Shown here piece after piece: positions 1-64,000 of a DNA stretch of 64,000 bases. The stretch lies in assembly GCF_020906275.1 (NCBI RefSeq), contig NZ_CP086727.1, forward strand, positions 3,341,001-3,405,000, given 5' to 3'. Origin of the DNA: Parasphingorhabdus litoris DSM 22379. GTDB taxonomy: Bacteria > Pseudomonadota > Alphaproteobacteria > Sphingomonadales > Sphingomonadaceae. Both the position numbers and the translations under genes were made by a program. Below the pieces are notes generated by a model, which saw nothing but the letters and a program-made list of their open reading frames with translations, did not search any database and was not told where the DNA came from. Each line of letters opens with the position of its first letter. Positions within the stretch are counted from its first letter, which is position 1.

Positions 1-2
1 TG

Positions 3-248
3 CTAGACCTTATGGCAGCGCAACTGGAAGGGACTAAAGTTGCGGTTTCAAGCCTCTGTATCGCAGCTGCCGTGCCGCCAACGACGGCGCTGCGGTGGAT
101 TAAAACCATGACCGAAGAAGGTGTCTTTCTTCGCAAAGCGGACAAAAAAGACGGGCGCCGGATTTTTATCGAACTCAGTGACGAAGCGGCAGCGGGCATG
201 ATCAGGATTTTTGACTTGGTACGTCATGAAGGATTGATGCTGATCTGA
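3..248 (+). CDS. Winged-helix (MarR-like) DNA-binding protein, 3' part only
   Basis: The frame is open to the left edge of the window, so only the C-terminal ~81 residues are present. Visible are a recognition-helix-like stretch (PPTTALRWIKTMTEEG) and then a wing-like basic hairpin (KADKKDGRRIFIELSD), the order found in MarR-type winged-helix regulators, where a second helix packs after the wing. The internal ATG at 12 is unlikely to be the true start because the frame reads through upstream of it. Targets are unknown. It ends 80 bp before the convergent rpsT gene, with a hairpin between them. The family call rests on pattern only. Confidence 0.6.
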   Translation, partial: LDLMAAQLEGTKVAVSSLCIAAAVPPTTALRWIKTMTEEGVFLRKADKKDGRRIFIELSDEAAAGMIRIFDLVRHEGLMLI

Positions 249-256
249 TTCGCACA

Positions 257-285
257 AAAGAAAACCCGCCAGTGATCGGGCGGGT
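257..285 (-). terminator. Rho-independent terminator of rpsT
   Basis: A GC stem (ACCCGCC at 264-270 pairing with GGGCGGGT at 278-285) with a 7-nt loop is followed, in the leftward direction, by a T-rich tract (TTTTCTTTT). This matches an intrinsic terminator for rpsT. It also sits just after the convergent winged-helix gene, but the right-hand side lacks a strong T run. Confidence 0.75.
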
Positions 286-327
286 AATTCTTGTTCAAAC
301 TATCTGTCTGGCCCAGACCAGAACTGC

Positions 328-591
328 TTATCCCAGTGCAGCAACCCGTTTTGTCAGACGGCTGAATTTCCGTGAGGCAGTATTCTTGTGGAACACTCCG
401 CGTGCAACACCGCGTGCCAATTCGGGCTGAACAGCGGCAAGAGCGGTAGCCGCAGCGGCTTTGTCGCCGGCTTCCAAAGCGGCTTCAACAGATTTGATCT
501 TCGTGCGAATCTGGCTCACACGGTTCTTATTGATAACCGTACGGCGCGCGTTGCGACGGATACGTTTCTTTGCTTGCGGCGTATTAGCCAT
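328..591 (-). CDS. rpsT: 30S ribosomal protein S20
   Basis: This 87-residue basic protein begins [20 protein letters not shown] and matches S20 in length and in its Lys/Arg/Ala-rich, all-helical composition. S20 binds 16S rRNA early in 30S assembly. It is a stand-alone gene followed by a clear terminator at 257-285. The next gene upstream is mutM on the same strand, whose end lies 127 bp away, so rpsT probably has its own promoter there. The identification is secure. Confidence 0.97.
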
Positions 592-718
592 GAAATTTCC
601 TCAAAACTGAAATGCTGGGAAGCCGTCGATTACATATGCAATCTCGGCTCAGGTCGGCGGTCATTAGCTTCCCAGATGATTCCCGTCAATAGCTTAGTCA
701 AACAAGTGCAAATCAGCC

Positions 719-1531
719 CTAACGCTGACATTTCCGACAATAAAAGGTCGAGCGACCACTATCAACCTTGCGCACCACAGGCGCCCCACAAGCACAATCT
801 TCGCCCTCCCGGCCATAAACCAGCCAATCCTTCGAAAAATAGCCCAATTCTCCGTCAGGTTGGGCAAAATCCCGCAAAGATGAACCGCCAGCGGCAATCG
901 CTGCTTCCAATACTGCTTTGATCGCCTTCACCAATTTGTCATAGCGCGGTTTTGATATGCTCTTGCCCATCCGGCTTGGCGATATTCCGGCCATATGCAA
1001 AGCTTCGCAGACATAAATATTGCCGAGCCCCGCGACATTGCGCTGATCGAGCAGCAACTGTTTGATCGGTGCCTTGCGGTCTTTTGTTGCTGCTTTCAAA
1101 TAAGTGCCGTTAAAAGCCTCGCTTAGCGGCTCCGGGCCCATAGCAGCGAACGGTCCAAATAGCTCCACTTCATCGGCTCGAATCAGGTCGAGAGAACCGA
1201 AACGACGCGGATCATTAAGCACCAATCGCCGATTTTCTTCAGTTTCCAGCAACAGATGGTCGTGCTTTTCCAACTCCACCGGATCAATCCGCCAACGGCC
1301 AGACATGCCTAGGTGAAATATCATGACATCACCGCGATCGGTCTCGATTAAGCCGTATTTGGCGCGCCGCGACAGTTGCGTGACCCGTGCGCCCGTCATC
1401 CGCTGGCGCAGATCAGCGGGGATTGAACGGCGCAGATCAGCGCGGCGCGGCTCGACCAGGGTCAGCCTGTTCCCTTCCAGTACGGGCCGCAAACCGGCGA
1501 CCGTAGTTTCCACTTCTGGCAGTTCTGGCAT
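719..1531 (-). CDS. mutM: Formamidopyrimidine-DNA glycosylase
   Basis: This 270-residue bifunctional glycosylase/AP lyase removes 8-oxoguanine and Fapy lesions. It starts MPELPEVETT, so Pro2 (the Schiff-base nucleophile after Met removal) and Glu3 are present. The conserved catalytic lysine sits in RRAKYGL near residue 57. The C-terminal zinc finger is intact (CACG...FYCRKCQR, four cysteines) and closes the protein. Length is normal. It is divergent from ubiE, and the 160-bp gap between them must hold both promoters. The order rpsT-mutM with divergent ubiE-ubiB is common in alphaproteobacteria. Confidence 0.96.
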   Translation of the reverse strand: MPELPEVETTVAGLRPVLEGNRLTLVEPRRADLRRSIPADLRQRMTGARVTQLSRRAKYGLIETDRGDVMIFHLGMSGRWRIDPVELEKHDHLLLETEENRRLVLNDPRRFGSLDLIRADEVELFGPFAAMGPEPLSEAFNGTYLKAATKDRKAPIKQLLLDQRNVAGLGNIYVCEALHMAGISPSRMGKSISKPRYDKLVKAIKAVLEAAIAAGGSSLRDFAQPDGELGYFSKDWLVYGREGEDCACGAPVVRKVDSGRSTFYCRKCQR

Positions 1532-1691
1532 CAGGCCCCTCTAATTATCGTAACATCGCTCTGTGCAGCAGCTACAGGGTGATTGCAGTGCTGCCAAGCG
1601 TCGTCTAATGCTTGTCATTCTAAACCCCTCTACATCGATTCTGCCATGTCGTTTTCGGGGGTCTAAATCCAAGGGCTTGAGCAACCAGATT

Positions 1692-2429
1692 ATGATCGAA
1701 ACCAAGACAGTCTCCTTCGGCTATGAAGAGGTGGATGAAGATGAGAAGGTTGGTCGTGTTGGCCAGGTCTTCTCCAGCGTCGCGAGCAAATATGATGTGA
1801 TGAACGACGCCATGAGCGCTGGTACGCATCGACTGTGGAAGGATCGCTTTGCGCGCCGGGTCAAACCCCGGGCCGGCGAAGAGATTCTCGATATGGCCGG
1901 CGGCACAGGCGATATCGCGTTTCGCATGGTCGATAGTGGCGCGAACATTACGGTTGCCGATATCAACCCCGACATGCTTTCCGAAGGACTCGACCGCGCC
2001 ATCAAGAAAGGCGAAGGGCGATTGGTCTGGAGCGAGCAGGATGCTGAGAACCTCAACTTCCCCGACGCACATTTCGACGCCTACACAATCGTCTTTGGCA
2101 TCCGCAACGTTACCCACATCGAAAAAGCATTGGCTGAAGCCTATCGCGTCTTGCGTTATGGTGGACGCTTTTACTGCATGGAATTTTCAAAAACGTTATG
2201 GCCTGGATTTGATAAGGTCTATGATTTCTATTCGCATCGCGTGCTGCCCAAAATCGGCAAGGCAGTCGCGAATGATGAAGACAGTTACCGCTATCTGGCG
2301 GAGTCGATCGACCGCTTTCCGCCAATGGAAAAATTTCGTGACATGATAGAAGATGCCGGCTTTGCTCAGACCAAGGTCGAACCCATGATGGGCGGCCTTG
2401 TTGCTATCCATAGCGGCTGGAAAGTCTGA
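1692..2429 (+). CDS. ubiE: Ubiquinone/menaquinone biosynthesis C-methyltransferase
   Basis: This 245-residue SAM-dependent C-methyltransferase of ubiquinone synthesis carries SAM motif I as DMAGGTGDIAFR, an acidic end of strand 2 (ADINPDM), and the family segment FGIRNVTHIEKAL. The open frame reaches back to 1563, but the first 43 residues are not UbiE-like. The ATG at 1692 (MIETKTVSFGY) gives the usual family N-terminus and length. No strong Shine-Dalgarno site precedes it. ubiB follows after 13 bp, so the two are likely co-transcribed, with coaBC and dut behind them. Confidence 0.95.
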   Translation: MIETKTVSFGYEEVDEDEKVGRVGQVFSSVASKYDVMNDAMSAGTHRLWKDRFARRVKPRAGEEILDMAGGTGDIAFRMVDSGANITVADINPDMLSEGLDRAIKKGEGRLVWSEQDAENLNFPDAHFDAYTIVFGIRNVTHIEKALAEAYRVLRYGGRFYCMEFSKTLWPGFDKVYDFYSHRVLPKIGKAVANDEDSYRYLAESIDRFPPMEKFRDMIEDAGFAQTKVEPMMGGLVAIHSGWKV

Positions 2430-2442
2430 GCACTCTCATAGC

Positions 2443-4008
2443 ATGACATCATCCAGAACCCATATCTTCCGCCTGCTCAAATGGGGCCGCACGCTCGCCA
2501 AATATCGAGCGCTGGAGGACTTAGAAAAGCACAAGACTACGCCACCGATGCTACGACGCCTATTTCGCTTGGCGCGGCTGGTCACTGTCCAATCAAAAAC
2601 AACCGATTATTCTGCGGCATTTCAGTCTATCGGTCCTGCGGCGATCAAACTGGGTCAAACATTGGCAACCCGGCCTGACATTATCGGCGAAGAAGCCGCG
2701 CGCGACCTACTGCAATTACAAGATAATCTGCCGCCGGTTTCCTTTGATAAGATCCAGGATGAAATAGAAGGCAGTTTGGGAAAGCCGATTGAAGAGCTTT
2801 ATAGTCACATTCATCCTGAACCGGTAGGCGCAGCTTCCATTGCACAGGTTCACCGGGCGACCACCGTTGATGGCAAAGAAGTCGCGGTCAAAGTGCTGCG
2901 ACCGGGCATTATCAAGAAATTTACGGCCGACATTGAAACCTATGAATGGGCTGCGGCTCACCTGGAAGCAATGGGCGGTGAAGCGAAACGGTTGCGTCCA
3001 CAGCTGGTCATTGCCAATTTCCGCCGCTGGACCATGCGCGAATTGGATCTCCGCCGCGAAGCTGCATCGGCTTCAGAGCTTGATGAACATATGGCCAATG
3101 TCGAGCAGTTTGAAATCCCTAAGATAGACTGGGACCGGACATCGGGCCGGGTGCTGACGCTTGATTGGGTCGATGGCATAAAAATTTCGCGCCGCGATGA
3201 TCTGATCGCGGCTGGTCATGATTTGAATGATATTGCCAACCGGCTGGTTCACACGTTCCTGAAACAGGCGATTGAGGCGGGCTATTTCCACGCGGATATG
3301 CATCAGGGCAATTTGTTCGTGAAAGCCGATGGTACCATTGTTGCCATCGATTTTGGCATCATGGGCCGAATCAACAAGAAAGCGCGTTTCTGGCTCGCGG
3401 AGATTTTATACGGTCTGACCACCGGCAATTATAAGCGCGTCGCGGAAATCCACTTTGAAGCGCAATATGTGCCCGACCATCATAGCATGGAGGATTTCGC
3501 GACAGCGTTACGCGCCGTCGGCGAACCGATGCGCGGCAAGCCGGTGAGCGAGCTTTCGGTCGGTGATATGCTCGATGGCTTATTCGCCATCACCCGCGAT
3601 TTCGACATGGAAACCCAGCCGCATTTGCTGTTGCTGCAGAAGACCATGGTAATGGTCGAAGGGATCGCAACCGATCTTAATCCCAGCATCAATATGTGGG
3701 ACGCCAGCGGACCTTATGTGAAAAACTGGATCCGGGGTGAATTGGGGCCGGAAGCGGCCATAGCCGACCGGATTAATTCTGACATGGATACGCTGATGAT
3801 GCTGCCCGACATTGTGCGGCGGCTCGATCAACAGCTTCCGCGCCAAGGCGGCGCTCCGCCGCCACCGCCTGTGGCTGATGTGGAACTAATCTGGGAGCGC
3901 AGCAAGCCAGGGCATAGTGGCGGATTTTGGCGTTATGCCTTAACCGCTGTTATAGCCGCATCAGCGGGCGCAGGGGCGCTGTGGATGTGGGGACAAAGCT
4001 GGCTATGA
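2443..4008 (+). CDS. ubiB: ABC1/UbiB atypical kinase of ubiquinone biosynthesis
   Basis: This 521-residue UbiB-family ATPase is needed for ubiquinone synthesis. Hallmarks seen are the KxGQ region AIKLGQTLATRPD, the ATP-site lysine in VAVKVLRPGI, the catalytic-loop-like FHADMHQGNLFV, and the metal-binding IDFGIMGRI. A Pro-rich stretch (GGAPPPPPVAD) precedes a C-terminal hydrophobic segment (YALTAVIAASAGAGALWMW) that probably anchors it to the inner membrane. The ATG at 2443 fits the family N-terminus better than the earlier frame opening at 2398, which overlaps ubiE. Its stop overlaps the coaBC start. Confidence 0.95.
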   Translation: MTSSRTHIFRLLKWGRTLAKYRALEDLEKHKTTPPMLRRLFRLARLVTVQSKTTDYSAAFQSIGPAAIKLGQTLATRPDIIGEEAARDLLQLQDNLPPVSFDKIQDEIEGSLGKPIEELYSHIHPEPVGAASIAQVHRATTVDGKEVAVKVLRPGIIKKFTADIETYEWAAAHLEAMGGEAKRLRPQLVIANFRRWTMRELDLRREAASASELDEHMANVEQFEIPKIDWDRTSGRVLTLDWVDGIKISRRDDLIAAGHDLNDIANRLVHTFLKQAIEAGYFHADMHQGNLFVKADGTIVAIDFGIMGRINKKARFWLAEILYGLTTGNYKRVAEIHFEAQYVPDHHSMEDFATALRAVGEPMRGKPVSELSVGDMLDGLFAITRDFDMETQPHLLLLQKTMVMVEGIATDLNPSINMWDASGPYVKNWIRGELGPEAAIADRINSDMDTLMMLPDIVRRLDQQLPRQGGAPPPPPVADVELIWERSKPGHSGGFWRYALTAVIAASAGAGALWMWGQSWL

Positions 4009-5276
4009 CAAAACCCAAACATATCCTTCTGATTATCGGCGGTGGAATCGCCGCCTATAAGGCCAGTGAATTAATCCGCCTGATCCGTAAAGCGGGCATG
4101 ACGGTCCGCTGTGTTTTGACCGAATCGGGCGGGCAATTTGTTACGCCGATGACGTTGGCAGCGCTTTCCGAGAATGAAGTACACACTACGCTCTGGTCTT
4201 TGAAAGACGAGACGGAAATGGGCCATATTCAATTGTCTCGCGAAGCGGATTTGGTGGTGATCTGTCCAGCGACAGCCAATTTAATGGCCAAAATGGCGGG
4301 GGGTGTTGCCGATGACTTGGCGACAACCTTATTGCTCGCAACCGATACGCAGGTGCTGGCCGTGCCCGCTATGAACGTGCGCATGTGGGACCATCCGGCA
4401 ACCCAGCGCAACATCGAACAACTGCGCTCTGATGGCGTAATTGTAATGCCGCCGGATGAAGGCGATATGGCTTGCGGCGAGTTCGGCCCAGGCCGATTGC
4501 CCGAACCACCAGCGGTGATGGAAGAGATCATGCGCCATCTTAGTGGAGATACTGAGTCACCGACGCTGATCGGCGAAAATGAACTTGGTCATAATCCACT
4601 GGAAGGGCAGCCAGCTTTTGCGCCCGACCAACATCGTCCGCTCCACGGCAAACATGTTTTGATAACCGCTGGCCCGACGCGCGAGCCGATTGACCCTGTG
4701 CGCTATATCGCCAACCGATCGTCCGGGCGTCAGGGTTTTGCCATTGCCGCTGCTGCAGCTGAAGCAGGCGCACAGGTCACATTGGTGGCTGGGCCGGTTC
4801 ATCTGCCGACGCCCGCCGGAGTGATGCGGGTTGATGTCGAGACAGCCTTAGAAATGGAAGCGGCTGTGCACGACGCCTTGCCCTCGGATATTGCGATCAT
4901 GGTAGCCGCTGTCGCCGACTGGCGCGCAGACGCGCGTGCGGAACAGAAAATCAAGAAGCAAAAGGGCGATGCACCTGCTCCTCTCGCATTGGTTGAGAAT
5001 CCGGATATATTGGCGGGCCTTGCAAGGCATGAAAAACGTCCAGGCTTATTGATAGGGTTTGCCGCCGAAACCGAAAAGATCGAAGAGCATGCTCGCGCAA
5101 AATTGGCCAAAAAAGGATGCGATTGGATTGTTGCCAATGATGTATCCGGCGATGTGATGGGCGGCTCGGATAATAGCGTACATATTGTTACCGCCAATGG
5201 CACCGAAATTTGGGAACGACTTCCCAAACCTGAAGTCGCCCGGAGGCTGGTACAAAAAATCATTGAAGAGATTTGA
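4005..5276 (+). CDS. coaBC: Bifunctional phosphopantothenoylcysteine decarboxylase / phosphopantothenate-cysteine ligase
   Basis: This 423-residue two-domain enzyme performs two consecutive steps of CoA synthesis. The N-terminal flavin decarboxylase domain shows [14 protein letters not shown], the [15 protein letters not shown] segment, the substrate-clamp [14 protein letters not shown], and the Cys-containing [11 protein letters not shown]. The CoaB domain begins near residue 215 with [25 protein letters not shown]. The start at 4005 overlaps the ubiB stop in an ATGA arrangement, indicating translational coupling. An earlier frame opening (3927) would lie inside ubiB and is rejected. Confidence 0.96.
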
Positions 5277-5283
5277 GGAATTA

Positions 5284-5730
5284 ATGTTTGAACCGATAGA
5301 GATAGCCGTGAAGCGGCTGGATGGTGCCGGCGATTTACCTTTGCCCAGTTACGAAACAAGCGGCTCCGCCGGCATGGATGTCCGCGCAGCTGAAGCAGCC
5401 ACTATCGCCCCCGGCAAGCGAGGCTTGATCGGCACTGGATTCGCCTTCGCTATACCGCAAGGCTATGAGGTACAGGTGCGGCCGCGTTCTGGCTTGGCTT
5501 TGAAAAAGGGTATATCTGTTCTCAATACCCCTGGAACGATCGATAGCGACTATCGCGGAGAGATAAAGGTGATCCTTGCCAATTTGGGCGACGAAGACTT
5601 TGTTGTCGAACGTGGTGACCGGATTGCGCAGATTGTCGTCGCCCCAGTCCAACGCGGGAATCTTGTGGAAGTCGAAATACTTGATAATACTGCACGCGGT
5701 ACTGGTGGTTTCGGTTCCACCGGTGTATAG
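5284..5730 (+). CDS. dut: Deoxyuridine 5'-triphosphate nucleotidohydrolase
   Basis: This 148-residue trimeric dUTPase hydrolyses dUTP to dUMP and pyrophosphate, keeping uracil out of DNA. All five family motifs are visible in order: [43 protein letters not shown] and [10 protein letters not shown]. The ATG at 5284 follows a GAGGAA ribosome site and starts 8 nt after the coaBC stop; the coaBC-dut order is a frequent alphaproteobacterial pairing. An upstream in-frame opening at 5185 lies within coaBC and is not used. Confidence 0.97.
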
Positions 5731-5765
5731 TTTGGTAACTGCATGTTTTTGGAAAGGAACGACTG

Positions 5766-6170
5766 ATGATTGACCTTCTTTTTGCTATGGCTATCGCGGG
5801 CACTGCGACGCAAGATGCCGATATTGCTACGGCTATGCCTGCCAACTATGCTGTTTTGGAAACAGCACGATTTACCAAACCAATCCATTATGCGGAACGT
5901 CATGAGCTGGCAGCAGAACGTCTCGCAAAAAAGGCAAAATGCAATCTGCCAACGGCACAACAATGGGTTCATGCGAGAATCGAAGCCGCAATTTTGGTTA
6001 CGCCAGACGGCAAGCTTGCCAAGGTTGTACCTGTTGAAAGCGGTTGCCGCGAACTTGAAGTTTATATGGTCAACCACCTCAATAAATATGCAAGCAAGGC
6101 CGGTCCAATTTCGAGCAGCAGCAAAAACACGTGGTATAAAACAGCGATGCATTTCCGCTGGCCTGAATGA
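5766..6170 (+). CDS. Small secreted protein with TonB-C-terminus-like fold
   Basis: This 134-residue protein is preceded by a good ribosome site (GGAAAGGAAC). The first ~19 residues (MIDLLFAMAIAGTATQDAD) are compatible with an export signal. The C-terminal half, VHARIEAAILVTPDGKLAKVVPVESGCRELEV up to MHFRWPE, has the strand-helix-strand pattern of the TonB C-terminal domain, but there is no proline-rich spacer or clear N-terminal anchor. Two cysteines may form a disulfide. Its stop overlaps the moeB start (ATGA). Function is unknown; the TonB_C likeness is a pattern judgement. Confidence 0.65.
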   Translation: MIDLLFAMAIAGTATQDADIATAMPANYAVLETARFTKPIHYAERHELAAERLAKKAKCNLPTAQQWVHARIEAAILVTPDGKLAKVVPVESGCRELEVYMVNHLNKYASKAGPISSSSKNTWYKTAMHFRWPE

Positions 6171-6949
6171 GCGATCTAACCGACCAACAGCTTGATCGAT
6201 ATGCGCGGCATATCGTTCTTAGAGATATTGGCGGGATTGGTCAGAAGAAAATCCTTGGCGGCCATGTTTTGATCGTTGGGGCGGGCGGTATCGGCTGTCC
6301 CGCTATTCAGTATCTTGCAGCTGCTGGCATTGGTTCTCTTACGATTATTGATGATGATATTGTGTCGCTTTCAAATCTTCAGCGGCAGGTTTTATTTTTT
6401 ACTGAGGATATCGGATTGCCGAAGGTGGAAGTTGCCGAAAGTGCCGCGCAACGGGTAAATCCGGATATCAATATAAACACTATTAATCAAAGACTTACCG
6501 CGCAGCATTTCTCAGATGATGCTGCAGCATTTTTTGAGCAGTTTGATGTCATTCTCGACGGTTCAGACAATTACCAAACCCGGCTTCTGGTATCCGACTA
6601 TTCCATAGCGCACCGGGTTCCGCTGGTATCCGCCGCCATTGGTCAGTTCCAGGGGCAGCTTGGCCTGTTCCGCGGCTGGGAAAAAGACAAGCCATGCTAT
6701 CGCTGTTTTGTCGGCGATGCACTCGACCCCGATGATTGCGATAATTGTTCGGAAGTTGGCGTCCTGGGTGCGATGGTGGGTCTGATGGGCAGCTTTGCCG
6801 CCATGGAAGCGATCCGGGTGCTTACCGGCTTTGGCGATGATCCGGCCGGCAAACTGCAACTGTTCGACGGCCTGAAACCTTCGATGCGCAGCATAAACCT
6901 GCCCAAAGATCCGGAGTGCAAAAGCTGCGGAGCGTTGCGCAAAGGCTGA
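6167..6949 (+). CDS. moeB: Molybdopterin-synthase adenylyltransferase (ThiF/MoeB/HesA family)
   Basis: This 260-residue E1-like enzyme adenylates the C-terminal glycine of the small sulfur carrier (MoaD, or ThiS in the ThiF role). Seen are the nucleotide-binding GAGGIGCPAIQYL, an acidic strand end (IIDDDIVSLSNLQRQ, with the family arginine), and two zinc-ligand pairs (CYRC...; CKSCGAL at the C-terminus). There is no rhodanese domain, as in short MoeB forms. It overlaps the upstream gene by 4 nt. A molybdopterin oxidoreductase at 49434-51653 could be a consumer of the cofactor, although the genes are far apart. Confidence 0.92.
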   Translation: MSDLTDQQLDRYARHIVLRDIGGIGQKKILGGHVLIVGAGGIGCPAIQYLAAAGIGSLTIIDDDIVSLSNLQRQVLFFTEDIGLPKVEVAESAAQRVNPDININTINQRLTAQHFSDDAAAFFEQFDVILDGSDNYQTRLLVSDYSIAHRVPLVSAAIGQFQGQLGLFRGWEKDKPCYRCFVGDALDPDDCDNCSEVGVLGAMVGLMGSFAAMEAIRVLTGFGDDPAGKLQLFDGLKPSMRSINLPKDPECKSCGALRKG

Positions 6950-7017
6950 CCGACGGCCGGCCAATTGCCTTTCTCCCGATATTGCGCAATGATTGCGCGA
7001 AACAGGGGAGAATAATC

Positions 7018-7422
7018 ATGACGATACCGGTAACCGGACTGGCGGCGGCCATTTGCGCGCTCATGCTGATCTACACCGCCTATGCCACCGTGAAGATACG
7101 CTTTGCCAATAAGATCGGCTTTGGCGATGGTGACAATCCCGACCTGCTGACGGCGCGGCGTATCCATGCCAATCTGGCCGAACACGCGCCGCTTTTCCTG
7201 ATCATGCTGGGCGTGCTGGAACTGGCGGGTGCCTGGCATTGGGGCATTACAGCCGTGGCCGCTATATTCCTGATCGGCCGCGCGGCGCATATTTTCGGGA
7301 TGAACCAGCATCACAAGGGTGGTTCTCCAATTTTTCGTCAGATTGGCGTGATCGCCACATGGATCACTACCGTGATTCTAGCGCTATGGATCATCTACCT
7401 GTTCGTGACGCTGCATGTTTAG
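7018..7422 (+). CDS. MAPEG-family integral membrane protein
   Basis: This 134-residue protein has four predicted membrane segments (residues ~4-22, 60-80, 82-100 and 110-131). The family feature is the segment between the first two: ARRIHANLAEHAPLFLIMLGVLEL, as in MAPEG proteins (the eicosanoid/glutathione metabolism membrane family). The ATG at 7018 follows a GGGGAGAATAATC ribosome site; the longer frame from 6916 overlaps moeB. Bacterial MAPEG proteins mostly lack assigned substrates, so a glutathione-linked role is only a family-level suggestion. Confidence 0.88.
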   Translation: MTIPVTGLAAAICALMLIYTAYATVKIRFANKIGFGDGDNPDLLTARRIHANLAEHAPLFLIMLGVLELAGAWHWGITAVAAIFLIGRAAHIFGMNQHHKGGSPIFRQIGVIATWITTVILALWIIYLFVTLHV

Positions 7423-7443
7423 GGGCGTAGGTAACAGCAAAGC

Positions 7444-7782
7444 CTAAAGACTAGCCCCATCCACTTCGCGGACCGGCAGATGCTGCCAGTCGTCCGGATC
7501 GAACATTCGCATATTGATACCCATGCGATCGGGCGGCGCTGTGCGCGGCGTCCAATGGGTATGCGACCCGCAGCGCTTGCAATTCCACAGCGTGATCATT
7601 TTGTCGCCCTGCACATAACTATTCAACATCTCGGGCGCGGCTTCAATTTTCACCACATCCGGATTCCAGAAACCACCCCGCCAACCGGTTTTCCGGCACA
7701 AGGAACAATTGCAATGCAATGTCTCTTCGGGTGGCTCCGGAACCGTAATCTGCACCGCACCGCAATGGCACTGGCCTTTCAT
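7444..7782 (-). CDS. GFA/CENP-V-type zinc protein
   Basis: This 112-residue protein has the cysteine layout of the glutathione-dependent formaldehyde-activating (GFA) family: QCHCGAV, then LHCNCSLCRKTG, then NCKRCGSHTHW. These ligate two zinc ions on a beta scaffold. The family name comes from formaldehyde-glutathione chemistry, but most members have no proven activity. It ends 22 bp from the convergent MAPEG gene and lies 14 bp after the sirtuin gene on the same strand, so the two are probably co-transcribed. Confidence 0.9.
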   Translation of the reverse strand: MKGQCHCGAVQITVPEPPEETLHCNCSLCRKTGWRGGFWNPDVVKIEAAPEMLNSYVQGDKMITLWNCKRCGSHTHWTPRTAPPDRMGINMRMFDPDDWQHLPVREVDGASL

Positions 7783-7796
7783 TTCAGCCCCCTATG

Positions 7797-8501
7797 TCAT
7801 CCATCGTTCAACACAGCCTCAACCCATGCGGGCACCAGCTCCCCCGCCTTGCCCATCCGGCTTTCATCAAAATACAGACTGCCATCCGAGGGATCCAGAT
7901 TCATTTCCAACGTCTGCGCACCATAATGAGCCGCGGATCGGACAAACCCTGCGGCCGGATAAACCGCGCCAGATGTTCCGATCGAAACGAACAGATCGCA
8001 TTGCGCCAAGGCCAGCTCAATCCGCTCCATCTGATAGGGTATTTCGCCAAACCAGACGATATCGGGCCTGAGCGCGATCTGATCACAATGCGGGCAGGCG
8101 GGACCGCTGGACAGGCTTTCGGTCACCACAGAACGCTCGCCACAGGCCAGACATAGTCCGCTCAAAAGCTCGCCATGCATATGCACCAGCCGCTGCGATC
8201 CGGCCCGGTCATGAAGGTCATCGACATTTTGCGTTACCAACAACAAGTCGCCGCCCCATTCCGCATCCAGCTTGGCCAGCGCCTTATGCGCCGGATTGGG
8301 ATGCACGGTCTGCAACTTGGCACGCCGCTCGTCATAAAATTTCTGGACCAGCGCCGGGTCACGCTGAAATGCCTCCGGCGTTGCGACATCTTCGACTCGG
8401 TGCCCTTCCCACAGGCCATCGGGTCCGCGAAAGGTGGCAACACCGCTTTCCGCGCTAATCCCCGCACCGGTCAAAATGACAATATTGTTTATTTCGCGCA
8501 T
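7797..8501 (-). CDS. cobB: NAD-dependent protein deacylase (sirtuin, CobB type)
   Basis: This 234-residue sirtuin removes acyl groups from lysines using NAD+. The Rossmann motif GAGISAESGVATFRGPDGLW, the QNVDDLH motif and the catalytic His in HMHGEL are present. A zinc site is formed by CLAC and CPHC pairs. FYDERR supplies the Tyr-x-x-Arg signature that in class III sirtuins reads the acid group of succinyl or malonyl lysine, so desuccinylase activity is likely. It is divergent from dapB, with an inverted repeat between them. Confidence 0.94.
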   Translation of the reverse strand: MREINNIVILTGAGISAESGVATFRGPDGLWEGHRVEDVATPEAFQRDPALVQKFYDERRAKLQTVHPNPAHKALAKLDAEWGGDLLLVTQNVDDLHDRAGSQRLVHMHGELLSGLCLACGERSVVTESLSSGPACPHCDQIALRPDIVWFGEIPYQMERIELALAQCDLFVSIGTSGAVYPAAGFVRSAAHYGAQTLEMNLDPSDGSLYFDESRMGKAGELVPAWVEAVLNDG

Positions 8502-8513
8502 TATTTCTTCTCG

Positions 8514-8603
8514 TCGTCACCCTGAACTTGTTTCAGGGTCCCCTTATCCACTAAGACAGCTTTTTGACGCAAAGTAGATGCTGAAACAAGTTCAGCATGA
8601 CGA
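8514..8603. repeat. Intergenic inverted repeat, family 1
   Basis: The left arm (8514-8540) and the right arm (8577-8603) are 27-nt near-inverted copies sharing the core CTGAACTTGTTTCAG, separated by 36 nt. The unit lies between the divergent cobB and dapB genes and reaches within 20 bp of the dapB start. A related but distinct unit is at 47998-48057. Such units are mobile-looking intergenic palindromes that may form long hairpins in RNA. Confidence 0.85.
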
Positions 8604-8620
8604 ATGTGGGGTGGGAAGTT

Positions 8621-9355
8621 ATGACATCAATCGGGATTATCGGCAGCCAGGGCCGCATGGGCCATGCCCTTGTGGGGGCCATTGGCGAGCAGGAAGATTT
8701 GCGCCATGCCGGCGGCGTGGATCAGGATGATGATTTTGCCGCATTGCTCGCGCACAGCGACGTGCTGGTTGATTTCTCATCACCCGATGGCCTCAGCCAG
8801 CGACTGGATCTTTGCGCAGAGGCGGGCAAACCAGTGCTCGTCGGCACCACTGGCCTTGAACCGGCGCATCACCTGTCCATCGATGCCGCTGCACAAGCGA
8901 TTGCCGTGCTGCAGACCGGCAATACCTCGCTGGGCGTGAACATGCTGGCGGCGCTGGTCAAAGAGGCGGCCACGCGGCTGGGTGACGACTGGGACATTGA
9001 AATTGTCGAAATGCATCACCGGCACAAGGTCGATGCGCCGTCGGGCACCGCTTTGTTGCTGGGCGAGGCAGCCGCCAAAGGCCGCAATGTCACGCTGGCT
9101 GATCAAAGCGAGCGGGGCCGTGATGGCCAGACCGGGGCGCGGCAAAAGGGCGCGATTGGCTTTGCATCCTTGCGCGGCGGATCGGTGGCTGGCGATCATC
9201 AGGTGATATTCGCCGCGGATGAAGAACGCATCGAACTGGGCCACCGCGCGGAAAACCGGATGATTTTTGCACGCGGCGCGATCAAGGCAGCGCAGTGGCT
9301 CCGCGGACAGCCAGCCGGCCGCTATGACATGACTGACATGCTTGGACTGGATTGA
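8621..9355 (+). CDS. dapB: 4-hydroxy-tetrahydrodipicolinate reductase
   Basis: This 244-residue enzyme performs the NAD(P)H-dependent reduction step in the diaminopimelate/lysine pathway. Seen are the nucleotide-binding GIIGSQGRMGHALV, GTTGLEPAH, and the catalytic segment EIVEMHHRHKVDAPSGTA, followed by the GHRAENRMIFARGAI end region. The ATG at 8621 is preferred; the in-frame ATG at 8597 lies inside the intergenic repeat and would add eight unrelated residues. It is monocistronic or co-transcribed with the M48 protease gene 41 bp downstream. Confidence 0.95.
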   Translation: MTSIGIIGSQGRMGHALVGAIGEQEDLRHAGGVDQDDDFAALLAHSDVLVDFSSPDGLSQRLDLCAEAGKPVLVGTTGLEPAHHLSIDAAAQAIAVLQTGNTSLGVNMLAALVKEAATRLGDDWDIEIVEMHHRHKVDAPSGTALLLGEAAAKGRNVTLADQSERGRDGQTGARQKGAIGFASLRGGSVAGDHQVIFAADEERIELGHRAENRMIFARGAIKAAQWLRGQPAGRYDMTDMLGLD

Positions 9356-9396
9356 TAAAAGCACAGCCCTGAACGGCGGCTAAGAGGGAGAGAATA

Positions 9397-10593
9397 ATGA
9401 CCACATTTAACCCGGAGGCGGCGACCAGTGCCTATATTGATGGCCTCGGCGCAGATGCGCTGGCCAAGGCCGCAGACTATACGATCGGCAATCACTGGTT
9501 GCTGCTTTGGGGCCTGCTCGTCTCTGCGCTCGTTACCTGGATCATCATCCGTTCCGGCCTGCTTGACCGGCTGGCCGGTAAGTTATCGGCGCGCGGCTTT
9601 GTCGTCCGTACCTGGATCATCTGCGCGGTCTTTTTCCTTGTCTCGACGATATTGACGCTGCCGTGGACGCTCTACACCGACCATTTCCGGCAACATGCCT
9701 ATGACCTGTCGAGCCAGCCGCTAGGCGATTTCCTGATGCAGGGCGGCATTTCGCTCGTCATGTCCGCTATTTTTGGCGGCCTGTTCTTCCTTGGCATCTA
9801 TGCCCTGATCCGCAAAACCGGTCGGCGCTGGTGGGTCTGGTCCGGCGGTCTGGCGGCGGCAACCATATTGGCCTTGCTGCTATTGGGGCCGGTATTGATT
9901 GAGCCGTTGTTCAACGAATATAAACCGCTGCCTGATGGCGAAGTGAAGGTCGCGCTGGTGGCTATGGCACAAGAGGCTGGCATTTCGGAGGATCGCATCT
10001 TTGTCTATGATGGTTCGCGCCAATCGGAAAATTTCACCGCCAATGTTTCCGGCATTGGTGGCTCGGCGCGCATCGCTATTTCTGACGTGGCCCTCACCTC
10101 GGCATCTCTGGACGAAGTGAAAGCCGTCACCGGCCATGAAATCGGCCATTATGTGCTCGGTCATATCTGGCGCTATGTGATTATCTTCCCGCTCCTCGCC
10201 ATCGCGCTCTTTTTTCTCGCCGACCGGCTCTATCCACGTTTCGCGAAACTGTTCGGTAGCGATGCGGAGATTAGCGATCCGCGCGGCCTGCCGGTGCTGA
10301 TCTTCATTGTCTCGCTTTTCTCGCTGCTGACTCAGCCGATCACCAATGCGATGACACGCATCGGCGAGCGCGAGGCGGATGCCTATTCTCTTGAACATGC
10401 CAAGCTTCCTGATGCGCTCGCCAGTGCACTCTTAAAAACCGCGGAATATCGTTATGCGCGCCCGCATCCGGCGCAAGAGATGATCTTCTACACCCATCCG
10501 TCGGTCGAGAAACGCGTGCGTAATGCGATGGAGTGGAAGGCCGCCAATATGGGCTCTGAAGAGCCGTCAGCGGAGACGCCGGACGCGCCATGA
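9397..10593 (+). CDS. Membrane-bound M48 family zinc metallopeptidase (Ste24/CAAX-protease-like)
   Basis: This 398-residue inner-membrane protease has an N-terminal Peptidase_M48_N-like region with about four membrane segments (e.g. WLLLWGLLVSALVTWIIIRSG). The catalytic GHEIGHYVLGH motif gives the HExxH zinc ligands near residue 247, followed by two more membrane segments and the third ligand in GEREADAYSLEHA. The architecture matches Ste24-type enzymes rather than HtpX, which is shorter. Bacterial homologues are thought to act in membrane-protein quality control. A GAGGGAGAG ribosome site precedes it. Its stop overlaps the nth start. Confidence 0.92.
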   Translation: MTTFNPEAATSAYIDGLGADALAKAADYTIGNHWLLLWGLLVSALVTWIIIRSGLLDRLAGKLSARGFVVRTWIICAVFFLVSTILTLPWTLYTDHFRQHAYDLSSQPLGDFLMQGGISLVMSAIFGGLFFLGIYALIRKTGRRWWVWSGGLAAATILALLLLGPVLIEPLFNEYKPLPDGEVKVALVAMAQEAGISEDRIFVYDGSRQSENFTANVSGIGGSARIAISDVALTSASLDEVKAVTGHEIGHYVLGHIWRYVIIFPLLAIALFFLADRLYPRFAKLFGSDAEISDPRGLPVLIFIVSLFSLLTQPITNAMTRIGEREADAYSLEHAKLPDALASALLKTAEYRYARPHPAQEMIFYTHPSVEKRVRNAMEWKAANMGSEEPSAETPDAP

Positions 10594-11228
10594 AGAAAGC
10601 CGATATTTTCGAATTTTACTCGCGGCTGGCAGCCGACAATCCAGCGCCCGAGACGGAGCTGAACTTCGGCAATACCTATCAGCTGGTCGTTGCGGTGGCC
10701 CTGTCCGCCCAGTCGACCGATATTGGTGTCAACAAGGCCACACGGCTATTGTTTGAGCAGGTTACCACGCCCCAGCAGATGGTTGATCTCGGCCTCGAAG
10801 GCCTGAAAGAGCATATCAAGACGATTGGGCTCTATAATAACAAGGCCAAGAATGTCATCGCGCTGTCGGAGATGCTGATTGCTGATTATGGCGGTGAGGT
10901 ACCGGCTGATCGCGACGAGCTCACAAAACTGCCCGGCGTCGGTCGCAAGACCGCCAATGTCGTTATGAACTGCGCCTTTGGGGCGGAAACCTTTGCCGTC
11001 GACACCCATATTTTCCGGGTCGGCAACCGCACCGGCCTGGCCCCTGGCAAAACCCCGCTGGCGGTAGAGAAAAAACTCGACAAGCAAACGCCTTCACCCT
11101 TCCGCGTCCATGCTCATCACTGGCTGATCCTGCATGGCCGTTATATCTGCAAGGCGCGTAAGCCGGAATGCTGGCGCTGTCCGGTTGTCGACCTGTGCCG
11201 TTTCAAAAAGAAGACGCCGGCACCCTGA
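10590..11228 (+). CDS. nth: Endonuclease III
   Basis: This 212-residue DNA glycosylase/AP lyase acts on oxidised pyrimidines. The helix-hairpin-helix LPGVGRKTANVVMN contains the catalytic lysine and VDTHIFRVGNR contains the catalytic aspartate. The C-terminal 4Fe-4S cluster loop is intact with spacing C-x6-C-x2-C-x5-C (CKARKPECWRCPVVDLC). It overlaps the M48 protease stop by 4 nt, so the pair is translationally coupled. A 16-bp tandem duplication spans its stop codon. Confidence 0.96.
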   Translation: MKKADIFEFYSRLAADNPAPETELNFGNTYQLVVAVALSAQSTDIGVNKATRLLFEQVTTPQQMVDLGLEGLKEHIKTIGLYNNKAKNVIALSEMLIADYGGEVPADRDELTKLPGVGRKTANVVMNCAFGAETFAVDTHIFRVGNRTGLAPGKTPLAVEKKLDKQTPSPFRVHAHHWLILHGRYICKARKPECWRCPVVDLCRFKKKTPAP

Positions 11229-11256
11229 TACAAACGCCCTCTGATACAAACGCCCT
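11225..11256. repeat. Perfect 16-bp tandem duplication over the nth stop codon
   Basis: The unit CTGATACAAACGCCCT occurs twice back to back (11225-11240 and 11241-11256). The first copy includes the nth TGA stop at 11226-11228. It looks like a recent slippage duplication and leaves the nth reading frame unchanged. Confidence 0.9.
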
Positions 11257-11352
11257 GCCCCGCCAATGGCTCGGATCATCGTTCAGCTTTTAGAAATCCA
11301 GACAGGCGTAGATTTTTGGCGATGGGTCATTTTGAATATTAGGAGAGATCTT

Positions 11353-11769
11353 ATGAAACTATTAGTTCCGGCCCTTATCGGTGCCGCCCTAACCGTCGCT
11401 GGAGCCGCTTATGCTGGTGAGAAGCGGTCGAAAGACGACAAATTTGTTATCGAGAAAGTCGGCGAGCCGAAAAGCTGTATCAACCGATCACAGATCCGCT
11501 CCACCGATGTGATTGATAACCAGACGATCGATTTCAAAATGCGCAACGGCGACATTTATCGCAACAATCTGCCCAACAAATGCAGCGGCCTCGCCTTTGA
11601 AGAAGCCTTTTCCTATCGCACGTCCACCAACCGGCTGTGCAATGTCGATATCATTCGGGTGCTGGATAACACCGCTGGCCGCCTTGATACCCGCGCAGCA
11701 TGCGGTCTTGGGAAATTTCAAGAGATCACCAAGACCAAACGCGAAAAGGCAGAAAAGAACGAAAGCTAA
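11353..11769 (+). CDS. Secreted DUF6491-like protein
   Basis: This 138-residue protein starts at the ATG at 11353 after an AGGAGAG ribosome site. Residues 1-22 form a clear Sec signal peptide (MKLLVPALIGAALTVAGAAYAG). The mature part has a regular pattern of cysteines (CINR, NKCSGLAFEE, RLCNVD, ACGLGKF) and the motif VIDNQTIDFKMRNGDIYRNNLP, which I associate with the DUF6491 family. Two disulfides in the periplasm are likely. The Lys/Glu-rich tail (KTKREKAEKNES) is probably disordered. No function is known. It is the last gene before tRNA-Arg. Confidence 0.72.
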   Translation: MKLLVPALIGAALTVAGAAYAGEKRSKDDKFVIEKVGEPKSCINRSQIRSTDVIDNQTIDFKMRNGDIYRNNLPNKCSGLAFEEAFSYRTSTNRLCNVDIIRVLDNTAGRLDTRAACGLGKFQEITKTKREKAEKNES

Positions 11770-11848
11770 AATAGCTTTGTTCCCGCAAAATTAGGATTGG
11801 CAAAGCGGCCTGCGCGCTGCTAAGCGCTCTGTCGGTATCTGATACCCG

Positions 11849-11925
<77 letters not shown>

Positions 11926-11927
11926 TT

Positions 11928-12159
11928 TGACGAATTTCGCTTTTTCAATTCGATGCTTTGATAGCATTTTGGTATATTGGCTCCTTTGTAAACCCCCTGA
12001 ATTATTTATCCGATTGACTACCGTCCAATCCAGTCAAAAAATCGATCATTGTTCAAAGGTTATGGAGTTTGAGAGAAATCTCAGCGACGGCATTTGGGCA
12101 GCTAGCTGATACAAGAAAAGTTACGCTGATTATCGCCGACCCAGATTGATGACCATGAA
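11928..12159. other. Gene-poor left end of the island
   Basis: This 232-bp stretch is AT-rich next to its neighbours. No ORF with recognisable protein character was found. It follows the tRNA directly and precedes the 3' end of the leftward TPR-CHAT gene. No strong terminator was seen for that gene. Confidence 0.5.
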
Positions 12160-15100
12160 CTAGCGGTCTCCAATAAGCGAGAAAGGGGCCCATGCATTGG
12201 GATGCGCCCAAGTGTCGGTTTCGCTGTCCGCTGTTCTGTCATTGCGAACTTCGCGGATAGCCTGTTGAAACGCTTCCGCTCTGGTAAGCTCTGGATTATC
12301 ACGAAAAATCTCTACTGTTCGCACCGAGATTTTTGGCGCAACCGCGTCACGAACCGGCCAATGAGACGCCAGTAAATTTCTTGCGCCTGCATAAAAAAAG
12401 GAGCGAGCCAATCCCGACAAACCCGGCGCGCCTTCACTTCCATCGCCCGTCGCTGTATTGCACGCAGACAAGATCACCCATTCCGCGTTTAATGTCAGTC
12501 CGGTTATCTCCGATGCGGTGAGTAGACCGTTATCATCTTCATCCGCAATTTGCGGCGGCGTGAACACCAAGCCGGGTTCATTCGCTCCCCTGACCTCTCC
12601 GGCAACAAGACCATGCGTTGCCAATGCCAATATGCGGGTATCGGCCAGGTTGATTGTCCGGATATTGCGTTCGGTCGCGCGTTCACCGAGGAAAATAGCC
12701 TTGGGGCTTGCGCCAAATGCATCACCCAGCGCATTGATTTCGCGTGCCGTTCCGGGCAGGCGGGCCAGTTTTCTGAGATCCTCGGTATTGACAAGGGCCG
12801 ACCCTGTCCGGCTCCATTGCCGCAGATTTCTTTGCGCCCTGCCGGCTGCCTTGCCGTTGAGCAAGGGATCACCAAAACCTTGAAATTCAATGTCATGCCT
12901 TTGCTTGATATGCTGGTTATTGATTTTCCGGAACAGAGATAGCGATTGTAAAGACGGAATTTGTACAAGCGCATGGTCGTCGGCGAACCAGCTTGTTGCT
13001 CTCAAAACGTCGGGATCACCGTCAGAACCGCTTGGAGGACTGGATACCAGCATTCCGAACGGCATACTGGATAATGATCCACTTGCGGCAATGTAAAGAT
13101 GCCTTTTTCCATCAAGATGTTTGGCAACCGGCGCGATTATCTGATTGTACAGCATATGGGCCGTATGTCGGTCAAAAGGATAAGCTCCTTCCCCTTCGTC
13201 CCCCCATTTGGCGGCATCGACAGGGCTCACTTCAACATTGGCCCCCACATCCCACAAGAGCCGCTGCACGGCTTGTTGAATTTCCTTGGCTGTCCAATCC
13301 GAACGACGCCATGCGAGCCCTTCGTCTGTAACCGCCATGATATGGGTGCCAAACTCGCTTGGTACGACCAGCAGCGCAGCATCTTCCTTACCGACTAACG
13401 CTTTAGCTTCAGCGAGGCTTAGTGGTTGTGGACGGATGAAATTGAAATATTCAGGTACTTCTTTGCGAAGACGCGCATCAATAATCTCCATCTCTGACAA
13501 AATCACCGCTTTGGTATCGCGCAAATTGGTTCGCCGTGCTTCGCTGTCAGGGTCTATATTTGCCAAAGAGGACACAAGTTCTTGATCTGCGGCTACCCAT
13601 TGGTTCGATAGCTGCTCGCGTTGAATAGCCAGCTCGGCAAGCGCCTTGCTCCTGCTTTCCGATATTTTTCTGGCCGCAGCCAGGGCAACCGCCTTATTGG
13701 CCGAACCGCGAAATATATTTTGCAGTGCTTCAAAAACGTCCGCCCCCAGTTCAGCATCCTGTCGCGCTCGATCATTGGATGAAGCCTGGGATGCCCGGTC
13801 AGGCCGGGATGCCCATGCCGCGTCAGCAAATGTCTTGAAATAGTCTGCTTCACTGGGCGCATTGCGATCAGCCTGCGCCTCAGCAGCAGGGTTCAATCCT
13901 GCGGCCTCAAGAGTTTTTTGTATGGATGACACGGCCAGGCGAGCGGGCTCTATGGCGAGATGACTGCGGCCCGGCCGTCTCAACATGTCTCGTGATTGTT
14001 GCAATTCCAAAAACCAGATCCTTGGACTGGCCGGTCCGAACACCTCTCGGCCGATTTTCAACGCTTTTGTGCGTAAAGATAATACTTCTTCAGAACGCCC
14101 CATTTTTCCCATCAGGCTGGCATAATTGTTCAAGATGCGAACGGTGTCGGGATGTTTTTCGCCCAAGGACTCATAGCTCAGGCGCAATGCTTCGCGTTGA
14201 AGCGTCACAGCTTCCTGCTGGCGTTGCAAATCCGCGAGAATAGGCGCGTAGCCATCCATGGCATTGATGGTTTCTGGATGCTTCTCCCCCAACGTCTTTT
14301 TTCTGGATTGGAGAACTTCGGCCATAATCTTCTCAGCCGCCTCAGTGCGTCCCAGTCTGTTCAGATTCAACGCCTGACTGTTCAGACTAGTCAGAGTCAA
14401 ATCATGCATGTCACCCAATATCTCTCTGGACAGATCTGACGCCTCAGCGATGATCAGCCCTGCCTCTTCAATACGCCCCAGCTCTATTAAAATTGCGGCG
14501 TAATTACCAAGGGCATTGATTTTTGCTTCGTGCTTTTCGCCCCATTTCCGGCGCATGGCTTGAAGTACCTCGCTCATATATTTTTCGGCCTCCAGTGACT
14601 GGCCAATTTTACTCAAAAACAAAGCATGGTTGTTCAAGCGGGTCATTGTTTCAGGATGGTCGGGACCCAGTGTGGCATTCGCATTGCGCCAGGATTTTTC
14701 GTATAGTGGAGCAGCTTCACCCAATCTGCCCGCAGCATTTAAAATCCTGGCATATTCCCCCATGCTCGATAACGCTTCCCGGCTATCTTCTCCAAATTTT
14801 TCGCGATGAAGGCGCCACAATTCTGCCTGCAAAGGCGCCGCTTCTCTATAGCGCCCCACGGCTGAAAGGGTGTAGATATAGAGATGCAGGTTATTCAATG
14901 TTGAAAAGTCGCTCTCACCCGCCGCTTCATGACTGATATTCCATGCTTCGGCAAATAGTGGAATTGCTTTGGTGCTATGACCCAAATTGGCCAATACCAT
15001 TGCGTGCGTGACCACAGCCGAGGCCGTAATGGCCTTTCTTGGTCCCGTGACTTCTTTTCTAAGACGCACCACTTGGGCAAGGAGGGGCTCTGCCTCTTGC

Positions 15101-15375
15101 AGGCGATTGGCCCATCTCAATGCGTTGGCATAGCTTTCGAGGCTACTGATCGTGAACGGATGACGATCGCCCAATTCCTTCTGGTTTCTTTTCCAACGCT
15201 CTTCATAAGACGGATCCAGGTTTTCCTCTTTGGGATTTTGCGCTGGCTGCTGTGGCTGCTCCGTGCTGCTTTGGTTTTGATCCCGATCGGATGAGGATGG
15301 CGCCGCTGCCAATGCAGAATTGGCCGCTGTCAATGCCAAAGCCAGACACAAAAGAACATTGCTGACTAAATTCAT
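12160..15375 (-). CDS. Exported TPR-CHAT protein (putative caspase-like peptidase)
   Basis: This 1071-residue protein has an N-terminal signal peptide (MNLVSNVLLCLALALTAANSA) and then a low-complexity linker. From ~residue 60 to 450 there are about nine kinesin-light-chain-type TPRs of ~42 residues with recurring G-x-x-HP-x-T...L-x-NYA patterns (e.g. LGPDHPETMTRLNNHALFLSKIG). A linker and coiled helical region (~500-650) follow, then a CHAT domain. The CHAT catalytic pair is visible as His ~921 (LALATHG) and Cys ~972 (LSACNTA). CHAT domains are C11/caspase-fold peptidases. A secreted form differs from cytoplasmic TPR-CHAT partners such as those of type III-E CRISPR; no Cas genes are nearby. 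Substrate unknown. Confidence 0.85.
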   Translation of the reverse strand: MNLVSNVLLCLALALTAANSALAAAPSSSDRDQNQSSTEQPQQPAQNPKEENLDPSYEERWKRNQKELGDRHPFTISSLESYANALRWANRLQEAEPLLAQVVRLRKEVTGPRKAITASAVVTHAMVLANLGHSTKAIPLFAEAWNISHEAAGESDFSTLNNLHLYIYTLSAVGRYREAAPLQAELWRLHREKFGEDSREALSSMGEYARILNAAGRLGEAAPLYEKSWRNANATLGPDHPETMTRLNNHALFLSKIGQSLEAEKYMSEVLQAMRRKWGEKHEAKINALGNYAAILIELGRIEEAGLIIAEASDLSREILGDMHDLTLTSLNSQALNLNRLGRTEAAEKIMAEVLQSRKKTLGEKHPETINAMDGYAPILADLQRQQEAVTLQREALRLSYESLGEKHPDTVRILNNYASLMGKMGRSEEVLSLRTKALKIGREVFGPASPRIWFLELQQSRDMLRRPGRSHLAIEPARLAVSSIQKTLEAAGLNPAAEAQADRNAPSEADYFKTFADAAWASRPDRASQASSNDRARQDAELGADVFEALQNIFRGSANKAVALAAARKISESRSKALAELAIQREQLSNQWVAADQELVSSLANIDPDSEARRTNLRDTKAVILSEMEIIDARLRKEVPEYFNFIRPQPLSLAEAKALVGKEDAALLVVPSEFGTHIMAVTDEGLAWRRSDWTAKEIQQAVQRLLWDVGANVEVSPVDAAKWGDEGEGAYPFDRHTAHMLYNQIIAPVAKHLDGKRHLYIAASGSLSSMPFGMLVSSPPSGSDGDPDVLRATSWFADDHALVQIPSLQSLSLFRKINNQHIKQRHDIEFQGFGDPLLNGKAAGRAQRNLRQWSRTGSALVNTEDLRKLARLPGTAREINALGDAFGASPKAIFLGERATERNIRTINLADTRILALATHGLVAGEVRGANEPGLVFTPPQIADEDDNGLLTASEITGLTLNAEWVILSACNTATGDGSEGAPGLSGLARSFFYAGARNLLASHWPVRDAVAPKISVRTVEIFRDNPELTRAEAFQQAIREVRNDRTADSETDTWAHPNAWAPFSLIGDR

Positions 15376-15709
15376 CTGTATCTCAAATTACCTCACCCGG
15401 ATGATGGTACCATCATCGCAAAACTTCCCAAAGGCAAAATGCAACGAGAAACTGTGCGTCGGGCTTAGCAGCCATTATCGATAGATTTGTAATGTTCCGA
15501 AAGTAGAGATATTAATCTTAGATCTGGAAAACAAATCATCAGCCGGTACAATTGATTCAGGACGCGATTCTCAATTTTCTTCAGTGGTTAGACTGTGTCG
15601 ATTACGCAGATTTTCTAAAAATTCCATATATTTCATGATTTTAGGATCATGTATGGGTTATTGAAATTTTCCCTTGCTATATGAGTGAGTGATCACTTAT
15701 GTAAATATT
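15376..15709. other. 334-bp divergent intergenic region of the island
   Basis: The region is AT-rich and separates the leftward TPR-CHAT gene from the rightward TetR-efflux unit. It must hold both promoters. The only site I can define is the TetR promoter/operator at 15675-15703. No small ORF or RNA gene is apparent. Confidence 0.5.
15675..15703 (+). promoter_or_regulatory. TetR promoter with palindromic operator
   Basis: A possible -35 TTGCTA (15675-15680) and -10 TATGTA (15698-15703) are spaced by exactly 17 bp. The spacer holds the perfect palindrome AGTGATCACT (15688-15697), extended to AGTGATCACTTAT. Repressor binding there would block RNA polymerase, as expected for an autoregulated TetR gene. 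The same 13-mer occurs upstream of the second TetR gene at 24881. Confidence 0.6.
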
Positions 15710-16339
15710 ATGTTGAGTCAAACCACTCGCCAATCAGAGCGCGGACGCCCGGTTAATATCAAAGCTCGTGAGCAGCGCAGGATGCAAATCCTCTATGGTG
15801 CAAGGCATTGTTTCATAGATAATGGCTTTGATGGTGCGTCAATCTCGCAGATCGCCAATCAAGCCGGTGTCAGTGTCGCCAATATTTATCAGTATTTCGA
15901 GAGCAAGGAGAGCATGATCCATGCGCTGATCGAGTATAATCTGGAAATCGACCTGCTCAAAATACAGGCAATGAATGCGACAATGTATGAGGCAAAGGCT
16001 CTCCGCCGCTATATGCATTCCAATTTTGCGGATGATAATCACATAGAAGGCGTTCGTCTAATGCAGGAAATTATCAGCGAGGCTACGCGAAGCGATGAGG
16101 TTGCCAATTTGCTGAAAGAAACGGAACGCAAGGCTGGTATCGCATTGATGGAAGGGCTATCAAATGCAATTCCAAGTGGCCACATATCTCCAACGCTTGA
16201 TCCGCTCGATGCGGCGCGCAAAATCAGCTATTTCCACAACGGTATGATCGCCCGGCTCGCGATTACGCCGTCTTTACGTGAAAAACTCGCGGATCAATTC
16301 ACAGATTTTATCTTGGAAACTCTCAACAACTCAAAATGA
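15710..16339 (+). CDS. TetR/AcrR family regulator of the efflux operon
   Basis: This 209-residue repressor has the TetR helix-turn-helix near residues 20-60: RRMQILYGARHCFIDNGFDGASISQIANQAGVS (given in parts), then VANIYQYFESKESMIHALIEY. The C-terminal half is the variable ligand-binding domain. The ATG at 15710 is preferred; the GTG opening at 15689 lies inside the operator palindrome. The gene sits directly upstream of and co-directional with the RND operon, so it most likely controls both itself and the pump. The inducer is unknown. Confidence 0.9.
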   Translation: MLSQTTRQSERGRPVNIKAREQRRMQILYGARHCFIDNGFDGASISQIANQAGVSVANIYQYFESKESMIHALIEYNLEIDLLKIQAMNATMYEAKALRRYMHSNFADDNHIEGVRLMQEIISEATRSDEVANLLKETERKAGIALMEGLSNAIPSGHISPTLDPLDAARKISYFHNGMIARLAITPSLREKLADQFTDFILETLNNSK

Positions 16340-16390
16340 TTGGCGGAGAAAAAAACAATAATTGTAAATAAGTTTCTCGTGATCTGTTCC

Positions 16391-16399
16391 GGGGGGGGG
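16391..16399 (+). repeat. G9 homopolymer in the efflux operon leader
   Basis: Nine consecutive G residues lie 43 nt upstream of the membrane-fusion-protein start, between the TetR gene and the pump operon. Tracts of this length are prone to slippage and can change promoter spacing or leader structure. They are also prone to sequencing error. Confidence 0.8.
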
Positions 16400-16442
16400 A
16401 GTTCAGTTCACACTGTCTATCAAACTACAAGGACTTCTCCTA

Positions 16443-17516
16443 ATGCCCAGATTAACCTTGAAATTTCATGTCTCTGCCTTGCTGTTCCTCGCTCTCTCGG
16501 CTTGCGTTGATGGGACAGAAGAAAATCTCGACAATCAGCCAAAACCCGTAAAGCTTCTAAAACTTGCTGAAGGCTTGAATCAGTCTTCCCAAAGTCTGCC
16601 GGCAGTAATTCGATCTTCCCGTTCCACGGATCTGGCTTTTCAGGTTGGTGGGCGAATTGTAACCTGGAATGCAGCTGGTGGTAACGAATTTTCCAAAGGC
16701 CAGATCATTGCCTCGCTTGATAGCCGCACTTTCCGAAATGCTGTTTCTCAGGCGGAAGCGCAGTTCCGAAATGCAGATAGTGAATATCAACGTGCCAAAA
16801 GACTAATCGCACAAAATGCAATTTCGCAAAGCGTCGTAGAGAGCCGGCTAGCGCAGCGGCAGGTAGCGCAAGCATCACTGGATGATGCCCGCAAAGCGTT
16901 GAATGATACTGTTATCAGGGCGCCATTTAGCGGCTTTATCGGCCGCACATATGTGGAGCAGTTTCAGAATGTAGGGGCACAACAGACCGTTGTTACACTG
17001 CAAAGCAGCGCCGTAGAGGCAATTGTCAACGTCCCGGCTAGCTTTGTACTCAATTCTGAGCGAGTACGCTATTTCGACACCTTTGTGGAGTTGGATGCCG
17101 CGCCTGGAAGACGCTTCCCGGCTGTTTTTTCTGAGGCAACTGGTCAAGCGGATCAGAATACCCAAACTTTTGAGGGACGTTTTAAGTTCAAGGCGCCAAG
17201 AGATCTGGTTGTGCTGACAGGAATGACCGCAACGCTATTTTTCAAAACTGAAGAGCCCGATTTTGCTGTGGCCAGCACACAGCGCCTGTCAGTGCCGCTA
17301 GCCTCGATCATAGCTGAAGGAGAGAAGCGCTATGTCTGGGTTGTCAAACCGGGCAAGCGTACAATAGCCAAACGCGAAGTCAAACTCGGCAAAGGCGTTG
17401 GCCGAGATGTCGCGGTGATATCCGGTTTGAAGTCTGGTGAGACTATTGTCGCGGCGGGGAGCGCGTATCTAAGCGATGGCGACACAGTTCGCCAATGGAA
17501 AGCCGACGGAAAATAG
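16443..17516 (+). CDS. RND efflux periplasmic adaptor (membrane fusion lipoprotein)
   Basis: This 357-residue HlyD/MFP-family adaptor links an inner-membrane RND pump to an outer-membrane channel. The N-terminus is a lipoprotein signal with lipobox LSAC (Cys near residue 20). The lipoyl/barrel-sandwich halves flank a short alpha-hairpin (VSQAEAQFRNADSEYQRAKRLI and following helix), with DTVIRAPFSGFIGRTYVEQFQNV as the second half-motif. The C-terminal membrane-proximal domain ends at the stop. It has the same strand and order as the next two genes (spacing 49 bp), forming a complete tripartite system. Confidence 0.92.
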   Translation: MPRLTLKFHVSALLFLALSACVDGTEENLDNQPKPVKLLKLAEGLNQSSQSLPAVIRSSRSTDLAFQVGGRIVTWNAAGGNEFSKGQIIASLDSRTFRNAVSQAEAQFRNADSEYQRAKRLIAQNAISQSVVESRLAQRQVAQASLDDARKALNDTVIRAPFSGFIGRTYVEQFQNVGAQQTVVTLQSSAVEAIVNVPASFVLNSERVRYFDTFVELDAAPGRRFPAVFSEATGQADQNTQTFEGRFKFKAPRDLVVLTGMTATLFFKTEEPDFAVASTQRLSVPLASIIAEGEKRYVWVVKPGKRTIAKREVKLGKGVGRDVAVISGLKSGETIVAAGSAYLSDGDTVRQWKADGK

Positions 17517-17565
17517 CCCTACTGCTGCAACCTGAGAACACTTTATTGTCCGAGGACGTCTCGCC

Positions 17566-20500
17566 ATGAATATTGCCGCCTTCAGTATCAAAAACCGTCT
17601 CATCATGTGGATCGTGATCTTATTATCACTGTTTGCAGGTAGCTTCGCCTACGCCAACATGCCACGCTTTGAAGACCCGGAGTTTACCATTCGAGTGGCG
17701 CAGGTCTTTACGCCCTATCCCGGCGGCAGCCCAGAAGAGGTCGCTCGGGAGGTTTCGGCCCCGCTTGAGGAAGCCCTACAAGATATGGCTGAAGTTAAAG
17801 AGGTCAAATCGGTATCATCCGATGGATTTTCGGAGCTGGAAGTTGAAATCAAGTTCGAAGCTGCGCCGAGCAAAAACGATCTGCAACTTATCTGGACAAA
17901 ATTGCGTAACAAGATTGCCGACGCGCAAAGCGATTTGCCTCCTGGCACGGTGCCATCGGTTGTGTTTGATGACTTTGGTGATGTGTTCGGTATCTATTAT
18001 GTACTCACAGGCGACGGCTATACAATGGCGGAGCTTCGCAGCTACGCAAAGGCGCTGCGCCGCGATATCTTGTCGGTGCCGGGCGTTGGCAAAGTCAATA
18101 TCGCTGGAGATCAGGAAGAGGTTATCTATGTCGAGCTAACGCGCGAGAACGCGGCCGCCTTGGGTAACACTACGCAACTGATATTTAACCAGCTGGCCAC
18201 ACAAAATACGGTCGTTGGCGGTGGGTCGGTTGTGATCGACAACCAGCGGCTGGTTATCTCTCCCAGCGGAGATATCGACTCCGTCGAAGCAATCGAGAAC
18301 CTCTTAGTCTCATCAGCCAATGGCCGCGTGGTGCAGTTGCGCGATATTGCAAAGGTCACGCGAGGATATAAAGAACCTTCCGAATTTGAAATGTATCACG
18401 ACGGCGAGCCGGCGCTGGCATTGGGAATAGCAGCGGTTTCCGGGTCAAATGTCGTTGCCATTGCTGAAGACATTGCCGGCAAGCTGGAAGAGGTTGCACC
18501 AGAACGTCCAGCGGGAATGGTGCTACATGAGTTCTACAATCAGGGTGAGATTGTCGACCGATCCGTGATTGATTTTGTCATCAACGTCGTGATCGCATTG
18601 ATCATTGTGATTGGTACCTTGTTTATATTCATGGGTCCGCGATCCGGTCTTATTATTGGGGCTGGGCTACTGCTGACTATCGCAGCGACGCTTGGCACCA
18701 TGTATATCATCAACGTTCCCATGCACCGCATATCGCTTGGCGCACTGATCATCGCTCTTGGGATGCTGGTGGACAACGCAATTGTGGTGACCGACGGTGT
18801 CCTGAACGGACTGCAAAAAGGCCGCAAGCTGATCGAGACAGCCAGCGATGTTGTGCGTCGCTCCATCTGGCCGCTTTTGGGCGGAACATTGGTCGGTATT
18901 TTGGCCTTTGCGCCGATAGGTCTGGCTCCAGGCGATACGGCCGAGTTCACAGGCGATCTGTTCTGGGTGATCCTGGTTTCGTTATTGTTCAGCTGGGTCT
19001 TCGCCATCACTATTACACCTTTCCTGTGTAGTTTGCTGCTCAAAGAAGAGTTGCAGAAAAATGACGAGGGCGATCAAACCGCTGAAACAGAATCGACCTG
19101 GATGACCCGCTTTCGTGAGCTAGTGCGCGCACTTGTTAAGCGCAAGAAAATGACGTTAGGCGGCGCTGCGGGATTGTTCTTCGTCTCAATTATTGGTTTC
19201 AGTTTTGTCACGCCTGGATTCTTCCCTGCATCAACAACACCGCAGTTGGTCGTCGATTATTGGTTACCAGAAGGCACCGATATAGAGCGAACCAATGCCG
19301 ACATGCGAAAGCTGGAAGAATATGTTTCCGGCCTTGATGGTGTAGAGACAGTCCACACTGTCGTGGGCCGGGGCACTTTGCGCTACATGTTGATCTACCA
19401 GTTCCAGTCATCCAACAGCGCTTATGGGCAGATGCTGGTAAAACTCGATGACTATGAGCGGCTGGATGATCTTATCCCACAGGTGCAAACGCATATTGAT
19501 CGCACAATGCCACATGCTCAAGGCAAGGTTTGGCGCTTTGTTCTGGGGCCGGGCGGCGGATCCAAGATCGAAGCAACCTTTTCGGGCCCTGACCCAGCAG
19601 TATTGCGCGAGCTAGCTGACCAAGCCAAACAGATATATGCTGAAGATGGCGAGGCAATCGCGATCAAGGACGACTGGCGGCAAAAAGTAGCCGCCATCGA
19701 GCCGATCTTTTCCGAGGTGAAAGGGCGCCGTGCGGGCGTTAGCCGGTCCGATTTCGGTGCCGCATTGGCCCGCAACTATTCCGGCGAGCAAGTTGGCGTC
19801 TATCGGGAAAATGATGATTTGATCCCGATCGTCGCACGTGCGCCCGAAAGTGAGCGACATGATATAGAAGGAATTAATGGTATCCAGATCATTGGGGCAT
19901 CAGGCCAGGCCGTCCCGTTGGAACAAGTGACTGATGGAATTGACACAGTATGGCGTGATGGACGATTGCGGCGCGCTGAAAATGTCTGGACAATCAAGGC
20001 GCAAGCCGATCCGGCTCCGGGTGTCATTGCCGGTGATCTGCAGCTTCGGGTTCAGCCGCTGATCGAAGCAATTCCGTTGCCGCCGGGCTATTCCTTGGAG
20101 TGGGATGGTGAGTCCGGTAGTAGTGAGGAAGCCAACCAACAATTGATGGGCGCGATACCGCTCGGATTTGGTGCCATGGTGCTGGTAGTGATCCTATTGT
20201 TCAACGCCTTGCGCCAGCCGCTCGTCATCTGGTCGGTAGTTCCTCTCGCTCTGGTTGGAGTGGTGTTTGGATTGCTGGTTATGGGTGTGGCATTTGAATT
20301 CATGGCGATACTGGGTGTACTTTCGCTAGCTGGATTGCTGATCAAAAATGCAATCGTGCTAGTCGACCAGATCGATCTGGAGATCGGTGAGGGCAAACCC
20401 CGTTTCGATGCGATCATGGACAGCGCGGTGAGCCGCGTAAGGCCTGTATTACTGGGATCGGGCACAACCGTGCTCGGCGTAATCCCACTGTTTTTCGATG

Positions 20501-20703
20501 CCTTCTTCCAGTCAATGGCAGTTGTGCTGGTGTTCGGCCTCAGCTTCGCAACGATTTTGACACTTGTCTTGGTGCCTGTGATCTATGCTGCACTGTTCGG
20601 CATTTCTGAGCAGGAAAGTGCTACTCCCCCAGACCCCGTTGATGATGAAGAGCAAAATGAGGGCAATCGTTTATCCGGAAATGACAAGGAGGCTTTGGCA
20701 TGA
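17566..20703 (+). CDS. RND-superfamily efflux permease (AcrB/HAE1-like)
   Basis: This 1045-residue proton-driven antiporter has normal family length. TM1 is IKNRLIMWIVILLSLFAGSFAYA, followed by the family PRFEDPEFTIRVAQVFTPYPG and the large porter loop. The TM4 proton-relay region is LGMLVDNAIVVTDGV, with the conserved Asp but Asn in the place of the second Asp of AcrB. A second loop and TM7-12 repeat the pattern (GLLIKNAIVLVDQIDLE). The SEFEMY, EFAP-like and FFPAS segments are typical. Drug substrates cannot be told from sequence. The stop overlaps the start of the outer-membrane gene by 4 nt. Confidence 0.94.
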   Translation: MNIAAFSIKNRLIMWIVILLSLFAGSFAYANMPRFEDPEFTIRVAQVFTPYPGGSPEEVAREVSAPLEEALQDMAEVKEVKSVSSDGFSELEVEIKFEAAPSKNDLQLIWTKLRNKIADAQSDLPPGTVPSVVFDDFGDVFGIYYVLTGDGYTMAELRSYAKALRRDILSVPGVGKVNIAGDQEEVIYVELTRENAAALGNTTQLIFNQLATQNTVVGGGSVVIDNQRLVISPSGDIDSVEAIENLLVSSANGRVVQLRDIAKVTRGYKEPSEFEMYHDGEPALALGIAAVSGSNVVAIAEDIAGKLEEVAPERPAGMVLHEFYNQGEIVDRSVIDFVINVVIALIIVIGTLFIFMGPRSGLIIGAGLLLTIAATLGTMYIINVPMHRISLGALIIALGMLVDNAIVVTDGVLNGLQKGRKLIETASDVVRRSIWPLLGGTLVGILAFAPIGLAPGDTAEFTGDLFWVILVSLLFSWVFAITITPFLCSLLLKEELQKNDEGDQTAETESTWMTRFRELVRALVKRKKMTLGGAAGLFFVSIIGFSFVTPGFFPASTTPQLVVDYWLPEGTDIERTNADMRKLEEYVSGLDGVETVHTVVGRGTLRYMLIYQFQSSNSAYGQMLVKLDDYERLDDLIPQVQTHIDRTMPHAQGKVWRFVLGPGGGSKIEATFSGPDPAVLRELADQAKQIYAEDGEAIAIKDDWRQKVAAIEPIFSEVKGRRAGVSRSDFGAALARNYSGEQVGVYRENDDLIPIVARAPESERHDIEGINGIQIIGASGQAVPLEQVTDGIDTVWRDGRLRRAENVWTIKAQADPAPGVIAGDLQLRVQPLIEAIPLPPGYSLEWDGESGSSEEANQQLMGAIPLGFGAMVLVVILLFNALRQPLVIWSVVPLALVGVVFGLLVMGVAFEFMAILGVLSLAGLLIKNAIVLVDQIDLEIGEGKPRFDAIMDSAVSRVRPVLLGSGTTVLGVIPLFFDAFFQSMAVVLVFGLSFATILTLVLVPVIYAALFGISEQESATPPDPVDDEEQNEGNRLSGNDKEALA

Positions 20704-22082
20704 GCAAATCTCGAGTTTTTCTTATTATTGCCATAGCCACTGCGCTGGGTGGATGTGCTTCGATCAGCACACAACAGGATGTACGCGACGCAACGCAAGC
20801 AAGCCTACCTTCACTCCCTGAACAGTGGCAGACGCCTGATTTCCAGCAAGGCTCGGTCCAGATCGGTTGGATCGACCGCTTTGGCGATTCGGTGCTCAGC
20901 GAGCTAGTGCGCGAGGCTCAGGCCAATAACCCTGATATTCGTGCCGCTGCCGCTAATGTCGATGCGGCGCGTGCGTTGGTTCGGCAATCACGAGCGGCTT
21001 TGTTGCCAGCGGTCAGCGCGACTGCCCGCGCATCACGCCAAGAAAGTATCGAAGGTTCTTTTGCCAACGAAACAGAACTGAACGTAGGCCTGCAGGCCGA
21101 CTGGGAGCCAGATCTATGGGGTCGCTTGCGCGCTGGTCGTGACGCTGCCTTTTACAGCGCTGAAGCAGCCCAAGCCGATTTCCTTTTTGCCCAACACACG
21201 CTCGCCCAGGCAGTCGCCTCAGCCTATTTCGCTAGTATCGAAGCGCGGCTGCAGATCGGTGTTGCCAAGCGGACGGTCGAATCGCTCGCTGAAATCGACC
21301 GTATCGTAAGGGTTCGCTATCGAGAGGGCTTCGCTTCGGCACAGGACACGGCGATAGCCGCTTCTGATCTGGCCACAGCCTCTGAAACGCTCGCCAATGC
21401 TAGAGGCGGGGAACGATTGGCACGGCGCGCATTGGAACAGTTGCTGGGACGTTATCCAGCTGACCGTATTCGTGTTACGCAAACACTGCCAGAGACACCG
21501 CAAACGCCGCCGGCCGGGCTACCGTCGGAATTGCTGGAACGTCGGCCTGATATCATCGCCGCCGAGCGTCGCGTCGCGGCTGCCTTTTCCAACACCGACC
21601 AGGCCAAAGCTGCGCGTCTGCCGATTGTAAGTCTAACATCAACTATTGGTGGTGCTTCCAATGAACTCGGCAGTTTGCTCGACGGACCCAATCTGGTCTG
21701 GTCGATTGTCGGCAGCGTATTGCAACCCATTTTCGATGGTGGCGCGCGCGATGCGGCGGTGGAAGAAGCCAACGCCAACCAGCGCGCGGCAATTGCGGCC
21801 TATGCGGGCGCAGCCTTGCAGGCGCTCACAGATGTTGAAAATGGTCTCGATCAGGCTCAAGTTTTGCGAGAACGTGAAGCCCGGCAGGAGGAAGCAACCA
21901 GGCAATCCGCCCGCGCCTATGAACTCACGCAATTTCGCTATCTTGAGGGGGAAACCGATCTGATTGATGCGCTGAGCGTACAGCAACGCTTGTTTAATGC
22001 GGAGCAGGGTCTAGTCGCTATTCGTCGAGCGCGGCTGGACCAGTGGATTGCGCTGAATCTTGCGCTGGGAGGAGAATGGTAA
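20700..22082 (+). CDS. Outer-membrane efflux lipoprotein (NodT/OprM family)
   Basis: This 460-residue TolC-like channel has lipobox LGGC near residue 19 (IAIATALGGCASIST). Two internally repeated outer-membrane efflux (OEP) domains follow. Family landmarks are NPDIRAAAANVDAARALVRQSRAALLPAVSA, LQADWEPDLWGRLRAG, ERRPDIIAAERRVAAA and PIFDGGARDAAVEEA. It completes the TetR-MFP-RND-OMP set and is translationally coupled to the pump gene. The island's right end lies 300 bp downstream. Confidence 0.94.
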   Translation: MSKSRVFLIIAIATALGGCASISTQQDVRDATQASLPSLPEQWQTPDFQQGSVQIGWIDRFGDSVLSELVREAQANNPDIRAAAANVDAARALVRQSRAALLPAVSATARASRQESIEGSFANETELNVGLQADWEPDLWGRLRAGRDAAFYSAEAAQADFLFAQHTLAQAVASAYFASIEARLQIGVAKRTVESLAEIDRIVRVRYREGFASAQDTAIAASDLATASETLANARGGERLARRALEQLLGRYPADRIRVTQTLPETPQTPPAGLPSELLERRPDIIAAERRVAAAFSNTDQAKAARLPIVSLTSTIGGASNELGSLLDGPNLVWSIVGSVLQPIFDGGARDAAVEEANANQRAAIAAYAGAALQALTDVENGLDQAQVLREREARQEEATRQSARAYELTQFRYLEGETDLIDALSVQQRLFNAEQGLVAIRRARLDQWIALNLALGGEW

Positions 22083-22137
22083 CTACTGTGTTGAAACGCA
22101 TCTATATGATGTGATCGCGGTGCTGTTTGTTGCAGGA

Positions 22138-22347
22138 TCAACTGGCAAAGCTCGATATCTCCAGCAAAGGGACACATGCTCGTTTTCGCTGCTCATCAGA
22201 TGCTGAGCCAGATTTTAGCTTTGCATACTCCTTCTTAGCCTTTTCAACGTGGCGTTTGACGGCTTTTTCAAGAACCTGATCCACCGCCCCATAATGAGTT
22301 TGACCCATCAATTCCTTCCAAGCCTGTGTTTGAAATGGTCGTTCCAC
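22138..22347 (-). CDS. Short ORF, possible gene remnant at the island's right end
   Basis: This is a 69-codon frame with a GTG start. It is Lys/Glu-rich and probably helical (VEKAKKEYAKLKSGSASDEQRKR). A second frame just upstream reads ALFDVLAEWNDHFKHRLG and would join it by a frameshift near 22320, suggesting a decayed longer gene ending next to the right repeat. An integrase remnant would be expected in this position, but I see no tyrosine-recombinase motif. No function is assigned. Confidence 0.3.
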   Translation of the reverse strand: MERPFQTQAWKELMGQTHYGAVDQVLEKAVKRHVEKAKKEYAKLKSGSASDEQRKRACVPLLEISSFAS

Positions 22348-22382
22348 TCTGCCAAAACATCAAATAGCGCGCTCGAAGTTTC

Positions 22383-22401
22383 TCCTCTCGGGTGCGCCAT
22401 T
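22383..22401. repeat. attR-like direct repeat
   Basis: This is the perfect 19-bp copy of the tRNA-Arg 3' end (TCCTCTCGGGTGCGCCATT), direct with respect to 11909-11927. Upstream bases differ, so the rest of the tRNA is absent here. It marks the likely right boundary of the island, 17 bp before the end of the LysR gene. Confidence 0.85.
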
Positions 22402-22417
22402 GTTTTTCAAATCCATG

Positions 22418-23323
22418 TTATCGTCCGCAGCTGAAATATTCTGCGAGGATGTCGAATACCAGTCTGATTCGGCGGGCGGTATGCAGTTCCGAATGGGTTG
22501 CCAGCCAGATGGGAAACGTGAACGGTTCGCGCTTTGGCAGAACGCGCTCGATACCCGGTGTTAATTCCGCCACCTTGTCCGACATCACACCGACTCCAAA
22601 GCCCTGACGGATCATTTCCCACGCGACGACTCCGCTTTTCGAACCGAGGCGAAAATTCTGCTCCGTAATGGGGATGCCGGCTGGTTCCAAATAGCCAATA
22701 ATCTCTTCCACTTCACCAAAGGCAACAAAGTCAAGCTTGGCCAATTCCGTCTCATTATTCGGTCGGCCAACCCTCTCAAGATAGGATGTCGCAGCATAGA
22801 AACTTGCTGAATCTTCTGCCACCAGCCGGGCAATAAGATCGGGTTGCGATGGTCGAACATGCCGGATGGCAATATCGGCCTCTCGCCGTTGGATATCGCG
22901 AATCTCATTGGCCGCCACCAAGTCAATTTCCAGTCGGGGTGCTGCCAGACGTATTTGTCTCAAAACGGGTGGCAACAGATAGGCCGACATCATATCTGAA
23001 GCTGTGATCTTAACCAGTCCATCAACCGATTGAGACTGGCCTGAAGCCGTCAAAGAAATGCGGTTCGCAACATCGGCCATCTCCCGCACATGCAATAGCA
23101 GTTCAGCGCCTGTGCTGGTGAGATTTAGAGATTTGCCAACCCGTTCGAACAGCACCACACCTAGCGCTGCTTCAAGAGCAGCAACCTGTCGACCTACTGT
23201 TGGTTGAGTCTGTCCCAGCACCCGTGCTGCAGCAGAAAAAGAGCCTTCTTCTGCCGTAGCCAGAAACGAACGTACCTGGTTCCAGTCAAAATTTATCGCA
23301 TCCCAGTTCATGCGTTTATGCAT
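22418..23323 (-). CDS. LysR-family transcriptional regulator
   Basis: This 301-residue regulator has the N-terminal winged helix FDWNQVRSFLATAEEGSFSAAARVLGQ followed by TQPTVGRQVAALEAALGVVLFERVGKS, the standard LTTR helix-turn-helix and linker. The C-terminal LysR substrate domain (from ~residue 95) contains DIAIRHVRPSQPDLIARLVAEDSASFYAA, resembling the GcvA-like subgroup. The start may be 23323 or the internal ATG at 23311. It is divergent from the methyltransferase gene 83 bp away, the usual arrangement for an LTTR and its target. Confidence 0.93.
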   Translation of the reverse strand: MHKRMNWDAINFDWNQVRSFLATAEEGSFSAAARVLGQTQPTVGRQVAALEAALGVVLFERVGKSLNLTSTGAELLLHVREMADVANRISLTASGQSQSVDGLVKITASDMMSAYLLPPVLRQIRLAAPRLEIDLVAANEIRDIQRREADIAIRHVRPSQPDLIARLVAEDSASFYAATSYLERVGRPNNETELAKLDFVAFGEVEEIIGYLEPAGIPITEQNFRLGSKSGVVAWEMIRQGFGVGVMSDKVAELTPGIERVLPKREPFTFPIWLATHSELHTARRIRLVFDILAEYFSCGR

Positions 23324-23406
23324 AACGAAATTGCGAAAAACGACAATTCAAAAGAAATATGCTTAGGTTTAAACAAAGACTAAATCTTAGAAGGAAAGAA
23401 CAAACG

Positions 23407-24054
23407 ATGGCCCCCATTTCAAACGATGCTGCGTTCTGGAGCAAAAGATCCCGCAAATATGCCGCTAATCCCATCGGTGATATGGACGGTTATCTTAATA
23501 CGCTTGAGCGCACCAAATCTTATCTCAAACCCGGCGATACCGCGCTGGAAATAGGGTGTGGAACAGGATCGACGGCGCTCCTTCTCGCTCCCCATGTGAA
23601 GCATATCACTGCCACTGATATCGCGCCTGGAATGATTGAGATAGCAAATGAGAAACTGGTGGAAGAGGGTTTGAACAATGTCACGTTCGCGGTCGCTGAA
23701 GTAAAGGATCATAGCACCGATGATAGCCCATATGACGTGGTCATGGCCCATAATTTACTTCATCTGGTAACCGACCTCGATAGCGCACTTGCCCATATCA
23801 GAGCGTTGGTCAAACCGGGTGGCCTCTTCATTTCAAAGACCGTTTGTGCACCCTACAACGCTGGACTCAAATTCGCGCTGATCCGTTATATAGCGATACC
23901 TATCATGCAGGCCATCGGCAAAGCTCCATTTGTCGAATTTATGTCGGCGAATGCACTTGAAGGAAAGATTAAGGCAGCAGGGTTCAAGATAATCGAAACA
24001 GGCGATCAAAACGGCATGCTTCTCAGCCGCTATCTGGTCGTACGAAAGGCTTGA
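23407..24054 (+). CDS. Class I SAM-dependent methyltransferase
   Basis: This 215-residue methyltransferase shows motif I LEIGCGTGSTALLLAPH, an acidic strand-2 end (ITATDIAPGMIEIA), and the post-motif region MAHNLLHLVTDLDSALAHIRALVKPGGLFIS. The N-terminal FWSKRSRKYAANPI pattern is shared with several small-molecule or lipid methyltransferases. The ATG at 23407 follows an AGAAGGAAAG ribosome site. It is divergently placed from the LysR gene, which probably controls it. Substrate unknown. Confidence 0.88.
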   Translation: MAPISNDAAFWSKRSRKYAANPIGDMDGYLNTLERTKSYLKPGDTALEIGCGTGSTALLLAPHVKHITATDIAPGMIEIANEKLVEEGLNNVTFAVAEVKDHSTDDSPYDVVMAHNLLHLVTDLDSALAHIRALVKPGGLFISKTVCAPYNAGLKFALIRYIAIPIMQAIGKAPFVEFMSANALEGKIKAAGFKIIETGDQNGMLLSRYLVVRKA

Positions 24055-24151
24055 TTGGTTGGTGGGCAAAGGTTGGCGAACCGCTGCTAATACTGGCCTT
24101 TAGTTCCACCAAAGGTTTCTTATTACAGGCCAAAAAATCATGGCCGATTTG

Positions 24152-24188
24152 TAGCGACGGGCATCTGGTTGCAGACGCCCTGCCGCTA
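24152..24188. terminator. Imperfect hairpin between convergent genes
   Basis: TAGCG, GGGC and TCTG stem blocks pair with CAGA, GCCC and CGCTA across a short loop. No T tract follows on either strand. It may act as a weak bidirectional terminator between the methyltransferase and the TetR gene. Confidence 0.35.
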
Positions 24189-24193
24189 AATCA

Positions 24194-24832
24194 TCACTTC
24201 AATATCCCGGCCATGATCAGGTCAACCGTCTGCTCGCGATAGGCGTCGCGCATTTTCTCGTGGAAATCATCGCGGCCATAGCAATATTTCCATACCAGCT
24301 TGCCGGTGAAAAACCGGTCTGCGGCGCCGGTGACGGCGGAGTAGAATAGCTGCGGATCGAGATCGCGGAAAACGCCGGTCTTGATGCCGTCGCCGACAAA
24401 AATGCTATAGGCTTCGGACAGGGGTTTGAGATATTTCTCGGCAATATCCCGCGCGCCTTCGGGCGGCAGATCGCGGATCAGGCGCATGGTCAGGCGGTGG
24501 ATATAGGGATATTGATAATAGGTGTCGATCACCGCGCCGATATGGTGACGCAACTTGTCCTCCGGCGGCATATCTTTGGCGATCAACAGCCCGACATCCT
24601 CGACAATCTTGGTCATGTCGCGTTCGAGAATCGCCTCGAGCAAGCCGTCCTTGTTGCCGAAATAATATTTGACCAGCGCGCTGTTCAGACCGGAACGCAC
24701 GGAAAGTTCGCTAAAGGAAATATCGATCGTATCGCCTTCGCGCATGATCTGGCTGGCTGTTTCGATCAGCTTGCCGCGTGCGCTGGCTCCGTCGATTTCC
24801 CCGTTTTTGTCGGCCTGTTTATCGGCGCTCAT
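24194..24832 (-). CDS. TetR-family regulator of the acyl-CoA catabolic region
   Basis: This 212-residue regulator has the TetR N-terminal helix-turn-helix (ISFSELSVRSGLNSALVKYYFGNKDGLLEAILERDMTK) and a C-terminal ligand-binding domain with an aromatic-rich helix (YYQYPYIHRLTMRLIRDLPPEG). It is the last gene of a leftward thiolase-SDR-enoyl-CoA hydratase unit, so it would be autoregulated if it binds the operator at 27965-27980. Acyl-CoAs are frequent ligands of TetR repressors of fatty-acid or steroid degradation; that ligand is an inference here. Confidence 0.88.
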   Translation of the reverse strand: MSADKQADKNGEIDGASARGKLIETASQIMREGDTIDISFSELSVRSGLNSALVKYYFGNKDGLLEAILERDMTKIVEDVGLLIAKDMPPEDKLRHHIGAVIDTYYQYPYIHRLTMRLIRDLPPEGARDIAEKYLKPLSEAYSIFVGDGIKTGVFRDLDPQLFYSAVTGAADRFFTGKLVWKYCYGRDDFHEKMRDAYREQTVDLIMAGILK

Positions 24833-24879
24833 CTTCTATCCCCTAACTCGGCAGGCCCGTACTCCATAGGCCACAACTC

Positions 24880-24891
24880 AAGTGATCACTT
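24880..24891. promoter_or_regulatory. Palindrome AAGTGATCACTT upstream of the TetR gene
   Basis: This perfect 12-bp palindrome lies 48 bp upstream of the TetR start. It continues to AGTGATCACTTAT (24881-24893), identical to the 13-mer in the promoter of the island TetR gene at 15688. It overlaps the 3' end of the enoyl-CoA hydratase gene, including its stop. A regulatory role is inferred from palindromicity and placement. Confidence 0.45.
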
Positions 24892-25755
24892 ATAAACAGG
24901 TTCCTCCCACCATGGAAAGGTGTCTGGCATGTCTGACGATACTTTATCCGGATAGACCGGATCGCGCTTTTCGAGGAAACTGGCAATGCCCTCTGCGGCA
25001 TCGCCGGATTTTGCCCGATTATAGATGATCCGGCTGTCAATCTTGTGCGCTTCCATCGGGTGATCGGCGCAGGGTATCTGCCACAACATTTGCCGGGTCA
25101 GCGCGATGGAAACAGGGGCGGTATTGTCGACAATTTCCCGCGCCAAGGCATAGGCAGCGGGCAGCAGCTCATCCGGTTTGTGGATCGAGCGGATCAGGCC
25201 GCCGTCGAGGGCTTCCTGTGCATTGAACACCCGCCCGGTCATGCACCATTCGATCGCCTGTGGCCGCCCGACAATATGCGGCAGGAACCAGCTCGCCGCC
25301 GCATCAGGTGCAATCCCGCGCCGGGCAAAGACGAAACCAAAACGCGCGGTATCGCTGGCAAGGCGAATATCCATTGGCAGCTGCATTGTTGCGCCAACGC
25401 CAACAGCAGCCCCGTTGACCGCGGCAATCACAGGCTTCAGGCATTGATAGATACGCAAAGTCAGCTTGCCGCCGCCATCGCGGACCCGCGGATCGGAATA
25501 GTCCTCCACCGGATCACTACTGGCAAAGGGCTTTGCCCCGCCTTCAGGTGTCAGGTCTGCACCGGCGCAAAAGGCGCGGTCTCCAGATCCCGTCACAACC
25601 ACGGCGCGCACATCATCGTCGGCATCAATCTGATCAAACGCGTCGCACATTTCCTTCAACATCGTGTTGGTAAAGGCGTTCATTTTTTCCGGACGGTTGA
25701 TCGTGATCGTCGCGATATTATCGGCGACGGCATATTTGATCTGGGTGTAGGTCAT
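24886..25755 (-). CDS. Enoyl-CoA hydratase/isomerase family protein
   Basis: This 289-residue crotonase-fold enzyme starts MTYTQIKYAVADNIATITINRPEKMNAF. The oxyanion-hole regions are AFCAGADLTPEGG and KPVIAAVNGAAVGVGATMQLPMDIRLASD. It is somewhat long because of an insertion (KPFASSDPVEDYSDPRVRDGGG) that provides a longer substrate loop. It lies between an SDR gene and TetR in a leftward unit headed by thiolase, which points to beta-oxidation of an acyl-CoA. Catalytic acids were not aligned residue by residue. Confidence 0.9.
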   Translation of the reverse strand: MTYTQIKYAVADNIATITINRPEKMNAFTNTMLKEMCDAFDQIDADDDVRAVVVTGSGDRAFCAGADLTPEGGAKPFASSDPVEDYSDPRVRDGGGKLTLRIYQCLKPVIAAVNGAAVGVGATMQLPMDIRLASDTARFGFVFARRGIAPDAAASWFLPHIVGRPQAIEWCMTGRVFNAQEALDGGLIRSIHKPDELLPAAYALAREIVDNTAPVSIALTRQMLWQIPCADHPMEAHKIDSRIIYNRAKSGDAAEGIASFLEKRDPVYPDKVSSDMPDTFPWWEEPVYK

Positions 25756-25779
25756 GGGGAGGATCCTCTCCTTTAATAC

Positions 25780-25937
25780 TCCTCTCCCCTTGAGGGAGAG
25801 GAAACGAGAGCTTGGCAGCTTTCCTGCCTAGCGAAGTTGGAGAGGGGATTGGCTTGGCGTGCCCTCTTACCCCTCTCCAAGATTTTCTAGCGAGCAAACT
25901 CGCAAGCAAATCTGTCCTCTCCCTCAAGGGGAGAGGA
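25780..25937. repeat. Intergenic inverted repeat, family 3
   Basis: The outer arms, 25780-25802 and 25915-25937, are exact 23-bp inverted copies with the core CTCTCCCCTTGAGGGAGAG. Inside them a second pair of inverted blocks is visible (TTGGAGAGGGG and CCCCTCTCCAA). The unit fills the gap between the enoyl-CoA hydratase and SDR genes of one leftward unit and could form a long hairpin in the mRNA. Confidence 0.88.
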
Positions 25938-25947
25938 TGAAAGCCAA

Positions 25948-26733
25948 TTACCGTGGTGCCATACGGATTGCGCCATCAAGCCGCACATCTTCACCGTTGA
26001 AATAACCGGTTTCGATCATGCACATGGCGAGCTTTGCATATTCGTCCGGCTGACCGAGACGTTTCGGGAAAGGCACGGAAGCCGACAATGCATCGCGAAC
26101 CTTATCCGGCGCACCAGCAAGCAGCGGCGTGTCGAAAATGCCCGGCAGGATCGTGTTCACCCTTATGCCTTCGGCCATCAGATCGCGCGCGATGGGCAAG
26201 GTCATGCCAACCACACCGCCTTTGGAAGCGGAATAAGCGGCTTGGCCCATCTGGCCGTCTTCAGCCGCAACCGAAGCGGTGTTGACCATCGCGCCGCGTT
26301 CACCATTGTCGTCGAGCGGATCAAGCGTCAGCATGCCAGCCGCCGATTTCGCGATGCAGCGGAACGTGCCGACCAGATTGACCTGAATGACAAAGTTGAA
26401 AGCATCCAAGGGGAAATGGCTGATCGAGCCATCTTCACGGCTGCGCTTGGCGGTTTTGATCGCGTTACCGATACCGGCACAGTTAACAAGGATACGCTCC
26501 TGACCAATGGCCGCACGTGCTTTTTCAAAGCCGGCATCGACACTGTCGTCCTCGGTCACATTGACCTTGCAGAAAACACCGCCCAGTTCGGCAGCCAGCG
26601 CTTCGCCCTTTTCTTCGTTCAGGTCGAACAAGGCAACTTTGACGCCTTTTTCCGCCAAGCGCCGCGCTGTCGCTGCGCCGAGACCAGAGGCACCGCCCGT
26701 AACGACGGCCGACATTGTGTTGTTGAGTTCCAT
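25948..26733 (-). CDS. SDR-family 3-hydroxyacyl-CoA dehydrogenase-like oxidoreductase
   Basis: This 261-residue short-chain dehydrogenase has TGGASGLGAATARRLAEKG (NAD-binding glycine motif), an acidic residue after strand 2 (LFDLNEE, NAD preference), the NCAGIG motif and the catalytic YSASK. The long insertion after the NCAG region (KTAKRSREDGSISHFPLDAFN) and the C-terminus resemble HSD10 / type 2 3-hydroxyacyl-CoA dehydrogenases. It follows thiolase by 22 bp. The likely role is oxidation of 3-hydroxyacyl-CoA in the same beta-oxidation route. Confidence 0.88.
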   Translation of the reverse strand: MELNNTMSAVVTGGASGLGAATARRLAEKGVKVALFDLNEEKGEALAAELGGVFCKVNVTEDDSVDAGFEKARAAIGQERILVNCAGIGNAIKTAKRSREDGSISHFPLDAFNFVIQVNLVGTFRCIAKSAAGMLTLDPLDDNGERGAMVNTASVAAEDGQMGQAAYSASKGGVVGMTLPIARDLMAEGIRVNTILPGIFDTPLLAGAPDKVRDALSASVPFPKRLGQPDEYAKLAMCMIETGYFNGEDVRLDGAIRMAPR

Positions 26734-26755
26734 GAGTTTTCTTTCTGTTCTAAAC

Positions 26756-27928
26756 TTAATTCAAACGTTCGATAATCGTGACATTGGCCTGACCGCCGCC
26801 TTCGCACATGGTTTGCAGACCATATTTGGAACCGCGATTTTCCATCGCGTTGAGCAAGGTCGCCATCAGCTTCGTGCCGGACGCGCCAAGCGGGTGGCCC
26901 AGAGCAATCGCGCCGCCATGGACGTTGATCTTGCTGCGGTCTGCACCGGTATGTTTCAGCCATGCGAGCGGCACGGGCGCGAAAGCTTCGTTGACCTCAT
27001 AGAGATCAATGTCGCCAATGTTCATACCTGCACGCTCGAGCGCGCGATCGGTCGCGAACAGCGGCTCCTCGAGCATGATCACCGGATCACCAGCGGTCAC
27101 GGTCAGATTGACGATCTTTGCACGCGGCGTCAGGCCGTGGTCTTTCAAGGCTTGCTCGGAACAGACCAGAACGGCGCTGGAGCCATCACAAATCTGGCTG
27201 GCATTGGCCGCGGTAATCGCGCCGCCTTCTTGCAATACTTTCACACCGCCGATGCTTTCCATGCTGGCGTCAAAGCGAATGCCTTCGTCGACCTTGTGCA
27301 TTTCTTCGCCTTCGGGTGTTTCCACTTTCACGGCGACAATTTCATTTTCAAACGCACCGGATTCAGTCGCGGCAATCGCCTTCTGATGGCTCTCCAACGC
27401 AAAGGCGTCGAGGTCATCGCGGTTAAAGCCATGTTTTTTGACCAGCATTTCCGCGCCCATGAACTGGCTGAACTGAACGCCGGGATAGGCTTCCTCAAGC
27501 CGCTCACTCTTGTTGGTGCCCAAACCTGCGTCCTTGAACAGCTTGAAGGTCGAACCCATTGGCACGCGCGTCATGCTCTCAATGCCGTGCGCCAATACCA
27601 TGTCCTGCGTGCCCGACATAATGCCCTGTGCGGCGAACTGGATGGATTGCTGCGATGATCCGCACTGACGGTCGATTGAGACGGAGGGAATGCTGTCAGG
27701 CAGTTTCGATGCCAAGACGCTGTTGCGACCGACATCGCCGGATTGCTCGCCGCCTTGCATCACACAGCCGGTGATGACATCTTCAATGGCCGCCGCATCA
27801 AAATCGTTGCGGTCGGCAATCGCGTCCAGAGTCGCTGCGCCCAGATCAACCGGATGAACGCCCGCCAGTCGGCCGCCCCGGCGGCCACCTGCGGTCCGCA
27901 CTGCATCTACAATATAGGCTTCTGCCAT
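26756..27928 (-). CDS. Acetyl-CoA acyltransferase (thiolase)
   Basis: This 390-residue thiolase cleaves 3-ketoacyl-CoA. The nucleophile Cys is in SIDRQCGSSQQSIQFAA, the catalytic His in GGAIALGHPLGASG, and the second Cys in MCEGGGQANVTIIER. The ATG at 27928 follows an AGGAG ribosome site and gives the usual MAEAYIVDAVRTAGGRRGG start; an upstream frame adds 11 unrelated residues. It heads a leftward unit (thiolase, SDR, enoyl-CoA hydratase, TetR) with a TTAACTGAACGATTAA operator-like site 37 bp upstream. Confidence 0.94.
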   Translation of the reverse strand: MAEAYIVDAVRTAGGRRGGRLAGVHPVDLGAATLDAIADRNDFDAAAIEDVITGCVMQGGEQSGDVGRNSVLASKLPDSIPSVSIDRQCGSSQQSIQFAAQGIMSGTQDMVLAHGIESMTRVPMGSTFKLFKDAGLGTNKSERLEEAYPGVQFSQFMGAEMLVKKHGFNRDDLDAFALESHQKAIAATESGAFENEIVAVKVETPEGEEMHKVDEGIRFDASMESIGGVKVLQEGGAITAANASQICDGSSAVLVCSEQALKDHGLTPRAKIVNLTVTAGDPVIMLEEPLFATDRALERAGMNIGDIDLYEVNEAFAPVPLAWLKHTGADRSKINVHGGAIALGHPLGASGTKLMATLLNAMENRGSKYGLQTMCEGGGQANVTIIERLN

Positions 27929-27964
27929 CTTCCTGCTCCTTAAAACTGTTTGAGAATCCAAAAT

Positions 27965-27980
27965 TTAACTGAACGATTAA
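27965..27980. promoter_or_regulatory. Shared operator-like site, copy 1 (thiolase unit)
   Basis: TTAACTGAACGATTAA belongs to a four-copy motif with consensus TTAAyTGnnyGATTAA and partly palindromic arms (TTAAT/ATTAA type). It is 37 bp upstream of the thiolase start, at the head of the unit that ends with the TetR gene. This is the copy most likely to mediate autoregulation. Confidence 0.65.
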
Positions 27981-28005
27981 ACCTGCACCGCCCTAGCGTC
28001 AAATG

Positions 28006-28041
28006 AAAAAGCCGATCATCACAATTGTGATAACCGGCTTT
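28006..28041 (-). terminator. Rho-independent terminator downstream of aldehyde dehydrogenase
   Basis: Read leftward, AAAGCCGGTTATCACA folds on TGTGATGATCGGCTTT with a few mismatches and is followed by TTTTTC. It lies 34 bp after the aldehyde dehydrogenase stop and before the thiolase operator, so it separates the two leftward units. Confidence 0.75.
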
Positions 28042-28074
28042 GTTCGATCATAACCCGCCTTTTAGGCAGGGGCC

Positions 28075-29502
28075 TTAAGCAGGCACATTGTTCTTCTTGA
28101 CCGTGATCACCTGTGGGTAGGTGAATTCCAGCAGTCCTTCCTTGCCATATTCCGCGCCAAAGCCGGACTGTTTATGTCCCCCGAATGGAGCAAATGGCGA
28201 CAGATGGAGAAATTCGTTGACCCACACGGTGCCGGTTTCCAGTTGTTCGGCAATCTCGACGCCCTTGTCAGGATCGGCGGTCCAGACCGCACCGGCCAGG
28301 CCATATTCGCTGTCATTGGCACGCTGGATCGCTTCGTCTTCGGTGCTGAATTTCATCAGCGGCATGACCGGGCCAAATTGTTCCTCGGCCACAATCCGCG
28401 CATCTTCCGGCGGGTTGTCGAGGATCGTGATCGGCATGTAATAGCCTGGAACATCAGGGTCATGATCGCCGCCGACGAGGAATTTATAGCCATTATCCTT
28501 GGCATCCTGAACCAGCTCGATGACACGATCATATTGCTTCTTATTCTGGATCGGACCAACCGCTGTGCCTTGCTGCGCTCCGTCACCGACTTTCACATGT
28601 TTGGCATATTCGGCAATGGCCGCGCTCAGCTCGTCATAAATATCTTCATGGATATAAATGCGTTTTGCCGCGACGCAGATTTGCCCTGCATTGGTGAAGC
28701 TCGACCAGAAGAGTTGCTCGGCCACTTTCTCGACATTGGCATCGGGCAGGACGATGGACGCATCATTGCCGCCCAGTTCCAGGGTGATCCGCTTGAGATC
28801 CTTGGAAGCGCCTTCCATGATTTTCTTACCCGTCGCGGTCGAGCCGGTGAAGGTAATCTTGTCAATATCAGGATGGCCGGTAATGAGCGGACCGAGGCTG
28901 TCTTCGCCGGTCAAAATGTTGACCACACCGGCAGGCGCGACGTCCTTGATCAATTCCGCCAGCCGCAACGTGGTAAGCGGTGTGAATGGCGATGGTTTCA
29001 GGACGATGGTGCAGCCCGACAAAAGCGCCGGCGCAATTTTCTGCACCGCCATCATCACCGGGAAGTTCCACGGCACAATGCCGCCAACCACGCCAACCGG
29101 AACCCGGCGGGTACGGCTGAGGCGTTCGTCGGTATCTTCGTTAATCTCGTCATCAAGATCCAGCGTGGACTGTGCCCCGGCCATCATCGATGCGCCGATG
29201 ATTTCGCCCTGCGCCTGCGCATGCGGCTTGCCCTGCTCTGCGGTCAGCAGGCGGAACAGCTCGTCGCTATTTTCCTTGATTGTTGCGGAAATCGCTTGCA
29301 CCACAGCGCGGCGTTCATCGATCGATTTCTTGCTCCACGCCGGAAAACCAGCGCGCGCGGCAGCGACCGCTTCATTCAGCTCTGCCTCGCCGCAGGACGG
29401 CACCTGGCCAATCACTTCTTCATTGGCGGGATTGACCACGTCCAGCATGGTGTCTGTGCTGATCATCTGGCCATTGATGAGATTCTTATACTGGGTAATC
29501 AT
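28075..29502 (-). CDS. NAD(P)-dependent aldehyde dehydrogenase
   Basis: This 475-residue ALDH-superfamily enzyme oxidises an aldehyde to its acid. Seen are GGIVPWNFPVMMAVQKIAPAL (cofactor-binding), FTGSTATGKKIM, the general-base Glu in LELGGNDASIV, and the nucleophile Cys in NAGQICVAAKR. The C-terminal FGGHKQSGFGAEYG is typical. It is the third gene of a leftward unit after an acyl-CoA synthetase and a P450, consistent with P450 hydroxylation, oxidation to an acid and CoA activation. The exact substrate is unknown. Confidence 0.93.
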   Translation of the reverse strand: MITQYKNLINGQMISTDTMLDVVNPANEEVIGQVPSCGEAELNEAVAAARAGFPAWSKKSIDERRAVVQAISATIKENSDELFRLLTAEQGKPHAQAQGEIIGASMMAGAQSTLDLDDEINEDTDERLSRTRRVPVGVVGGIVPWNFPVMMAVQKIAPALLSGCTIVLKPSPFTPLTTLRLAELIKDVAPAGVVNILTGEDSLGPLITGHPDIDKITFTGSTATGKKIMEGASKDLKRITLELGGNDASIVLPDANVEKVAEQLFWSSFTNAGQICVAAKRIYIHEDIYDELSAAIAEYAKHVKVGDGAQQGTAVGPIQNKKQYDRVIELVQDAKDNGYKFLVGGDHDPDVPGYYMPITILDNPPEDARIVAEEQFGPVMPLMKFSTEDEAIQRANDSEYGLAGAVWTADPDKGVEIAEQLETGTVWVNEFLHLSPFAPFGGHKQSGFGAEYGKEGLLEFTYPQVITVKKNNVPA

Positions 29503-29581
29503 GTCGCTCTCCTTTTGGAATTTCTGCCGGTTGATTTCTATTTTGTGTGTGTTTAGCCTATTACAAGTCTATCCGCGCCTG

Positions 29582-30874
29582 TCATTTTGATAGAGTATAT
29601 CTAAGTGGCAGCGTTTTCAGGCCGCCGACAAAACTGGATTTCGCACGTTTGGGTTCTCCGGCCAACTCGACCGTTTCAATCCGATCGAGCAGCTCGTTGA
29701 ACAATATCTTCATTTCCAACCGCGCCATATGCAAACCAAGACATTGATGCGCGCCAGCGCCAAAGGCCAGATGGCGATTGGGTGAACGCGCCGCATCAAA
29801 TTTGCGGGGATTTTCAAACACCCGATCATCATGATTGGCCGCGACATAGTTGATCATCAACCAGTCGCCCTCTTTAATATGCACCCCGCCAATCTCGACA
29901 TCTTCGGCGGCCGTGCGCATGAAATGCTGCACCGGTGAGGTCCAGCGGATAGCTTCCTCAACAATGCCGGGTAGCAGATCACGATCGGCCTTGAGCCGCG
30001 CAAACTGTTCCGGGTCCTGCGCCAGCGCCATCATCGCGCCAGCGGTTGAAGCCGATGTTGTGTCATGACCTGCCGACGCGACGATGATGTAATAGCCCGC
30101 CATATCGCGATCACTGAGATATTCGCCATCAACCTTGGCATTGGCAATCACGCTGGCGACGTCATCGGTGGGATTGGCGCGCTTTTCTTCGGTCAGCTTG
30201 GCAAAATAGGCTTCGAAATCGGCGACCGCTCCGATAACCAACTGCGTGATCTGTTCCGCCGTCATGTTGGCCATGCCAGTCTTGTTAAGGTCCTCATCCT
30301 GTCCGCCGAACATTTGCTGGGTCAGGAACAACATCCGCTGCTCATCCGCCTCCGGCACGCCCAATATTTGCATGATCACATGGAGCGGATAAGGCGACGC
30401 CACTAGCGGAACAAAATCCGCTTCCGGTCCGGCCTCCACCAACCGATCAACCGTAGTCTTGGCCAGCGCGCTAATCTCCCCTTCGAGCTGCTTAAGGTTT
30501 TTCGGCATGAACCATTCCTGGGTCAGCCGGCGGTATTTCGGATGTATCGGTGCATCGAGCGCGACCAGCGAATTGACCAGATGCGGACTGCCGCCGGTCA
30601 CCGCTTTCACTATTTCCTCGCCTTCGCGAAATCCGAATACCACGCCACGCGGACTGTTAAGGAACGTCTTGTTATCCTTGCTGATCCGCATGACATCATC
30701 ATAACCGGTCACCAGCCAGAACGGATCATGCAGGTCGCCATTTTCCACACGCGTAACCGGCATATTTTCACGCAACCAGTCAAATGTATCGAGCAGGCCA
30801 TCCCACTCCGCATAGGCGACAGGGTCGATTACTGTTGACGCTACAGGGGCCGGTGCTTGTGGTGCTGCGCTCAT
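29582..30874 (-). CDS. Cytochrome P450
   Basis: This 430-residue soluble bacterial P450 has the heme-binding loop FGAGAHQCLGLHMARLE with Cys ~378 as thiolate ligand. The I-helix oxygen-activation motif is AGHDTTSAS, the ExxR region follows, and the proline-rich N-terminus has no membrane anchor. It needs separate ferredoxin/reductase partners, not seen in this window. It starts 12 bp after the acyl-CoA synthetase, so the two are co-transcribed. The company of beta-oxidation genes suggests hydroxylation of an alkyl, terpenoid or steroid-like substrate. The CYP subfamily was not determined. Confidence 0.93.
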   Translation of the reverse strand: MSAAPQAPAPVASTVIDPVAYAEWDGLLDTFDWLRENMPVTRVENGDLHDPFWLVTGYDDVMRISKDNKTFLNSPRGVVFGFREGEEIVKAVTGGSPHLVNSLVALDAPIHPKYRRLTQEWFMPKNLKQLEGEISALAKTTVDRLVEAGPEADFVPLVASPYPLHVIMQILGVPEADEQRMLFLTQQMFGGQDEDLNKTGMANMTAEQITQLVIGAVADFEAYFAKLTEEKRANPTDDVASVIANAKVDGEYLSDRDMAGYYIIVASAGHDTTSASTAGAMMALAQDPEQFARLKADRDLLPGIVEEAIRWTSPVQHFMRTAAEDVEIGGVHIKEGDWLMINYVAANHDDRVFENPRKFDAARSPNRHLAFGAGAHQCLGLHMARLEMKILFNELLDRIETVELAGEPKRAKSSFVGGLKTLPLRYTLSK

Positions 30875-30886
30875 TTCATCCTCCGC

Positions 30887-32422
30887 TTAAACGATCCTGC
30901 TACCGGTCTTGCCCCAATATTCATCGCGGAGCAGGCGTTTGTATAGTTTGCCGGTGGGGACGCGCGGCAATTCCGCCCGAAAATCTATCTGACGCGGTAC
31001 TTTGACGCCCGACAATGACTGCCGCAAATAGACTTCCAGCTCTTGGGCAAAATCATCATTGGCGTCGGCCATATCCATCGGCTGAATTACGGCGACTACC
31101 TTCTCTCCCATATCCTCATCCGGTGCACCGATAACGGCCGCATCCAGCACTTTCGGATGGGTCACGAGCAGGTTTTCAATCTCCTGCGGATAGATATTCA
31201 CACCGCCGGAAATGATCATAAAGCTCTTGCGATCGGTGAGATACAGAAAGCCATCCTCATCGACTTTCCCGACATCGCCCAGCGAAGTCCAGCCATGTTT
31301 ATTATGTGCGGCTTTGGTTTTCTCCGGATCATTATGATATTTGACCGGCGCGCCGCCTTCAAAATAGATCTGCCCTTCTTCACCGACAGGCACTTCGTTG
31401 TCATTTTCGTCACAAATATGCACAATGCCCAAAAGCGCTTTGCCGACCGACCCTTTATGCGTCAGCCAGTCTTCCGAATTGATGAAGGTAAAGCCATTGC
31501 CTTCTGAGCCCGCATAATATTCGCGAATTATGGGCCCCCACCATTCGATCATCTTCTCCTTCACCGGAATGGGGCAAGGCGCCGCGGCATGAACCGCGCA
31601 TGTCAGGCTGGATACATCATATTTCGCCCGTGTCTCTTCCGGAAGTTTGAGCATCCGGCTGAAATGTGTCGGTACCCATTGGCTGGCATCGACCTTGTAT
31701 TTTTCGATCAGCGCCAACGCCTGTTCGGGATCGAATTTTTCCATCACAATCACCGTGCCGCCCATTTTGTGAACCGTCATGCACCATCGCAGCGGAGCAG
31801 CGTGATAAAGCGGCGCCGGCGACAAATAGGTGCAGCCGGGTTGAAACCCGAAAGCACCCTGCGCCATCATGACCAAAGGATTGGGCCCGGCAATATCTTC
31901 ATTCTCTGGAAACGGGATGCGCACGCCCTTGGGCCGCCCGGTCGTACCCGAACTGTAAAGCATATCTGTGCCATGGCGCTCATCATCAATCGGCCCGTCC
32001 GGCAATGCGGCCAGTACGGGTTCGATCGCGCGGTTATCGTCCACGCCAAAGAGAAATACTTTCACGTCGGGGTTCAGTTTGTGCAGCTCATCAACAACCC
32101 CCTGCTTGCTATCAGAGCTGATCAACAGCGTGGCGCCGCTATCGCTTAAAATATAGGACACTTCTGCAGCGGTCAGGCGGCTCGGTATCGCAACATAATA
32201 GAGGCCCGCGCGCTGGGCGGCCCAGGCAAAATCAAAAAATTTCGGATGGTTGTCGAGCAGCACCGCCACCGTATCGCCAATTTGCAGATCCTCTTTGCGG
32301 AAGAGATGCGCCAGGCGGTTTGATGCCTTGTCGAGCTCAGCATATGTTTCAACAGCACCGGTGCTGGCCATGATGACCGCTGGTTTATCGGGATTTTCCT
32401 GAGCATGCAGATAGGGGTGCAT
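30887..32422 (-). CDS. AMP-dependent acyl-CoA synthetase
   Basis: This 511-residue ANL-superfamily ligase activates a carboxylic acid to its CoA ester via an acyl-adenylate. Core motifs are the P-loop YSSGTTGRPKGVRIPF, YAGSEGNGFTFI (A5), LGDVGKVDEDGFLYLTDR (A7/hinge) and the C-terminal catalytic Lys in RVPTGKLYKR. It is the first gene of a leftward unit with P450 and aldehyde dehydrogenase. The best copy of the shared operator-like motif lies 62 bp upstream. Chain length and substrate cannot be read from sequence. Confidence 0.93.
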   Translation of the reverse strand: MHPYLHAQENPDKPAVIMASTGAVETYAELDKASNRLAHLFRKEDLQIGDTVAVLLDNHPKFFDFAWAAQRAGLYYVAIPSRLTAAEVSYILSDSGATLLISSDSKQGVVDELHKLNPDVKVFLFGVDDNRAIEPVLAALPDGPIDDERHGTDMLYSSGTTGRPKGVRIPFPENEDIAGPNPLVMMAQGAFGFQPGCTYLSPAPLYHAAPLRWCMTVHKMGGTVIVMEKFDPEQALALIEKYKVDASQWVPTHFSRMLKLPEETRAKYDVSSLTCAVHAAAPCPIPVKEKMIEWWGPIIREYYAGSEGNGFTFINSEDWLTHKGSVGKALLGIVHICDENDNEVPVGEEGQIYFEGGAPVKYHNDPEKTKAAHNKHGWTSLGDVGKVDEDGFLYLTDRKSFMIISGGVNIYPQEIENLLVTHPKVLDAAVIGAPDEDMGEKVVAVIQPMDMADANDDFAQELEVYLRQSLSGVKVPRQIDFRAELPRVPTGKLYKRLLRDEYWGKTGSRIV

Positions 32423-32483
32423 TTGTGGCTTCTCTCCATTTGGGGTGATCGCATTGCATAGCGATTCGATTGGAGAGCATAGT

Positions 32484-32505
32484 GATTTAATTGCATGATT
32501 AAATC
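32484..32505. promoter_or_regulatory. Shared operator-like site, copy 2 (acyl-CoA synthetase unit)
   Basis: The 16-mer core TTAATTGCATGATTAA is extended to perfect 8-bp arms, GATTTAAT and ATTAAATC, around a 6-bp centre. This is the most symmetrical of the four copies. It lies 62 bp upstream of the acyl-CoA synthetase start and would control the synthetase, P450 and aldehyde dehydrogenase genes. Confidence 0.7.
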
Positions 32506-32533
32506 AACCAAACTGTGCGCGCTATAATAGGCG

Positions 32534-32959
32534 CTATTTTTTCTTCCGTATGAAAGCGCCCAGCAGCAGTATCGAAAGCAGCAAACCGCCCAGTGGAGCG
32601 AGATAAAATTGCAGGAAACTGTGGATGCGATTTTTCGACTCATCGGCCGGATGAATGAAGACCGATACATCATCGCCGATAAAATATTCGCACCAGCTTT
32701 TTCGGGAAGGGGTGAAGCCGCCTTCGACTTCCGATCCGTCCGCCGTTTTGGCCACAGGCGCGAAAGACGCCTTGGAAGAATTGCCGTGATCGTTACGGTG
32801 CACCTGGCATCGCGTGATCTGCGCTGGCTGAAGCTCAGCCGAAAGCATCACATCAACCCGGTCGTAGACCAGCCAGGCGGTAAAACCGACTGGTGCCAGA
32901 AATATGGCCAGCATAATCGCCCTGCCGATCCAGCCACCGATTCCGCCCTGTGCGGCCAT
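32534..32959 (-). CDS. Small membrane protein, DUF3592-like topology
   Basis: This 141-residue protein has an N-terminal membrane segment (IGRAIMLAIFLAPVGFTAWLVY), an external domain of ~70 residues and a C-terminal membrane segment (FLQFYLAPLGGLLLSILLLGAFI) ending in KKK. This two-helix layout with a small beta-rich loop (ADGSEVEGGFTPSRKSWCEYFIGDDVSVFIHP) is like that of DUF3592 proteins, but the family call is tentative. The loop has two cysteines. It stands between the acyl-CoA synthetase and 6-phosphogluconolactonase genes, on the same strand, without an obvious link to either. Confidence 0.55.
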   Translation of the reverse strand: MAAQGGIGGWIGRAIMLAIFLAPVGFTAWLVYDRVDVMLSAELQPAQITRCQVHRNDHGNSSKASFAPVAKTADGSEVEGGFTPSRKSWCEYFIGDDVSVFIHPADESKNRIHSFLQFYLAPLGGLLLSILLLGAFIRKKK

Positions 32960-33008
32960 GTTGCGTCAGATTTTCTTTAACAACGGCGTGTTTTCCAGAA
33001 TATGCGCA

Positions 33009-33746
33009 CTAATTCTCCACATATATATCCACAGGCACGGTCAGGTCGGCAAATACGCGGCCAATCGAAGCCATGCTGCTAGCGCCTTCTTCAATCGCCT
33101 GCTCCAGGAACATTTGTGATCCCGCGCCGTTCAGCAGCACCAAAACCGTCCGTGCTTCACAAATGGCGGCTTTGGTAATGGTGACCAGCGGCGTGTCGCC
33201 ATTGTCCGGCATGATGCCGACAGCGCGTTTTTCCTTGGGACCGTCCAGCGCTTCTTCCAGATCCGCGCTTTCGACCAGACCGGCGGTGCTGCCATCATCG
33301 CCCATGCCGAGCCAGATCAAATCCGGTGGCCATTTCAGATCTTGTAAACGCGCATCCGCTGCACCGCCCGCGAGATGATAATCCTCATTTTCCGTCGCAA
33401 TCGGTAACACCCGCGCGCCGCGCGTCAGGAATAGCTGCGCCAGTGCTTTCACATGGCTGCGCGGATCATCAACCGGGACCAGATAATCATCGGTCGGAAT
33501 GATCGTGACATATTTCCATTTGATCTGCTTTTCGGCGAGCGCCTCAAGCACCGGCATGGCTTCTTCGCTGACGGGAAGCGCCAGCAAAGCTTCACCGCGG
33601 GCATCAAGTGCGCTTTCGATGATGAACTTAATATCACCAACAACCGCGTCGATCATTTCCGCGCGATCATCAAAATCCCACCATTCGAGCTGTGAATCCT
33701 CGCCTTCCGGCAAATCATCCATATCCCAAGATTCGTCTTCACTCAT
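33009..33746 (-). CDS. 6-phosphogluconolactonase-like protein (divergent)
   Basis: This 245-residue protein resembles the NagB/6PGL fold. It has WKYVTIIPTDDYLVPVDDPRSH in place of the usual DERWVP-x-D-x-x-SN region, and LIWLGMGDDGSTAGLVE in place of LGMGEDGHTASLFP. The catalytic-region histidine of that motif is therefore Ser here, and the N-terminal GGSTP loop reads ALPVSEE. The N-terminus is very acidic (MSEDESWDMDDLPEGEDS). It may be a lineage-specific functional variant or a non-catalytic relative. It is divergent from purU. Confidence 0.7.
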   Translation of the reverse strand: MSEDESWDMDDLPEGEDSQLEWWDFDDRAEMIDAVVGDIKFIIESALDARGEALLALPVSEEAMPVLEALAEKQIKWKYVTIIPTDDYLVPVDDPRSHVKALAQLFLTRGARVLPIATENEDYHLAGGAADARLQDLKWPPDLIWLGMGDDGSTAGLVESADLEEALDGPKEKRAVGIMPDNGDTPLVTITKAAICEARTVLVLLNGAGSQMFLEQAIEEGASSMASIGRVFADLTVPVDIYVEN

Positions 33747-33872
33747 ATTGCGTCCTGTCCTTCGGATGTCTTGTTGAGGCTTCTAATCGCTGCAGAAATC
33801 AGCACAAGGGTAAATCCCGCTTTTCAAAATGCCAAGTTTCGGCCAATTGGAAGCCGAAGAGGCGATGTGCAT

Positions 33873-34733
33873 ATGACTGAAAACTATATTCTCACCCTGA
33901 CCGCGGAAGACCGGGTTGGTCTGGTGGCCGCCGTGACCGGCTTTCTTGCAGAGCATGACGGCTTCATTCTCGACAGCCAGCAATATGCCGATCTGGAGCT
34001 GGAACGTTTTTTCATGCGTGTCGAGTTCAAGGGTGCAGGTGACAAGTTTCCGGCCAGTCTCGATGCCCTCACGGAGAAATTTTCGGCGGTCGGCACACGT
34101 TATGCGCTGGACTGGACGCTCGTCAGCGGCACCGAAAAACCCAACATCGTCATCGCCGTTTCAAAAGGCAGCCACTGTCTCAATGACTTGCTGCACCGCT
34201 GGAAAACCGGGGGATTACCGGTCAATATTGCCGGCGTGGTCAGCAATCATGAAAGCTTGCGCGACCTGACCGAATGGCATGATGTCGCCTTCCATCATCT
34301 TCCCGTAACCGATGACAATCGGGCGGAGCAAGAACAGGCGATATTGGATATCATGGGCGAGCAGCAGGCAGATTATCTAATCCTCGCGCGCTATATGCAG
34401 ATATTGTCCGACGATCTCAGCCAAAAACTGGCGGGGCGATGCATCAACATCCATCACAGCTTCCTGCCCGGATTCAAAGGCGCCAAACCCTATCACCGCG
34501 CGCATGAGCGCGGGGTCAAGCTTATCGGCGCCACCGCCCATTTTGTCAGCGCCGATCTCGACGAAGGCCCGATTATCGAGCAAGCGGTCGAACGTGTCGA
34601 CCACCGGGCCAGTGTTGAAGAGATGATCCGCATCGGTCGCGATATCGAGGCACAGGTCCTCGCCAAGGCGGTCAAATGGGCCGGTGAGCATCGGATCTTG
34701 CTCAACGGCAATCGCACAGTCGTATTTCGCTAA
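33873..34733 (+). CDS. purU: Formyltetrahydrofolate deformylase
   Basis: This 286-residue enzyme hydrolyses 10-formyl-THF to THF and formate. An N-terminal ACT domain (YILTLTAEDRVGLVAAVTGFLAEHDGFI) precedes a formyltransferase-fold domain with the active-site Asn-His region INIHHSFLPGFKGAKPYHRAHERGV and the catalytic Asp region TAHFVSADLDEGPIIEQ. The ATG at 33873 is chosen over the frame opening at 33771 because the ACT domain starts immediately. It converges on gspI, the two stop codons overlapping at 34730-34733. Confidence 0.95.
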   Translation: MTENYILTLTAEDRVGLVAAVTGFLAEHDGFILDSQQYADLELERFFMRVEFKGAGDKFPASLDALTEKFSAVGTRYALDWTLVSGTEKPNIVIAVSKGSHCLNDLLHRWKTGGLPVNIAGVVSNHESLRDLTEWHDVAFHHLPVTDDNRAEQEQAILDIMGEQQADYLILARYMQILSDDLSQKLAGRCINIHHSFLPGFKGAKPYHRAHERGVKLIGATAHFVSADLDEGPIIEQAVERVDHRASVEEMIRIGRDIEAQVLAKAVKWAGEHRILLNGNRTVVFR

Positions 34734-35155
34734 GGCCGGTTTTCCGCCGATGGAGCCGGTTCGGGCGCGTCGAGTATGATGTCCGCCGGGCGCAATATCG
34801 TTAGCGTCGCCGGGGCGCCGCTGACCTTTTCCTGCGCCGTGATGTCGACTTGTATGAAATTTCCCTCTTCAGTAAGGCGCGCACTTTGTGTCCATGTCCA
34901 GTTGAGACCGCCATTTTCCTCCTCGCCGCTGCTTTCGCCGAGGCTTGGCGGGCGCGGGTCCGTCAATATTTCCACTGCCCGGTTGCGGACCACAGACTGG
35001 GCCACGACCCGCAATTCCAGCTCGGCAGCATTGCGCGTGGTATAGCCCTGCAACCGGATCAACGCGAGCGCCGCGAGGCTGAAGACCGACAGCGCGACCA
35101 GCATTTCGATCAGCGTGAAGCCGCGTTCGTCGCAGCTATTTTTGAAAACCCTCAT
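34730..35155 (-). CDS. gspI: Type II secretion minor pseudopilin GspI-like
   Basis: This 141-residue protein has a short basic leader (MRVFKNSCDERG) followed by the type III prepilin signal GFTLIEMLVALSVFSLAALALIRL with the conserved Glu5. Its length and the N-x-x-A-E-L-E pattern after the helix fit GspI. GspI nucleates the pseudopilus tip with GspJ and GspK. It overlaps gspH by 4 nt (ATGA). No gspJ or gspK follows: the gene ends against the convergent purU. Confidence 0.82.
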   Translation of the reverse strand: MRVFKNSCDERGFTLIEMLVALSVFSLAALALIRLQGYTTRNAAELELRVVAQSVVRNRAVEILTDPRPPSLGESSGEEENGGLNWTWTQSARLTEEGNFIQVDITAQEKVSGAPATLTILRPADIILDAPEPAPSAENRP

Positions 35156-35637
35156 GGCGTTTCCTCACCGCCTGCCAGCTCGACATCACCCATGGACGCA
35201 ATGACAATATTGCGCGCAAAATCCTGGTAGTTGAGCCGCACCTCGGCGCGGTCACTCGGCAATCCGGTGCTTTCAAAACTGATTAGCAACGGCCCTGTTT
35301 CACCGACCTCTGCGGTTACCCCCGCAGACCAGTTCGTCGATCGAAACGGTTTGTCCTCCATCACCGACCAGGCGCCCTTGCGCCGTTCCAGAAAGCTATA
35401 GCCCGAAGGCGTGACCTGCACCGCCATCGGGCGGGATTGCAAAATCGCATTGTCGCGCAGCGCCGCCGTCCGCGCGGCAAATATCTGTGCATCCTGTTCC
35501 AGATCATTGCGATCGTCAGGAAACGACAGCACCACAATCGATGCCATCAAGCCCAGAATCACTAATACAATCATGAGTTCCACCAGCGTAAAGCCGGTTT
35601 CATGGTTTTTCGGGTTAGTGTTTCGGCGGGATTTCAT
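35152..35637 (-). CDS. gspH: Type II secretion minor pseudopilin GspH-like
   Basis: This 161-residue protein has a basic leader and prepilin signal GFTLVELMIVLVILGLMASIVVLSF with Glu5, then a GspH-like globular region (RTAALRDNAILQSRPMAVQVTPSGYSFLERRKGAW). It is processed by a prepilin peptidase and incorporated in the pseudopilus. It is the first gene of a two-gene leftward unit with gspI. The usual upstream gspG and the rest of the secretion genes are absent from this window. Confidence 0.85.
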   Translation of the reverse strand: MKSRRNTNPKNHETGFTLVELMIVLVILGLMASIVVLSFPDDRNDLEQDAQIFAARTAALRDNAILQSRPMAVQVTPSGYSFLERRKGAWSVMEDKPFRSTNWSAGVTAEVGETGPLLISFESTGLPSDRAEVRLNYQDFARNIVIASMGDVELAGGEETP

Positions 35638-35748
35638 AACATCAGCTTATTGGTTCCATCCGATCCCTCTCTTGCAGAAGCGAAGCAGGCCTGCAATGGA
35701 TGAACGCCAGTATAAAATGATTCAGGCCAGCGAACAGGTGGGGAAATT

Positions 35749-36546
35749 ATGAGCGACGTTGTTCTTTATGACAAACAAGACCGCGTGGTCACGATAACAT
35801 TGAACAAGCCAGAGACACGCAATGCGCTGTCGACCGACCTTTGCGAAGCGCTGGTCAATGCCGTGAAAACAGCCGATGCCGACAAGGGGGTTAGCTGCGT
35901 CGTGCTGGCTGCCAATGGCAAAAGCTTCTCCTCTGGCGGCAACTTGCACGAGATCAAGGCGATGACTGCCGAGCAGAATATGTCTCCGCTGCAAATTGAA
36001 GAATGGTACAAGACCGGTATCCAGCAAATTCCGCTGGCAATGGCCGAGATTTCGGTTCCAGTCATCGCGGCGGTCAATGGCCACGCGATTGGCGCGGGCA
36101 ATGACCTGACCACCATGTGCGACATAAGAATTGCGGGCGAAGATGCGATTTTCGCCGAAAGCTTTCTGCGTGTCGGGATCATCCCGGGTGACGGTGGTGC
36201 CTGGTTGCTGCCGCGCATCATTGGTCAGCCACGGGCCAACCAGATGCTGTTCACCGGTGAATTTATCGATGCGCACAAGGCTCTCGATTACGGCCTCGTT
36301 TCCGAAGTTGTGGCCAATGATGATTTGCTCAAGCGCGCCTATGAACTGGCCGACCAAGTGGTTGCCCTGCCCCCGCTGGCGATCCGCAAAACCAAGGAAC
36401 TGGTGCGCACGGCGCAGAGCGTGACGCTGAAAGAAAATCTCGATCAGGCGGCATTGTTCCAGGGCGTTTTGCAGCAGCTTGACGATCATCAGGAAGCGAT
36501 TGATGCGATCCTTGAGAAACGCAAACCAGTATTCAAGGGTCAATAA
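35749..36546 (+). CDS. Enoyl-CoA hydratase/isomerase family protein
   Basis: This 265-residue crotonase-family enzyme starts MSDVVLYDKQDRVVTITLNKPETRNALS. The oxyanion-hole motifs are SFSSGGNLHEIKAM and VPVIAAVNGHAIGAGNDLTTMCDIRIAGE, with a following SFLRVGIIPGDGGAWLLPR segment. A GGTGGGGAAATT ribosome site precedes it. It begins a rightward run (hydratase, alkylsulfatase, two acyl-CoA dehydrogenases) with short gaps. This is one of three such hydratases in the window, implying several consecutive or parallel beta-oxidation steps. Confidence 0.92.
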   Translation: MSDVVLYDKQDRVVTITLNKPETRNALSTDLCEALVNAVKTADADKGVSCVVLAANGKSFSSGGNLHEIKAMTAEQNMSPLQIEEWYKTGIQQIPLAMAEISVPVIAAVNGHAIGAGNDLTTMCDIRIAGEDAIFAESFLRVGIIPGDGGAWLLPRIIGQPRANQMLFTGEFIDAHKALDYGLVSEVVANDDLLKRAYELADQVVALPPLAIRKTKELVRTAQSVTLKENLDQAALFQGVLQQLDDHQEAIDAILEKRKPVFKGQ

Positions 36547-36555
36547 GAGAAAGCA

Positions 36556-38565
36556 GTGATCATGACGAAAGCGGGATATCTAACCACAGCCCTGCTGGCA
36601 GCAGCACCCTTGTTGATGGCCGCTGGCCAAGCACAAACCAATGCTTCGCCAGCCAGCGCCATAGCAGCCAACACACCGCCAGAGGGCGTCGCTACAGCCG
36701 CGACCAAGGCGGCCAACGCCAGAGTCGCCGCGCGCTTGCCGCTGGCAGACCAGACCGATTTCGACAATGCCAATCGCGGCTTTCTGGCGAAGATTGAAGA
36801 CGCTCAGATCCTGAACGAAGACGGTTCCGTCGCGTGGGAGGTCGGGCAATTTGATTTTGTCAAAGACGCGGCCCCCGATACCGTCAACCCGTCGCTCTGG
36901 CGGCAGGGCAAGCTCAACAGCATCCATGGATTGTTCAAGGTGCAGGAAGGCATCTATCAACTGCGCGGCTATGATCTGGCGCAAATGACCCTGATCGCGG
37001 GCAAATCCGGCTGGATCGTGGTTGATCCGCTGACGACTCCAGCGCCTGCCAAAGCGGCCTTGGCGCTCGCCAACAAAACGCTGGGCCAGCGTCCGGTTCA
37101 GGCGGTGATCTTCACCCATAGCCATGGCGACCATTTTGGCGGCGTCAGCGGTGTGGTCACGCCGCAAGAGCTGCAATATGGCAAGGTGCAGATCATCGCG
37201 CCGCATGGTTTCCTGCGCGAATCCATTGGCGAGAATGTCCTTGCCGGAACCACCATGAACCGCCGGGTGCAGTTTCAGTTCGGCACCAATTTACCCGCCG
37301 GACCAACCGGCCATGTCGGGACTGGTCTGGGGCAATATTTGTCCAAGGGCGATCTGTCCCTTTTGCCGCCGACCAAGACCATCAGCAAGGATGGCGAGAC
37401 CCTGAGCGTAGATGGCATCACCTTTGAGTTTATGGACGCCAGCGAAACCGAAGCGCCGGCAGAACTGGTCTTTTACCTGCCGGAGTTTAAAGCGCTGCAC
37501 AGCGCCGAAGTGGCGACGCGCAATTTCCATAATGTGCTGACACCGCGCGGCGCGCTGGTGCGGGATACGTTGAAATGGAGCAAGGTGATTGATGCCATGC
37601 TCGCCAAATATGGCGAGAAATCTGACGTGCTGCTCGCCAGTCATCACTGGCCGATCTGGGGTAGCGAAAATGTCGAGACTGCGCTCAAGAATCAGCGCGG
37701 CCTTTATCGCTATGTCCATGACCAGACTTTGCGGCAGGCCAATCAGGGCGCGACGATGCACGAAATCGCCGAGAATATCGGTGAGCCCGATTTTGCTGCA
37801 ACCGATTTTGGCGTGCGCGACTATTATGGCACGCTCAATCACAATAGTAAGGCTGTTTATCAGCGTTATTTCGGTTGGTGGGACGGGGTTCCGGCCCATT
37901 ATCATGAGCTACCACCCGTCGAAGCATCGCGAAAATATGTTGCGGCGATGGGCGGTGCGCCCAAAGCGCTGTCGGTTGGGGAACGCGCCTTTGCAAGCGG
38001 CGATTACCGCTGGGCCGCGACCGTTTTCAATCACATCGTCTTTGCCGACCCGGCCAATGAAGCGGCAACGAAATGGCTCGCGTCGACTTATGAGCAGCTC
38101 GGCTTTCAGGCCGAGGCCGGCACATGGCGCAACATCTATCTGTCGGGCGCCAAGGAACTGCGCGAAGGCAATGACAAAGGCGAAGCGATCGCGACCAATA
38201 GTGCAAGGGTGTTGAACAGTATTCCGGCGGTTGATCTGTTCGATGCCTTGGCCGCGCGTTTCAATCCGGCGCGGATGAGCAATGTCGGCGGTATCATCCA
38301 GTTTACCTTCCCCGATCGCGGCGAAGCCGTGAATGTCGATATTGGCAAAAGCGTGATGTTCCCGCGCGACGGAACCACCGATCGCTCGATTGCGCAAATC
38401 ACCATCAACCGCACGGATTTCACCCGGCTGTTGATGCGCGAAATCACGCCGCGAGATCTTATTGTATCGGGCGACATGCGGGTGCTAGGCAATGTCGGAT
38501 TGATGGCAGCAATGTTCGGCGCGCTCGACCCGGTGGATCCGCAGTTTAATATCGTAACACCCTGA
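36556..38565 (+). CDS. Linear alkylsulfatase-like metallo-beta-lactamase-fold hydrolase (SdsA1/YjcS type)
   Basis: This protein of about 669 residues has an N-terminal signal peptide (TTALLAAAPLLMAAGQAQ). The MBL-fold binuclear zinc motif is THSHGDHFGG, followed by a helical dimerisation domain (ANEAATKWLASTYEQLGFQAEAG) and a C-terminal SCP2-like domain (~560-669). The three-part layout matches secreted alkylsulfatases that release sulfate from long-chain alkyl sulfates such as SDS. The start may be GTG 36556 or ATG 36562. Lying between a hydratase and acyl-CoA dehydrogenases, it could feed the released alcohol to oxidation. Confidence 0.9.
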   Translation: MIMTKAGYLTTALLAAAPLLMAAGQAQTNASPASAIAANTPPEGVATAATKAANARVAARLPLADQTDFDNANRGFLAKIEDAQILNEDGSVAWEVGQFDFVKDAAPDTVNPSLWRQGKLNSIHGLFKVQEGIYQLRGYDLAQMTLIAGKSGWIVVDPLTTPAPAKAALALANKTLGQRPVQAVIFTHSHGDHFGGVSGVVTPQELQYGKVQIIAPHGFLRESIGENVLAGTTMNRRVQFQFGTNLPAGPTGHVGTGLGQYLSKGDLSLLPPTKTISKDGETLSVDGITFEFMDASETEAPAELVFYLPEFKALHSAEVATRNFHNVLTPRGALVRDTLKWSKVIDAMLAKYGEKSDVLLASHHWPIWGSENVETALKNQRGLYRYVHDQTLRQANQGATMHEIAENIGEPDFAATDFGVRDYYGTLNHNSKAVYQRYFGWWDGVPAHYHELPPVEASRKYVAAMGGAPKALSVGERAFASGDYRWAATVFNHIVFADPANEAATKWLASTYEQLGFQAEAGTWRNIYLSGAKELREGNDKGEAIATNSARVLNSIPAVDLFDALAARFNPARMSNVGGIIQFTFPDRGEAVNVDIGKSVMFPRDGTTDRSIAQITINRTDFTRLLMREITPRDLIVSGDMRVLGNVGLMAAMFGALDPVDPQFNIVTP

Positions 38566-38589
38566 TTATTAACCCAGAGGCATTTTTAG

Positions 38590-39744
38590 ATGCAGCGTTT
38601 CAATTTCCCTGTTGTCCAGCCTGATCCGGCCCTTGAAGAGCTTCGCGCCGAGCTGCAAGCGTTCCTGAAAGAAGAACGCGAGGCGGGCAACTTCCGCCCC
38701 GAACCGGAATGCTGGATGGCCTCTTCCGACCCCGAATTTTCCAAGAAAATGGGCAAGCGCGGCTGGATTGGTCTGACCTGGTCGAGCCAATATGGCGGTC
38801 ACGACAAGACCGCGCTGGAACGCTATATCGTGACCGAGGAAACCCTGCGTGCTGGCGCGCCAGTCGGCGCGCACTGGATTGCCGACCGGCAACATGCGCC
38901 GATGCTGATCGAACATGGGACCGAAGAACAGAAACTTGATATCCTTCCGCGGATCGCTGCCGGGGAATGTTATTTCGCCATCGGCCTTTCTGAACCCGGT
39001 GCCGGTTCCGACCTCGCCAATGTCAAAACCAAGGCGGAAAAAGTCGAAGGTGGCTGGAAAATCAATGGCCAGAAAATCTGGTCCTCGGGCGCGCATATCT
39101 CGCACTATATGGTCGCCATCTTGCGCACCTCGCCAGCCGATGGCCGCAACCGGCATGTTGGTCTTTCGCAGATCATGATCGATCTCAGCCTGCCCGGCGT
39201 AACCATCAAACCGATTACCGACCTGTCCGGCGATGCGCATTTTAACGAAGTGTATTTTGAAGACGTGATTGTGCCGGACGATTGCCTGCTCGGCGAAGAA
39301 GGCGGCGGCTGGAAGCAGGTGACCGGCGAGCTGGCGATGGAACGCTCTGGGCCGGAGCGGTTTTTGTCGAGCTACATCACCCTCGAAACGGCGCTCCATC
39401 AATTACAGGGCAAGCTGGGATCGGATTCTCAGGCGCGTCTCGGCAAGCTGATTGCCAATTTACGAACCTTGCGCGGCATGTCTTGGGGCATCGCCAACCT
39501 GCTCCATCAAGGGGTATCGCCAGAAACCGAGGCTGCCTTGGTCAAGGATCTTGGCAACCGATTGGAGAATGACCTGACCCTGCAAGTGCGGGCCTTGCTC
39601 AACGATCTGCCAGAAGACGAGTGGAGCGATGAAATGCGGCGTATCCTCAATATCGGCATATTGCGGTCCCCGCCGAACACGTTGCGCGGTGGTACGACCG
39701 AAGTCATGCGCGGCATTACCGCGCGGCAATTGGGCCTGAGATAA
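38590..39744 (+). CDS. Acyl-CoA dehydrogenase (larger subunit of a pair)
   Basis: This 384-residue FAD-dependent dehydrogenase has the FAD/substrate strands ECYFAIGLSEPGAGSDLANVKTKAE, then GWKINGQKIWSSGAHISHYMV, and the C-terminal TLRGGTTEVMRGITARQLG. The position of the MCAD-type catalytic Glu (YEGTSQ) is Gly here, as in other acyl-CoA dehydrogenase subgroups that use a Glu elsewhere. It is followed after 11 bp by a shorter homologue. Such adjacent unequal pairs are known to form alpha2-beta2 enzymes in steroid side-chain degradation; that is inferred here. Confidence 0.92.
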   Translation: MQRFNFPVVQPDPALEELRAELQAFLKEEREAGNFRPEPECWMASSDPEFSKKMGKRGWIGLTWSSQYGGHDKTALERYIVTEETLRAGAPVGAHWIADRQHAPMLIEHGTEEQKLDILPRIAAGECYFAIGLSEPGAGSDLANVKTKAEKVEGGWKINGQKIWSSGAHISHYMVAILRTSPADGRNRHVGLSQIMIDLSLPGVTIKPITDLSGDAHFNEVYFEDVIVPDDCLLGEEGGGWKQVTGELAMERSGPERFLSSYITLETALHQLQGKLGSDSQARLGKLIANLRTLRGMSWGIANLLHQGVSPETEAALVKDLGNRLENDLTLQVRALLNDLPEDEWSDEMRRILNIGILRSPPNTLRGGTTEVMRGITARQLGLR

Positions 39745-39755
39745 GGGTAGCGCTG

Positions 39756-40781
39756 ATGATCAATACAGAAGGCATGGTCGCTGAAACCGCAGCGAAAATT
39801 TACACCGACCTGTGCGGGCGCGAAGTGCCGCATGAAGCCGAGGCTGGCCAATACCCACAAGCCCTATGGGACGCGCTCGCGGAAAACGGTTTGCCGCTCG
39901 CTTGGGTGAGCGAAGAAAATGGCGGCTTTGGTGCCGACTATGATGAGGTTTTCGGCGCCATCTGGGTGTCCGCTGAGGCAGCCTCGCCGGTGCCCTTTGC
40001 AGAGACATTGATCGGCAACTGGTTACTTGATCGGGCCGGTATCGCTATTCCGGATGGCGCTTCCACGTTCGCGCTTCTCGAAGGCAATACTGCCAGCGTC
40101 CCGTTCGCAGGCACAGCCGATCATGTGGCCGTCTATGATGCCGGCAAGAACGCCATTGCCCTCTATAAAACTGCCGACGCATCGGCGGCTGATGGGCAAG
40201 CCTTGTCACCCGATAGCGATACGCGCCTCGACTTTTCTACCGCAACACCCGTTGCGAGCGCAGCAACCAACCTGTCCCGGCGCGCCGTCGAGGCGTTGAT
40301 CCTCACTGTCCGTGCGGTGCAAATGGCGTCGGCTATCGAAGCCGCGCTCAACCTCTCCATCGCCTATGTCTCCGATCGCGAACAATTCGGACGACCGTTG
40401 TCGAAATTTCAGGCAATCCAGCATCAACTCGCTATCGGTGCATCGGAAAGCGCCGCCGCGACCATGGCCGCGACACAGGCCGCCAGCGCGCTGGCCCGCC
40501 ACGCCGATGATCCGGAAAAGGCATGGCATGAAGCGGTTGTTGCCAAGGTCCAGATCGGTCACAGCGTCGAAGCCGTCACCGTGCCGTTTCATCAAGTGCA
40601 CGGCGCTATGGGCTATACGCAGGAATATGATCTGCATCATTATACCCGCCGCCTATGGGCCTGGCGTGACACGCTGGGTAATGAGCATCGCTGGTCCAAA
40701 TTGCTCGGCGCAGAGCTTGCCGTAACGTCACCGGACCAGATTTGGAAAGGCGTGACAACCGGCGCCTGGATTGCTAGTTAA
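39756..40781 (+). CDS. Acyl-CoA dehydrogenase (shorter partner subunit)
   Basis: This 341-residue acyl-CoA dehydrogenase homologue has a reduced middle domain: the usual SEPxAGSD strand is replaced by a degenerate segment (DASAADGQALSPDSDTRL). The C-terminal helical domain is good, with REQFGRPLSKFQAIQHQLA and VHGAMGYTQEYDLHHYTRRLWAW. These are features of beta-type partners in heteromeric dehydrogenases. It is coupled to the 38590 gene, so the two probably act as one enzyme. Copy 3 of the operator-like motif overlaps its last codons. Confidence 0.88.
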   Translation: MINTEGMVAETAAKIYTDLCGREVPHEAEAGQYPQALWDALAENGLPLAWVSEENGGFGADYDEVFGAIWVSAEAASPVPFAETLIGNWLLDRAGIAIPDGASTFALLEGNTASVPFAGTADHVAVYDAGKNAIALYKTADASAADGQALSPDSDTRLDFSTATPVASAATNLSRRAVEALILTVRAVQMASAIEAALNLSIAYVSDREQFGRPLSKFQAIQHQLAIGASESAAATMAATQAASALARHADDPEKAWHEAVVAKVQIGHSVEAVTVPFHQVHGAMGYTQEYDLHHYTRRLWAWRDTLGNEHRWSKLLGAELAVTSPDQIWKGVTTGAWIAS

Positions 40782-40793
40782 CTGCTCGATTAA
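40778..40793. promoter_or_regulatory. Shared operator-like site, copy 3 (nitronate monooxygenase)
   Basis: TTAACTGCTCGATTAA lies at the end of the preceding dehydrogenase gene and 61 bp upstream of the nitronate monooxygenase-like gene. It matches the TTAAyTGnnyGATTAA consensus. Its distance to the next start is close to that of copy 2. Confidence 0.6.
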
Positions 40794-40854
40794 ACCGATT
40801 CTCGAGATAGCCCGCACTGTCTCCAACTACTCCAACGCAAGAGGACCAAATCCC

Positions 40855-41832
40855 ATGAAAACACGCATCACAGAGCTTTTCGGCATCGAACATCCGATCA
40901 TTCAGGGCGGGATGCACTATGTGGGATTTGCCGAACTGGCAGCAGCCGTTTCGGAAGCGGGCGGCCTCGGCATCATCACCGGCCTGACCCAGAAGACCCC
41001 GGAAGATCTCGACAAGGAAATCAAGAAAGCCAAAGCGCTGACCGACAAGCCTATTGGCGTGAATCTCACCTTCCTGCCAATCGTCAACACGCCTGATTAT
41101 CCTGGCTATATCAAGGCAATTATCGACAATGACATTAAAGCGGTGGAAACTGCGGGTAACAATCCTGTGCAATATCTCCCCGCTCTCAAAGAAGCCGGTG
41201 TGAAGATCATCCACAAATGCACCGCCGTGCGCCATGCCTTGAAAGCGCAGAGCATTGGCTGTGACGCCGTTTCGGTCGACGGCTTTGAATGCGGCGGTCA
41301 TCCCGGTGAGGATGATATCCCGAACATGATCCTGTTGCCGCGCGCAGCAGATGAACTCGACATTCCATTCGTCAGCTCCGGCGGACAGGCCGATGCGCGT
41401 TCATTGGTCGCATCGCTTGCCATGGGCGCGGAAGGCATGAACATGGGAACACGCTTCATCGCCACGAAAGAAGCACCCGTGCATCAAAATGTGAAAGACG
41501 CAATCGTCGCCGCCAGCGAACTCGACACCCGCCTCGTCATGCGTCCGCTGCGCAATACCGAGCGTGTGCTGAACAACGCAGCGGTTGAGCGGCTGCTCGA
41601 GATTGAAAAGGAAAAAGGCGGCGATCTGCAATTTACCGATATTATCGAGCAGGTTGCAGGTGTCTATCCGCAGATCATGATGGAAGGCACGATGGATGCA
41701 GGCGCCTGGAGCTGCGGTATGGTTGCTGGCCTGATCAATGACATTCCAACCTGTAAGGAATTGATCGACGGCATCATGAGTGAAGCGGATGAAATTATTC
41801 GCGGGCGGCTGGAAGGCTTTTTAGCCGCCTGA
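40855..41832 (+). CDS. Nitronate monooxygenase / NPD-family flavoprotein
   Basis: This 325-residue FMN-binding TIM-barrel protein starts MKTRITELFGIEHPIIQGGMHYVG. The flavin-binding family motifs are GGLGIITG, GCDAVSVDGFECGGHPGEDD and PFVSSGGQADARSLVASLAMGAEGMNMGTRF. The ATG at 40855 is chosen; the frame opening at 40771 overlaps the preceding gene. Members of this family also occur in steroid-catabolic clusters (for example IpdC in mycobacteria), where the reaction is not nitronate oxidation, so the family name should not be taken as substrate. Confidence 0.9.
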   Translation: MKTRITELFGIEHPIIQGGMHYVGFAELAAAVSEAGGLGIITGLTQKTPEDLDKEIKKAKALTDKPIGVNLTFLPIVNTPDYPGYIKAIIDNDIKAVETAGNNPVQYLPALKEAGVKIIHKCTAVRHALKAQSIGCDAVSVDGFECGGHPGEDDIPNMILLPRAADELDIPFVSSGGQADARSLVASLAMGAEGMNMGTRFIATKEAPVHQNVKDAIVAASELDTRLVMRPLRNTERVLNNAAVERLLEIEKEKGGDLQFTDIIEQVAGVYPQIMMEGTMDAGAWSCGMVAGLINDIPTCKELIDGIMSEADEIIRGRLEGFLAA

Positions 41833-41833
41833 T

Positions 41834-42091
41834 GTGATCACGCTCAAAGAAAGATGGAATGGGAATCAAGATCCAATCTGGGATTTGTGGCCATTACATG
41901 AACAGAATGCTTATTGTCGAATGATGCGCTATCTGCATGGTGGCGCATCGCTTCAATTTGTCACTAAGTACATCAGTAAGCAGAGAAGCACTTTTCGTTC
42001 TTTTCGTCACTTGGGTATCAAGGCTCCCCCTGTGAATTATTCGGAACGCCGAATTGGTAGGACGTTTTTGAGAAAAGATGTTGCAAAATAA
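41834..42091 (+). CDS. Hypothetical 85-residue protein
   Basis: This is an 85-codon frame with a GTG start overlapping the TGA of the preceding gene by one base. It contains WDLWPLHEQNAYCRMMRYLHGGASLQFVTKYISKQRSTFRSFRHLGIKAP (in parts), which looks like a small helix-turn-helix (GASLQFVTKYISKQRSTF), and a basic tail. It is more AT-rich than its neighbours. I do not recognise the family. It may be a small DNA-binding protein or a fragment of an acquired gene. Confidence 0.4.
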   Translation: MITLKERWNGNQDPIWDLWPLHEQNAYCRMMRYLHGGASLQFVTKYISKQRSTFRSFRHLGIKAPPVNYSERRIGRTFLRKDVAK

Positions 42092-42093
42092 AA

Positions 42094-42891
42094 ATGGATG
42101 AACGCATGCCCCCTTACCAAACGCTCAGCCGCTCTATCGCAGGCAAGAAAGCGATCATAACCGGCGCGGCCAGCGGCATGGGCCGGGCCACAGCGCATCT
42201 GTTTGCTTCGGAAGGCGCGCAGGTTGCGGTGACCGATCTTGATCAGAGTGCGTGCGATGCCGTTGTCGAGGAAATTGCAGCAGCCGGATATGACGGCTCT
42301 GCAGAAGCCTGGTCGCTCGACGTCAGCAATCCTGACATTATCAAGGCGGTTGTCGCCGATATTGCCCAAGCATTTGGCGGTATCGATATTCTCGTCAACA
42401 ATGCTGGCTTCGCAATTCCTGCGGATGTTGCCGAGGAAAGCTATGAAGACAGCTGGGAGCCGACCCTTGCCGTGATGCTGGCGGCCCACCAGCGGATGAT
42501 CCGCGCCGCTCTGCCTCATTTGAGAGAGGCCGAGCATCCCCGGATAGTCAATATCGCATCAACCGAAGGCCTGGGCGCATCGCCGGGCAACAGTCCTTAT
42601 GTTGCGGCCAAACATGGTGTGATTGGTCTGACGAAAGGCCTGGCGGTTGATCTCGGCCGCGAAGGCATCACCGTCAATTGCATCTGCCCCGGACCGATCC
42701 GCACGGGCATTACCGATGCGATTTCGGAGGAGCATAAAACTATCTACGCGAAACGGCGTGTAGCGCTGCGCCGCTATGCCATCCCCGAAGAGGTCGCGCA
42801 CATGACCCTGTCCTGCGTGCTGCCGGCAGCCAGTTTCCTCACCGGTGCGATCATTCCGGTCGATGGCGGGCTTACGATCAAGAACGCGTAG
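42094..42891 (+). CDS. SDR-family oxidoreductase
   Basis: This 265-residue short-chain dehydrogenase has TGAASGMGRATAHLFASEG, acidic VTDLDQS (NAD preference), VNNAGFAIP, and the catalytic YVAAK with upstream Ser in VNIASTEGLG. The C-terminal PVDGGLTI is typical of classical SDRs. The start may be 42094 or the ATG at 42106. It is the last gene of the rightward run after the nitronate monooxygenase-like gene and a hypothetical ORF; a role in oxidising a hydroxyl intermediate is plausible. Confidence 0.9.
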   Translation: MDERMPPYQTLSRSIAGKKAIITGAASGMGRATAHLFASEGAQVAVTDLDQSACDAVVEEIAAAGYDGSAEAWSLDVSNPDIIKAVVADIAQAFGGIDILVNNAGFAIPADVAEESYEDSWEPTLAVMLAAHQRMIRAALPHLREAEHPRIVNIASTEGLGASPGNSPYVAAKHGVIGLTKGLAVDLGREGITVNCICPGPIRTGITDAISEEHKTIYAKRRVALRRYAIPEEVAHMTLSCVLPAASFLTGAIIPVDGGLTIKNA

Positions 42892-42906
42892 GGTGTTCAG
42901 AATGAC

Positions 42907-43581
42907 TCATTCGCCATATTCATCATGGCGCCTGTCCCAAAACATCTCTCCCTTGGGCCAGCCTTCCGGTGTTTCTTCCCAAGGTTCCTGGCGACCATAA
43001 GGCGTCAGATCAAGCCAGGTCCAGTGACTGCCGAGATGTTCGACGCCGCGCTGGTCGGTATAATAGGTGCGGTAAACATCATCACCATCGCGCAGAAACA
43101 CGCTAGCGACGTGGTTTTCACCCTCGTCATTGGTGGCGTTAAAGTCGTAGTTAAAGTCGCTACCGAATGAAGACACCCATGGCAGGCCCCATCCCATGCG
43201 CTTTCTATAGGCCAATAGCTTCTCCAAAGGCGCGCGTGACACCAGGACAAGGGACGTATCTCGCGCATTTAAGTGAGCCGGATGAGACATGGCATCGGTC
43301 ACCCATGAACAGCCCGGGCATCCTGCATCGGCATCGGGGCCAAACATGAAATGATAGACGATAAGCTGTTTTCGACCCTCAAACAGATCGAACAAAGACT
43401 GAGTCCCACTTTCTCCCTGAAACGCATATTCCTTTTCAATTTTGACCATCGGTAATTGGCGGCGCATCGCATTGAGCGCATCATGGGCGCGCGTCAGTTC
43501 CTTTTCCTTGATACGCAGGCTGTCAATGTGAGCCTGCCATTCCGCTGGCGTCACGATTTCTGGTAGTGCCGTTTCCGTCAT
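42907..43581 (-). CDS. DUF899 thioredoxin-fold protein
   Basis: This 224-residue protein has the DUF899 N-terminal helix (IVTPAEWQAHIDSLRIKEKELTRAHDALNAMRRQLP in parts) and then a thioredoxin-like region YHFMFGPDADAGCPGCSWVTDAM with a CPGC pair, and the C-terminal HWTWLDLTPYGRQEPWEETPEGWPKG typical of the family. The ATG at 43581 follows a GAGGGACC ribosome site. It is the last gene of a leftward series starting at 49293. The function of DUF899 is unknown; a redox role is suggested by the fold only. Confidence 0.88.
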   Translation of the reverse strand: MTETALPEIVTPAEWQAHIDSLRIKEKELTRAHDALNAMRRQLPMVKIEKEYAFQGESGTQSLFDLFEGRKQLIVYHFMFGPDADAGCPGCSWVTDAMSHPAHLNARDTSLVLVSRAPLEKLLAYRKRMGWGLPWVSSFGSDFNYDFNATNDEGENHVASVFLRDGDDVYRTYYTDQRGVEHLGSHWTWLDLTPYGRQEPWEETPEGWPKGEMFWDRRHDEYGE

Positions 43582-43644
43582 TGGTCCCTCCTCGCGGCAC
43601 AACCAATATCATAGCCTAGTTAACGAGGCGAATCTGCATCGCGC

Positions 43645-44592
43645 TCAATCCGTCCGGACGTTTTTCTGCGCATCGATATTCGCTTTGAGCTCAAACACAT
43701 CCGGCCGCGCGTAGTGGCCAGCAACATCCATATCGAACTTGCCCCGCGTCCGATCGTCCAGATCAATCTCAGCGGTCAGTACAGTCTCTTCACCGAAAAC
43801 CGGGCCAGCGAGCACCTCTCCTGACGGCGCAATGATACAGCTTCCGCCGTTGATCAGCACCGTAGCAGAATCATTACCTTGAACCGCGTCAAACTGGTCT
43901 TTGTCCAAACCAATCATCCCTCGCTCCAGATATTGGCAGGCTGAGAGCACAAAGGCACGGCTTTCGAGAGCAATAGTCTGCATCGTTGGCAACCAGACAG
44001 GGCGGTCATCCACGGTCGAAACACAATAGAAATCGGGCTGCGCATCATAATAATAGCTGCGCAATAGCGGCATGTAATTTTCCCAGCAGATCGCGCTGAC
44101 GAGCCGTCCAGCACTGCTGTCCATCACCGGTAAATCGCTGCCGTCACCCTGCCCCCAAATCAGCCGCTCCATGGCGGTGGGAAGCAGCTTGCGGTGCACG
44201 CCGAGCAAAGATCCATCCCGCTCAAAACTGAAAGTCGAACAATAAAGTGTGGCACCTTTTCGTTCGATGGCACCCACAACCACTGCCAAATCATTGGCGG
44301 CGACGGCCTCGCTTAGCGCGTCAAATTCAGGAGAGCCAAGCTCTATTGCATTATCGGAATAGAGCCGGAACAATTCCCGCCCGGCATCATCGCGCGATCC
44401 CACGCGTACGCCAAAGTCTACCCCTTTGGGATAACCGCCGACAAAGGCTTCGGGAAATACGGCAAAGTCAGTTTTCGCCGCCTTAGCCTCCGACAAGAGG
44501 TCGGCAAATTTGCTCAGGGTTTTTGGCGTATCGAAAGGATCAGATCCAGCCTGGACCACCGAAACGATGCGTGTTCTGGAGTTGCTACTCAC
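43645..44592 (-). CDS. Nitrilase-superfamily carbon-nitrogen hydrolase
   Basis: This 315-residue protein has the Glu-Lys-Cys triad region: Glu in FAVFPEAFVGGYPKG, Lys in VHRKLLPTAMERLIWGQGDG, and Cys in SAICWENYMPLLR. The CWEN context and the GQGDGS segment are those of true nitrilases (branch 1) rather than amidases. It would convert a nitrile to acid plus ammonia. It starts 18 bp after the alpha/beta hydrolase gene in the same leftward series. The natural nitrile is unknown. Confidence 0.9.
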   Translation of the reverse strand: MSSNSRTRIVSVVQAGSDPFDTPKTLSKFADLLSEAKAAKTDFAVFPEAFVGGYPKGVDFGVRVGSRDDAGRELFRLYSDNAIELGSPEFDALSEAVAANDLAVVVGAIERKGATLYCSTFSFERDGSLLGVHRKLLPTAMERLIWGQGDGSDLPVMDSSAGRLVSAICWENYMPLLRSYYYDAQPDFYCVSTVDDRPVWLPTMQTIALESRAFVLSACQYLERGMIGLDKDQFDAVQGNDSATVLINGGSCIIAPSGEVLAGPVFGEETVLTAEIDLDDRTRGKFDMDVAGHYARPDVFELKANIDAQKNVRTD

Positions 44593-44610
44593 GAATTGAC
44601 CTCTTCTGGT

Positions 44611-45594
44611 TTATGGATTCTCCCACAAAGCCAGAACAGAGCGCAGTGCCGTTACAAATGCAAGCGGCTGATCGAGCATCAGATGATGTTCTGCCTTGGG
44701 CACCGCAATCATCGGGATATGATTGCCGCCCAGTTCGCGCAAATAGGCCGCGCTATCGCCATCGAACAATTTGCTATTCTCGCCATAGATAATCGCGAGT
44801 CGGTCCGGCAGATCGACAATCCGCTGAGGTGCCTGCCTCCATTTTTCCTGATCATTCTCGCTGCGATGAAATACCTTCGGATTGAACTTCCAGGTCCAGC
44901 CGCCCTCAACCCGGCGCATGCTGTGATAGGCCATATATTCCAGTAGAAATGGCGTCTGGACATCCTGCGGGGGAGCCAGAACAAAACGTCCGCGCGCCGT
45001 TTCATAATCAGGGTATACATTGGTTGGCCGATCCGTCTTGCCCGAGCCGGGAGGTCCGCCGCCGCCTTTGAAATGGGCTGCAAGCTTTTCGGGCCGCATG
45101 ATCATCAGGTCGCAAATGACAAGACCGCCAAATCGTTCTCCCGCCAATTCCATAGCGGTCAAAGCGACACCCGACCCAAAGCTGTGGGCAATGATCTTTG
45201 GTTTCACCGGACCGGAAAAAAGATCGAGCGCCTCGGCCAATGCGACCATGTCTTCGGCGCGCTGGGTTCCCTCAAATACCGTTCCGATCTCGCTTTCACC
45301 CATGCCGGCCAGATCGTAGACAATGATATCATAATCCTCGGCGAGGAAGGGCGCGATAAACGCAAAGCAGCGTGCATGGGCCAGAAAGCCGTGCGTCAGC
45401 AGCAGCGGCGGTTTGCCGCGTTTGCCCCAGCGAAAATAGTGGACCTTTTGGCCGCCGACCTCAACAAAGGCTTCCTCACGTGGAACGTCCAGGGCTTCAG
45501 TGAACCAGGATGGCAGGTCTTGATCAGCAGACCAGATATCAACAATATCTCCGCTGCCCGTCTCTATAGGGTCAGACAACCGCAATCGCCTCAA
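44611..45594 (-). CDS. Alpha/beta hydrolase
   Basis: This 327-residue alpha/beta-hydrolase-fold protein has an oxyanion-hole segment LLTHGFLAHARCF, the nucleophile elbow AHSFGSG (Ser in place of the canonical GxSxG first Gly), and a C-terminal His in KAEHHLMLDQP. The start overlaps the preceding RidA-like gene by 23 nt, indicating tight coupling. It may be an esterase, lactonase or C-C hydrolase; the sequence does not decide. Its operon mates are catabolic genes. Confidence 0.88.
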   Translation of the reverse strand: MRRLRLSDPIETGSGDIVDIWSADQDLPSWFTEALDVPREEAFVEVGGQKVHYFRWGKRGKPPLLLTHGFLAHARCFAFIAPFLAEDYDIIVYDLAGMGESEIGTVFEGTQRAEDMVALAEALDLFSGPVKPKIIAHSFGSGVALTAMELAGERFGGLVICDLMIMRPEKLAAHFKGGGGPPGSGKTDRPTNVYPDYETARGRFVLAPPQDVQTPFLLEYMAYHSMRRVEGGWTWKFNPKVFHRSENDQEKWRQAPQRIVDLPDRLAIIYGENSKLFDGDSAAYLRELGGNHIPMIAVPKAEHHLMLDQPLAFVTALRSVLALWENP

Positions 45595-45970
45595 TCTCGA
45601 TCATCAGATCAGGCGACGCCAGTGCCGCGCAACCGATCAAGGTAAAGGCTACCTGATTTCCGCCAAGAAATGCGAGTATCTCGGGAAAGGCTTCCGCACC
45701 CTTTTCTTCGGTATAATCGACGATGAAAGCTCGGGCGGACACGATATTCTCCGGCCCGGCTCCCGCCGATGCCAGCGCCTTACCGAGATTGCTGCTCGCC
45801 ATCTTCGCCTGCTCTGCCAGACTATCGGGAGCCGGATCTCCCCCGGGGGTCCATGCGACCTGGCCGGAGATGAAGATCATCTTCCCCGGCGTACAAGTCG
45901 TGACTTGCGAATAGCCCATCGCACCGGCGTCCGGCAGCGTATCGGGATTGATCCGCTCGATATCTGGCAT
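45572..45970 (-). CDS. RidA/YjgF-family protein
   Basis: This 132-residue protein has the RidA fold signature IFISGQVAWTPGGDPAPDSLAEQAKMASSNLGKALASAGAG (in parts) and the C-terminal TLIGCAALASPDLMIEIEAIAVV. Classical RidA deaminates reactive enamines/imines via an Arg near the C-terminal third. Here that region reads FTLIGCAAL, without the usual Arg, so activity as an imine deaminase is uncertain. It lies 2 bp after an enoyl-CoA hydratase gene in a leftward catabolic series. Confidence 0.88.
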   Translation of the reverse strand: MPDIERINPDTLPDAGAMGYSQVTTCTPGKMIFISGQVAWTPGGDPAPDSLAEQAKMASSNLGKALASAGAGPENIVSARAFIVDYTEEKGAEAFPEILAFLGGNQVAFTLIGCAALASPDLMIEIEAIAVV

Positions 45971-45972
45971 GA

Positions 45973-46731
45973 TTATTCACCTTTCCAATCGGGTTTACGT
46001 TTCTCTGCAAAGGCTAGCGAGCCTTCCTGTGCGTCTTTGGACATGAATACAGGGCCAGTGATTTCCGCTTGTTTCTTCCAGGCTTCTTCGCTGGTCCAGT
46101 CATAGCTTTCATTTATGATTTTCTTAGTCGCTTTCAATGCCAGCGGACCATTGGCAGCGACGGTCGCCGCCAATTCGATCGCTGCATCCAGAGCAGGGCC
46201 ATCGGTCAAGCGGTTCACAAAGCCAACATCAAAAGCGCGCTGGGCAGAGAAGAAATCGCCGGTCAATGCCATTTCCATCGCTATGCGCTTGCCGACCAAT
46301 TGCTGGAGCTTGATCACGCCGCCGGCTGCCGCAACCAGTGAACGTTTGACTTCAGGAATGCCGAATTTCGCATTGCTATTGGCAACGCAAAGATCACAGG
46401 CCAGGGCCAGTTCCAATCCGCCGGCCAGCGCATAGCCTTCAACCGCAGCGATGATCGGTTTCTCTGGGCCCTTTTCGGTGATGCCACCGAAACCATAGCC
46501 TTTCACGGCTGGCGTTTCACCGCGGAGAAAACCTTTCAGGTCCATGCCCGAACAGAATGTCCCGCCAGCACCGGTAATGATCCCGGCATTGAGGCTGTTA
46601 TCATTGTCAAGCTGTTCCATCGCAGCGCGGATGCCTTCCGCGGCCGCCTTGGTCATCGCATTCTTGGCCTCAGGCCGATTGATGGTAACGACGATGAAAC
46701 CGTCTTGAATATCCGTGAGTACTTCTGACAT
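45973..46731 (-). CDS. Crotonase/enoyl-CoA hydratase family protein
   Basis: This 252-residue enzyme starts at ATG 46731 (MSEVLTDIQDGFIVVTINRPEAKNAM) after a GAGGAG ribosome site. The longer frame to 46854 reads through the intergenic repeat and is rejected. Oxyanion-hole motifs are TFCSGMDLKGFLRG and KPIIAAVEGYALAGGLELALACDLCVANSN, followed by AKFGIPEVKRSLVAAAGG. It follows an acyl-CoA dehydrogenase pair on the same strand, so it probably hydrates their enoyl-CoA product. Confidence 0.92.
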   Translation of the reverse strand: MSEVLTDIQDGFIVVTINRPEAKNAMTKAAAEGIRAAMEQLDNDNSLNAGIITGAGGTFCSGMDLKGFLRGETPAVKGYGFGGITEKGPEKPIIAAVEGYALAGGLELALACDLCVANSNAKFGIPEVKRSLVAAAGGVIKLQQLVGKRIAMEMALTGDFFSAQRAFDVGFVNRLTDGPALDAAIELAATVAANGPLALKATKKIINESYDWTSEEAWKKQAEITGPVFMSKDAQEGSLAFAEKRKPDWKGE

Positions 46732-46762
46732 ATTTTTCTCCTCTAATATATTGTTGCTTCCG

Positions 46763-46848
46763 GTGCCCCTGCGAAGGCAGGGGTCCATCTCCCACGTGTG
46801 CATCTTGCTGCGAAGGCAGGAGATGGGCTCCTGCCTTCGCAGGAGCAC
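46763..46848. repeat. Intergenic inverted repeat, family 4
   Basis: GTGCCCCTGCGAAGGCAGGG at the left is mirrored by CTCCTGCCTTCGCAGGAGCAC at the right (one base over a match of the same unit), with a third copy of the core TGCGAAGGCAGG in the middle. Arms also share the adjoining CCATCT/AGATGG. It lies between the enoyl-CoA hydratase and acyl-CoA dehydrogenase genes of one leftward unit. Confidence 0.85.
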
Positions 46849-46857
46849 GCACATCTT

Positions 46858-47982
46858 TTAATCAAACAAAAGCCCCGCCAGTTTCGACCGTTGGTAGGCG
46901 GCATCGCCGATCAGTGCGCCATCAAAAATCGCCTTGCGGCGGTGCAGCTGCGCATCGCAATCATGGGTAAAACCGAAACCGCCATGGAACTGGATGGAAC
47001 GATCCGCCGCACGGCTATAGCTCGAATGCGCCTGAGCCGCCGCCATGCGAACCGCCACTTCGCCGCGGCCTTGCTCGCCCCAACTATGGGCCGCGCTGTA
47101 GAGATGCGTGCGCGCCTTTTCATATTCGACATAATTATCGACCGTCGGATGTTTCAGCGCCTGATAGCTGCCGATAATCTTGTCAAACTGCTTGCGTGTC
47201 TTGAGATATTCGAGCGTGTAATCGATCACCGCCTGCGACCCGCCGGTCATCTCGGCCGCATGAATCAGTCCGGCTGCGAGTTCGATTTTTTCAATCGTCT
47301 CACGCGTCCGGTTGCCATCAAACAGAGCATCAGCCGCTACCGTTACGCCATCAAGAGTCAGTTCGAAACTGCGCGCGGTTTCGTCGATAATAGCCTCGCG
47401 CCGCAATGCCCCGTCCGGAAATGCGCTGCGTTCGATCATGGCAAAGCGGACATTCCCGTCCAACTCTATTGAAACGATAATCAGTTCTGCACTGTCGGCC
47501 CAGCGCACCAATTGCTTCTTACCGGACAACGCAATGCCATCTGCAGTTTCTTTGCCGGAGCTGGCAACATGGCCGAGGTCCCAGTCACCATGATCTTCCC
47601 GAAGGGCCAGCGTTGCCGCTGTACCCGCAGCAATTTTCGGCAGCCAAGCGGCTTGCTGCGCTTCGCTGCCGCCAGCAAGCAGGGCCTGCGCCGCCATTGT
47701 CGTCGAACCAAAAGGCGTGCTCAGAAGATTGCGTCCCATTTGCTCAGCAATGGGAACCACTTCCGCCATGGACAGGCCAACGCCGTCATGTGCTTCGGGA
47801 ATGGCTATGGCCAGCCAACCCAGTTCGCCAATTTCTCGCCACACGTCCGGGTCATAGCCCAGATCGTCCTCCATCAGCGCCCGGACCTTTTCAATTGGGG
47901 ATTTGTCGCGGCAGAAGTTGGTTGCCACATCCATCAATTCAATTTGCTCTTCGGTCGTGCCGATATCGCCTAGATTATTCAT
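46858..47982 (-). CDS. Acyl-CoA dehydrogenase (shorter partner subunit)
   Basis: This 374-residue acyl-CoA dehydrogenase-like protein has the N-terminal helical domain intact (DLGYDPDVWREIGELGWLAIAIPE) but a weak middle domain: the SEPxAGSD strand is replaced by LREDHGDWDLGHVASSGKETADG. The C-terminal domain has RKQFDKIIGSYQALKH and QFHGGFGFTHDCDAQLHRRKA. It is the likely partner of the dehydrogenase encoded just upstream (48079-49293), mirroring the 38590/39756 pair. Confidence 0.88.
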   Translation of the reverse strand: MNNLGDIGTTEEQIELMDVATNFCRDKSPIEKVRALMEDDLGYDPDVWREIGELGWLAIAIPEAHDGVGLSMAEVVPIAEQMGRNLLSTPFGSTTMAAQALLAGGSEAQQAAWLPKIAAGTAATLALREDHGDWDLGHVASSGKETADGIALSGKKQLVRWADSAELIIVSIELDGNVRFAMIERSAFPDGALRREAIIDETARSFELTLDGVTVAADALFDGNRTRETIEKIELAAGLIHAAEMTGGSQAVIDYTLEYLKTRKQFDKIIGSYQALKHPTVDNYVEYEKARTHLYSAAHSWGEQGRGEVAVRMAAAQAHSSYSRAADRSIQFHGGFGFTHDCDAQLHRRKAIFDGALIGDAAYQRSKLAGLLFD

Positions 47983-47997
47983 TTTTTCCTCTCATCC

Positions 47998-48057
47998 GCT
48001 CACCCTGAGCCTGTCGAAGGGTCTTTGCCACCATGCTTCGACAGGCTCAGCATGAGC
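47998..48057. repeat. Intergenic inverted repeat, family 2
   Basis: The arms at 47998-48022 and 48033-48057 are 25-nt near-inverted copies around CTGAGCCTGTCGAAG, with a 10-nt spacer. The design is like family 1 (8514-8603), but the core differs. It separates the two dehydrogenase genes of one leftward unit. Confidence 0.87.
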
Positions 48058-48078
48058 GCGGTTTTATGTGGTTCCAAT

Positions 48079-49293
48079 CTATCGCGTTTTCGGCAGGCCA
48101 AGCGCATGCTCGGCGACAATGTTGCGCTGGATCTCGGATGTCCCGCCGCCAATTGTCGCAGAGAAGCTGTTGAGATAGCTGCGATGCCAATAACCGTCAT
48201 CGACAGCATTTTCATCGCCAACATAATAGCCCGCCTTGGTCCCCTGAAAGCCAAGCGAAAATTCGGTCAGCTCGCGGATTAGCTCGGTTCGCGCCAGCTT
48301 GTTCATCAGCGGCAGGCCCATCGGCTTGTCCTGCATCAGCTGTGGCATGCGGCGGCGCGTGTTGTTAAGATTTAGCGCCTGAATATCGATCATATATTGC
48401 GTCATCTTGTCACGCATCACCGGGTCGTCGAGCAATGGCTTGCCATTGCGCATTGAGTTCTTCGCGAGCTCGACAATCTGCATCACATCCAGTTCTTTGA
48501 CGAAATAGCCGCCCACCGGTTTGACCTTCGCGCCGCGCTCATATTCCAGCGTCTTCATCGCCATCGACCAGCCATTGCCTTCACCGCCAAACAGGCAGTC
48601 AGCCGAAATCCGCGCGTCGGTGAAAAAGGTCTGCACAAAGCCATATTCGCCGGTCAGCTTCTTGATCCGGCTGGTGCTGATCCCGTCAATCTTCATCGGA
48701 TTGAGGAAGAAGCTGAGGCCCTTATATTTATTCTCTGCTTCAAAATCGGTCCGCGCGAGCAGGATCATATATTTCGCCCGGTCGCCCAGCGAGGTCCAGA
48801 TTTTCGAGCCATTGAGAACATATTCATCGCCGTCTTTGACCGCTTTCAGCTGCGCATTGCCAAGGTCGCTGCCATGTTCCGGCTCGGAAAAGCCCTGGCA
48901 CCAAATATCCTCAGCATTCAGCATGCCTTTGATATATTTCTGCTTCTGCTCTTCCGACCCGAGATCGAGGATCAGCGGCCCGGCCCAGCCATTGCCAATC
49001 GCATTGAGCATGATCGGCGCGTCATATTTTTTCATCGCCCGGGTGGCCGCGCGCTGGAAATCGGTATGCAGCCCGCCACCGCCATATTCTTTCGGCCAGC
49101 TGGCACCAAGATAGCCAGCCTCATACACCTTGCGCTGCCACTCGCGCAGGAAATCAAATTGCTCGTCCGTTGACACCTCCATGAAGGTCAACGGCAGCAT
49201 GAAACCGGGATCACGAACCGTGTTCTCTTTGAACCACGCATCGGCGGCTTCGGTATATTCCTTTAATTCGGCTGCATCGGGCTTCTGGGCCAT
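48079..49293 (-). CDS. Acyl-CoA dehydrogenase (larger subunit of a pair)
   Basis: This 404-residue FAD enzyme has QGFSEPEHGSDLGNAQLKAVKDGDEYVLNGSKIWTSLGDRAKYMILLART (in parts), the family FAD and substrate strands. It ends with ATIGGGTSEIQRNIVAEHALGLPK. As in the 38590 protein, the MCAD-type catalytic Glu position is Gly. It is the first gene of a long leftward series (two dehydrogenases, hydratase, RidA, alpha/beta hydrolase, nitrilase, DUF899). Copy 4 of the operator-like motif is 84 bp upstream. Confidence 0.92.
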   Translation of the reverse strand: MAQKPDAAELKEYTEAADAWFKENTVRDPGFMLPLTFMEVSTDEQFDFLREWQRKVYEAGYLGASWPKEYGGGGLHTDFQRAATRAMKKYDAPIMLNAIGNGWAGPLILDLGSEEQKQKYIKGMLNAEDIWCQGFSEPEHGSDLGNAQLKAVKDGDEYVLNGSKIWTSLGDRAKYMILLARTDFEAENKYKGLSFFLNPMKIDGISTSRIKKLTGEYGFVQTFFTDARISADCLFGGEGNGWSMAMKTLEYERGAKVKPVGGYFVKELDVMQIVELAKNSMRNGKPLLDDPVMRDKMTQYMIDIQALNLNNTRRRMPQLMQDKPMGLPLMNKLARTELIRELTEFSLGFQGTKAGYYVGDENAVDDGYWHRSYLNSFSATIGGGTSEIQRNIVAEHALGLPKTR

Positions 49294-49376
49294 GGGGCTT
49301 TGCTCCTGAGATTATCTTATCAATAGGGTCAGTGGCAGCACGCACCGCCATGCCCTATTTTTGGAATCGTTGCTGA

Positions 49377-49392
49377 TTAATTGAACGATTAA
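49377..49392. promoter_or_regulatory. Shared operator-like site, copy 4 (divergent promoter)
   Basis: TTAATTGAACGATTAA lies between the leftward acyl-CoA dehydrogenase series (start 49293) and the rightward molybdopterin oxidoreductase (start 49434), 42 bp before the latter. It matches the other three copies closely (one difference from copy 1). One site here could control both directions. Confidence 0.68.
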
Positions 49393-49433
49393 ATTTGAAA
49401 AAGCAATGGTCTGAAATATCAGTCAGGAGAGCG

Positions 49434-51653
49434 ATGATGGCAATTGAACAGAAACATGTGATGTGCAGGGCCTGTCATGCCCATTGCGGCCTGATTGTCG
49501 ATTTTGAAGATGGTGTTCCGGTCAAGACCCATGGCGACAAGGATAATCCGGAATTTGAAGGCTATAGCTGTATCAAGGGGCGTCAGCTTGCCAATTATCA
49601 CAGTTTCGATACCCGTTTGCTGACCAGCTACAAAGGCATGAAGCACGGCCAGAAGGAAGCGATCCACTGGCGCACCGCCGCCGAAGAGATTGCGGAAAAG
49701 ATCGAGGCCATTGTCGCCGAACATGGTCCGGACAGCGTCGCCTCTTATGTCGGCACGTTTGGCTATAATAATCTCAACGGCCATGCCTTCATCCTCGCGC
49801 TGATGGATGCAATTGGATCGACCTCGGTTTACGACAGCGTTACAATTGACCAGCCAGGCAAGGGCATTGCCCGGGCGCTGGTCGGCCCATGGCTCGCCGG
49901 TGCACCGCGTGTGGGTGACTGGGACGGGTTGATGCTGGTCGGTACCAATCCAATCGTATCGATGAACGGCGGTCTCGGTATGAACCCGGCCAAGAAACTG
50001 CATGATGCCAAGAAGCGCGGGATGCAGCTGATCGTCATCGATCCGCGCAAGACCGACAGCGCGCGCCAGGCCGACCTGCACCTCCAATGCCGCCCTGGCG
50101 AAGATCCGATCATACTTGGCGCAATTGCCAAGGTGGTGATCGAGGAAGGTCTCTACGATAAAGAATTCGTTGCCAATGACGTCGATGGTTTCGAAGCCCT
50201 CAAAAAAGCCACTGCGCCGTTCGACCCTGCTTTGGCCGCCCAGCGCGCCGATGTGACGGCGGACGAAATCGTCCAGGCCGCGCGCATGTATGGCAGCTGG
50301 AAAAAGGGCAGCATCAGCGTCGGCACCGGCCCCAATATGGCAGGCGGTGGCAATATCACCGAATATCTCAACCTGTCGCTGACCTCGATCATGGGCCACT
50401 GGCTGCGCGAGGGCGATATCAACCGGCGAAGCGGCGTATTTATGAAACCCGCCCCGCCCGTCGCGGCCTCGCCGGGACCGATAGATGCTTGGGGTTTTGG
50501 CCGCAAGCTGCACAGCCGCGATCTCGAACAGAGCATTTCCGGCATGCCGACCGCGGCGCTGCCCGATGAAATTCTCACCCCCGGCGAAAAACAGGTGAAG
50601 GCGCTGATCTGCCTTGGCGGCAATCCGATGCTCGCCTGGCCTGATCAGCTCAAGACATTCGAGGCGATGAAAGCGCTCGATCTGCTCGTCTGCCTTGACC
50701 CGCGTATGTCGAAGACAGCGGAACTGGCGGACTATGTCATTGCACCGAAACTCCATTATGAAGTGCATGGCAATACCGCGGCACCGGAACTTTATGGCGG
50801 CTTTGGCGCGGGCTGGGGTTTCGAGAATAATTATGCGCAGGCCAGCCCGCCGATCATGGAATCGCCGGAGGGGTCCGACCTGTGCGAGGAATATGAATTT
50901 CTCTATACGCTCGCCAGTGAAATGGACAAGCCGCTCACAATCAAATCATGGGCACTGGTTTCCCATCCCGACGAGCGAGAGGAGAAAGCCACAACCTTTG
51001 CACCCGGCGAAACGCCCGATCCGATTACCGCGTGGAGTGCCGCGCTCAACGGATCGCCAGTACCAGTGGCCGATGTCTATGCTGACCCCGAGGCGCACAA
51101 AGGCAAGATCATGGATGCACAGGCGCTGATGGTTCAACCCAAACCTGCTGATTGGGAAGGTAAGCTTTCTGTCGGCAATACCGCGATGATGGAGGAACTG
51201 GCTGGCTATGCCGTGCGTCTGGGCCAACCTATTGAGGAAGACGCCTTTCCGATGCGGATGATTGGCCGGCGGATGACTGAGATACACAACAGCAACTGGC
51301 ATGAAGACCCGGTGCAGCGCAAACGCGTACCGCATCATCCGGCGTTTATGAACCCCGAGGACATGGAGGCTCTGGGCCTCTCAGAAGACCAGCCGGTGGA
51401 AGTCGAGTCCGCGCGGGCCTTTATCAGCTGCGTCGCCAAGGCGGACAAGACCGTCAAGCCGGGATGCGTCTCGCTTCCCCACAGCTGGGGCACCAACCCC
51501 GACGAGAAAGAGGACCCTCTCGGCGAAGGCGGCAATACCGGAAGATTGTCCTATAACGACCGCGATTATGACAAGCGCACCGGCATCCCGCTGATGAGCA
51601 GCATACCGATCCGCGTGCGGGCGAAGCAGGAAGCGCTCGAGGCCGCTGAATAA
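49434..51653 (+). CDS. Molybdopterin oxidoreductase (DMSO reductase family), single subunit
   Basis: This 739-residue Mo/W-bisPGD enzyme has an N-terminal 4Fe-4S motif CRACHAHCG...GYSCIKGR (C-x2-C-x3-C-x~27-C). The molybdopterin domains include GTNPIVSMNGGLGMNPAKKLHDAKKRG, VIDPRKTDSARQADLHLQCRPGEDPIILGA and GTGPNMAGGGNITEYL. A C-terminal dinucleotide-binding domain holds HNSNWHEDPVQRKRVPHHPAFMNPEDMEALGL. The ATG at 49434 follows AGGAGAG. There is no twin-arginine signal, so it is cytoplasmic. No electron-transfer subunit is adjacent; an SDR gene follows. The reaction is unknown. Confidence 0.9.
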   Translation: MMAIEQKHVMCRACHAHCGLIVDFEDGVPVKTHGDKDNPEFEGYSCIKGRQLANYHSFDTRLLTSYKGMKHGQKEAIHWRTAAEEIAEKIEAIVAEHGPDSVASYVGTFGYNNLNGHAFILALMDAIGSTSVYDSVTIDQPGKGIARALVGPWLAGAPRVGDWDGLMLVGTNPIVSMNGGLGMNPAKKLHDAKKRGMQLIVIDPRKTDSARQADLHLQCRPGEDPIILGAIAKVVIEEGLYDKEFVANDVDGFEALKKATAPFDPALAAQRADVTADEIVQAARMYGSWKKGSISVGTGPNMAGGGNITEYLNLSLTSIMGHWLREGDINRRSGVFMKPAPPVAASPGPIDAWGFGRKLHSRDLEQSISGMPTAALPDEILTPGEKQVKALICLGGNPMLAWPDQLKTFEAMKALDLLVCLDPRMSKTAELADYVIAPKLHYEVHGNTAAPELYGGFGAGWGFENNYAQASPPIMESPEGSDLCEEYEFLYTLASEMDKPLTIKSWALVSHPDEREEKATTFAPGETPDPITAWSAALNGSPVPVADVYADPEAHKGKIMDAQALMVQPKPADWEGKLSVGNTAMMEELAGYAVRLGQPIEEDAFPMRMIGRRMTEIHNSNWHEDPVQRKRVPHHPAFMNPEDMEALGLSEDQPVEVESARAFISCVAKADKTVKPGCVSLPHSWGTNPDEKEDPLGEGGNTGRLSYNDRDYDKRTGIPLMSSIPIRVRAKQEALEAAE

Positions 51654-51671
51654 CCCCATAAAGGAACCTTC

Positions 51672-52436
51672 ATGACCAATCCGCTATTCGATCTCACCGG
51701 CGAAGTCGCCGTCATCACTGGCGCCGGTCGCGGCATTGGCGAGGGCATGGCGAAGACACTCGCCGATGCCGGGTGCAACGTGGTCTGCGCCTCGCGCAGC
51801 ATCGATGAAATTCAATCGGTCGCTGACGAGATCAACGCCAGCAATGCGGGCGGCCGCGCCATCGCACAGGTCACCGATGTCACCAGCCGCGAGGATATGG
51901 AGGCGCTCGCCCAGCGGGCGGTCGACGAATTTGGCCGACTCGATATCTGGGTCAATAATGCCGGCGGCTCGCTGGTCTCCGCGCCACTGACGGAGCTCGA
52001 CGAGGCCGAATGGGACAAGACCATGGCGGTCAATCTGACCTCGGTCTTTCATGGCGTGCGCGCCGCCTGCAAGCACTTTGGCGAAGGCAGCCGGATCGTC
52101 AACACCAGCTCCATGGCCGGTCAAGACCCCTTCCCCGGCAGCGGTCATTATAGCGCGGCCAAGGCCGGCGTGCTGATGCTGACCAAAACGCTCGCCCACG
52201 AACTCGGTCCCAAAACCCGCGTCAATGCCATCCTGCCCGGCTTTGTCCCGACCGAGACGGTCAAAAAGGCCCTGAGCATGACCGACGAGGATTTTATCGG
52301 CTTCGAAGACACGCTAGGCCTGCCCGCCGGACGATTAGGCACGCCGCAGGATATTGGGGCGCTGACGCTTTATCTATGTGCGCCCGCATCAGAATGGGTG
52401 ACGGGACAATGTATCCGGATTGCCGGAACGCCTTAG
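51672..52436 (+). CDS. SDR-family oxidoreductase
   Basis: This 254-residue short-chain dehydrogenase has TGAGRGIGEGMAKTLADAG, VNNAGGSLVSAPLT, and the catalytic YSAAK with the Ser in VNTSSMAGQ. ASRSIDE after strand 2 suggests NADP preference. It is 18 bp after the molybdopterin oxidoreductase, so the two are co-transcribed and probably act on the same compound class. No further gene follows on this strand. Confidence 0.92.
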   Translation: MTNPLFDLTGEVAVITGAGRGIGEGMAKTLADAGCNVVCASRSIDEIQSVADEINASNAGGRAIAQVTDVTSREDMEALAQRAVDEFGRLDIWVNNAGGSLVSAPLTELDEAEWDKTMAVNLTSVFHGVRAACKHFGEGSRIVNTSSMAGQDPFPGSGHYSAAKAGVLMLTKTLAHELGPKTRVNAILPGFVPTETVKKALSMTDEDFIGFEDTLGLPAGRLGTPQDIGALTLYLCAPASEWVTGQCIRIAGTP

Positions 52437-52729
52437 GCGTTTGTTGACCATTGAAGACAGTGTTAGCTGATACCTGGAGTTCACACGCAACGCCAGTTTC
52501 ATCCCAGATTTTAACCGCCAAAAGTCTTTGAATATCAATTCACTAACGGCCGATTCAACCTCGTCGAGTGTGACCTTAAATTAAAGGGCCACACAGTTTG
52601 CATCATCATGGCAAATTCCCAATGCCAAAACACCGTTGGAACATAGCCGACGAGAGGCTTGTAGGAAAGCAATCGAGCGACTGCTTTATCCCGAAAGCGG
52701 ACGTTAGGATTGGCAATGAAATTGCCTCC
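52437..52729. other. Non-coding stretch with decayed sequence and a short repeat
   Basis: In 293 bp I find no convincing gene. A leftward frame (52521 downward) begins MAVKIWDETGVACELQVSANTVFN and then runs into the SDR antisense, perhaps a gene remnant. Near 52679-52705 the pattern CTGCTTTATCCCGAAAGCGGACGTT resembles the hairpin at 54133-54157, so the pair may flank the diguanylate cyclase gene. Confidence 0.45.
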
Positions 52730-54019
52730 TCAAGCTGCCGCTTTGGAACTGGGTCGGCCTGCAAGATCATATAGACTTTTGTTACGGCCATTTGCCTTTG
52801 CCTGATAAAGAAGCTTGTCAGCACGAATAAGAGCACTTTTGAGGCTCTCTTCTGGGCGTAATTCGATAATTCCCATACTTGCGGTAACGTTCTGGATCAG
52901 CCCAGGGACCAATGCTCGTGCCGTTTTATTTATTGACTGACGCATATCTTCTGCCATTTCTTCAAAAGAATGATGCGTAAATAGTATAACGAATTCCTCT
53001 CCGCCCAATCGTGCCGAGAAACTGTGATCTCTGAATTCATCTCGCTGAAGCGCGGCGGAAACTGATACCAACACCTGATCCCCTCGCTCATGGCCTTCGC
53101 GGTCATTGATTTTCTTGAAATTGTCCAAATCAAGGGCAGCCAATCCGACAATTGGTTCTTTGGCGGGATCATTGAACCTTGAGGTCAATGCACGGCGATT
53201 CGGGAGCTTTGTCAGTGGGTCAGTAAGGGCCGCTTTGGCCATCGCAATCTTTTCGCTACGTGCAATGTCTCGCTGCCTCTTTAAATGCATGAAACGATAA
53301 GCAACGCCTACGGATGAAACTATTACTTCGACAATAACCGCCGCAAATAGCAGCATAAAGAAACCCGGCAACGGAGCTTGAAAGAGTATATTGTAAATCA
53401 GGCTCGCACTCGAAACCACAATTACGCCTGCCCATGCCAAAATCTGGAATTTGACAGCCCTACTTCCGCGCCTAAACGCCTGAACCAAAGCAATATTCAA
53501 AATGATAAGAACCGAGATCAAAGGTATTGCGCGCAATGCAACAAACGTCGGGTTGCTGATCACCCAATAAGCCAATGGAGTGAATGCCAATGTGAACGGC
53601 ATAGACCAGCCCAACAGCTTGTATATCTTCGGGCTAAGCATGCCTGGTTCAAGATAGGAGCGAAGGAAAGGACCTGATATTGAAATTGCCAAATCAAAAA
53701 ACAGGAAAAACATCAGCAATCGTGGAAAAGAATCGATGGGTAGTAACGGGCTAATAGCTAGGGGCGCCAACATGATTGTCAGCATAACCGTGCAAAAACC
53801 GCGAGCCCCGTGCCAGAGTAAAAAGCGTTCCCGTAAGACCGGGAAAAAAGCTGCGTTGTAGATTATCGGAAGCAAGATCATCCCGATAAAGATACCGGTT
53901 AGCACGCCACTCCACTGCATATCCGGTAAGCCGATCTCCGCCCGCTCGCTTGCGCCTGCGCTAGCGATCGGTGCAACAGCGGCGCAGACAAATGGATACA
54001 AATCAAAGCCTTCCCACAA
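52730..54019 (-). CDS. Membrane-bound GGDEF diguanylate cyclase
   Basis: This 429-residue protein has about seven membrane segments (residues ~35-235), resembling the 7TMR-DISM sensor, and then a coiled linker (FMHLKRQRDIARSEKIAMAKAALTDPLTKLPNRRAL in parts) and a GGDEF domain with active-site LGGEEFVIL and DLDNFKKINDREGHERGD. It makes c-di-GMP. No I-site RxxD is obvious before GGEEF. The only start is TTG at 54019; the frame continues a few codons upstream without ATG, and the usual extracellular DISMED2 domain is missing, so the 5' end may be truncated. Confidence 0.85.
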   Translation of the reverse strand: MWEGFDLYPFVCAAVAPIASAGASERAEIGLPDMQWSGVLTGIFIGMILLPIIYNAAFFPVLRERFLLWHGARGFCTVMLTIMLAPLAISPLLPIDSFPRLLMFFLFFDLAISISGPFLRSYLEPGMLSPKIYKLLGWSMPFTLAFTPLAYWVISNPTFVALRAIPLISVLIILNIALVQAFRRGSRAVKFQILAWAGVIVVSSASLIYNILFQAPLPGFFMLLFAAVIVEVIVSSVGVAYRFMHLKRQRDIARSEKIAMAKAALTDPLTKLPNRRALTSRFNDPAKEPIVGLAALDLDNFKKINDREGHERGDQVLVSVSAALQRDEFRDHSFSARLGGEEFVILFTHHSFEEMAEDMRQSINKTARALVPGLIQNVTASMGIIELRPEESLKSALIRADKLLYQAKANGRNKSLYDLAGRPSSKAAA

Positions 54020-54132
54020 GAAATCCGTGCTAATCGGATCGAACTGGATCGGGATATCTTAGAGGCGTTGATATATGATTAACTATACTTCGCGATCCTC
54101 TGCTTGTGTCGGAGGAAAATCCTCACATTCAG

Positions 54133-54157
54133 GTCCGCTTCTGCGCCCATAGCGGAC
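54133..54157. repeat. Short hairpin repeat (GTCCGCT/AGCGGAC)
   Basis: GTCCGCT (54133-54139) and AGCGGAC (54151-54157) form a 7-bp stem with an 11-nt loop, followed by ATT. A similar arrangement (CGAAAGCGGACGTT) is at 52692-52705. The two lie on either side of the diguanylate cyclase gene. Confidence 0.55.
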
Positions 54158-54224
54158 ATTGTTGATAATTTGCCTGCTGATTATTGGGCTGGACACTGGG
54201 AACCATTTTGAACGAGGCGCACTC

Positions 54225-55343
54225 TTAAACTTGTTGGCTGATACCATCCAAACCCTCAATGTTAGTGTCAGCAAACTTGTTTTGGACAAAGGCCAGCATG
54301 TCACGCAGCTCGGTTTCCTCGAGATCGCGGAGGATGAAGACGATCCGCGAACGCCGGTCTTCGCTGGGCCAATCTTCGAGGATCTCAGGCGGGTGCCAGA
54401 TATGTTGTACGCCGTGAATAACAATAGGTTTGTCCAGTTCGGCGAGGTTGATGATACCTTTGACGCGCAGCACGTTGACGCCGTTGAATGTCACCAGCAT
54501 TTCCAGCCAGCTATCGAATATCTTAGCGGGAAGAGGAGTGTCTATGGTGAGACAAACCGAGCGGATGCGGTCATCGTGGCGGTTAACGTCATGAACATGG
54601 TCGTGATCATGATCATGATGGTGCTCGTCATGGCCGTGATGATGGTGGTGATGATGTTCTTCCTCATAGGCTTCGGCCGCCAGCCATTTTTGAACGTCAT
54701 GGTGCTTTAGTTCTGGGTTGAAGGCAGGGCCTTCAAATAATTGTTCCAGATTTTTGCCGTCGCTGGGCAACAGCTGGATTGGCGCTGCAGGGTTCAGGTC
54801 GCGTACGCGCGCTTTCAGGCTCGAAACTGCATCGGCGGTTGCGATATCTGTTTTGGAGATCAGCAGCTGATCTGCAACAGCAACCTGCTTCATCGCCTCG
54901 ATTTGCGCATCCAGCGTATCATATCCATTATGGCCATCGACCAGAGCAAGAACCGCATCCAGCCGATAAAGCGCCTTCAACTTGTCGTCCGCCATCACCG
55001 TATGAATGATAGGCGCCGGATCAGCCAAACCGGTGGTCTCAATGAATATGCGGTCAAACCAGCGCTCACCAGCGCGGGCAAAACGCCAAGGCGCTTCACG
55101 CAGCGTCTTCTGAAGATCTCCCTTTATGGTGCAGCAAAGACAACCATTGGCCATTTCCACGATCGTATCATCTTCATTGCTGTGCGCCACCAGGTCATGA
55201 TCGATGCCGATCGATCCAAACTCATTGATAATGACCAAAGCCTTGGCCATTTGCGGCATTGGCATGAGCTGGTTCAACAAGGTTGTCTTGCCGGAACCCA
55301 GAAACCCGGTGAGAACCGTGACAGGAATGCGGCCATCAGGCAT
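54225..55343 (-). CDS. COG0523-family GTPase, putative zinc metallochaperone
   Basis: This 372-residue G3E GTPase has Walker A GFLGSGKTTLLN, the family metal motif GCLCCTIKGDL (CxCC) and a guanine-specificity segment (SKTDIA). A His/Asp-rich loop at ~226-251 (EEEHHHHHHHGHDEHHHDHD) could hold several zinc ions. The C-terminal CobW_C domain carries VLRVKGIINLAELDKPIVIHGVQ. COG0523 proteins near Zur deliver zinc to client enzymes under scarcity. It follows the DUF1826 gene by 6 bp, downstream of a Zur-box-like site at 55988-56005. Confidence 0.93.
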   Translation of the reverse strand: MPDGRIPVTVLTGFLGSGKTTLLNQLMPMPQMAKALVIINEFGSIGIDHDLVAHSNEDDTIVEMANGCLCCTIKGDLQKTLREAPWRFARAGERWFDRIFIETTGLADPAPIIHTVMADDKLKALYRLDAVLALVDGHNGYDTLDAQIEAMKQVAVADQLLISKTDIATADAVSSLKARVRDLNPAAPIQLLPSDGKNLEQLFEGPAFNPELKHHDVQKWLAAEAYEEEHHHHHHHGHDEHHHDHDHDHVHDVNRHDDRIRSVCLTIDTPLPAKIFDSWLEMLVTFNGVNVLRVKGIINLAELDKPIVIHGVQHIWHPPEILEDWPSEDRRSRIVFILRDLEETELRDMLAFVQNKFADTNIEGLDGISQQV

Positions 55344-55349
55344 AGCAGA

Positions 55350-55967
55350 TCAGCCTTCCGCTGGGTTTAAAACCAGCAAAAGCCGCTTTTCTCCGGTGCC
55401 CTCAATCGGCGGGGACCGGTGGATGACCGGTTGGTTAGTCTTAAGCTTTCCCTTGAACAAGCCAACATCACCAGGTTCCAGTTCATTAATATGCAGCGGC
55501 TCCAGGCCATCCGCAATGCGGTCAGTATCATTTTGATCGACCCACTGTGTGCCGCGTCCGATATAGGTGGTGATCAGGCGCATCTCGACATAGTCGCTGT
55601 GGAACTTCCAACAGGAATTGCCGGTTACCAATTCAATCCGAACTTCAATTTTTGGATGTGGGATCATTTCTCCAAACAGCTGGCACAGATCCATGATATC
55701 TTCGGCCAAACACGCGCGCGCTACAGATTTAGGAAAGCCACATCGGTCCAGTTCGCGCTGCAACAATTTTTCCGGATTGCCACTGGGCACTCTTACGCGC
55801 ACATTTTCAAGATCGATGTTCAGCAGGCTGCTGCAATCAATGGTCTTTGACCGTTTCCAGACGGCCAGATTGCAACTCTTGTCCAAAATTCGTTGCAATA
55901 CGGCTGGTTCGCATCCGACAATTTGTTTTGCGGTTTCGCTTGGGGAAGAAACGATCAAATCGTTCAT
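55350..55967 (-). CDS. DUF1826 protein of the zinc locus
   Basis: This 205-residue protein has the region CWKFHSDYVEMRLITTYIGRGTQWVDQ, which I associate with DUF1826; the HxD pair and a later His (PVIHRSPPIEGTGEKRLLLVL) resemble a cupin-like metal site, but no activity is known. DUF1826 genes are repeatedly found beside COG0523 GTPases in zinc-responsive loci. It is the first gene of the leftward pair, 20 bp from the Zur-box-like site, and is divergent from the MerC-like gene. Confidence 0.82.
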   Translation of the reverse strand: MNDLIVSSPSETAKQIVGCEPAVLQRILDKSCNLAVWKRSKTIDCSSLLNIDLENVRVRVPSGNPEKLLQRELDRCGFPKSVARACLAEDIMDLCQLFGEMIPHPKIEVRIELVTGNSCWKFHSDYVEMRLITTYIGRGTQWVDQNDTDRIADGLEPLHINELEPGDVGLFKGKLKTNQPVIHRSPPIEGTGEKRLLLVLNPAEG

Positions 55968-55987
55968 TGCTATTTTGGCTCCGGATT

Positions 55988-56005
55988 GTTATGATATGTT
56001 ATTAC
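55988..56005. promoter_or_regulatory. Zur-box-like site 1 (divergent DUF1826 / MerC promoters)
   Basis: GTTATGATATGTTATTAC aligns with site 3 (GTAATGATATAACATTAC on its reverse strand). The extended TGATATGTTATTACATCA is palindromic. It sits between two divergent starts (55967 leftward, 56037 rightward) and could repress the GTPase pair and the MerC/Zur pair together. Confidence 0.75.
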
Positions 56006-56036
56006 ATCACATTAATGACTAAATTTGCAAAGTTCA

Positions 56037-56426
56037 ATGAAGAAAACCCGCCTTTTTCAAGCTGTGCCGGCAGCCGACCGATGGGGAATAATTCTCTCTG
56101 CCCTCTGTCTTGCCCACTGCCTCATATTGCCGCCGTTTTTGGCTATGATGCCGTTTCTGATGCTAGAACCTTTGCCAGACTGGATGCACGACACTGAACT
56201 GGTGCATGCTGCGCTTCTGTTACCGGTATTGCTTGTAAGTGGACCGGCCCTTTTCAGGGGAGGATCGATCGACCATCGGATATGGGCCTTTGGAGCAATG
56301 GCTTTCGCGCTGCTTTGCGCAGCCTTACTGATGCACTCTGAACAACTGGAAAAACTAGTATCGGTGTTTGGCGCGGTTCTGCTGGTGATCGCACATCTGC
56401 TTAACATGCGAAAAAGGGGTGTTTGA
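56037..56426 (+). CDS. MerC-family membrane protein
   Basis: This 129-residue protein has four predicted membrane segments and the MerC-like Cys pair CLAHCLILPPFLAMMP in the first one. MerC proteins are mercuric ion uptake proteins of mer operons, but here there is no other mer gene, and its neighbours are zinc genes, so a zinc-related transport role is likelier (inference). The ATG at 56037 is chosen over a TTG at 56025 just before it. The stop overlaps the regulator start by 4 nt. Confidence 0.82.
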   Translation: MKKTRLFQAVPAADRWGIILSALCLAHCLILPPFLAMMPFLMLEPLPDWMHDTELVHAALLLPVLLVSGPALFRGGSIDHRIWAFGAMAFALLCAALLMHSEQLEKLVSVFGAVLLVIAHLLNMRKRGV

Positions 56427-56836
56427 TGGCACCCAAAAGTGCATCAAGGCAAAGACGATGCCCAAATGAGATTGAAGCAATTATTGAAGATATCGTTTGT
56501 GCCGCAGATGAGCCGGTCGGCGCTTATGACATTGCGAAAATAGCTGCCAAACAAAAATGCTCCATGTCGCCTGCACAAGTCTATCGCGGTCTCAACAGGT
56601 TGGCAGAAACAGGGAGTGTGGAGCGATTCGCATCATGGAACGCCTTTGTTGCCAGCAATGGCGAAAGACGTGTGCATCTGTTTTACGAAACTTGCAAAAA
56701 CCATGATTGGGCGGAAAAACATTCCGTTCACTTGCAGCTCCAGTCCCTGTGCGACCGGTTGGGATTCAGGGCAAATTCAAACCATGTCGAATTGAACGGA
56801 CGGTGCGCTTCCTGTAATACTAGACAACCATCTTAG
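56423..56836 (+). CDS. Fur-family regulator, Zur-like, with reduced metal ligands
   Basis: This 137-residue protein has a Fur-type winged helix (AYDIAKIAAKQKCSMSPAQVYRGLNRLAETGSVERF) and a small C-terminal dimerisation domain ending GRCASCN, like the C-terminal CxxC of Zur. Compared from memory with E. coli Zur, one Cys of the structural CxxC pair is Tyr (LFYETCKNH), and most regulatory-site residues (His after VYRAL..., Cys, His) are not at the expected positions. His-rich NHDWAEKHSVHL may compensate. It is coupled to the MerC-like gene and flanked by Zur-box-like sites. Confidence 0.82.
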   Translation: MMAPKSASRQRRCPNEIEAIIEDIVCAADEPVGAYDIAKIAAKQKCSMSPAQVYRGLNRLAETGSVERFASWNAFVASNGERRVHLFYETCKNHDWAEKHSVHLQLQSLCDRLGFRANSNHVELNGRCASCNTRQPS

Positions 56837-56853
56837 TTGTGATATAACATTAC
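56836..56853. promoter_or_regulatory. Zur-box-like site 2 (small protein / ABC operon)
   Basis: GTTGTGATATAACATTAC matches site 3's reverse strand at 16 of 18 positions. It begins within the last codon of the Fur-like gene and lies 18 bp before the ATG of the acidic secreted protein, so it probably controls the four-gene unit up to 59749. Confidence 0.75.
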
Positions 56854-56871
56854 ACCCAACGGAGATTCTGT

Positions 56872-57174
56872 ATGCGCGCTGTAATTTGTTTTCTGGCAAT
56901 GTTGACCATCACCCAACCGGCCTTTGCCTGTGCAATGGACGGCATGTACGGCGCACATCGCTTCAGCCCGTTTCAGGGAATGCAGTTGGGGATGGGCGTT
57001 GATCTGACGAACCAATCATCTGACTATGCGGACAACGATAATGCTCGTTCCTACCGTGATGATGATGCTGATGAACCCGATATGCAGCAGGACAGTGCGG
57101 AAATCGATCCCGATGAACCTGATGAAGAGCGCGACATAGCAAAACTTGATCCAGACGATCTCCCGCGACATTAG
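56872..57174 (+). CDS. Small acidic secreted protein of the zinc operon
   Basis: This 100-residue protein has a signal peptide (MRAVICFLAMLTITQPAFA, cut before CAMDG) and then a short region with Met/His (MDGMYGAHRFSPFQGMQLGMG). The C-terminal half is dominated by Asp and Glu (DDDADEPDMQQDSAEIDPDEPDEERD in parts) and is probably disordered. Such a tail could bind metal weakly in the periplasm, or serve as a partner for the ABC module. No family is recognised. It is the first gene after the Zur-box-like site 2, following a GGAGATT ribosome site. Confidence 0.65.
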   Translation: MRAVICFLAMLTITQPAFACAMDGMYGAHRFSPFQGMQLGMGVDLTNQSSDYADNDNARSYRDDDADEPDMQQDSAEIDPDEPDEERDIAKLDPDDLPRH

Positions 57175-57230
57175 GGTCAAAATCGATATGAGCAGGTATT
57201 CCGGTAAATCGGACCGGGTTCGGTGCAATC

Positions 57231-57890
57231 ATGCAGCTGGTCGTTGATAATGTTTCAAAATCCTATGGGGCCAATCCTGCGGTCTTAAATGGCGTGTCCA
57301 TGTCCCTCCTCGAAGGGGAACAGGCTTTGCTGCTGGGACCTTCGGGATCTGGAAAATCCACTCTTCTCAATATTATTTGCGGGCTGCAACGGCCGGACAA
57401 GGGCCGGGTTGTCATCGGCGAACAAGTGATCTCATCTCCGGAGTCAAAATCGACGGGAGATGAGGTGCGACGTACATCTCTCGGTATCGTTTTTCAGACA
57501 TTGCGATTGGTTTCCGCCTTGTCGCTGCGTGCCAATTTGGAGCTGGCACAGAAGCTTCAAAAGGGCCGGGTTGATCGTGATCTCATCGATCAATGCCTCG
57601 ACAGGCTGGCAATTGCAGACCGTGCTGATGCGCGGCCATTCGAGCTCAGCCAGGGCGAAGCACAGCGTGCCGCCATTGCCCGGGCTGTCGTCGTGTCTCC
57701 CCAGCTGCTGATTGCTGATGAACCCACATCTGCACTCGACAGCGGCAATACCGAGCGAGTGGCTGAACTGTTGATTGAAATGGCTAAAAGTGTCGGGGCT
57801 GGACTCTTGATTGCCACACATGACGAACGGCTCGGTCGCTTCTTCTCTAAAAGCTTCGCGCTCAATCAGGGCGAGATAAACCCATGCTGA
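57231..57890 (+). CDS. ABC transporter ATPase (LolD/MacB-like) of the zinc operon
   Basis: This 219-residue ATP-binding subunit has Walker A GPSGSGKST, Q-loop FQTLRLV, signature LSQGEAQRAAIARA (in place of LSGGQ), Walker B LLIADEPTSALDS and the H-loop THDE. The size and sequence style are those of the LolD/FtsE/MacB group, which works with FtsX-type permeases rather than classic znuC-type importers. It overlaps the permease gene by 7 nt, so the pair is one unit. Confidence 0.92.
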   Translation: MQLVVDNVSKSYGANPAVLNGVSMSLLEGEQALLLGPSGSGKSTLLNIICGLQRPDKGRVVIGEQVISSPESKSTGDEVRRTSLGIVFQTLRLVSALSLRANLELAQKLQKGRVDRDLIDQCLDRLAIADRADARPFELSQGEAQRAAIARAVVVSPQLLIADEPTSALDSGNTERVAELLIEMAKSVGAGLLIATHDERLGRFFSKSFALNQGEINPC

Positions 57891-59212
57891 GCCTTGCCTT
57901 CGCCTATTTGCGGGATCGGCCGCTAACGACGATCCTCAATATCCTGCTGCTGGCCATATCGGTCGCGATGCTGGTCTTGCTGCTGCAATTTGGTTCGCAG
58001 TTCGAAAAGCGTTTTCAAAAAGATGCGGAAGGGATCGACCTTGTGGTTGGTTCCAAGGGTTCTCCGCTGCAGCTTATCCTCTCAAGCGTCTTTCACATTG
58101 ATCAACCGACCGGCAACATCCCGCTCAGCAGTCTCGAACTGCTGCGCAATGATCCGGCAACGGCGCGCGTAATTCCCCTCGCGCTTGGTGACAATTTTCA
58201 AGGATACCGGATTGTTGGTACAGACGAATCCTTCGCAGAATTACACCAGGCCGAACTCGCTCAAGGGGCGATGTTCGATGCGCCATTGCAAGCGGTGATG
58301 GGCGCTAGTGTGGCGTCCCAGACCGGCGCCAATCTCGGCCAGAAATTTATCGGCAGCCATGGTCTGACAGAAGATGATGAATCTGATACAGGCCATGATC
58401 ATGCTCCCTTTGAAACAGTTGGGATATTGGCACCGACGGGAACCGTGATTGACCGGTTGATCCTGACTTCGGTGGAGAGTTTTTGGGATGTTCATGGAAT
58501 AGAACACGATCATACGCATGATGGTGAGAACAGTCATGATCATGAAGAGGGTCACAACCATGAAGGCGAAGCCGGCCATGATCATGGCGACGAACATGAC
58601 CATGATCATGAAACGGAGGCAACTCAGACTACATCGCAGCTACAAGACAGGCGGGCGCAGCTGGAACCGGAGCTGACCGCTTTACTGGTTTCTTACAGCA
58701 ACGCGTCCGGCGCCATCCGCATTCCTGCGATGATCAACCGCCAGACTGAAATGCAAGCTGCGGTACCAGCTGTCGAGACCGCGCGCCTTTTGAATTTGCT
58801 GGGGGTCAGCTTTGAAGGCGCCCGCGTCTTTGCCTGGCTGCTCGCTTGTATTGGTGGACTGGCGATCTTTGTTGCGCTCTTTTCCATGGCACGCAGCCGG
58901 GAGGGCGACCTCGCCTTGCTTCGCGTTATGGGAGCAACGCGGCCACAATTATTCGGTACGATCCTGCTCGAAGGGCTTTTCACGGCCCTGGCGGGCGCTG
59001 TGCTGGGCTGGTTTCTTGCGCATGGCTTTTTGACGGCGGCCAGAAACAGTTTTGACACCATGCGCGATCTTGGTTTGACGGCCTGGCAGCCAGTGTCTCA
59101 GGAAGGGTTCATTATTCTCGCGGTATTGTTAATTGGGATTATCGCTGCGGTCATTCCGGCCCTGCGCGTTATGCGGGTGGATCCGGCTGCGATATTGGCG
59201 CGCGCCAGTTAG
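57884..59212 (+). CDS. FtsX-like permease with His-rich periplasmic loop
   Basis: This 442-residue MacB/FtsX-type permease has one N-terminal membrane segment, a large periplasmic domain (~40-310), then three segments (AWLLACIGGLAIFVALFSMA; FTALAGAVLGWFLAHG; FIILAVLLIGIIAAVIPA). Two His-rich stretches lie in the periplasmic domain: TGHDHAPFE (~170) and, at ~206-244, a run rich in HDH/HNH (e.g. HDHGDEHDHDHETEA). These suggest zinc sensing or binding by the permease itself. Together with the ATPase and DUF3299, it resembles the Vibrio cholerae zrg-type zinc loci as I recall them. Confidence 0.88.
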   Translation: MLSLAFAYLRDRPLTTILNILLLAISVAMLVLLLQFGSQFEKRFQKDAEGIDLVVGSKGSPLQLILSSVFHIDQPTGNIPLSSLELLRNDPATARVIPLALGDNFQGYRIVGTDESFAELHQAELAQGAMFDAPLQAVMGASVASQTGANLGQKFIGSHGLTEDDESDTGHDHAPFETVGILAPTGTVIDRLILTSVESFWDVHGIEHDHTHDGENSHDHEEGHNHEGEAGHDHGDEHDHDHETEATQTTSQLQDRRAQLEPELTALLVSYSNASGAIRIPAMINRQTEMQAAVPAVETARLLNLLGVSFEGARVFAWLLACIGGLAIFVALFSMARSREGDLALLRVMGATRPQLFGTILLEGLFTALAGAVLGWFLAHGFLTAARNSFDTMRDLGLTAWQPVSQEGFIILAVLLIGIIAAVIPALRVMRVDPAAILARAS

Positions 59213-59233
59213 CTATTCTGGAAGGAATTGATT

Positions 59234-59749
59234 ATGAAGATGGTTGGACAGATGATCAAAATTAGCTTTGCCGCCTTGATTTGCACGGCGCCACTATCCG
59301 GCACTGCGACGCAAGCCGCCATGCAAGATGGCGGGAAAGCCCCGATAGAAGATATCTGGAAACCCGCCGCCACACCGAAGGGCGGTGTATCGTGGAAAAC
59401 CCTGGAAGCGACCGGCGAGAAAACACGCAAGGACAAGCAAGGTTATATCCGGTCAAAACCGATTTTCACTCCCCGGGTGAAAGAGCTTGCTGGCAAACGC
59501 ATCAAGGTTGCCGGCTGGATGATGCCGTTACAAAACTCCGCTACGCAAAAGAATTTCGTATTGCTGGCTTATCCTCCAGGCTGCCCTTTCCACTTCCATG
59601 CTGCCCCGAACCAATTCATTGAAATCTATTCTGACGTTGGTTTTCCAACCAACGAGCAAAAAATGCATGTGATCAGCGGTGTTCTCGAGTTGACGGGGCA
59701 GGATGAAAGCGGGATTTTTTATCGCCTTCGAAAAGCGCGCCCCGGCTAG
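59234..59749 (+). CDS. DUF3299 secreted protein of the zinc operon
   Basis: This 171-residue protein starts at ATG 59234 after GGAAGGAA. Its signal-peptide-like N-terminus (MKMVGQMIKISFAALICTAPLSGTATQA) is followed by a DUF3299-like core: IFTPRVKELAGKRIKVAGWMMPLQ, LAYPPGCPFHFHAAPNQFIEIY, and a C-terminal beta segment (VISGVLELTGQDESGIFYRL). The CPFHFH cluster is a plausible metal site. It ends the rightward zinc unit and converges on the TonB receptor gene 20 bp away. Biochemical role unknown. Confidence 0.83.
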   Translation: MKMVGQMIKISFAALICTAPLSGTATQAAMQDGGKAPIEDIWKPAATPKGGVSWKTLEATGEKTRKDKQGYIRSKPIFTPRVKELAGKRIKVAGWMMPLQNSATQKNFVLLAYPPGCPFHFHAAPNQFIEIYSDVGFPTNEQKMHVISGVLELTGQDESGIFYRLRKARPG

Positions 59750-59769
59750 GGCAATATCCTCGGCACTAA

Positions 59770-61917
59770 TTAAAAGCTGATCCGGGCGGAGACTTTGATA
59801 TTTCGGCCCGGCAGCGGCACAAAATCCTTGGTAAAACTGGCATGACGCCGGGCATCGCTATCAAAAATATTATCCGCCGATACGATCAGGATATGCTCGC
59901 TATCTTCGCCAAATGGATTCCACGATAGTGACGCATTTACCAATGTGTGACCGTCAGTTGGTAACTCAAATTCCGTTGTTCGGTTTTGGCTGTCGACCCA
60001 TTCCACTTCCATACGGCCGCCGAACGGACCGCTGGTAGCTTCAACACCGCCCAATAATCGCAGAGGCGGAATGCGGGGCGCTGGCCCATCATCCTCGATT
60101 GTCGCCCGGACATAATCCGCAACGGCATCGACCGTCACGGTCAAACCATCCATCTGTACGACATCCACCGCAACCTGCGCTTCGAGCCCCCAATATCGGG
60201 CATCAGATTGTAAGAACTGAAAAATCGGCAAGCCATCGGCCTCGCCGCCCGTTTCAACTTCGTAGATAAAATCGTCAAACCAGTTGTGATAGGCGGCCAG
60301 TTGAAAGCGGGCAGGACCACTTGATCCACGCAAATAGGCTTCCAACCCCCAAGCTACTTCCTTGTCGAAAAAGGGATTGCCGATTTCAAACGCCTGTGTG
60401 GCTACGTGCGGTCCGTTGGAGAACAGCTCTTCCGCAGAAGGTGCGCGTTCGACCCGGCTGACGTTGAGCCCAATGCGAACGTCAGGTGCCAGGCGATAAT
60501 TTGCCCCCGCCGCCACAGAGAAGGCATCGAAATTCCGGTCGATAGCGGTGATGACCGCCGCTTCCTCCAGTCCGATGGCGACACTGTCCGACCGCACATC
60601 CGTCTTTTCATAGCGCGCCGAAAATTCGAGCCCAACCTTATCCCATTCAAATTCCTGTAGCGTAAACAGGCCATATTGGTCGGTCACATTAGGTGGTACA
60701 AAGGCCTCGGCCCCTATTGCTATAAAGTCTCGGGTTGAAGCCTGAAAACCAGTAACACCGCGCCAGCCATTGCGATCCGCCTGTACAAATTCCAGACGGG
60801 CCTCAAACCCCTCACTGTCGAAAACGGTGCCAACCTCATCGCCCTCAAATTCAATATGCTCATAATTGGAATAGCCTGCGCGAAAGCGGACGGATTCCAA
60901 GAACCCACCGCCTGTGAATATTTCTCCGCGCAAGTCAGCCCGCCACTGTCGCAGGTCGATAGATACAGGTGCTTCTTCCTCTTCACCTTCTCCCTCTTCA
61001 GCGCCTTCCTCGCCATGATGATGTTCCGCGCCGGGACGCGCTGGAATACCATAGCGTGTATCATAATAACCAATGGAAGCGCCAAGGCTGCCGCGGTCAT
61101 TGATCAGCGCAAAACCGGCACCGAAAGTATAGGTTTCCGTGAAACTGTTCGGCAATTGATCCCGCAGACCTGCCAGTTCGCGAGCTTCGGCCGCCTCATC
61201 CAGATTTCCCTCCTCTTGTTCTTCGGCAGCAATCTCCAGCTGCTCTGCACGCAGCGCAGGGGTCAGCACAAAACCACCGACCTCCAGGTCTTCCGTCTCG
61301 CGATAGCTGCCGTCGACATGAACTACCACCTGGTCACTCAATGCCAGTTCGAAGGCACCGCCAATGCTATTTTCGTCAAACGCGCTGGCGTAGCTGCCAA
61401 TAACATCGACATGGTAGCCATTTTCCGGGATTACGCGCGGGATACGGCGATCACGTGCGTTGACCGCACCGCCAATTGCCTGACTTCCGAACAGGAGTGC
61501 AGCTGGACCCCGGAATATTTCGATTCGCTCGGTAGTAAGTGGATCAATCGTGACCGCGTGATCCGCCGACGTATTGGAAACGTCGAGCGTTCCAATCCCA
61601 TCGGTCAAAACCCGAACCCTTTCTCCTTGCAAACCGCGCAGCACTGGCCGTGATGCACCAGGCCCGAATGATGTCGCCGAAACACCCGGTTCGCTGGTGA
61701 GAACATCACCCAGCTGCGGCTGCAACTTCCGCAGAATATCATCCCCGACGATCACGGAAGTTCCCGCCAGAATATCCAGTTCGCTGACATAATCGGCAGT
61801 CACGATGATGGCTTCGTTGTCAGAACCATGTATCGGATCGCGATCTGCTTCGGCCGCAGTTTCAGCCAATGCGGGAACTGATAGCAATCCGCACATGATT
61901 ATAACCGTTTGCTTCAT
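59770..61917 (-). CDS. TonB-dependent receptor (ZnuD-like zinc receptor)
   Basis: This 715-residue outer-membrane receptor has a signal peptide (MKQTVIIMCGLLSVPALA). The plug domain (~40-150) has GPGASRPVLRGLQGERVRVLTDGIGTLDVSNTSADHA and IEIFRGPAALLFGSQAIGGAVN. The 22-strand barrel ends with ARISF (terminal Phe). An extracellular loop at ~296-317 is rich in His and Glu (AEHHHGEEGAEEGEGEEEE), as in zinc receptors. A strong palindromic Zur-box-like site lies 17 bp upstream. TonB/ExbBD are not in this window. Confidence 0.92.
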   Translation of the reverse strand: MKQTVIIMCGLLSVPALAETAAEADRDPIHGSDNEAIIVTADYVSELDILAGTSVIVGDDILRKLQPQLGDVLTSEPGVSATSFGPGASRPVLRGLQGERVRVLTDGIGTLDVSNTSADHAVTIDPLTTERIEIFRGPAALLFGSQAIGGAVNARDRRIPRVIPENGYHVDVIGSYASAFDENSIGGAFELALSDQVVVHVDGSYRETEDLEVGGFVLTPALRAEQLEIAAEEQEEGNLDEAAEARELAGLRDQLPNSFTETYTFGAGFALINDRGSLGASIGYYDTRYGIPARPGAEHHHGEEGAEEGEGEEEEAPVSIDLRQWRADLRGEIFTGGGFLESVRFRAGYSNYEHIEFEGDEVGTVFDSEGFEARLEFVQADRNGWRGVTGFQASTRDFIAIGAEAFVPPNVTDQYGLFTLQEFEWDKVGLEFSARYEKTDVRSDSVAIGLEEAAVITAIDRNFDAFSVAAGANYRLAPDVRIGLNVSRVERAPSAEELFSNGPHVATQAFEIGNPFFDKEVAWGLEAYLRGSSGPARFQLAAYHNWFDDFIYEVETGGEADGLPIFQFLQSDARYWGLEAQVAVDVVQMDGLTVTVDAVADYVRATIEDDGPAPRIPPLRLLGGVEATSGPFGGRMEVEWVDSQNRTTEFELPTDGHTLVNASLSWNPFGEDSEHILIVSADNIFDSDARRHASFTKDFVPLPGRNIKVSARISF

Positions 61918-61934
61918 AAAGAAATTCCGTTAAT

Positions 61935-61952
61935 GTAATGTTATATCATTAC
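61935..61952. promoter_or_regulatory. Zur-box-like site 3 (TonB receptor)
   Basis: GTAATGTTATATCATTAC is nearly palindromic (arms GTAATG/CATTAC exact, core TTATAT). It is 17 bp upstream of the TonB receptor start and is the best of the three copies. Its match to sites 1 and 2 links the receptor to the regulator next to them. Confidence 0.8.
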
Positions 61953-62114
61953 TCATATATCTAATAGTCAATGATGTGCAAGTTAGAATTTTCAACACTG
62001 TGACTATTTCGCTCAGCTCGATAAAACCACGGAGACAAGACGGGGAAGAGTGCCATCAAACTGACACAGCGCTACGGCAGGCTAGGACTAACAGCATAGA
62101 AGGGATTCGTTTTC

Positions 62115-63710
62115 ATGGTTGATGCACGCTCTCGCAGACTCGAAATGAGTCGGCGCTATGCCATCAAGGCGTTTGGCAGCAGCGCTGTTGCTGCACTTTC
62201 CTTGACATTGGGAGCTCCCATCCTGGCAGCTCCCATTTTCCGCACCTATCCCTTTCAACTGGGTGTGGCTTCTGGCGAGCCTGCTCCTGACGGTTTCGTC
62301 ATTTGGACGCGGCTTGCCCCGGACCCGCTGGCAGTAGGCCATGGCATGCCAGCGGCCGCGGTGGAAGTGGCGTGGATCGTTGCGCGCGATCAGAGAATGC
62401 GGGATGTCGTGGCCCGTGGAACCGCTTTTGCGCGCCCTGAACTGGGCCATGCCGTTCATGTGGAGGTAGGCGACCTCGAACCCGATAGACCCTATTGGTA
62501 CCGATTTGTGGCTGGTCGGGAAAGGAGCGCCATCGGCCGCGCCAGAACCACTCCTGCAATCGGGCAACCCTTGGATCGACTTCGATTTGCGGTCGCAGGA
62601 TGCCAGAATTATGAAGAAGGTTATTATACCGCTCACCGTTTCATGGCGCAGGAGGATCCCGATTTCGTCTATTGTTATGGCGATTATGTTTACGAATACC
62701 GAGAGAACCGTTTTCGCAACTGGTCGAGCGGCCCAAGTGAGGTTGTTCGCCAGCATGTCGGAGATGAAATCTATACGCTGGACGACTATCGACGGCGCTA
62801 CGCACAATATAAGATGGATGTCGATCTGCAGGCGGCCCATGCTGCCGCTCCCTGGTTCATGACATGGGACGATCATGAAATCGACAATAATTGGGCCAGC
62901 GCCGCCGACCAAGACGATACACCGCAGGCCATATTCAATCTACGCCGCCAAATGGCGGTTCAGGCCTATTATGAGCATATGCCATTTCGGCCATCTGCCT
63001 TACCCGTGGGTCCAGCGATGCAGCTTTATCGCCAAGCACAATATGGAAACCTGTTAGATTTCAATCTCCTCGACACCAGGCAATACCGGACGGATCAGCC
63101 TTGCGAGGATGAATGGGGCAAACCTTGCGGCGAGATAAACCTTGAGAATGCGCAGATGCTCGGCCGTCAGCAGGAGCGCTGGCTCTTTGACAAGCTGGGT
63201 TCTTCAAAATCCCGTTGGCAGGTACTGGCACAGCAAGTGATGATGATGGACCTGGACCGCATGCCGGGCGCTGAGCAAACAGAAAATCTCGATAGCTGGG
63301 CGGGATATCGGGTACCGCGCGGACGTGTATTGGAACAGGTCAGCCGTCTCGGTTTGAACAGTGTTGTTGTTCTAACCGGGGACGAGCACCAGAATTATGC
63401 AGGGGAATTACATCTGGATGGCAAGCGTCCAGGTCCCAAGCCCATCGCCACCGAATTTGTCGCCACGTCCATCTCGTCGGGTGGTGACGGCGAAGATCAG
63501 CGCGAAAGCACAAAGGCCATCCAAAACGAAAATTCCAGCCTGAAATGGCATAATTCTCAGCGCGGATATGTAATCTGTGATGTAACCGCCGACCAATGGA
63601 CAACAGAATTCAAAACGGTTGATCGTGTTACCGAACGTGGCGGGCAGTTGAGAACCCGAAAACGGATGGCTGTGGAACATGGATCGCCCGACTCGCTGGG
63701 TGATGCCTGA
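62115..63710 (+). CDS. phoD: PhoD-type alkaline phosphatase/phosphodiesterase
   Basis: This 531-residue secreted metalloenzyme has a twin-arginine-like signal (SRRYAIKAFGSSAVAALSLTLGAP), an N-terminal Fn3-like PhoD_N domain (FQLGVASGEPAPDGFVIWTRLAPDPL), then the metallophos-like domain: GCQNYEEGYYTAHRF, VYCYGDYVYEYRE (metal Asp), TWDDHEIDNNWA, and LTGDEHQNYAGEL. The start may be 62115 or the internal ATG at 62148, just before SRRYAIK. PhoD enzymes release phosphate from mono/diesters in the periplasm using Ca/Fe. No Pho box was identified. Confidence 0.92.
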   Translation: MVDARSRRLEMSRRYAIKAFGSSAVAALSLTLGAPILAAPIFRTYPFQLGVASGEPAPDGFVIWTRLAPDPLAVGHGMPAAAVEVAWIVARDQRMRDVVARGTAFARPELGHAVHVEVGDLEPDRPYWYRFVAGRERSAIGRARTTPAIGQPLDRLRFAVAGCQNYEEGYYTAHRFMAQEDPDFVYCYGDYVYEYRENRFRNWSSGPSEVVRQHVGDEIYTLDDYRRRYAQYKMDVDLQAAHAAAPWFMTWDDHEIDNNWASAADQDDTPQAIFNLRRQMAVQAYYEHMPFRPSALPVGPAMQLYRQAQYGNLLDFNLLDTRQYRTDQPCEDEWGKPCGEINLENAQMLGRQQERWLFDKLGSSKSRWQVLAQQVMMMDLDRMPGAEQTENLDSWAGYRVPRGRVLEQVSRLGLNSVVVLTGDEHQNYAGELHLDGKRPGPKPIATEFVATSISSGGDGEDQRESTKAIQNENSSLKWHNSQRGYVICDVTADQWTTEFKTVDRVTERGGQLRTRKRMAVEHGSPDSLGDA

Positions 63711-63798
63711 TCGCAATTTTTAAAAGCCAAAAGGGAATGATCAGCGGAAGCTACACCGGAAACTGAATGCCCAGGATATCCGACGCGCAACGCTTCGA

Positions 63799-64000
63799 TC
63801 ATTCCACGAGCAGAATTCTCAAATCGTTCACGTTGGTGCCGGATGGTCCCGTCAGATACAATGCATCGGCTTGTTGAAAAGCCAAATAGCTGTTGTCGTT
63901 TTCCAGAGAATCAAGCGCCTGTTTCCGCCCGCCCATGGCCGTCAGCACCTCTGGCCAGAGGAATGCTCCTGCATTATCTTCCGAACCATCAATGCCGTCA
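63799..64000 (-). CDS. Glycerate 2-kinase (MOFRL family), 3' end only
   Basis: The last 66 codons of a leftward gene read DGIDGSEDNAGAFLWPE, AYLAFQQADALYLTGPSGTNVNDLRILLVE (approximately) and then stop at 63799. The GTNVNDLRI end and DGIDG motif are those of MOFRL/DUF4147 glycerate kinases (ttuD-like), which phosphorylate glycerate at the 2-position. The gene runs out of the window. It converges on phoD with 88 bp between them. Confidence 0.85.
   Translation of the reverse strand, partial: DGIDGSEDNAGAFLWPEVLTAMGGRKQALDSLENDNSYLAFQQADALYLTGPSGTNVNDLRILLVE

Follow-up and report, generated by a model that had tools for sequence, protein, structure and literature searches.

A putative Zur-repressed zinc-acquisition locus with a ZrgA-less Zrg transporter in Parasphingorhabdus litoris

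How does an ABC pair without a substrate-binding protein serve the use of zinc? The question is raised by a locus of Parasphingorhabdus litoris DSM 22379, in which an ATPase and a permease of this kind stand among genes headed by Zur-type palindromes. We analysed it within a window of 64,000 nucleotides (the whole stretch of DNA presented here), in the complete genome and across related loci. We consider it fairly probable that the locus is a Zur-repressed zinc-acquisition set whose transporter is a Zrg system lacking ZrgA.

Gene content and the Zrg core

A sequence-only reading had described nine genes and three matching palindromes; checks of open reading frames, Pfam matches and motifs found all of them in place (Table 1). 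A box does precede every unit, as that reading had it: box 1 sits in a divergent promoter, so the three boxes serve four units.

Table 1. Features of the locus, in positions of the window
Feature	Position	Strand	Evidence
Candidate zinc metallochaperone: COG0523/CobW-type GTPase containing a His-rich stretch	54225..55343	-	PF02492 161 bits, PF07683 77 bits
DUF1826 protein	55350..55967	-	PF08856 139 bits
Zur-type box 1, shared divergent promoter (DUF1826-COG0523 / MerC-FUR)	55988..56005	.	motif scans
MerC-family inner-membrane protein	56025..56426	+	PF03203 66 bits
Divergent Fur/Zur-family regulator	56423..56836	+	PF01475 26.8 bits
Zur-type box 2, heads zrg-like run, 18 bp upstream of small secreted ORF	56836..56853	.	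motif scans
Small secreted acidic protein, 100 aa; predicted mature N-terminus C-A-M-D-G (Cys20)	56872..57174	+	no Pfam
zrgC-like ABC ATPase, LolD/FtsE type	57231..57890	+	PF00005 110 bits
zrgB-like permease, type VII (MacB/LolCE/FtsX) fold	57884..59212	+	PF12704, PF02687
Permease His159 codon	58358..58360	+	homologue alignment
Permease His171 codon	58394..58396	+	homologue alignment
Permease His204 codon	58493..58495	+	homologue alignment
Permease His-rich disordered periplasmic loop, about residues 205-255	58496..58648	+	sequence, model
zrgE-like DUF3299 secreted protein, OB-like fold	59228..59749	+	PF11736 31 bits
DUF3299 Cys117 codon (numbered from ATG 59234)	59582-59584	+	aligned DUF3299 rows
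ZnuD-like TonB-dependent receptor	59770..61917	-	Pfam, NCBIfam
Zur-type box 3, 17 bp upstream of receptor	61935..61952	.	motif scans

The ABC pair and the DUF3299 protein are no undescribed module: judged by homology, they make up the core of a system already known, Zrg, with counterparts in zrgC-zrgB-zrgE of Vibrio and PA4064-PA4066 of Pseudomonas. Comparison with the Pseudomonas homologues showed that the LolD-like ATPase and the MacB-like permease with four transmembrane segments are homologous to ZrgC and ZrgB, the permease along its whole length (30% identity to the Pseudomonas homologues, 37-38% to those of Flavobacterium). The top NCBIfam matches of the ATPase were FtsE and LolD, both under cut-off. 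The permease model (pLDDT 81.8) has the predicted MacB-like fold of type VII ABC proteins: Foldseek matched MacB, LolE and HrtB, with no importer among the fold matches listed. The DUF3299 gene (PF11736) belongs to the same operon, which a Zur-type operator (box 2) precedes. Its product matches the PA4066 structure 4hsp by profile (155 bits) and also by fold, in a model that is weak beyond the core (mean pLDDT 66), and all 95 DUF3299 rows that were aligned keep its Cys117 position. ATPase, permease and DUF3299 occur together in the window and in all 24 fetched sphingomonad relatives; in a few of these the DUF3299 gene lies on the opposite strand, and one locus (L124) is broken.

Two further genes fit this setting. 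The best NCBIfam match of the TonB receptor is ZnuD (389 bits versus a cut-off of 950). The acidic protein ahead of the ATPase belongs, by alignment, to a family without a name, whose small secreted members share the predicted mature N-terminus C-x-x-[HDE]-G. None of its 64 relatives carries a Pfam domain, and A19, C20 and G27 are invariant in the alignment. The search pattern for the family was composed after members had been seen; its 58 and 119 loci came from a pool that contained 62 loci of the genome-contig scan described below.

ZrgA and the histidines of the permease

ZrgA is reported to be required for function in V. cholerae. A profile search for ZrgA (DUF2796, PF10986) found no match in the P. 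litoris genome; the same profile matched in 11 of 11 ZrgA-type genomes. On this negative result we dropped the idea of a ZrgA hidden elsewhere in the genome. The COG0523 protein was rejected as a ZrgA: its profile match (23.1 bits) lies below the cut-off and covers its His-rich stretch. Genome profile searches also returned no match to ZnuA (cluster A-I, PF01297) or to the ABC-3 permease (PF00950); of the 14 named control genomes, 11 and 13 did match. As neither family matched, we dropped a ZnuABC-type system. Nor did the genome match ZIP. These searches bear out the earlier statement that the pair lacks a substrate-binding protein, as regards the ZnuA and ZrgA types.

What appears to be new, from the sequence, is the receptor: a Zrg system with no separate ZrgA and with a His-rich permease loop instead (13 histidines within the richest 40 residues). 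Among the entries listed by a literature search, in which few subscription papers were covered, no title or beginning of an abstract dealt with a ZrgA-less Zrg system.

No locus in a sample of 97, drawn from 96 Pseudomonadota genomes, combined ZrgA with a His-rich permease. The two were thus mutually exclusive in this sample: 63 loci had ZrgA only, 22 a His-rich permease only and 12 neither. A 5-kb limit gave 60, 22 and 15; three loci with ZrgA just outside it account for the change. The cut for His-rich (six histidines per 40 residues) was set after the data had been seen. A rank test free of this cut agrees in direction (p 2.6e-11), with kinship ignored in both tests. A tree-aware pair test of the exclusion could draw on just 3 pairs on supported branches. 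The 12 loci without either one fall outside this exchange rule, which is therefore not universal.

ZrgA went undetected in all 35 His-type genomes belonging to the two main clades. The ZrgA-type clade of the tree holds 73 rows (65 ZrgA, 3 neither, 5 His-rich), and the His-rich ones (L197, L219, L230, L248 and L250) are nested among ZrgA rows, with fork SH-aLRT values of 86 to 96; L240 and L244, both His-rich, were too short for the tree. The tree and the conservation count share 110 rows, among them six loci from the genome-contig scan together with 11 of the 24 relatives from sphingomonads. That scan is biased, since one of its search patterns was a His-rich peptide, and its loci stand outside the 97-locus count.

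Each of His159, His171 and His204 is retained in 109 of the 110 permease homologues, and the three form a candidate zinc site. A weak alignment to LolF sets Leu opposite His159 and Pro opposite His171. We infer that zinc is the ligand of the permease system, and the small secreted protein probably shares in its capture. A His-rich loop need not amount to a working receptor: V. cholerae ZrgA is described as able to dispense with its own (PMC9820375, in part), and a good many ZrgA proteins lack His-richness (3 to 19 histidines per 40 residues in 60 measured).

Direction of transport and reading of the boxes

Does the transporter move zinc inward? We think it less likely than not, though conceivable, that the MacB-fold ABC pair is a true zinc importer with the receptor built into its permease, and that this receptor is exchangeable across Pseudomonadota. 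The His-rich loop would capture zinc, helped by the secreted family with the N-terminal Cys, the three-histidine site would hold it, and zinc would be moved inward; the exchangeable receptor would be ZrgA, the permease loop or, perhaps, in one locus a ZnuA-like protein. If true, this would give some bacteria without ZnuABC a main dedicated zinc importer. The importer reading is weakened by two genomes of the same genus that lack the permease. The permease occurs in only 25 of 199 family genomes and ZnuA in 5 of 199; since most of the family has neither, kin get by with other zinc routes. ZnuA was found in 5 of 35 His-type versus 26 of 35 chosen ZrgA-type genomes, a comparison confounded by kinship.

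We doubt that the pair is instead a MacB-type exporter or extractor, which under zinc starvation would carry a metallophore, a metal complex or a protein outward. The predicted permease fold is indeed that of exporters and mechanotransmitters (MacB, LolCDE, HrtBA, FtsEX), and no importer of this fold class turned up in our analysis. The genetics and metal content of PA4064-PA4065 point the same way: in the accessible text of PMC11481552, mutation of P. aeruginosa PA4065 left cell zinc unchanged, and the operon is argued to export pyochelin-cobalt. However, the near-invariant histidines and the His-rich loops suggest a bare metal rather than an organic ligand, no MacA-like adaptor was recognised by Pfam among ten cluster proteins scanned, and Vibrio zrg mutants in a znuA background are reported to lose fitness without zinc (PMC9820375, in part). 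The published views of the Zrg core clash: it is cast as a zinc importer in Vibrio and as a metallophore exporter in Pseudomonas, as far as the accessible texts go. The P. litoris core, with no detectable ZrgA, ZnuABC or ZIP, removes these confounding partners, and point mutants of the three conserved permease histidines could separate the two views.

Less likely yet is that MerC is the real inner-membrane zinc importer, with the ABC pair and DUF3299 merely mobilising or loading periplasmic zinc by mechanotransmission and passing it to MerC or the envelope. Every MerC match in the genome, three in all, is associated with Zur-type sites or genes. The first follows box 1 in this cluster, another follows a box and has a TonB receptor next to it, and the last adjoins the second Zur-like gene. 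The type VII relatives found are non-importers. Of 25 sphingomonad loci, 9 have MerC no more than 6 kb from the permease, as do 8 of 63 ZrgA-type loci, but it is absent near the permease in the other 16 and 55, and the accessible texts on the Vibrio and Pseudomonas systems mention no such partner. Among the entries listed by a literature search of the same scope as above, no title or beginning of an abstract dealt with a role of MerC in zinc uptake. The small secreted family and MerC join the Zur-linked genes worth testing.

Which regulator reads the boxes? With a degenerate pattern and up to 3 mismatches, the window held 11 motif matches versus 2.49 +/- 1.67 expected, and none of 100 shuffles held as many; 8 of these rows fall on the three boxes and 3 elsewhere in the window. 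When the box of the receptor was run against the genome, again allowing 3 mismatches, it gave 12 rows at 7 distinct places, and its reversed pattern 1 row. Five of the seven places are upstream of metal-linked genes: the three window boxes, exbD, and the MerC with a TonB receptor. The remaining two, at 41213 and 2292242, each have 3 mismatches; the genes they head, named by eye, are a fasciclin-like lipoprotein and a dehydrogenase-like gene. Of 24 relatives, 11 have any site of this kind, and in some of them box-like sites precede the corresponding genes; in L106, L110, L111 and L124 they lie in divergent promoters adjoining MerC. The boxes also resemble Zur sites of Caulobacter and Vibrio in the accessible parts of the published accounts.

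Two Zur-like proteins are encoded in the genome, the more canonical one at 170 kb. The protein encoded in the locus is without several residues of the second, which we take to be zinc-sensing residues of Zur: Tyr replaces the first Cys of the first CxxC, and a His/Cys-bearing stretch is absent. Its best solved relatives are 7dh7, of the Fur family, and 4mtd, a zinc uptake regulation protein. Because the genome has two such proteins and the local one lacks these residues, either may read the boxes. The Zur control that had been asserted is supported as far as motif, gene content and the box-like sites that head corresponding genes in part of the relatives can speak for it, and we infer that a Zur represses at the boxes. 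That another metal regulator (for manganese or iron) reads them, or that the local protein is no zinc sensor, is very improbable despite its broken CxxC and lost stretch, given the likeness to known Zur sites, the genes headed by the boxes (ZnuD-like, COG0523, DUF1826, Zrg), the zinc uptake regulation protein among its nearest solved relatives and the more canonical protein at 170 kb.

Taken together, these observations are consistent with a zinc-acquisition set built on a ZrgA-less Zrg transporter. The locus would be the main cluster of a small Zur-type zinc-starvation regulon. At low zinc, repression would be lifted at the boxes; zinc would cross the outer membrane by way of ZnuD and another TonB receptor, which the box-headed ExbD would help to power. 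The Zrg transporter would then handle zinc in the periplasm, where the His-rich permease loop, probably with the small C-x-x-[HDE]-G protein, would replace ZrgA in capture. Zinc would be held at the His159/His171/His204 site, and ATP hydrolysis by the LolD-like subunit would drive its release, the route leading either through the permease or to another inner-membrane protein such as MerC.

Comparison with known systems

Two systems named ZniCBA were set aside as different: that of Cupriavidus is an RND efflux system, and that of Rhizobium has a binding protein of the cluster A-I type. ZnuABC and other cluster A-I systems are likewise Zur-controlled zinc ABC systems but use other permease and binding-protein families. 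The type VII proteins MacB, LolCDE, HrtBA, FtsEX and BceAB share the predicted permease fold; unlike them, this cluster has zinc-related content and boxes. In the accessible part of PMC4176598, Caulobacter crescentus ZnuGHI is, likewise, an alphaproteobacterial Zur-repressed ABC system adjoining a TonB receptor. The annotation given in that paper is ABC-2 type, with two permeases, and on that description we did not equate the two systems.

Closer are PA4064, PA4065 and PA4066 of P. aeruginosa, an ATPase, a permease and a DUF3299 protein that are Zur-regulated there (PMC11481552, PMC4542158, PMC8561739, each in part). P. aeruginosa also has PA4063 (ZrgA), whereas this genome has no ZrgA match. 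Of ZrgABCDE in Vibrio cholerae and V. parahaemolyticus, the accessible parts of PMC9820375 and PMC9817125 report regulation by zinc and Zur and support of zinc-free growth. Shared with it are the ATPase, the permease with four transmembrane segments and a large periplasmic domain, DUF3299 (ZrgE), the Zur-type box in front and the zinc-starvation context. ZrgD (DUF2607) is reported to be missing from two Vibrionaceae (PMC9817125, in part). Unlike Vibrio, as described in these texts, P. litoris has no match to ZrgA or ZnuABC; its permease is His-rich, and a small secreted C-x-x-[HDE]-G protein precedes the ATPase.

Zur-type boxes and the genes behind them

All nine genes and three palindromes that the sequence-only reading had claimed were recovered where it had placed them, by gene calls, Pfam and a pattern scan. 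The degenerate box pattern matched the window 11 times, versus 2.49 expected. This is a real, well-organised zinc-starvation cluster in a closed genome of 3.61 Mb, and the closest permease relatives that carry names are from Parasphingorhabdus (81–83% identity). A 7TM-DISM receptor with a GGDEF domain adjoins it; we saw no zinc link there.

That reading had also proposed a motif scan of the genome. Run with the receptor box and up to 3 mismatches, the scan returned 12 rows at 7 places, versus 1 for the reversed control. One box precedes exbD (PF02472, 77 bits), its inner 16 bases forming a perfect palindrome, which suggests that the zinc response extends to TonB energy supply. Another precedes a second MerC gene (57 bits), behind which a gene for a TonB-dependent receptor lies in the same orientation; together they are a possible two-membrane zinc route. 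Two weak sites, whose genes (named by eye) have no obvious zinc link, are likely due to chance. From the box places, the set thus comprises two TonB receptors, ExbD, two MerC proteins, COG0523, DUF1826, the Fur-like regulator and the ABC module.

Relatives were scanned with a matrix from five boxes (24 sphingomonad relatives plus loci L160 and L176). This gave 23 sites, some overlapping; when each locus was given two mononucleotide shuffles, no site appeared. Sites were present in 11 of the 24 sphingomonad relatives, the other 13 having none at the matrix cut used. Loci L106, L107, L109, L110, L111, L112, L117 and L124 have at least one site directly upstream of MerC, COG0523, DUF1826, FUR or the small ORF.

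The boxes are likely under Zur control, exerted by the window protein or by the Zur-like protein at 170 kb, one of three FUR-family matches in the genome. Judged by sequence, the 170-kb protein is the more canonical Zur-like protein: it matches 7dh7, which we take to be Xanthomonas Zur, with 72.8 bits versus 37.1 for the window protein. In the latter, the first CxxC has Tyr in place of its leading Cys, which is present in the 170-kb protein and in five aligned locus-encoded relatives; compared with the 170-kb protein, the locus-encoded group also lacks a short stretch bearing His/Cys. The window protein might respond to a different signal or work jointly with the other Zur. Near the 170-kb regulator and its MerC, no box was among those listed by the genome scan, which allowed up to 3 mismatches.

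Coordinates of boxes and associated features
Feature	Window	Genome	Examined locus of this genome	Context
7TM-DISM receptor	52730-54019			adjoins cluster
Box 1	55988-56005			between divergent DUF1826-COG0523 and MerC-FUR
Fur-like protein	56423-56836			
Box 2	56836-56853			18 bp upstream of small secreted ORF, which heads ABC-DUF3299 run
Box 3	61935-61952			17 bp upstream of ZnuD-like receptor
Weak site		41213	L007	upstream of fasciclin-like lipoprotein
Second Zur-like regulator, adjoining third MerC		170332-171508	L002 1459-2737	
Weak site		2292242	L008	upstream of dehydrogenase-like gene
exbD box		2317230-2317247	L005 1501-1518	~40 bp upstream of exbD
Second MerC with upstream Zur-type box		3185225-3185593	L009 1138-1518	

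ZrgA and the His-rich permease

The ATPase, permease and DUF3299 protein correspond to ZrgC, ZrgB and ZrgE of Vibrio, and to PA4064–PA4066 of Pseudomonas. Over its full length the permease shares 30% identity with Pseudomonas homologues and 37–38% with those of Flavobacterium. The DUF3299 profile matched the PA4066 structure 4hsp (155 bits), also the top fold match of a weak structure model. As the sequence-only reading held, the pair is not of the znuABC type: family searches of the whole genome, covering ZnuA, the ABC-3 permease and ZIP, gave no match. ZrgA was not found in this genome by a PF10986 search that was positive in 11 of 11 ZrgA-type control genomes.

Searched with a permease profile (E of 1e-30 or better), 96 of 398 Pseudomonadota genomes had homologues, and we classed their 97 loci, looking for ZrgA in the fetched stretch. 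ZrgA was present in 63, the permease there never exceeding 5 His per 40 residues; 22 had a His-rich permease (6–19 His in 40, the cut being six) and no ZrgA; 12 had neither, and none had both. Among the ZrgA proteins (60 measured), the His count per 40 residues spanned 3 to 19, so some are not His-rich. In the window's family, the permease occurs in 25 of 199 genomes; it is absent from two other genomes of the window's genus. None of the 25 has ZrgA and 23 reach the His-rich cut. In the two main clades, 35 genomes are of the His type, and no ZrgA match was found in any of them.

Because ZnuA is rare across the family (5/199), its absence is not peculiar to this genome. Among 80 genomes, ZnuA was found in 5 of 35 His-type (3 of 11 outside the window's family), 2 of 10 with neither, and 26 of 35 ZrgA-type genomes, the last selected by us from 63.

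We built a permease tree of 110 rows with the His-rich columns removed. It sets the window-type clade (26 rows, of which 19 are His-rich, 7 have neither feature and none has ZrgA) apart from the ZrgA-type clade, whose 73 rows include five His-rich ones lacking ZrgA. The receptor looks to have been exchanged repeatedly, though a tree-aware pair test of the exclusion had too few supported pairs for a verdict. At locus L227 (genome G285, contig C305), a ZrgB-like permease with neither ZrgA nor His-rich loop has a ZnuA-family match ~0.7 kb upstream in the same orientation, possibly a third kind of receptor for this permease.

A putative zinc path

Zinc acquisition is the best-supported account of the cluster. 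The permease loop and small protein would capture zinc, which would then bind three permease histidines, with ATP driving its release. The weak point of this account is which way zinc is released, and we know of no precedent for import through a MacB-type protein. Hand-over of zinc to MerC, instead of import through the permease, is a serious alternative because each of the genome's three MerC matches is linked to a Zur-type site or gene.

The candidate site for acquisition through the permease is His159, His171 and His204, each conserved in 109 of 110 homologues, whether or not ZrgA is present (L214 departs at two positions, L066 at one). Asp52, Asp103 and Asp190 are kept in 109–110 of 110. 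These residues lie in the periplasmic part of a type VII fold, structurally matching Streptococcus 5xu1, LolE, MacB and HrtB. In a weak LolF alignment (10 bits), the sole one covering the region, His159 faces Leu and His171 Pro. The His-rich stretch starts directly after His204 and is disordered in the model (residues 209–259, pLDDT < 50). A distant clade of 10 rows (L241–L243, L245–L247, L249, L251–L253) also keeps the three histidines; 7 are His-rich, 8 have no DUF3299 close by, and the zinc-linked neighbours looked for are absent from all 10.

A signal-peptide-like stretch that ends in A-x-A or similar, then C-x-x-[HDEN]-[GA], is encoded upstream of the ATPase in 14 of 58 ZrgA-less loci. 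The opposite strand gave 2 of 58, and ZrgA-type loci gave 0 of 119. Thirteen of the 14 belong to the window's family. An alignment of 14 members, three of which are close copies of the window's protein, shows A19, C20 and G27 to be invariant; the sequences diverge downstream of the N-terminal motif. A profile search found 64 relatives, all lacking a Pfam domain; a few are named as sphingomonad proteins. A free N-terminal Cys, followed three positions later by His, Asp or Glu, would suit metal binding well. At locus L124 (genome G007), transposase-like genes (by eye) separate the small ORF from the ATPase, and the permease is split over frames.

Relation to the known Zrg system

The V. parahaemolyticus zrg operon is reported to be induced 76- to 206-fold without zinc (PMC9817125). 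In V. cholerae, removing zrgA in a znuA mutant lowered survival without zinc ~100-fold (PMC9820375). The P. aeruginosa PA4064–PA4066 core has been argued to be a pyochelin-cobalt exporter, cell zinc showing no relevant change (PMC11481552). The known Zrg has ZrgA, whereas the window's has no match to it. The ABC module is already known; what is new as variants is its construction without ZrgA, together with the small protein, and these make the importer-or-exporter dispute testable.
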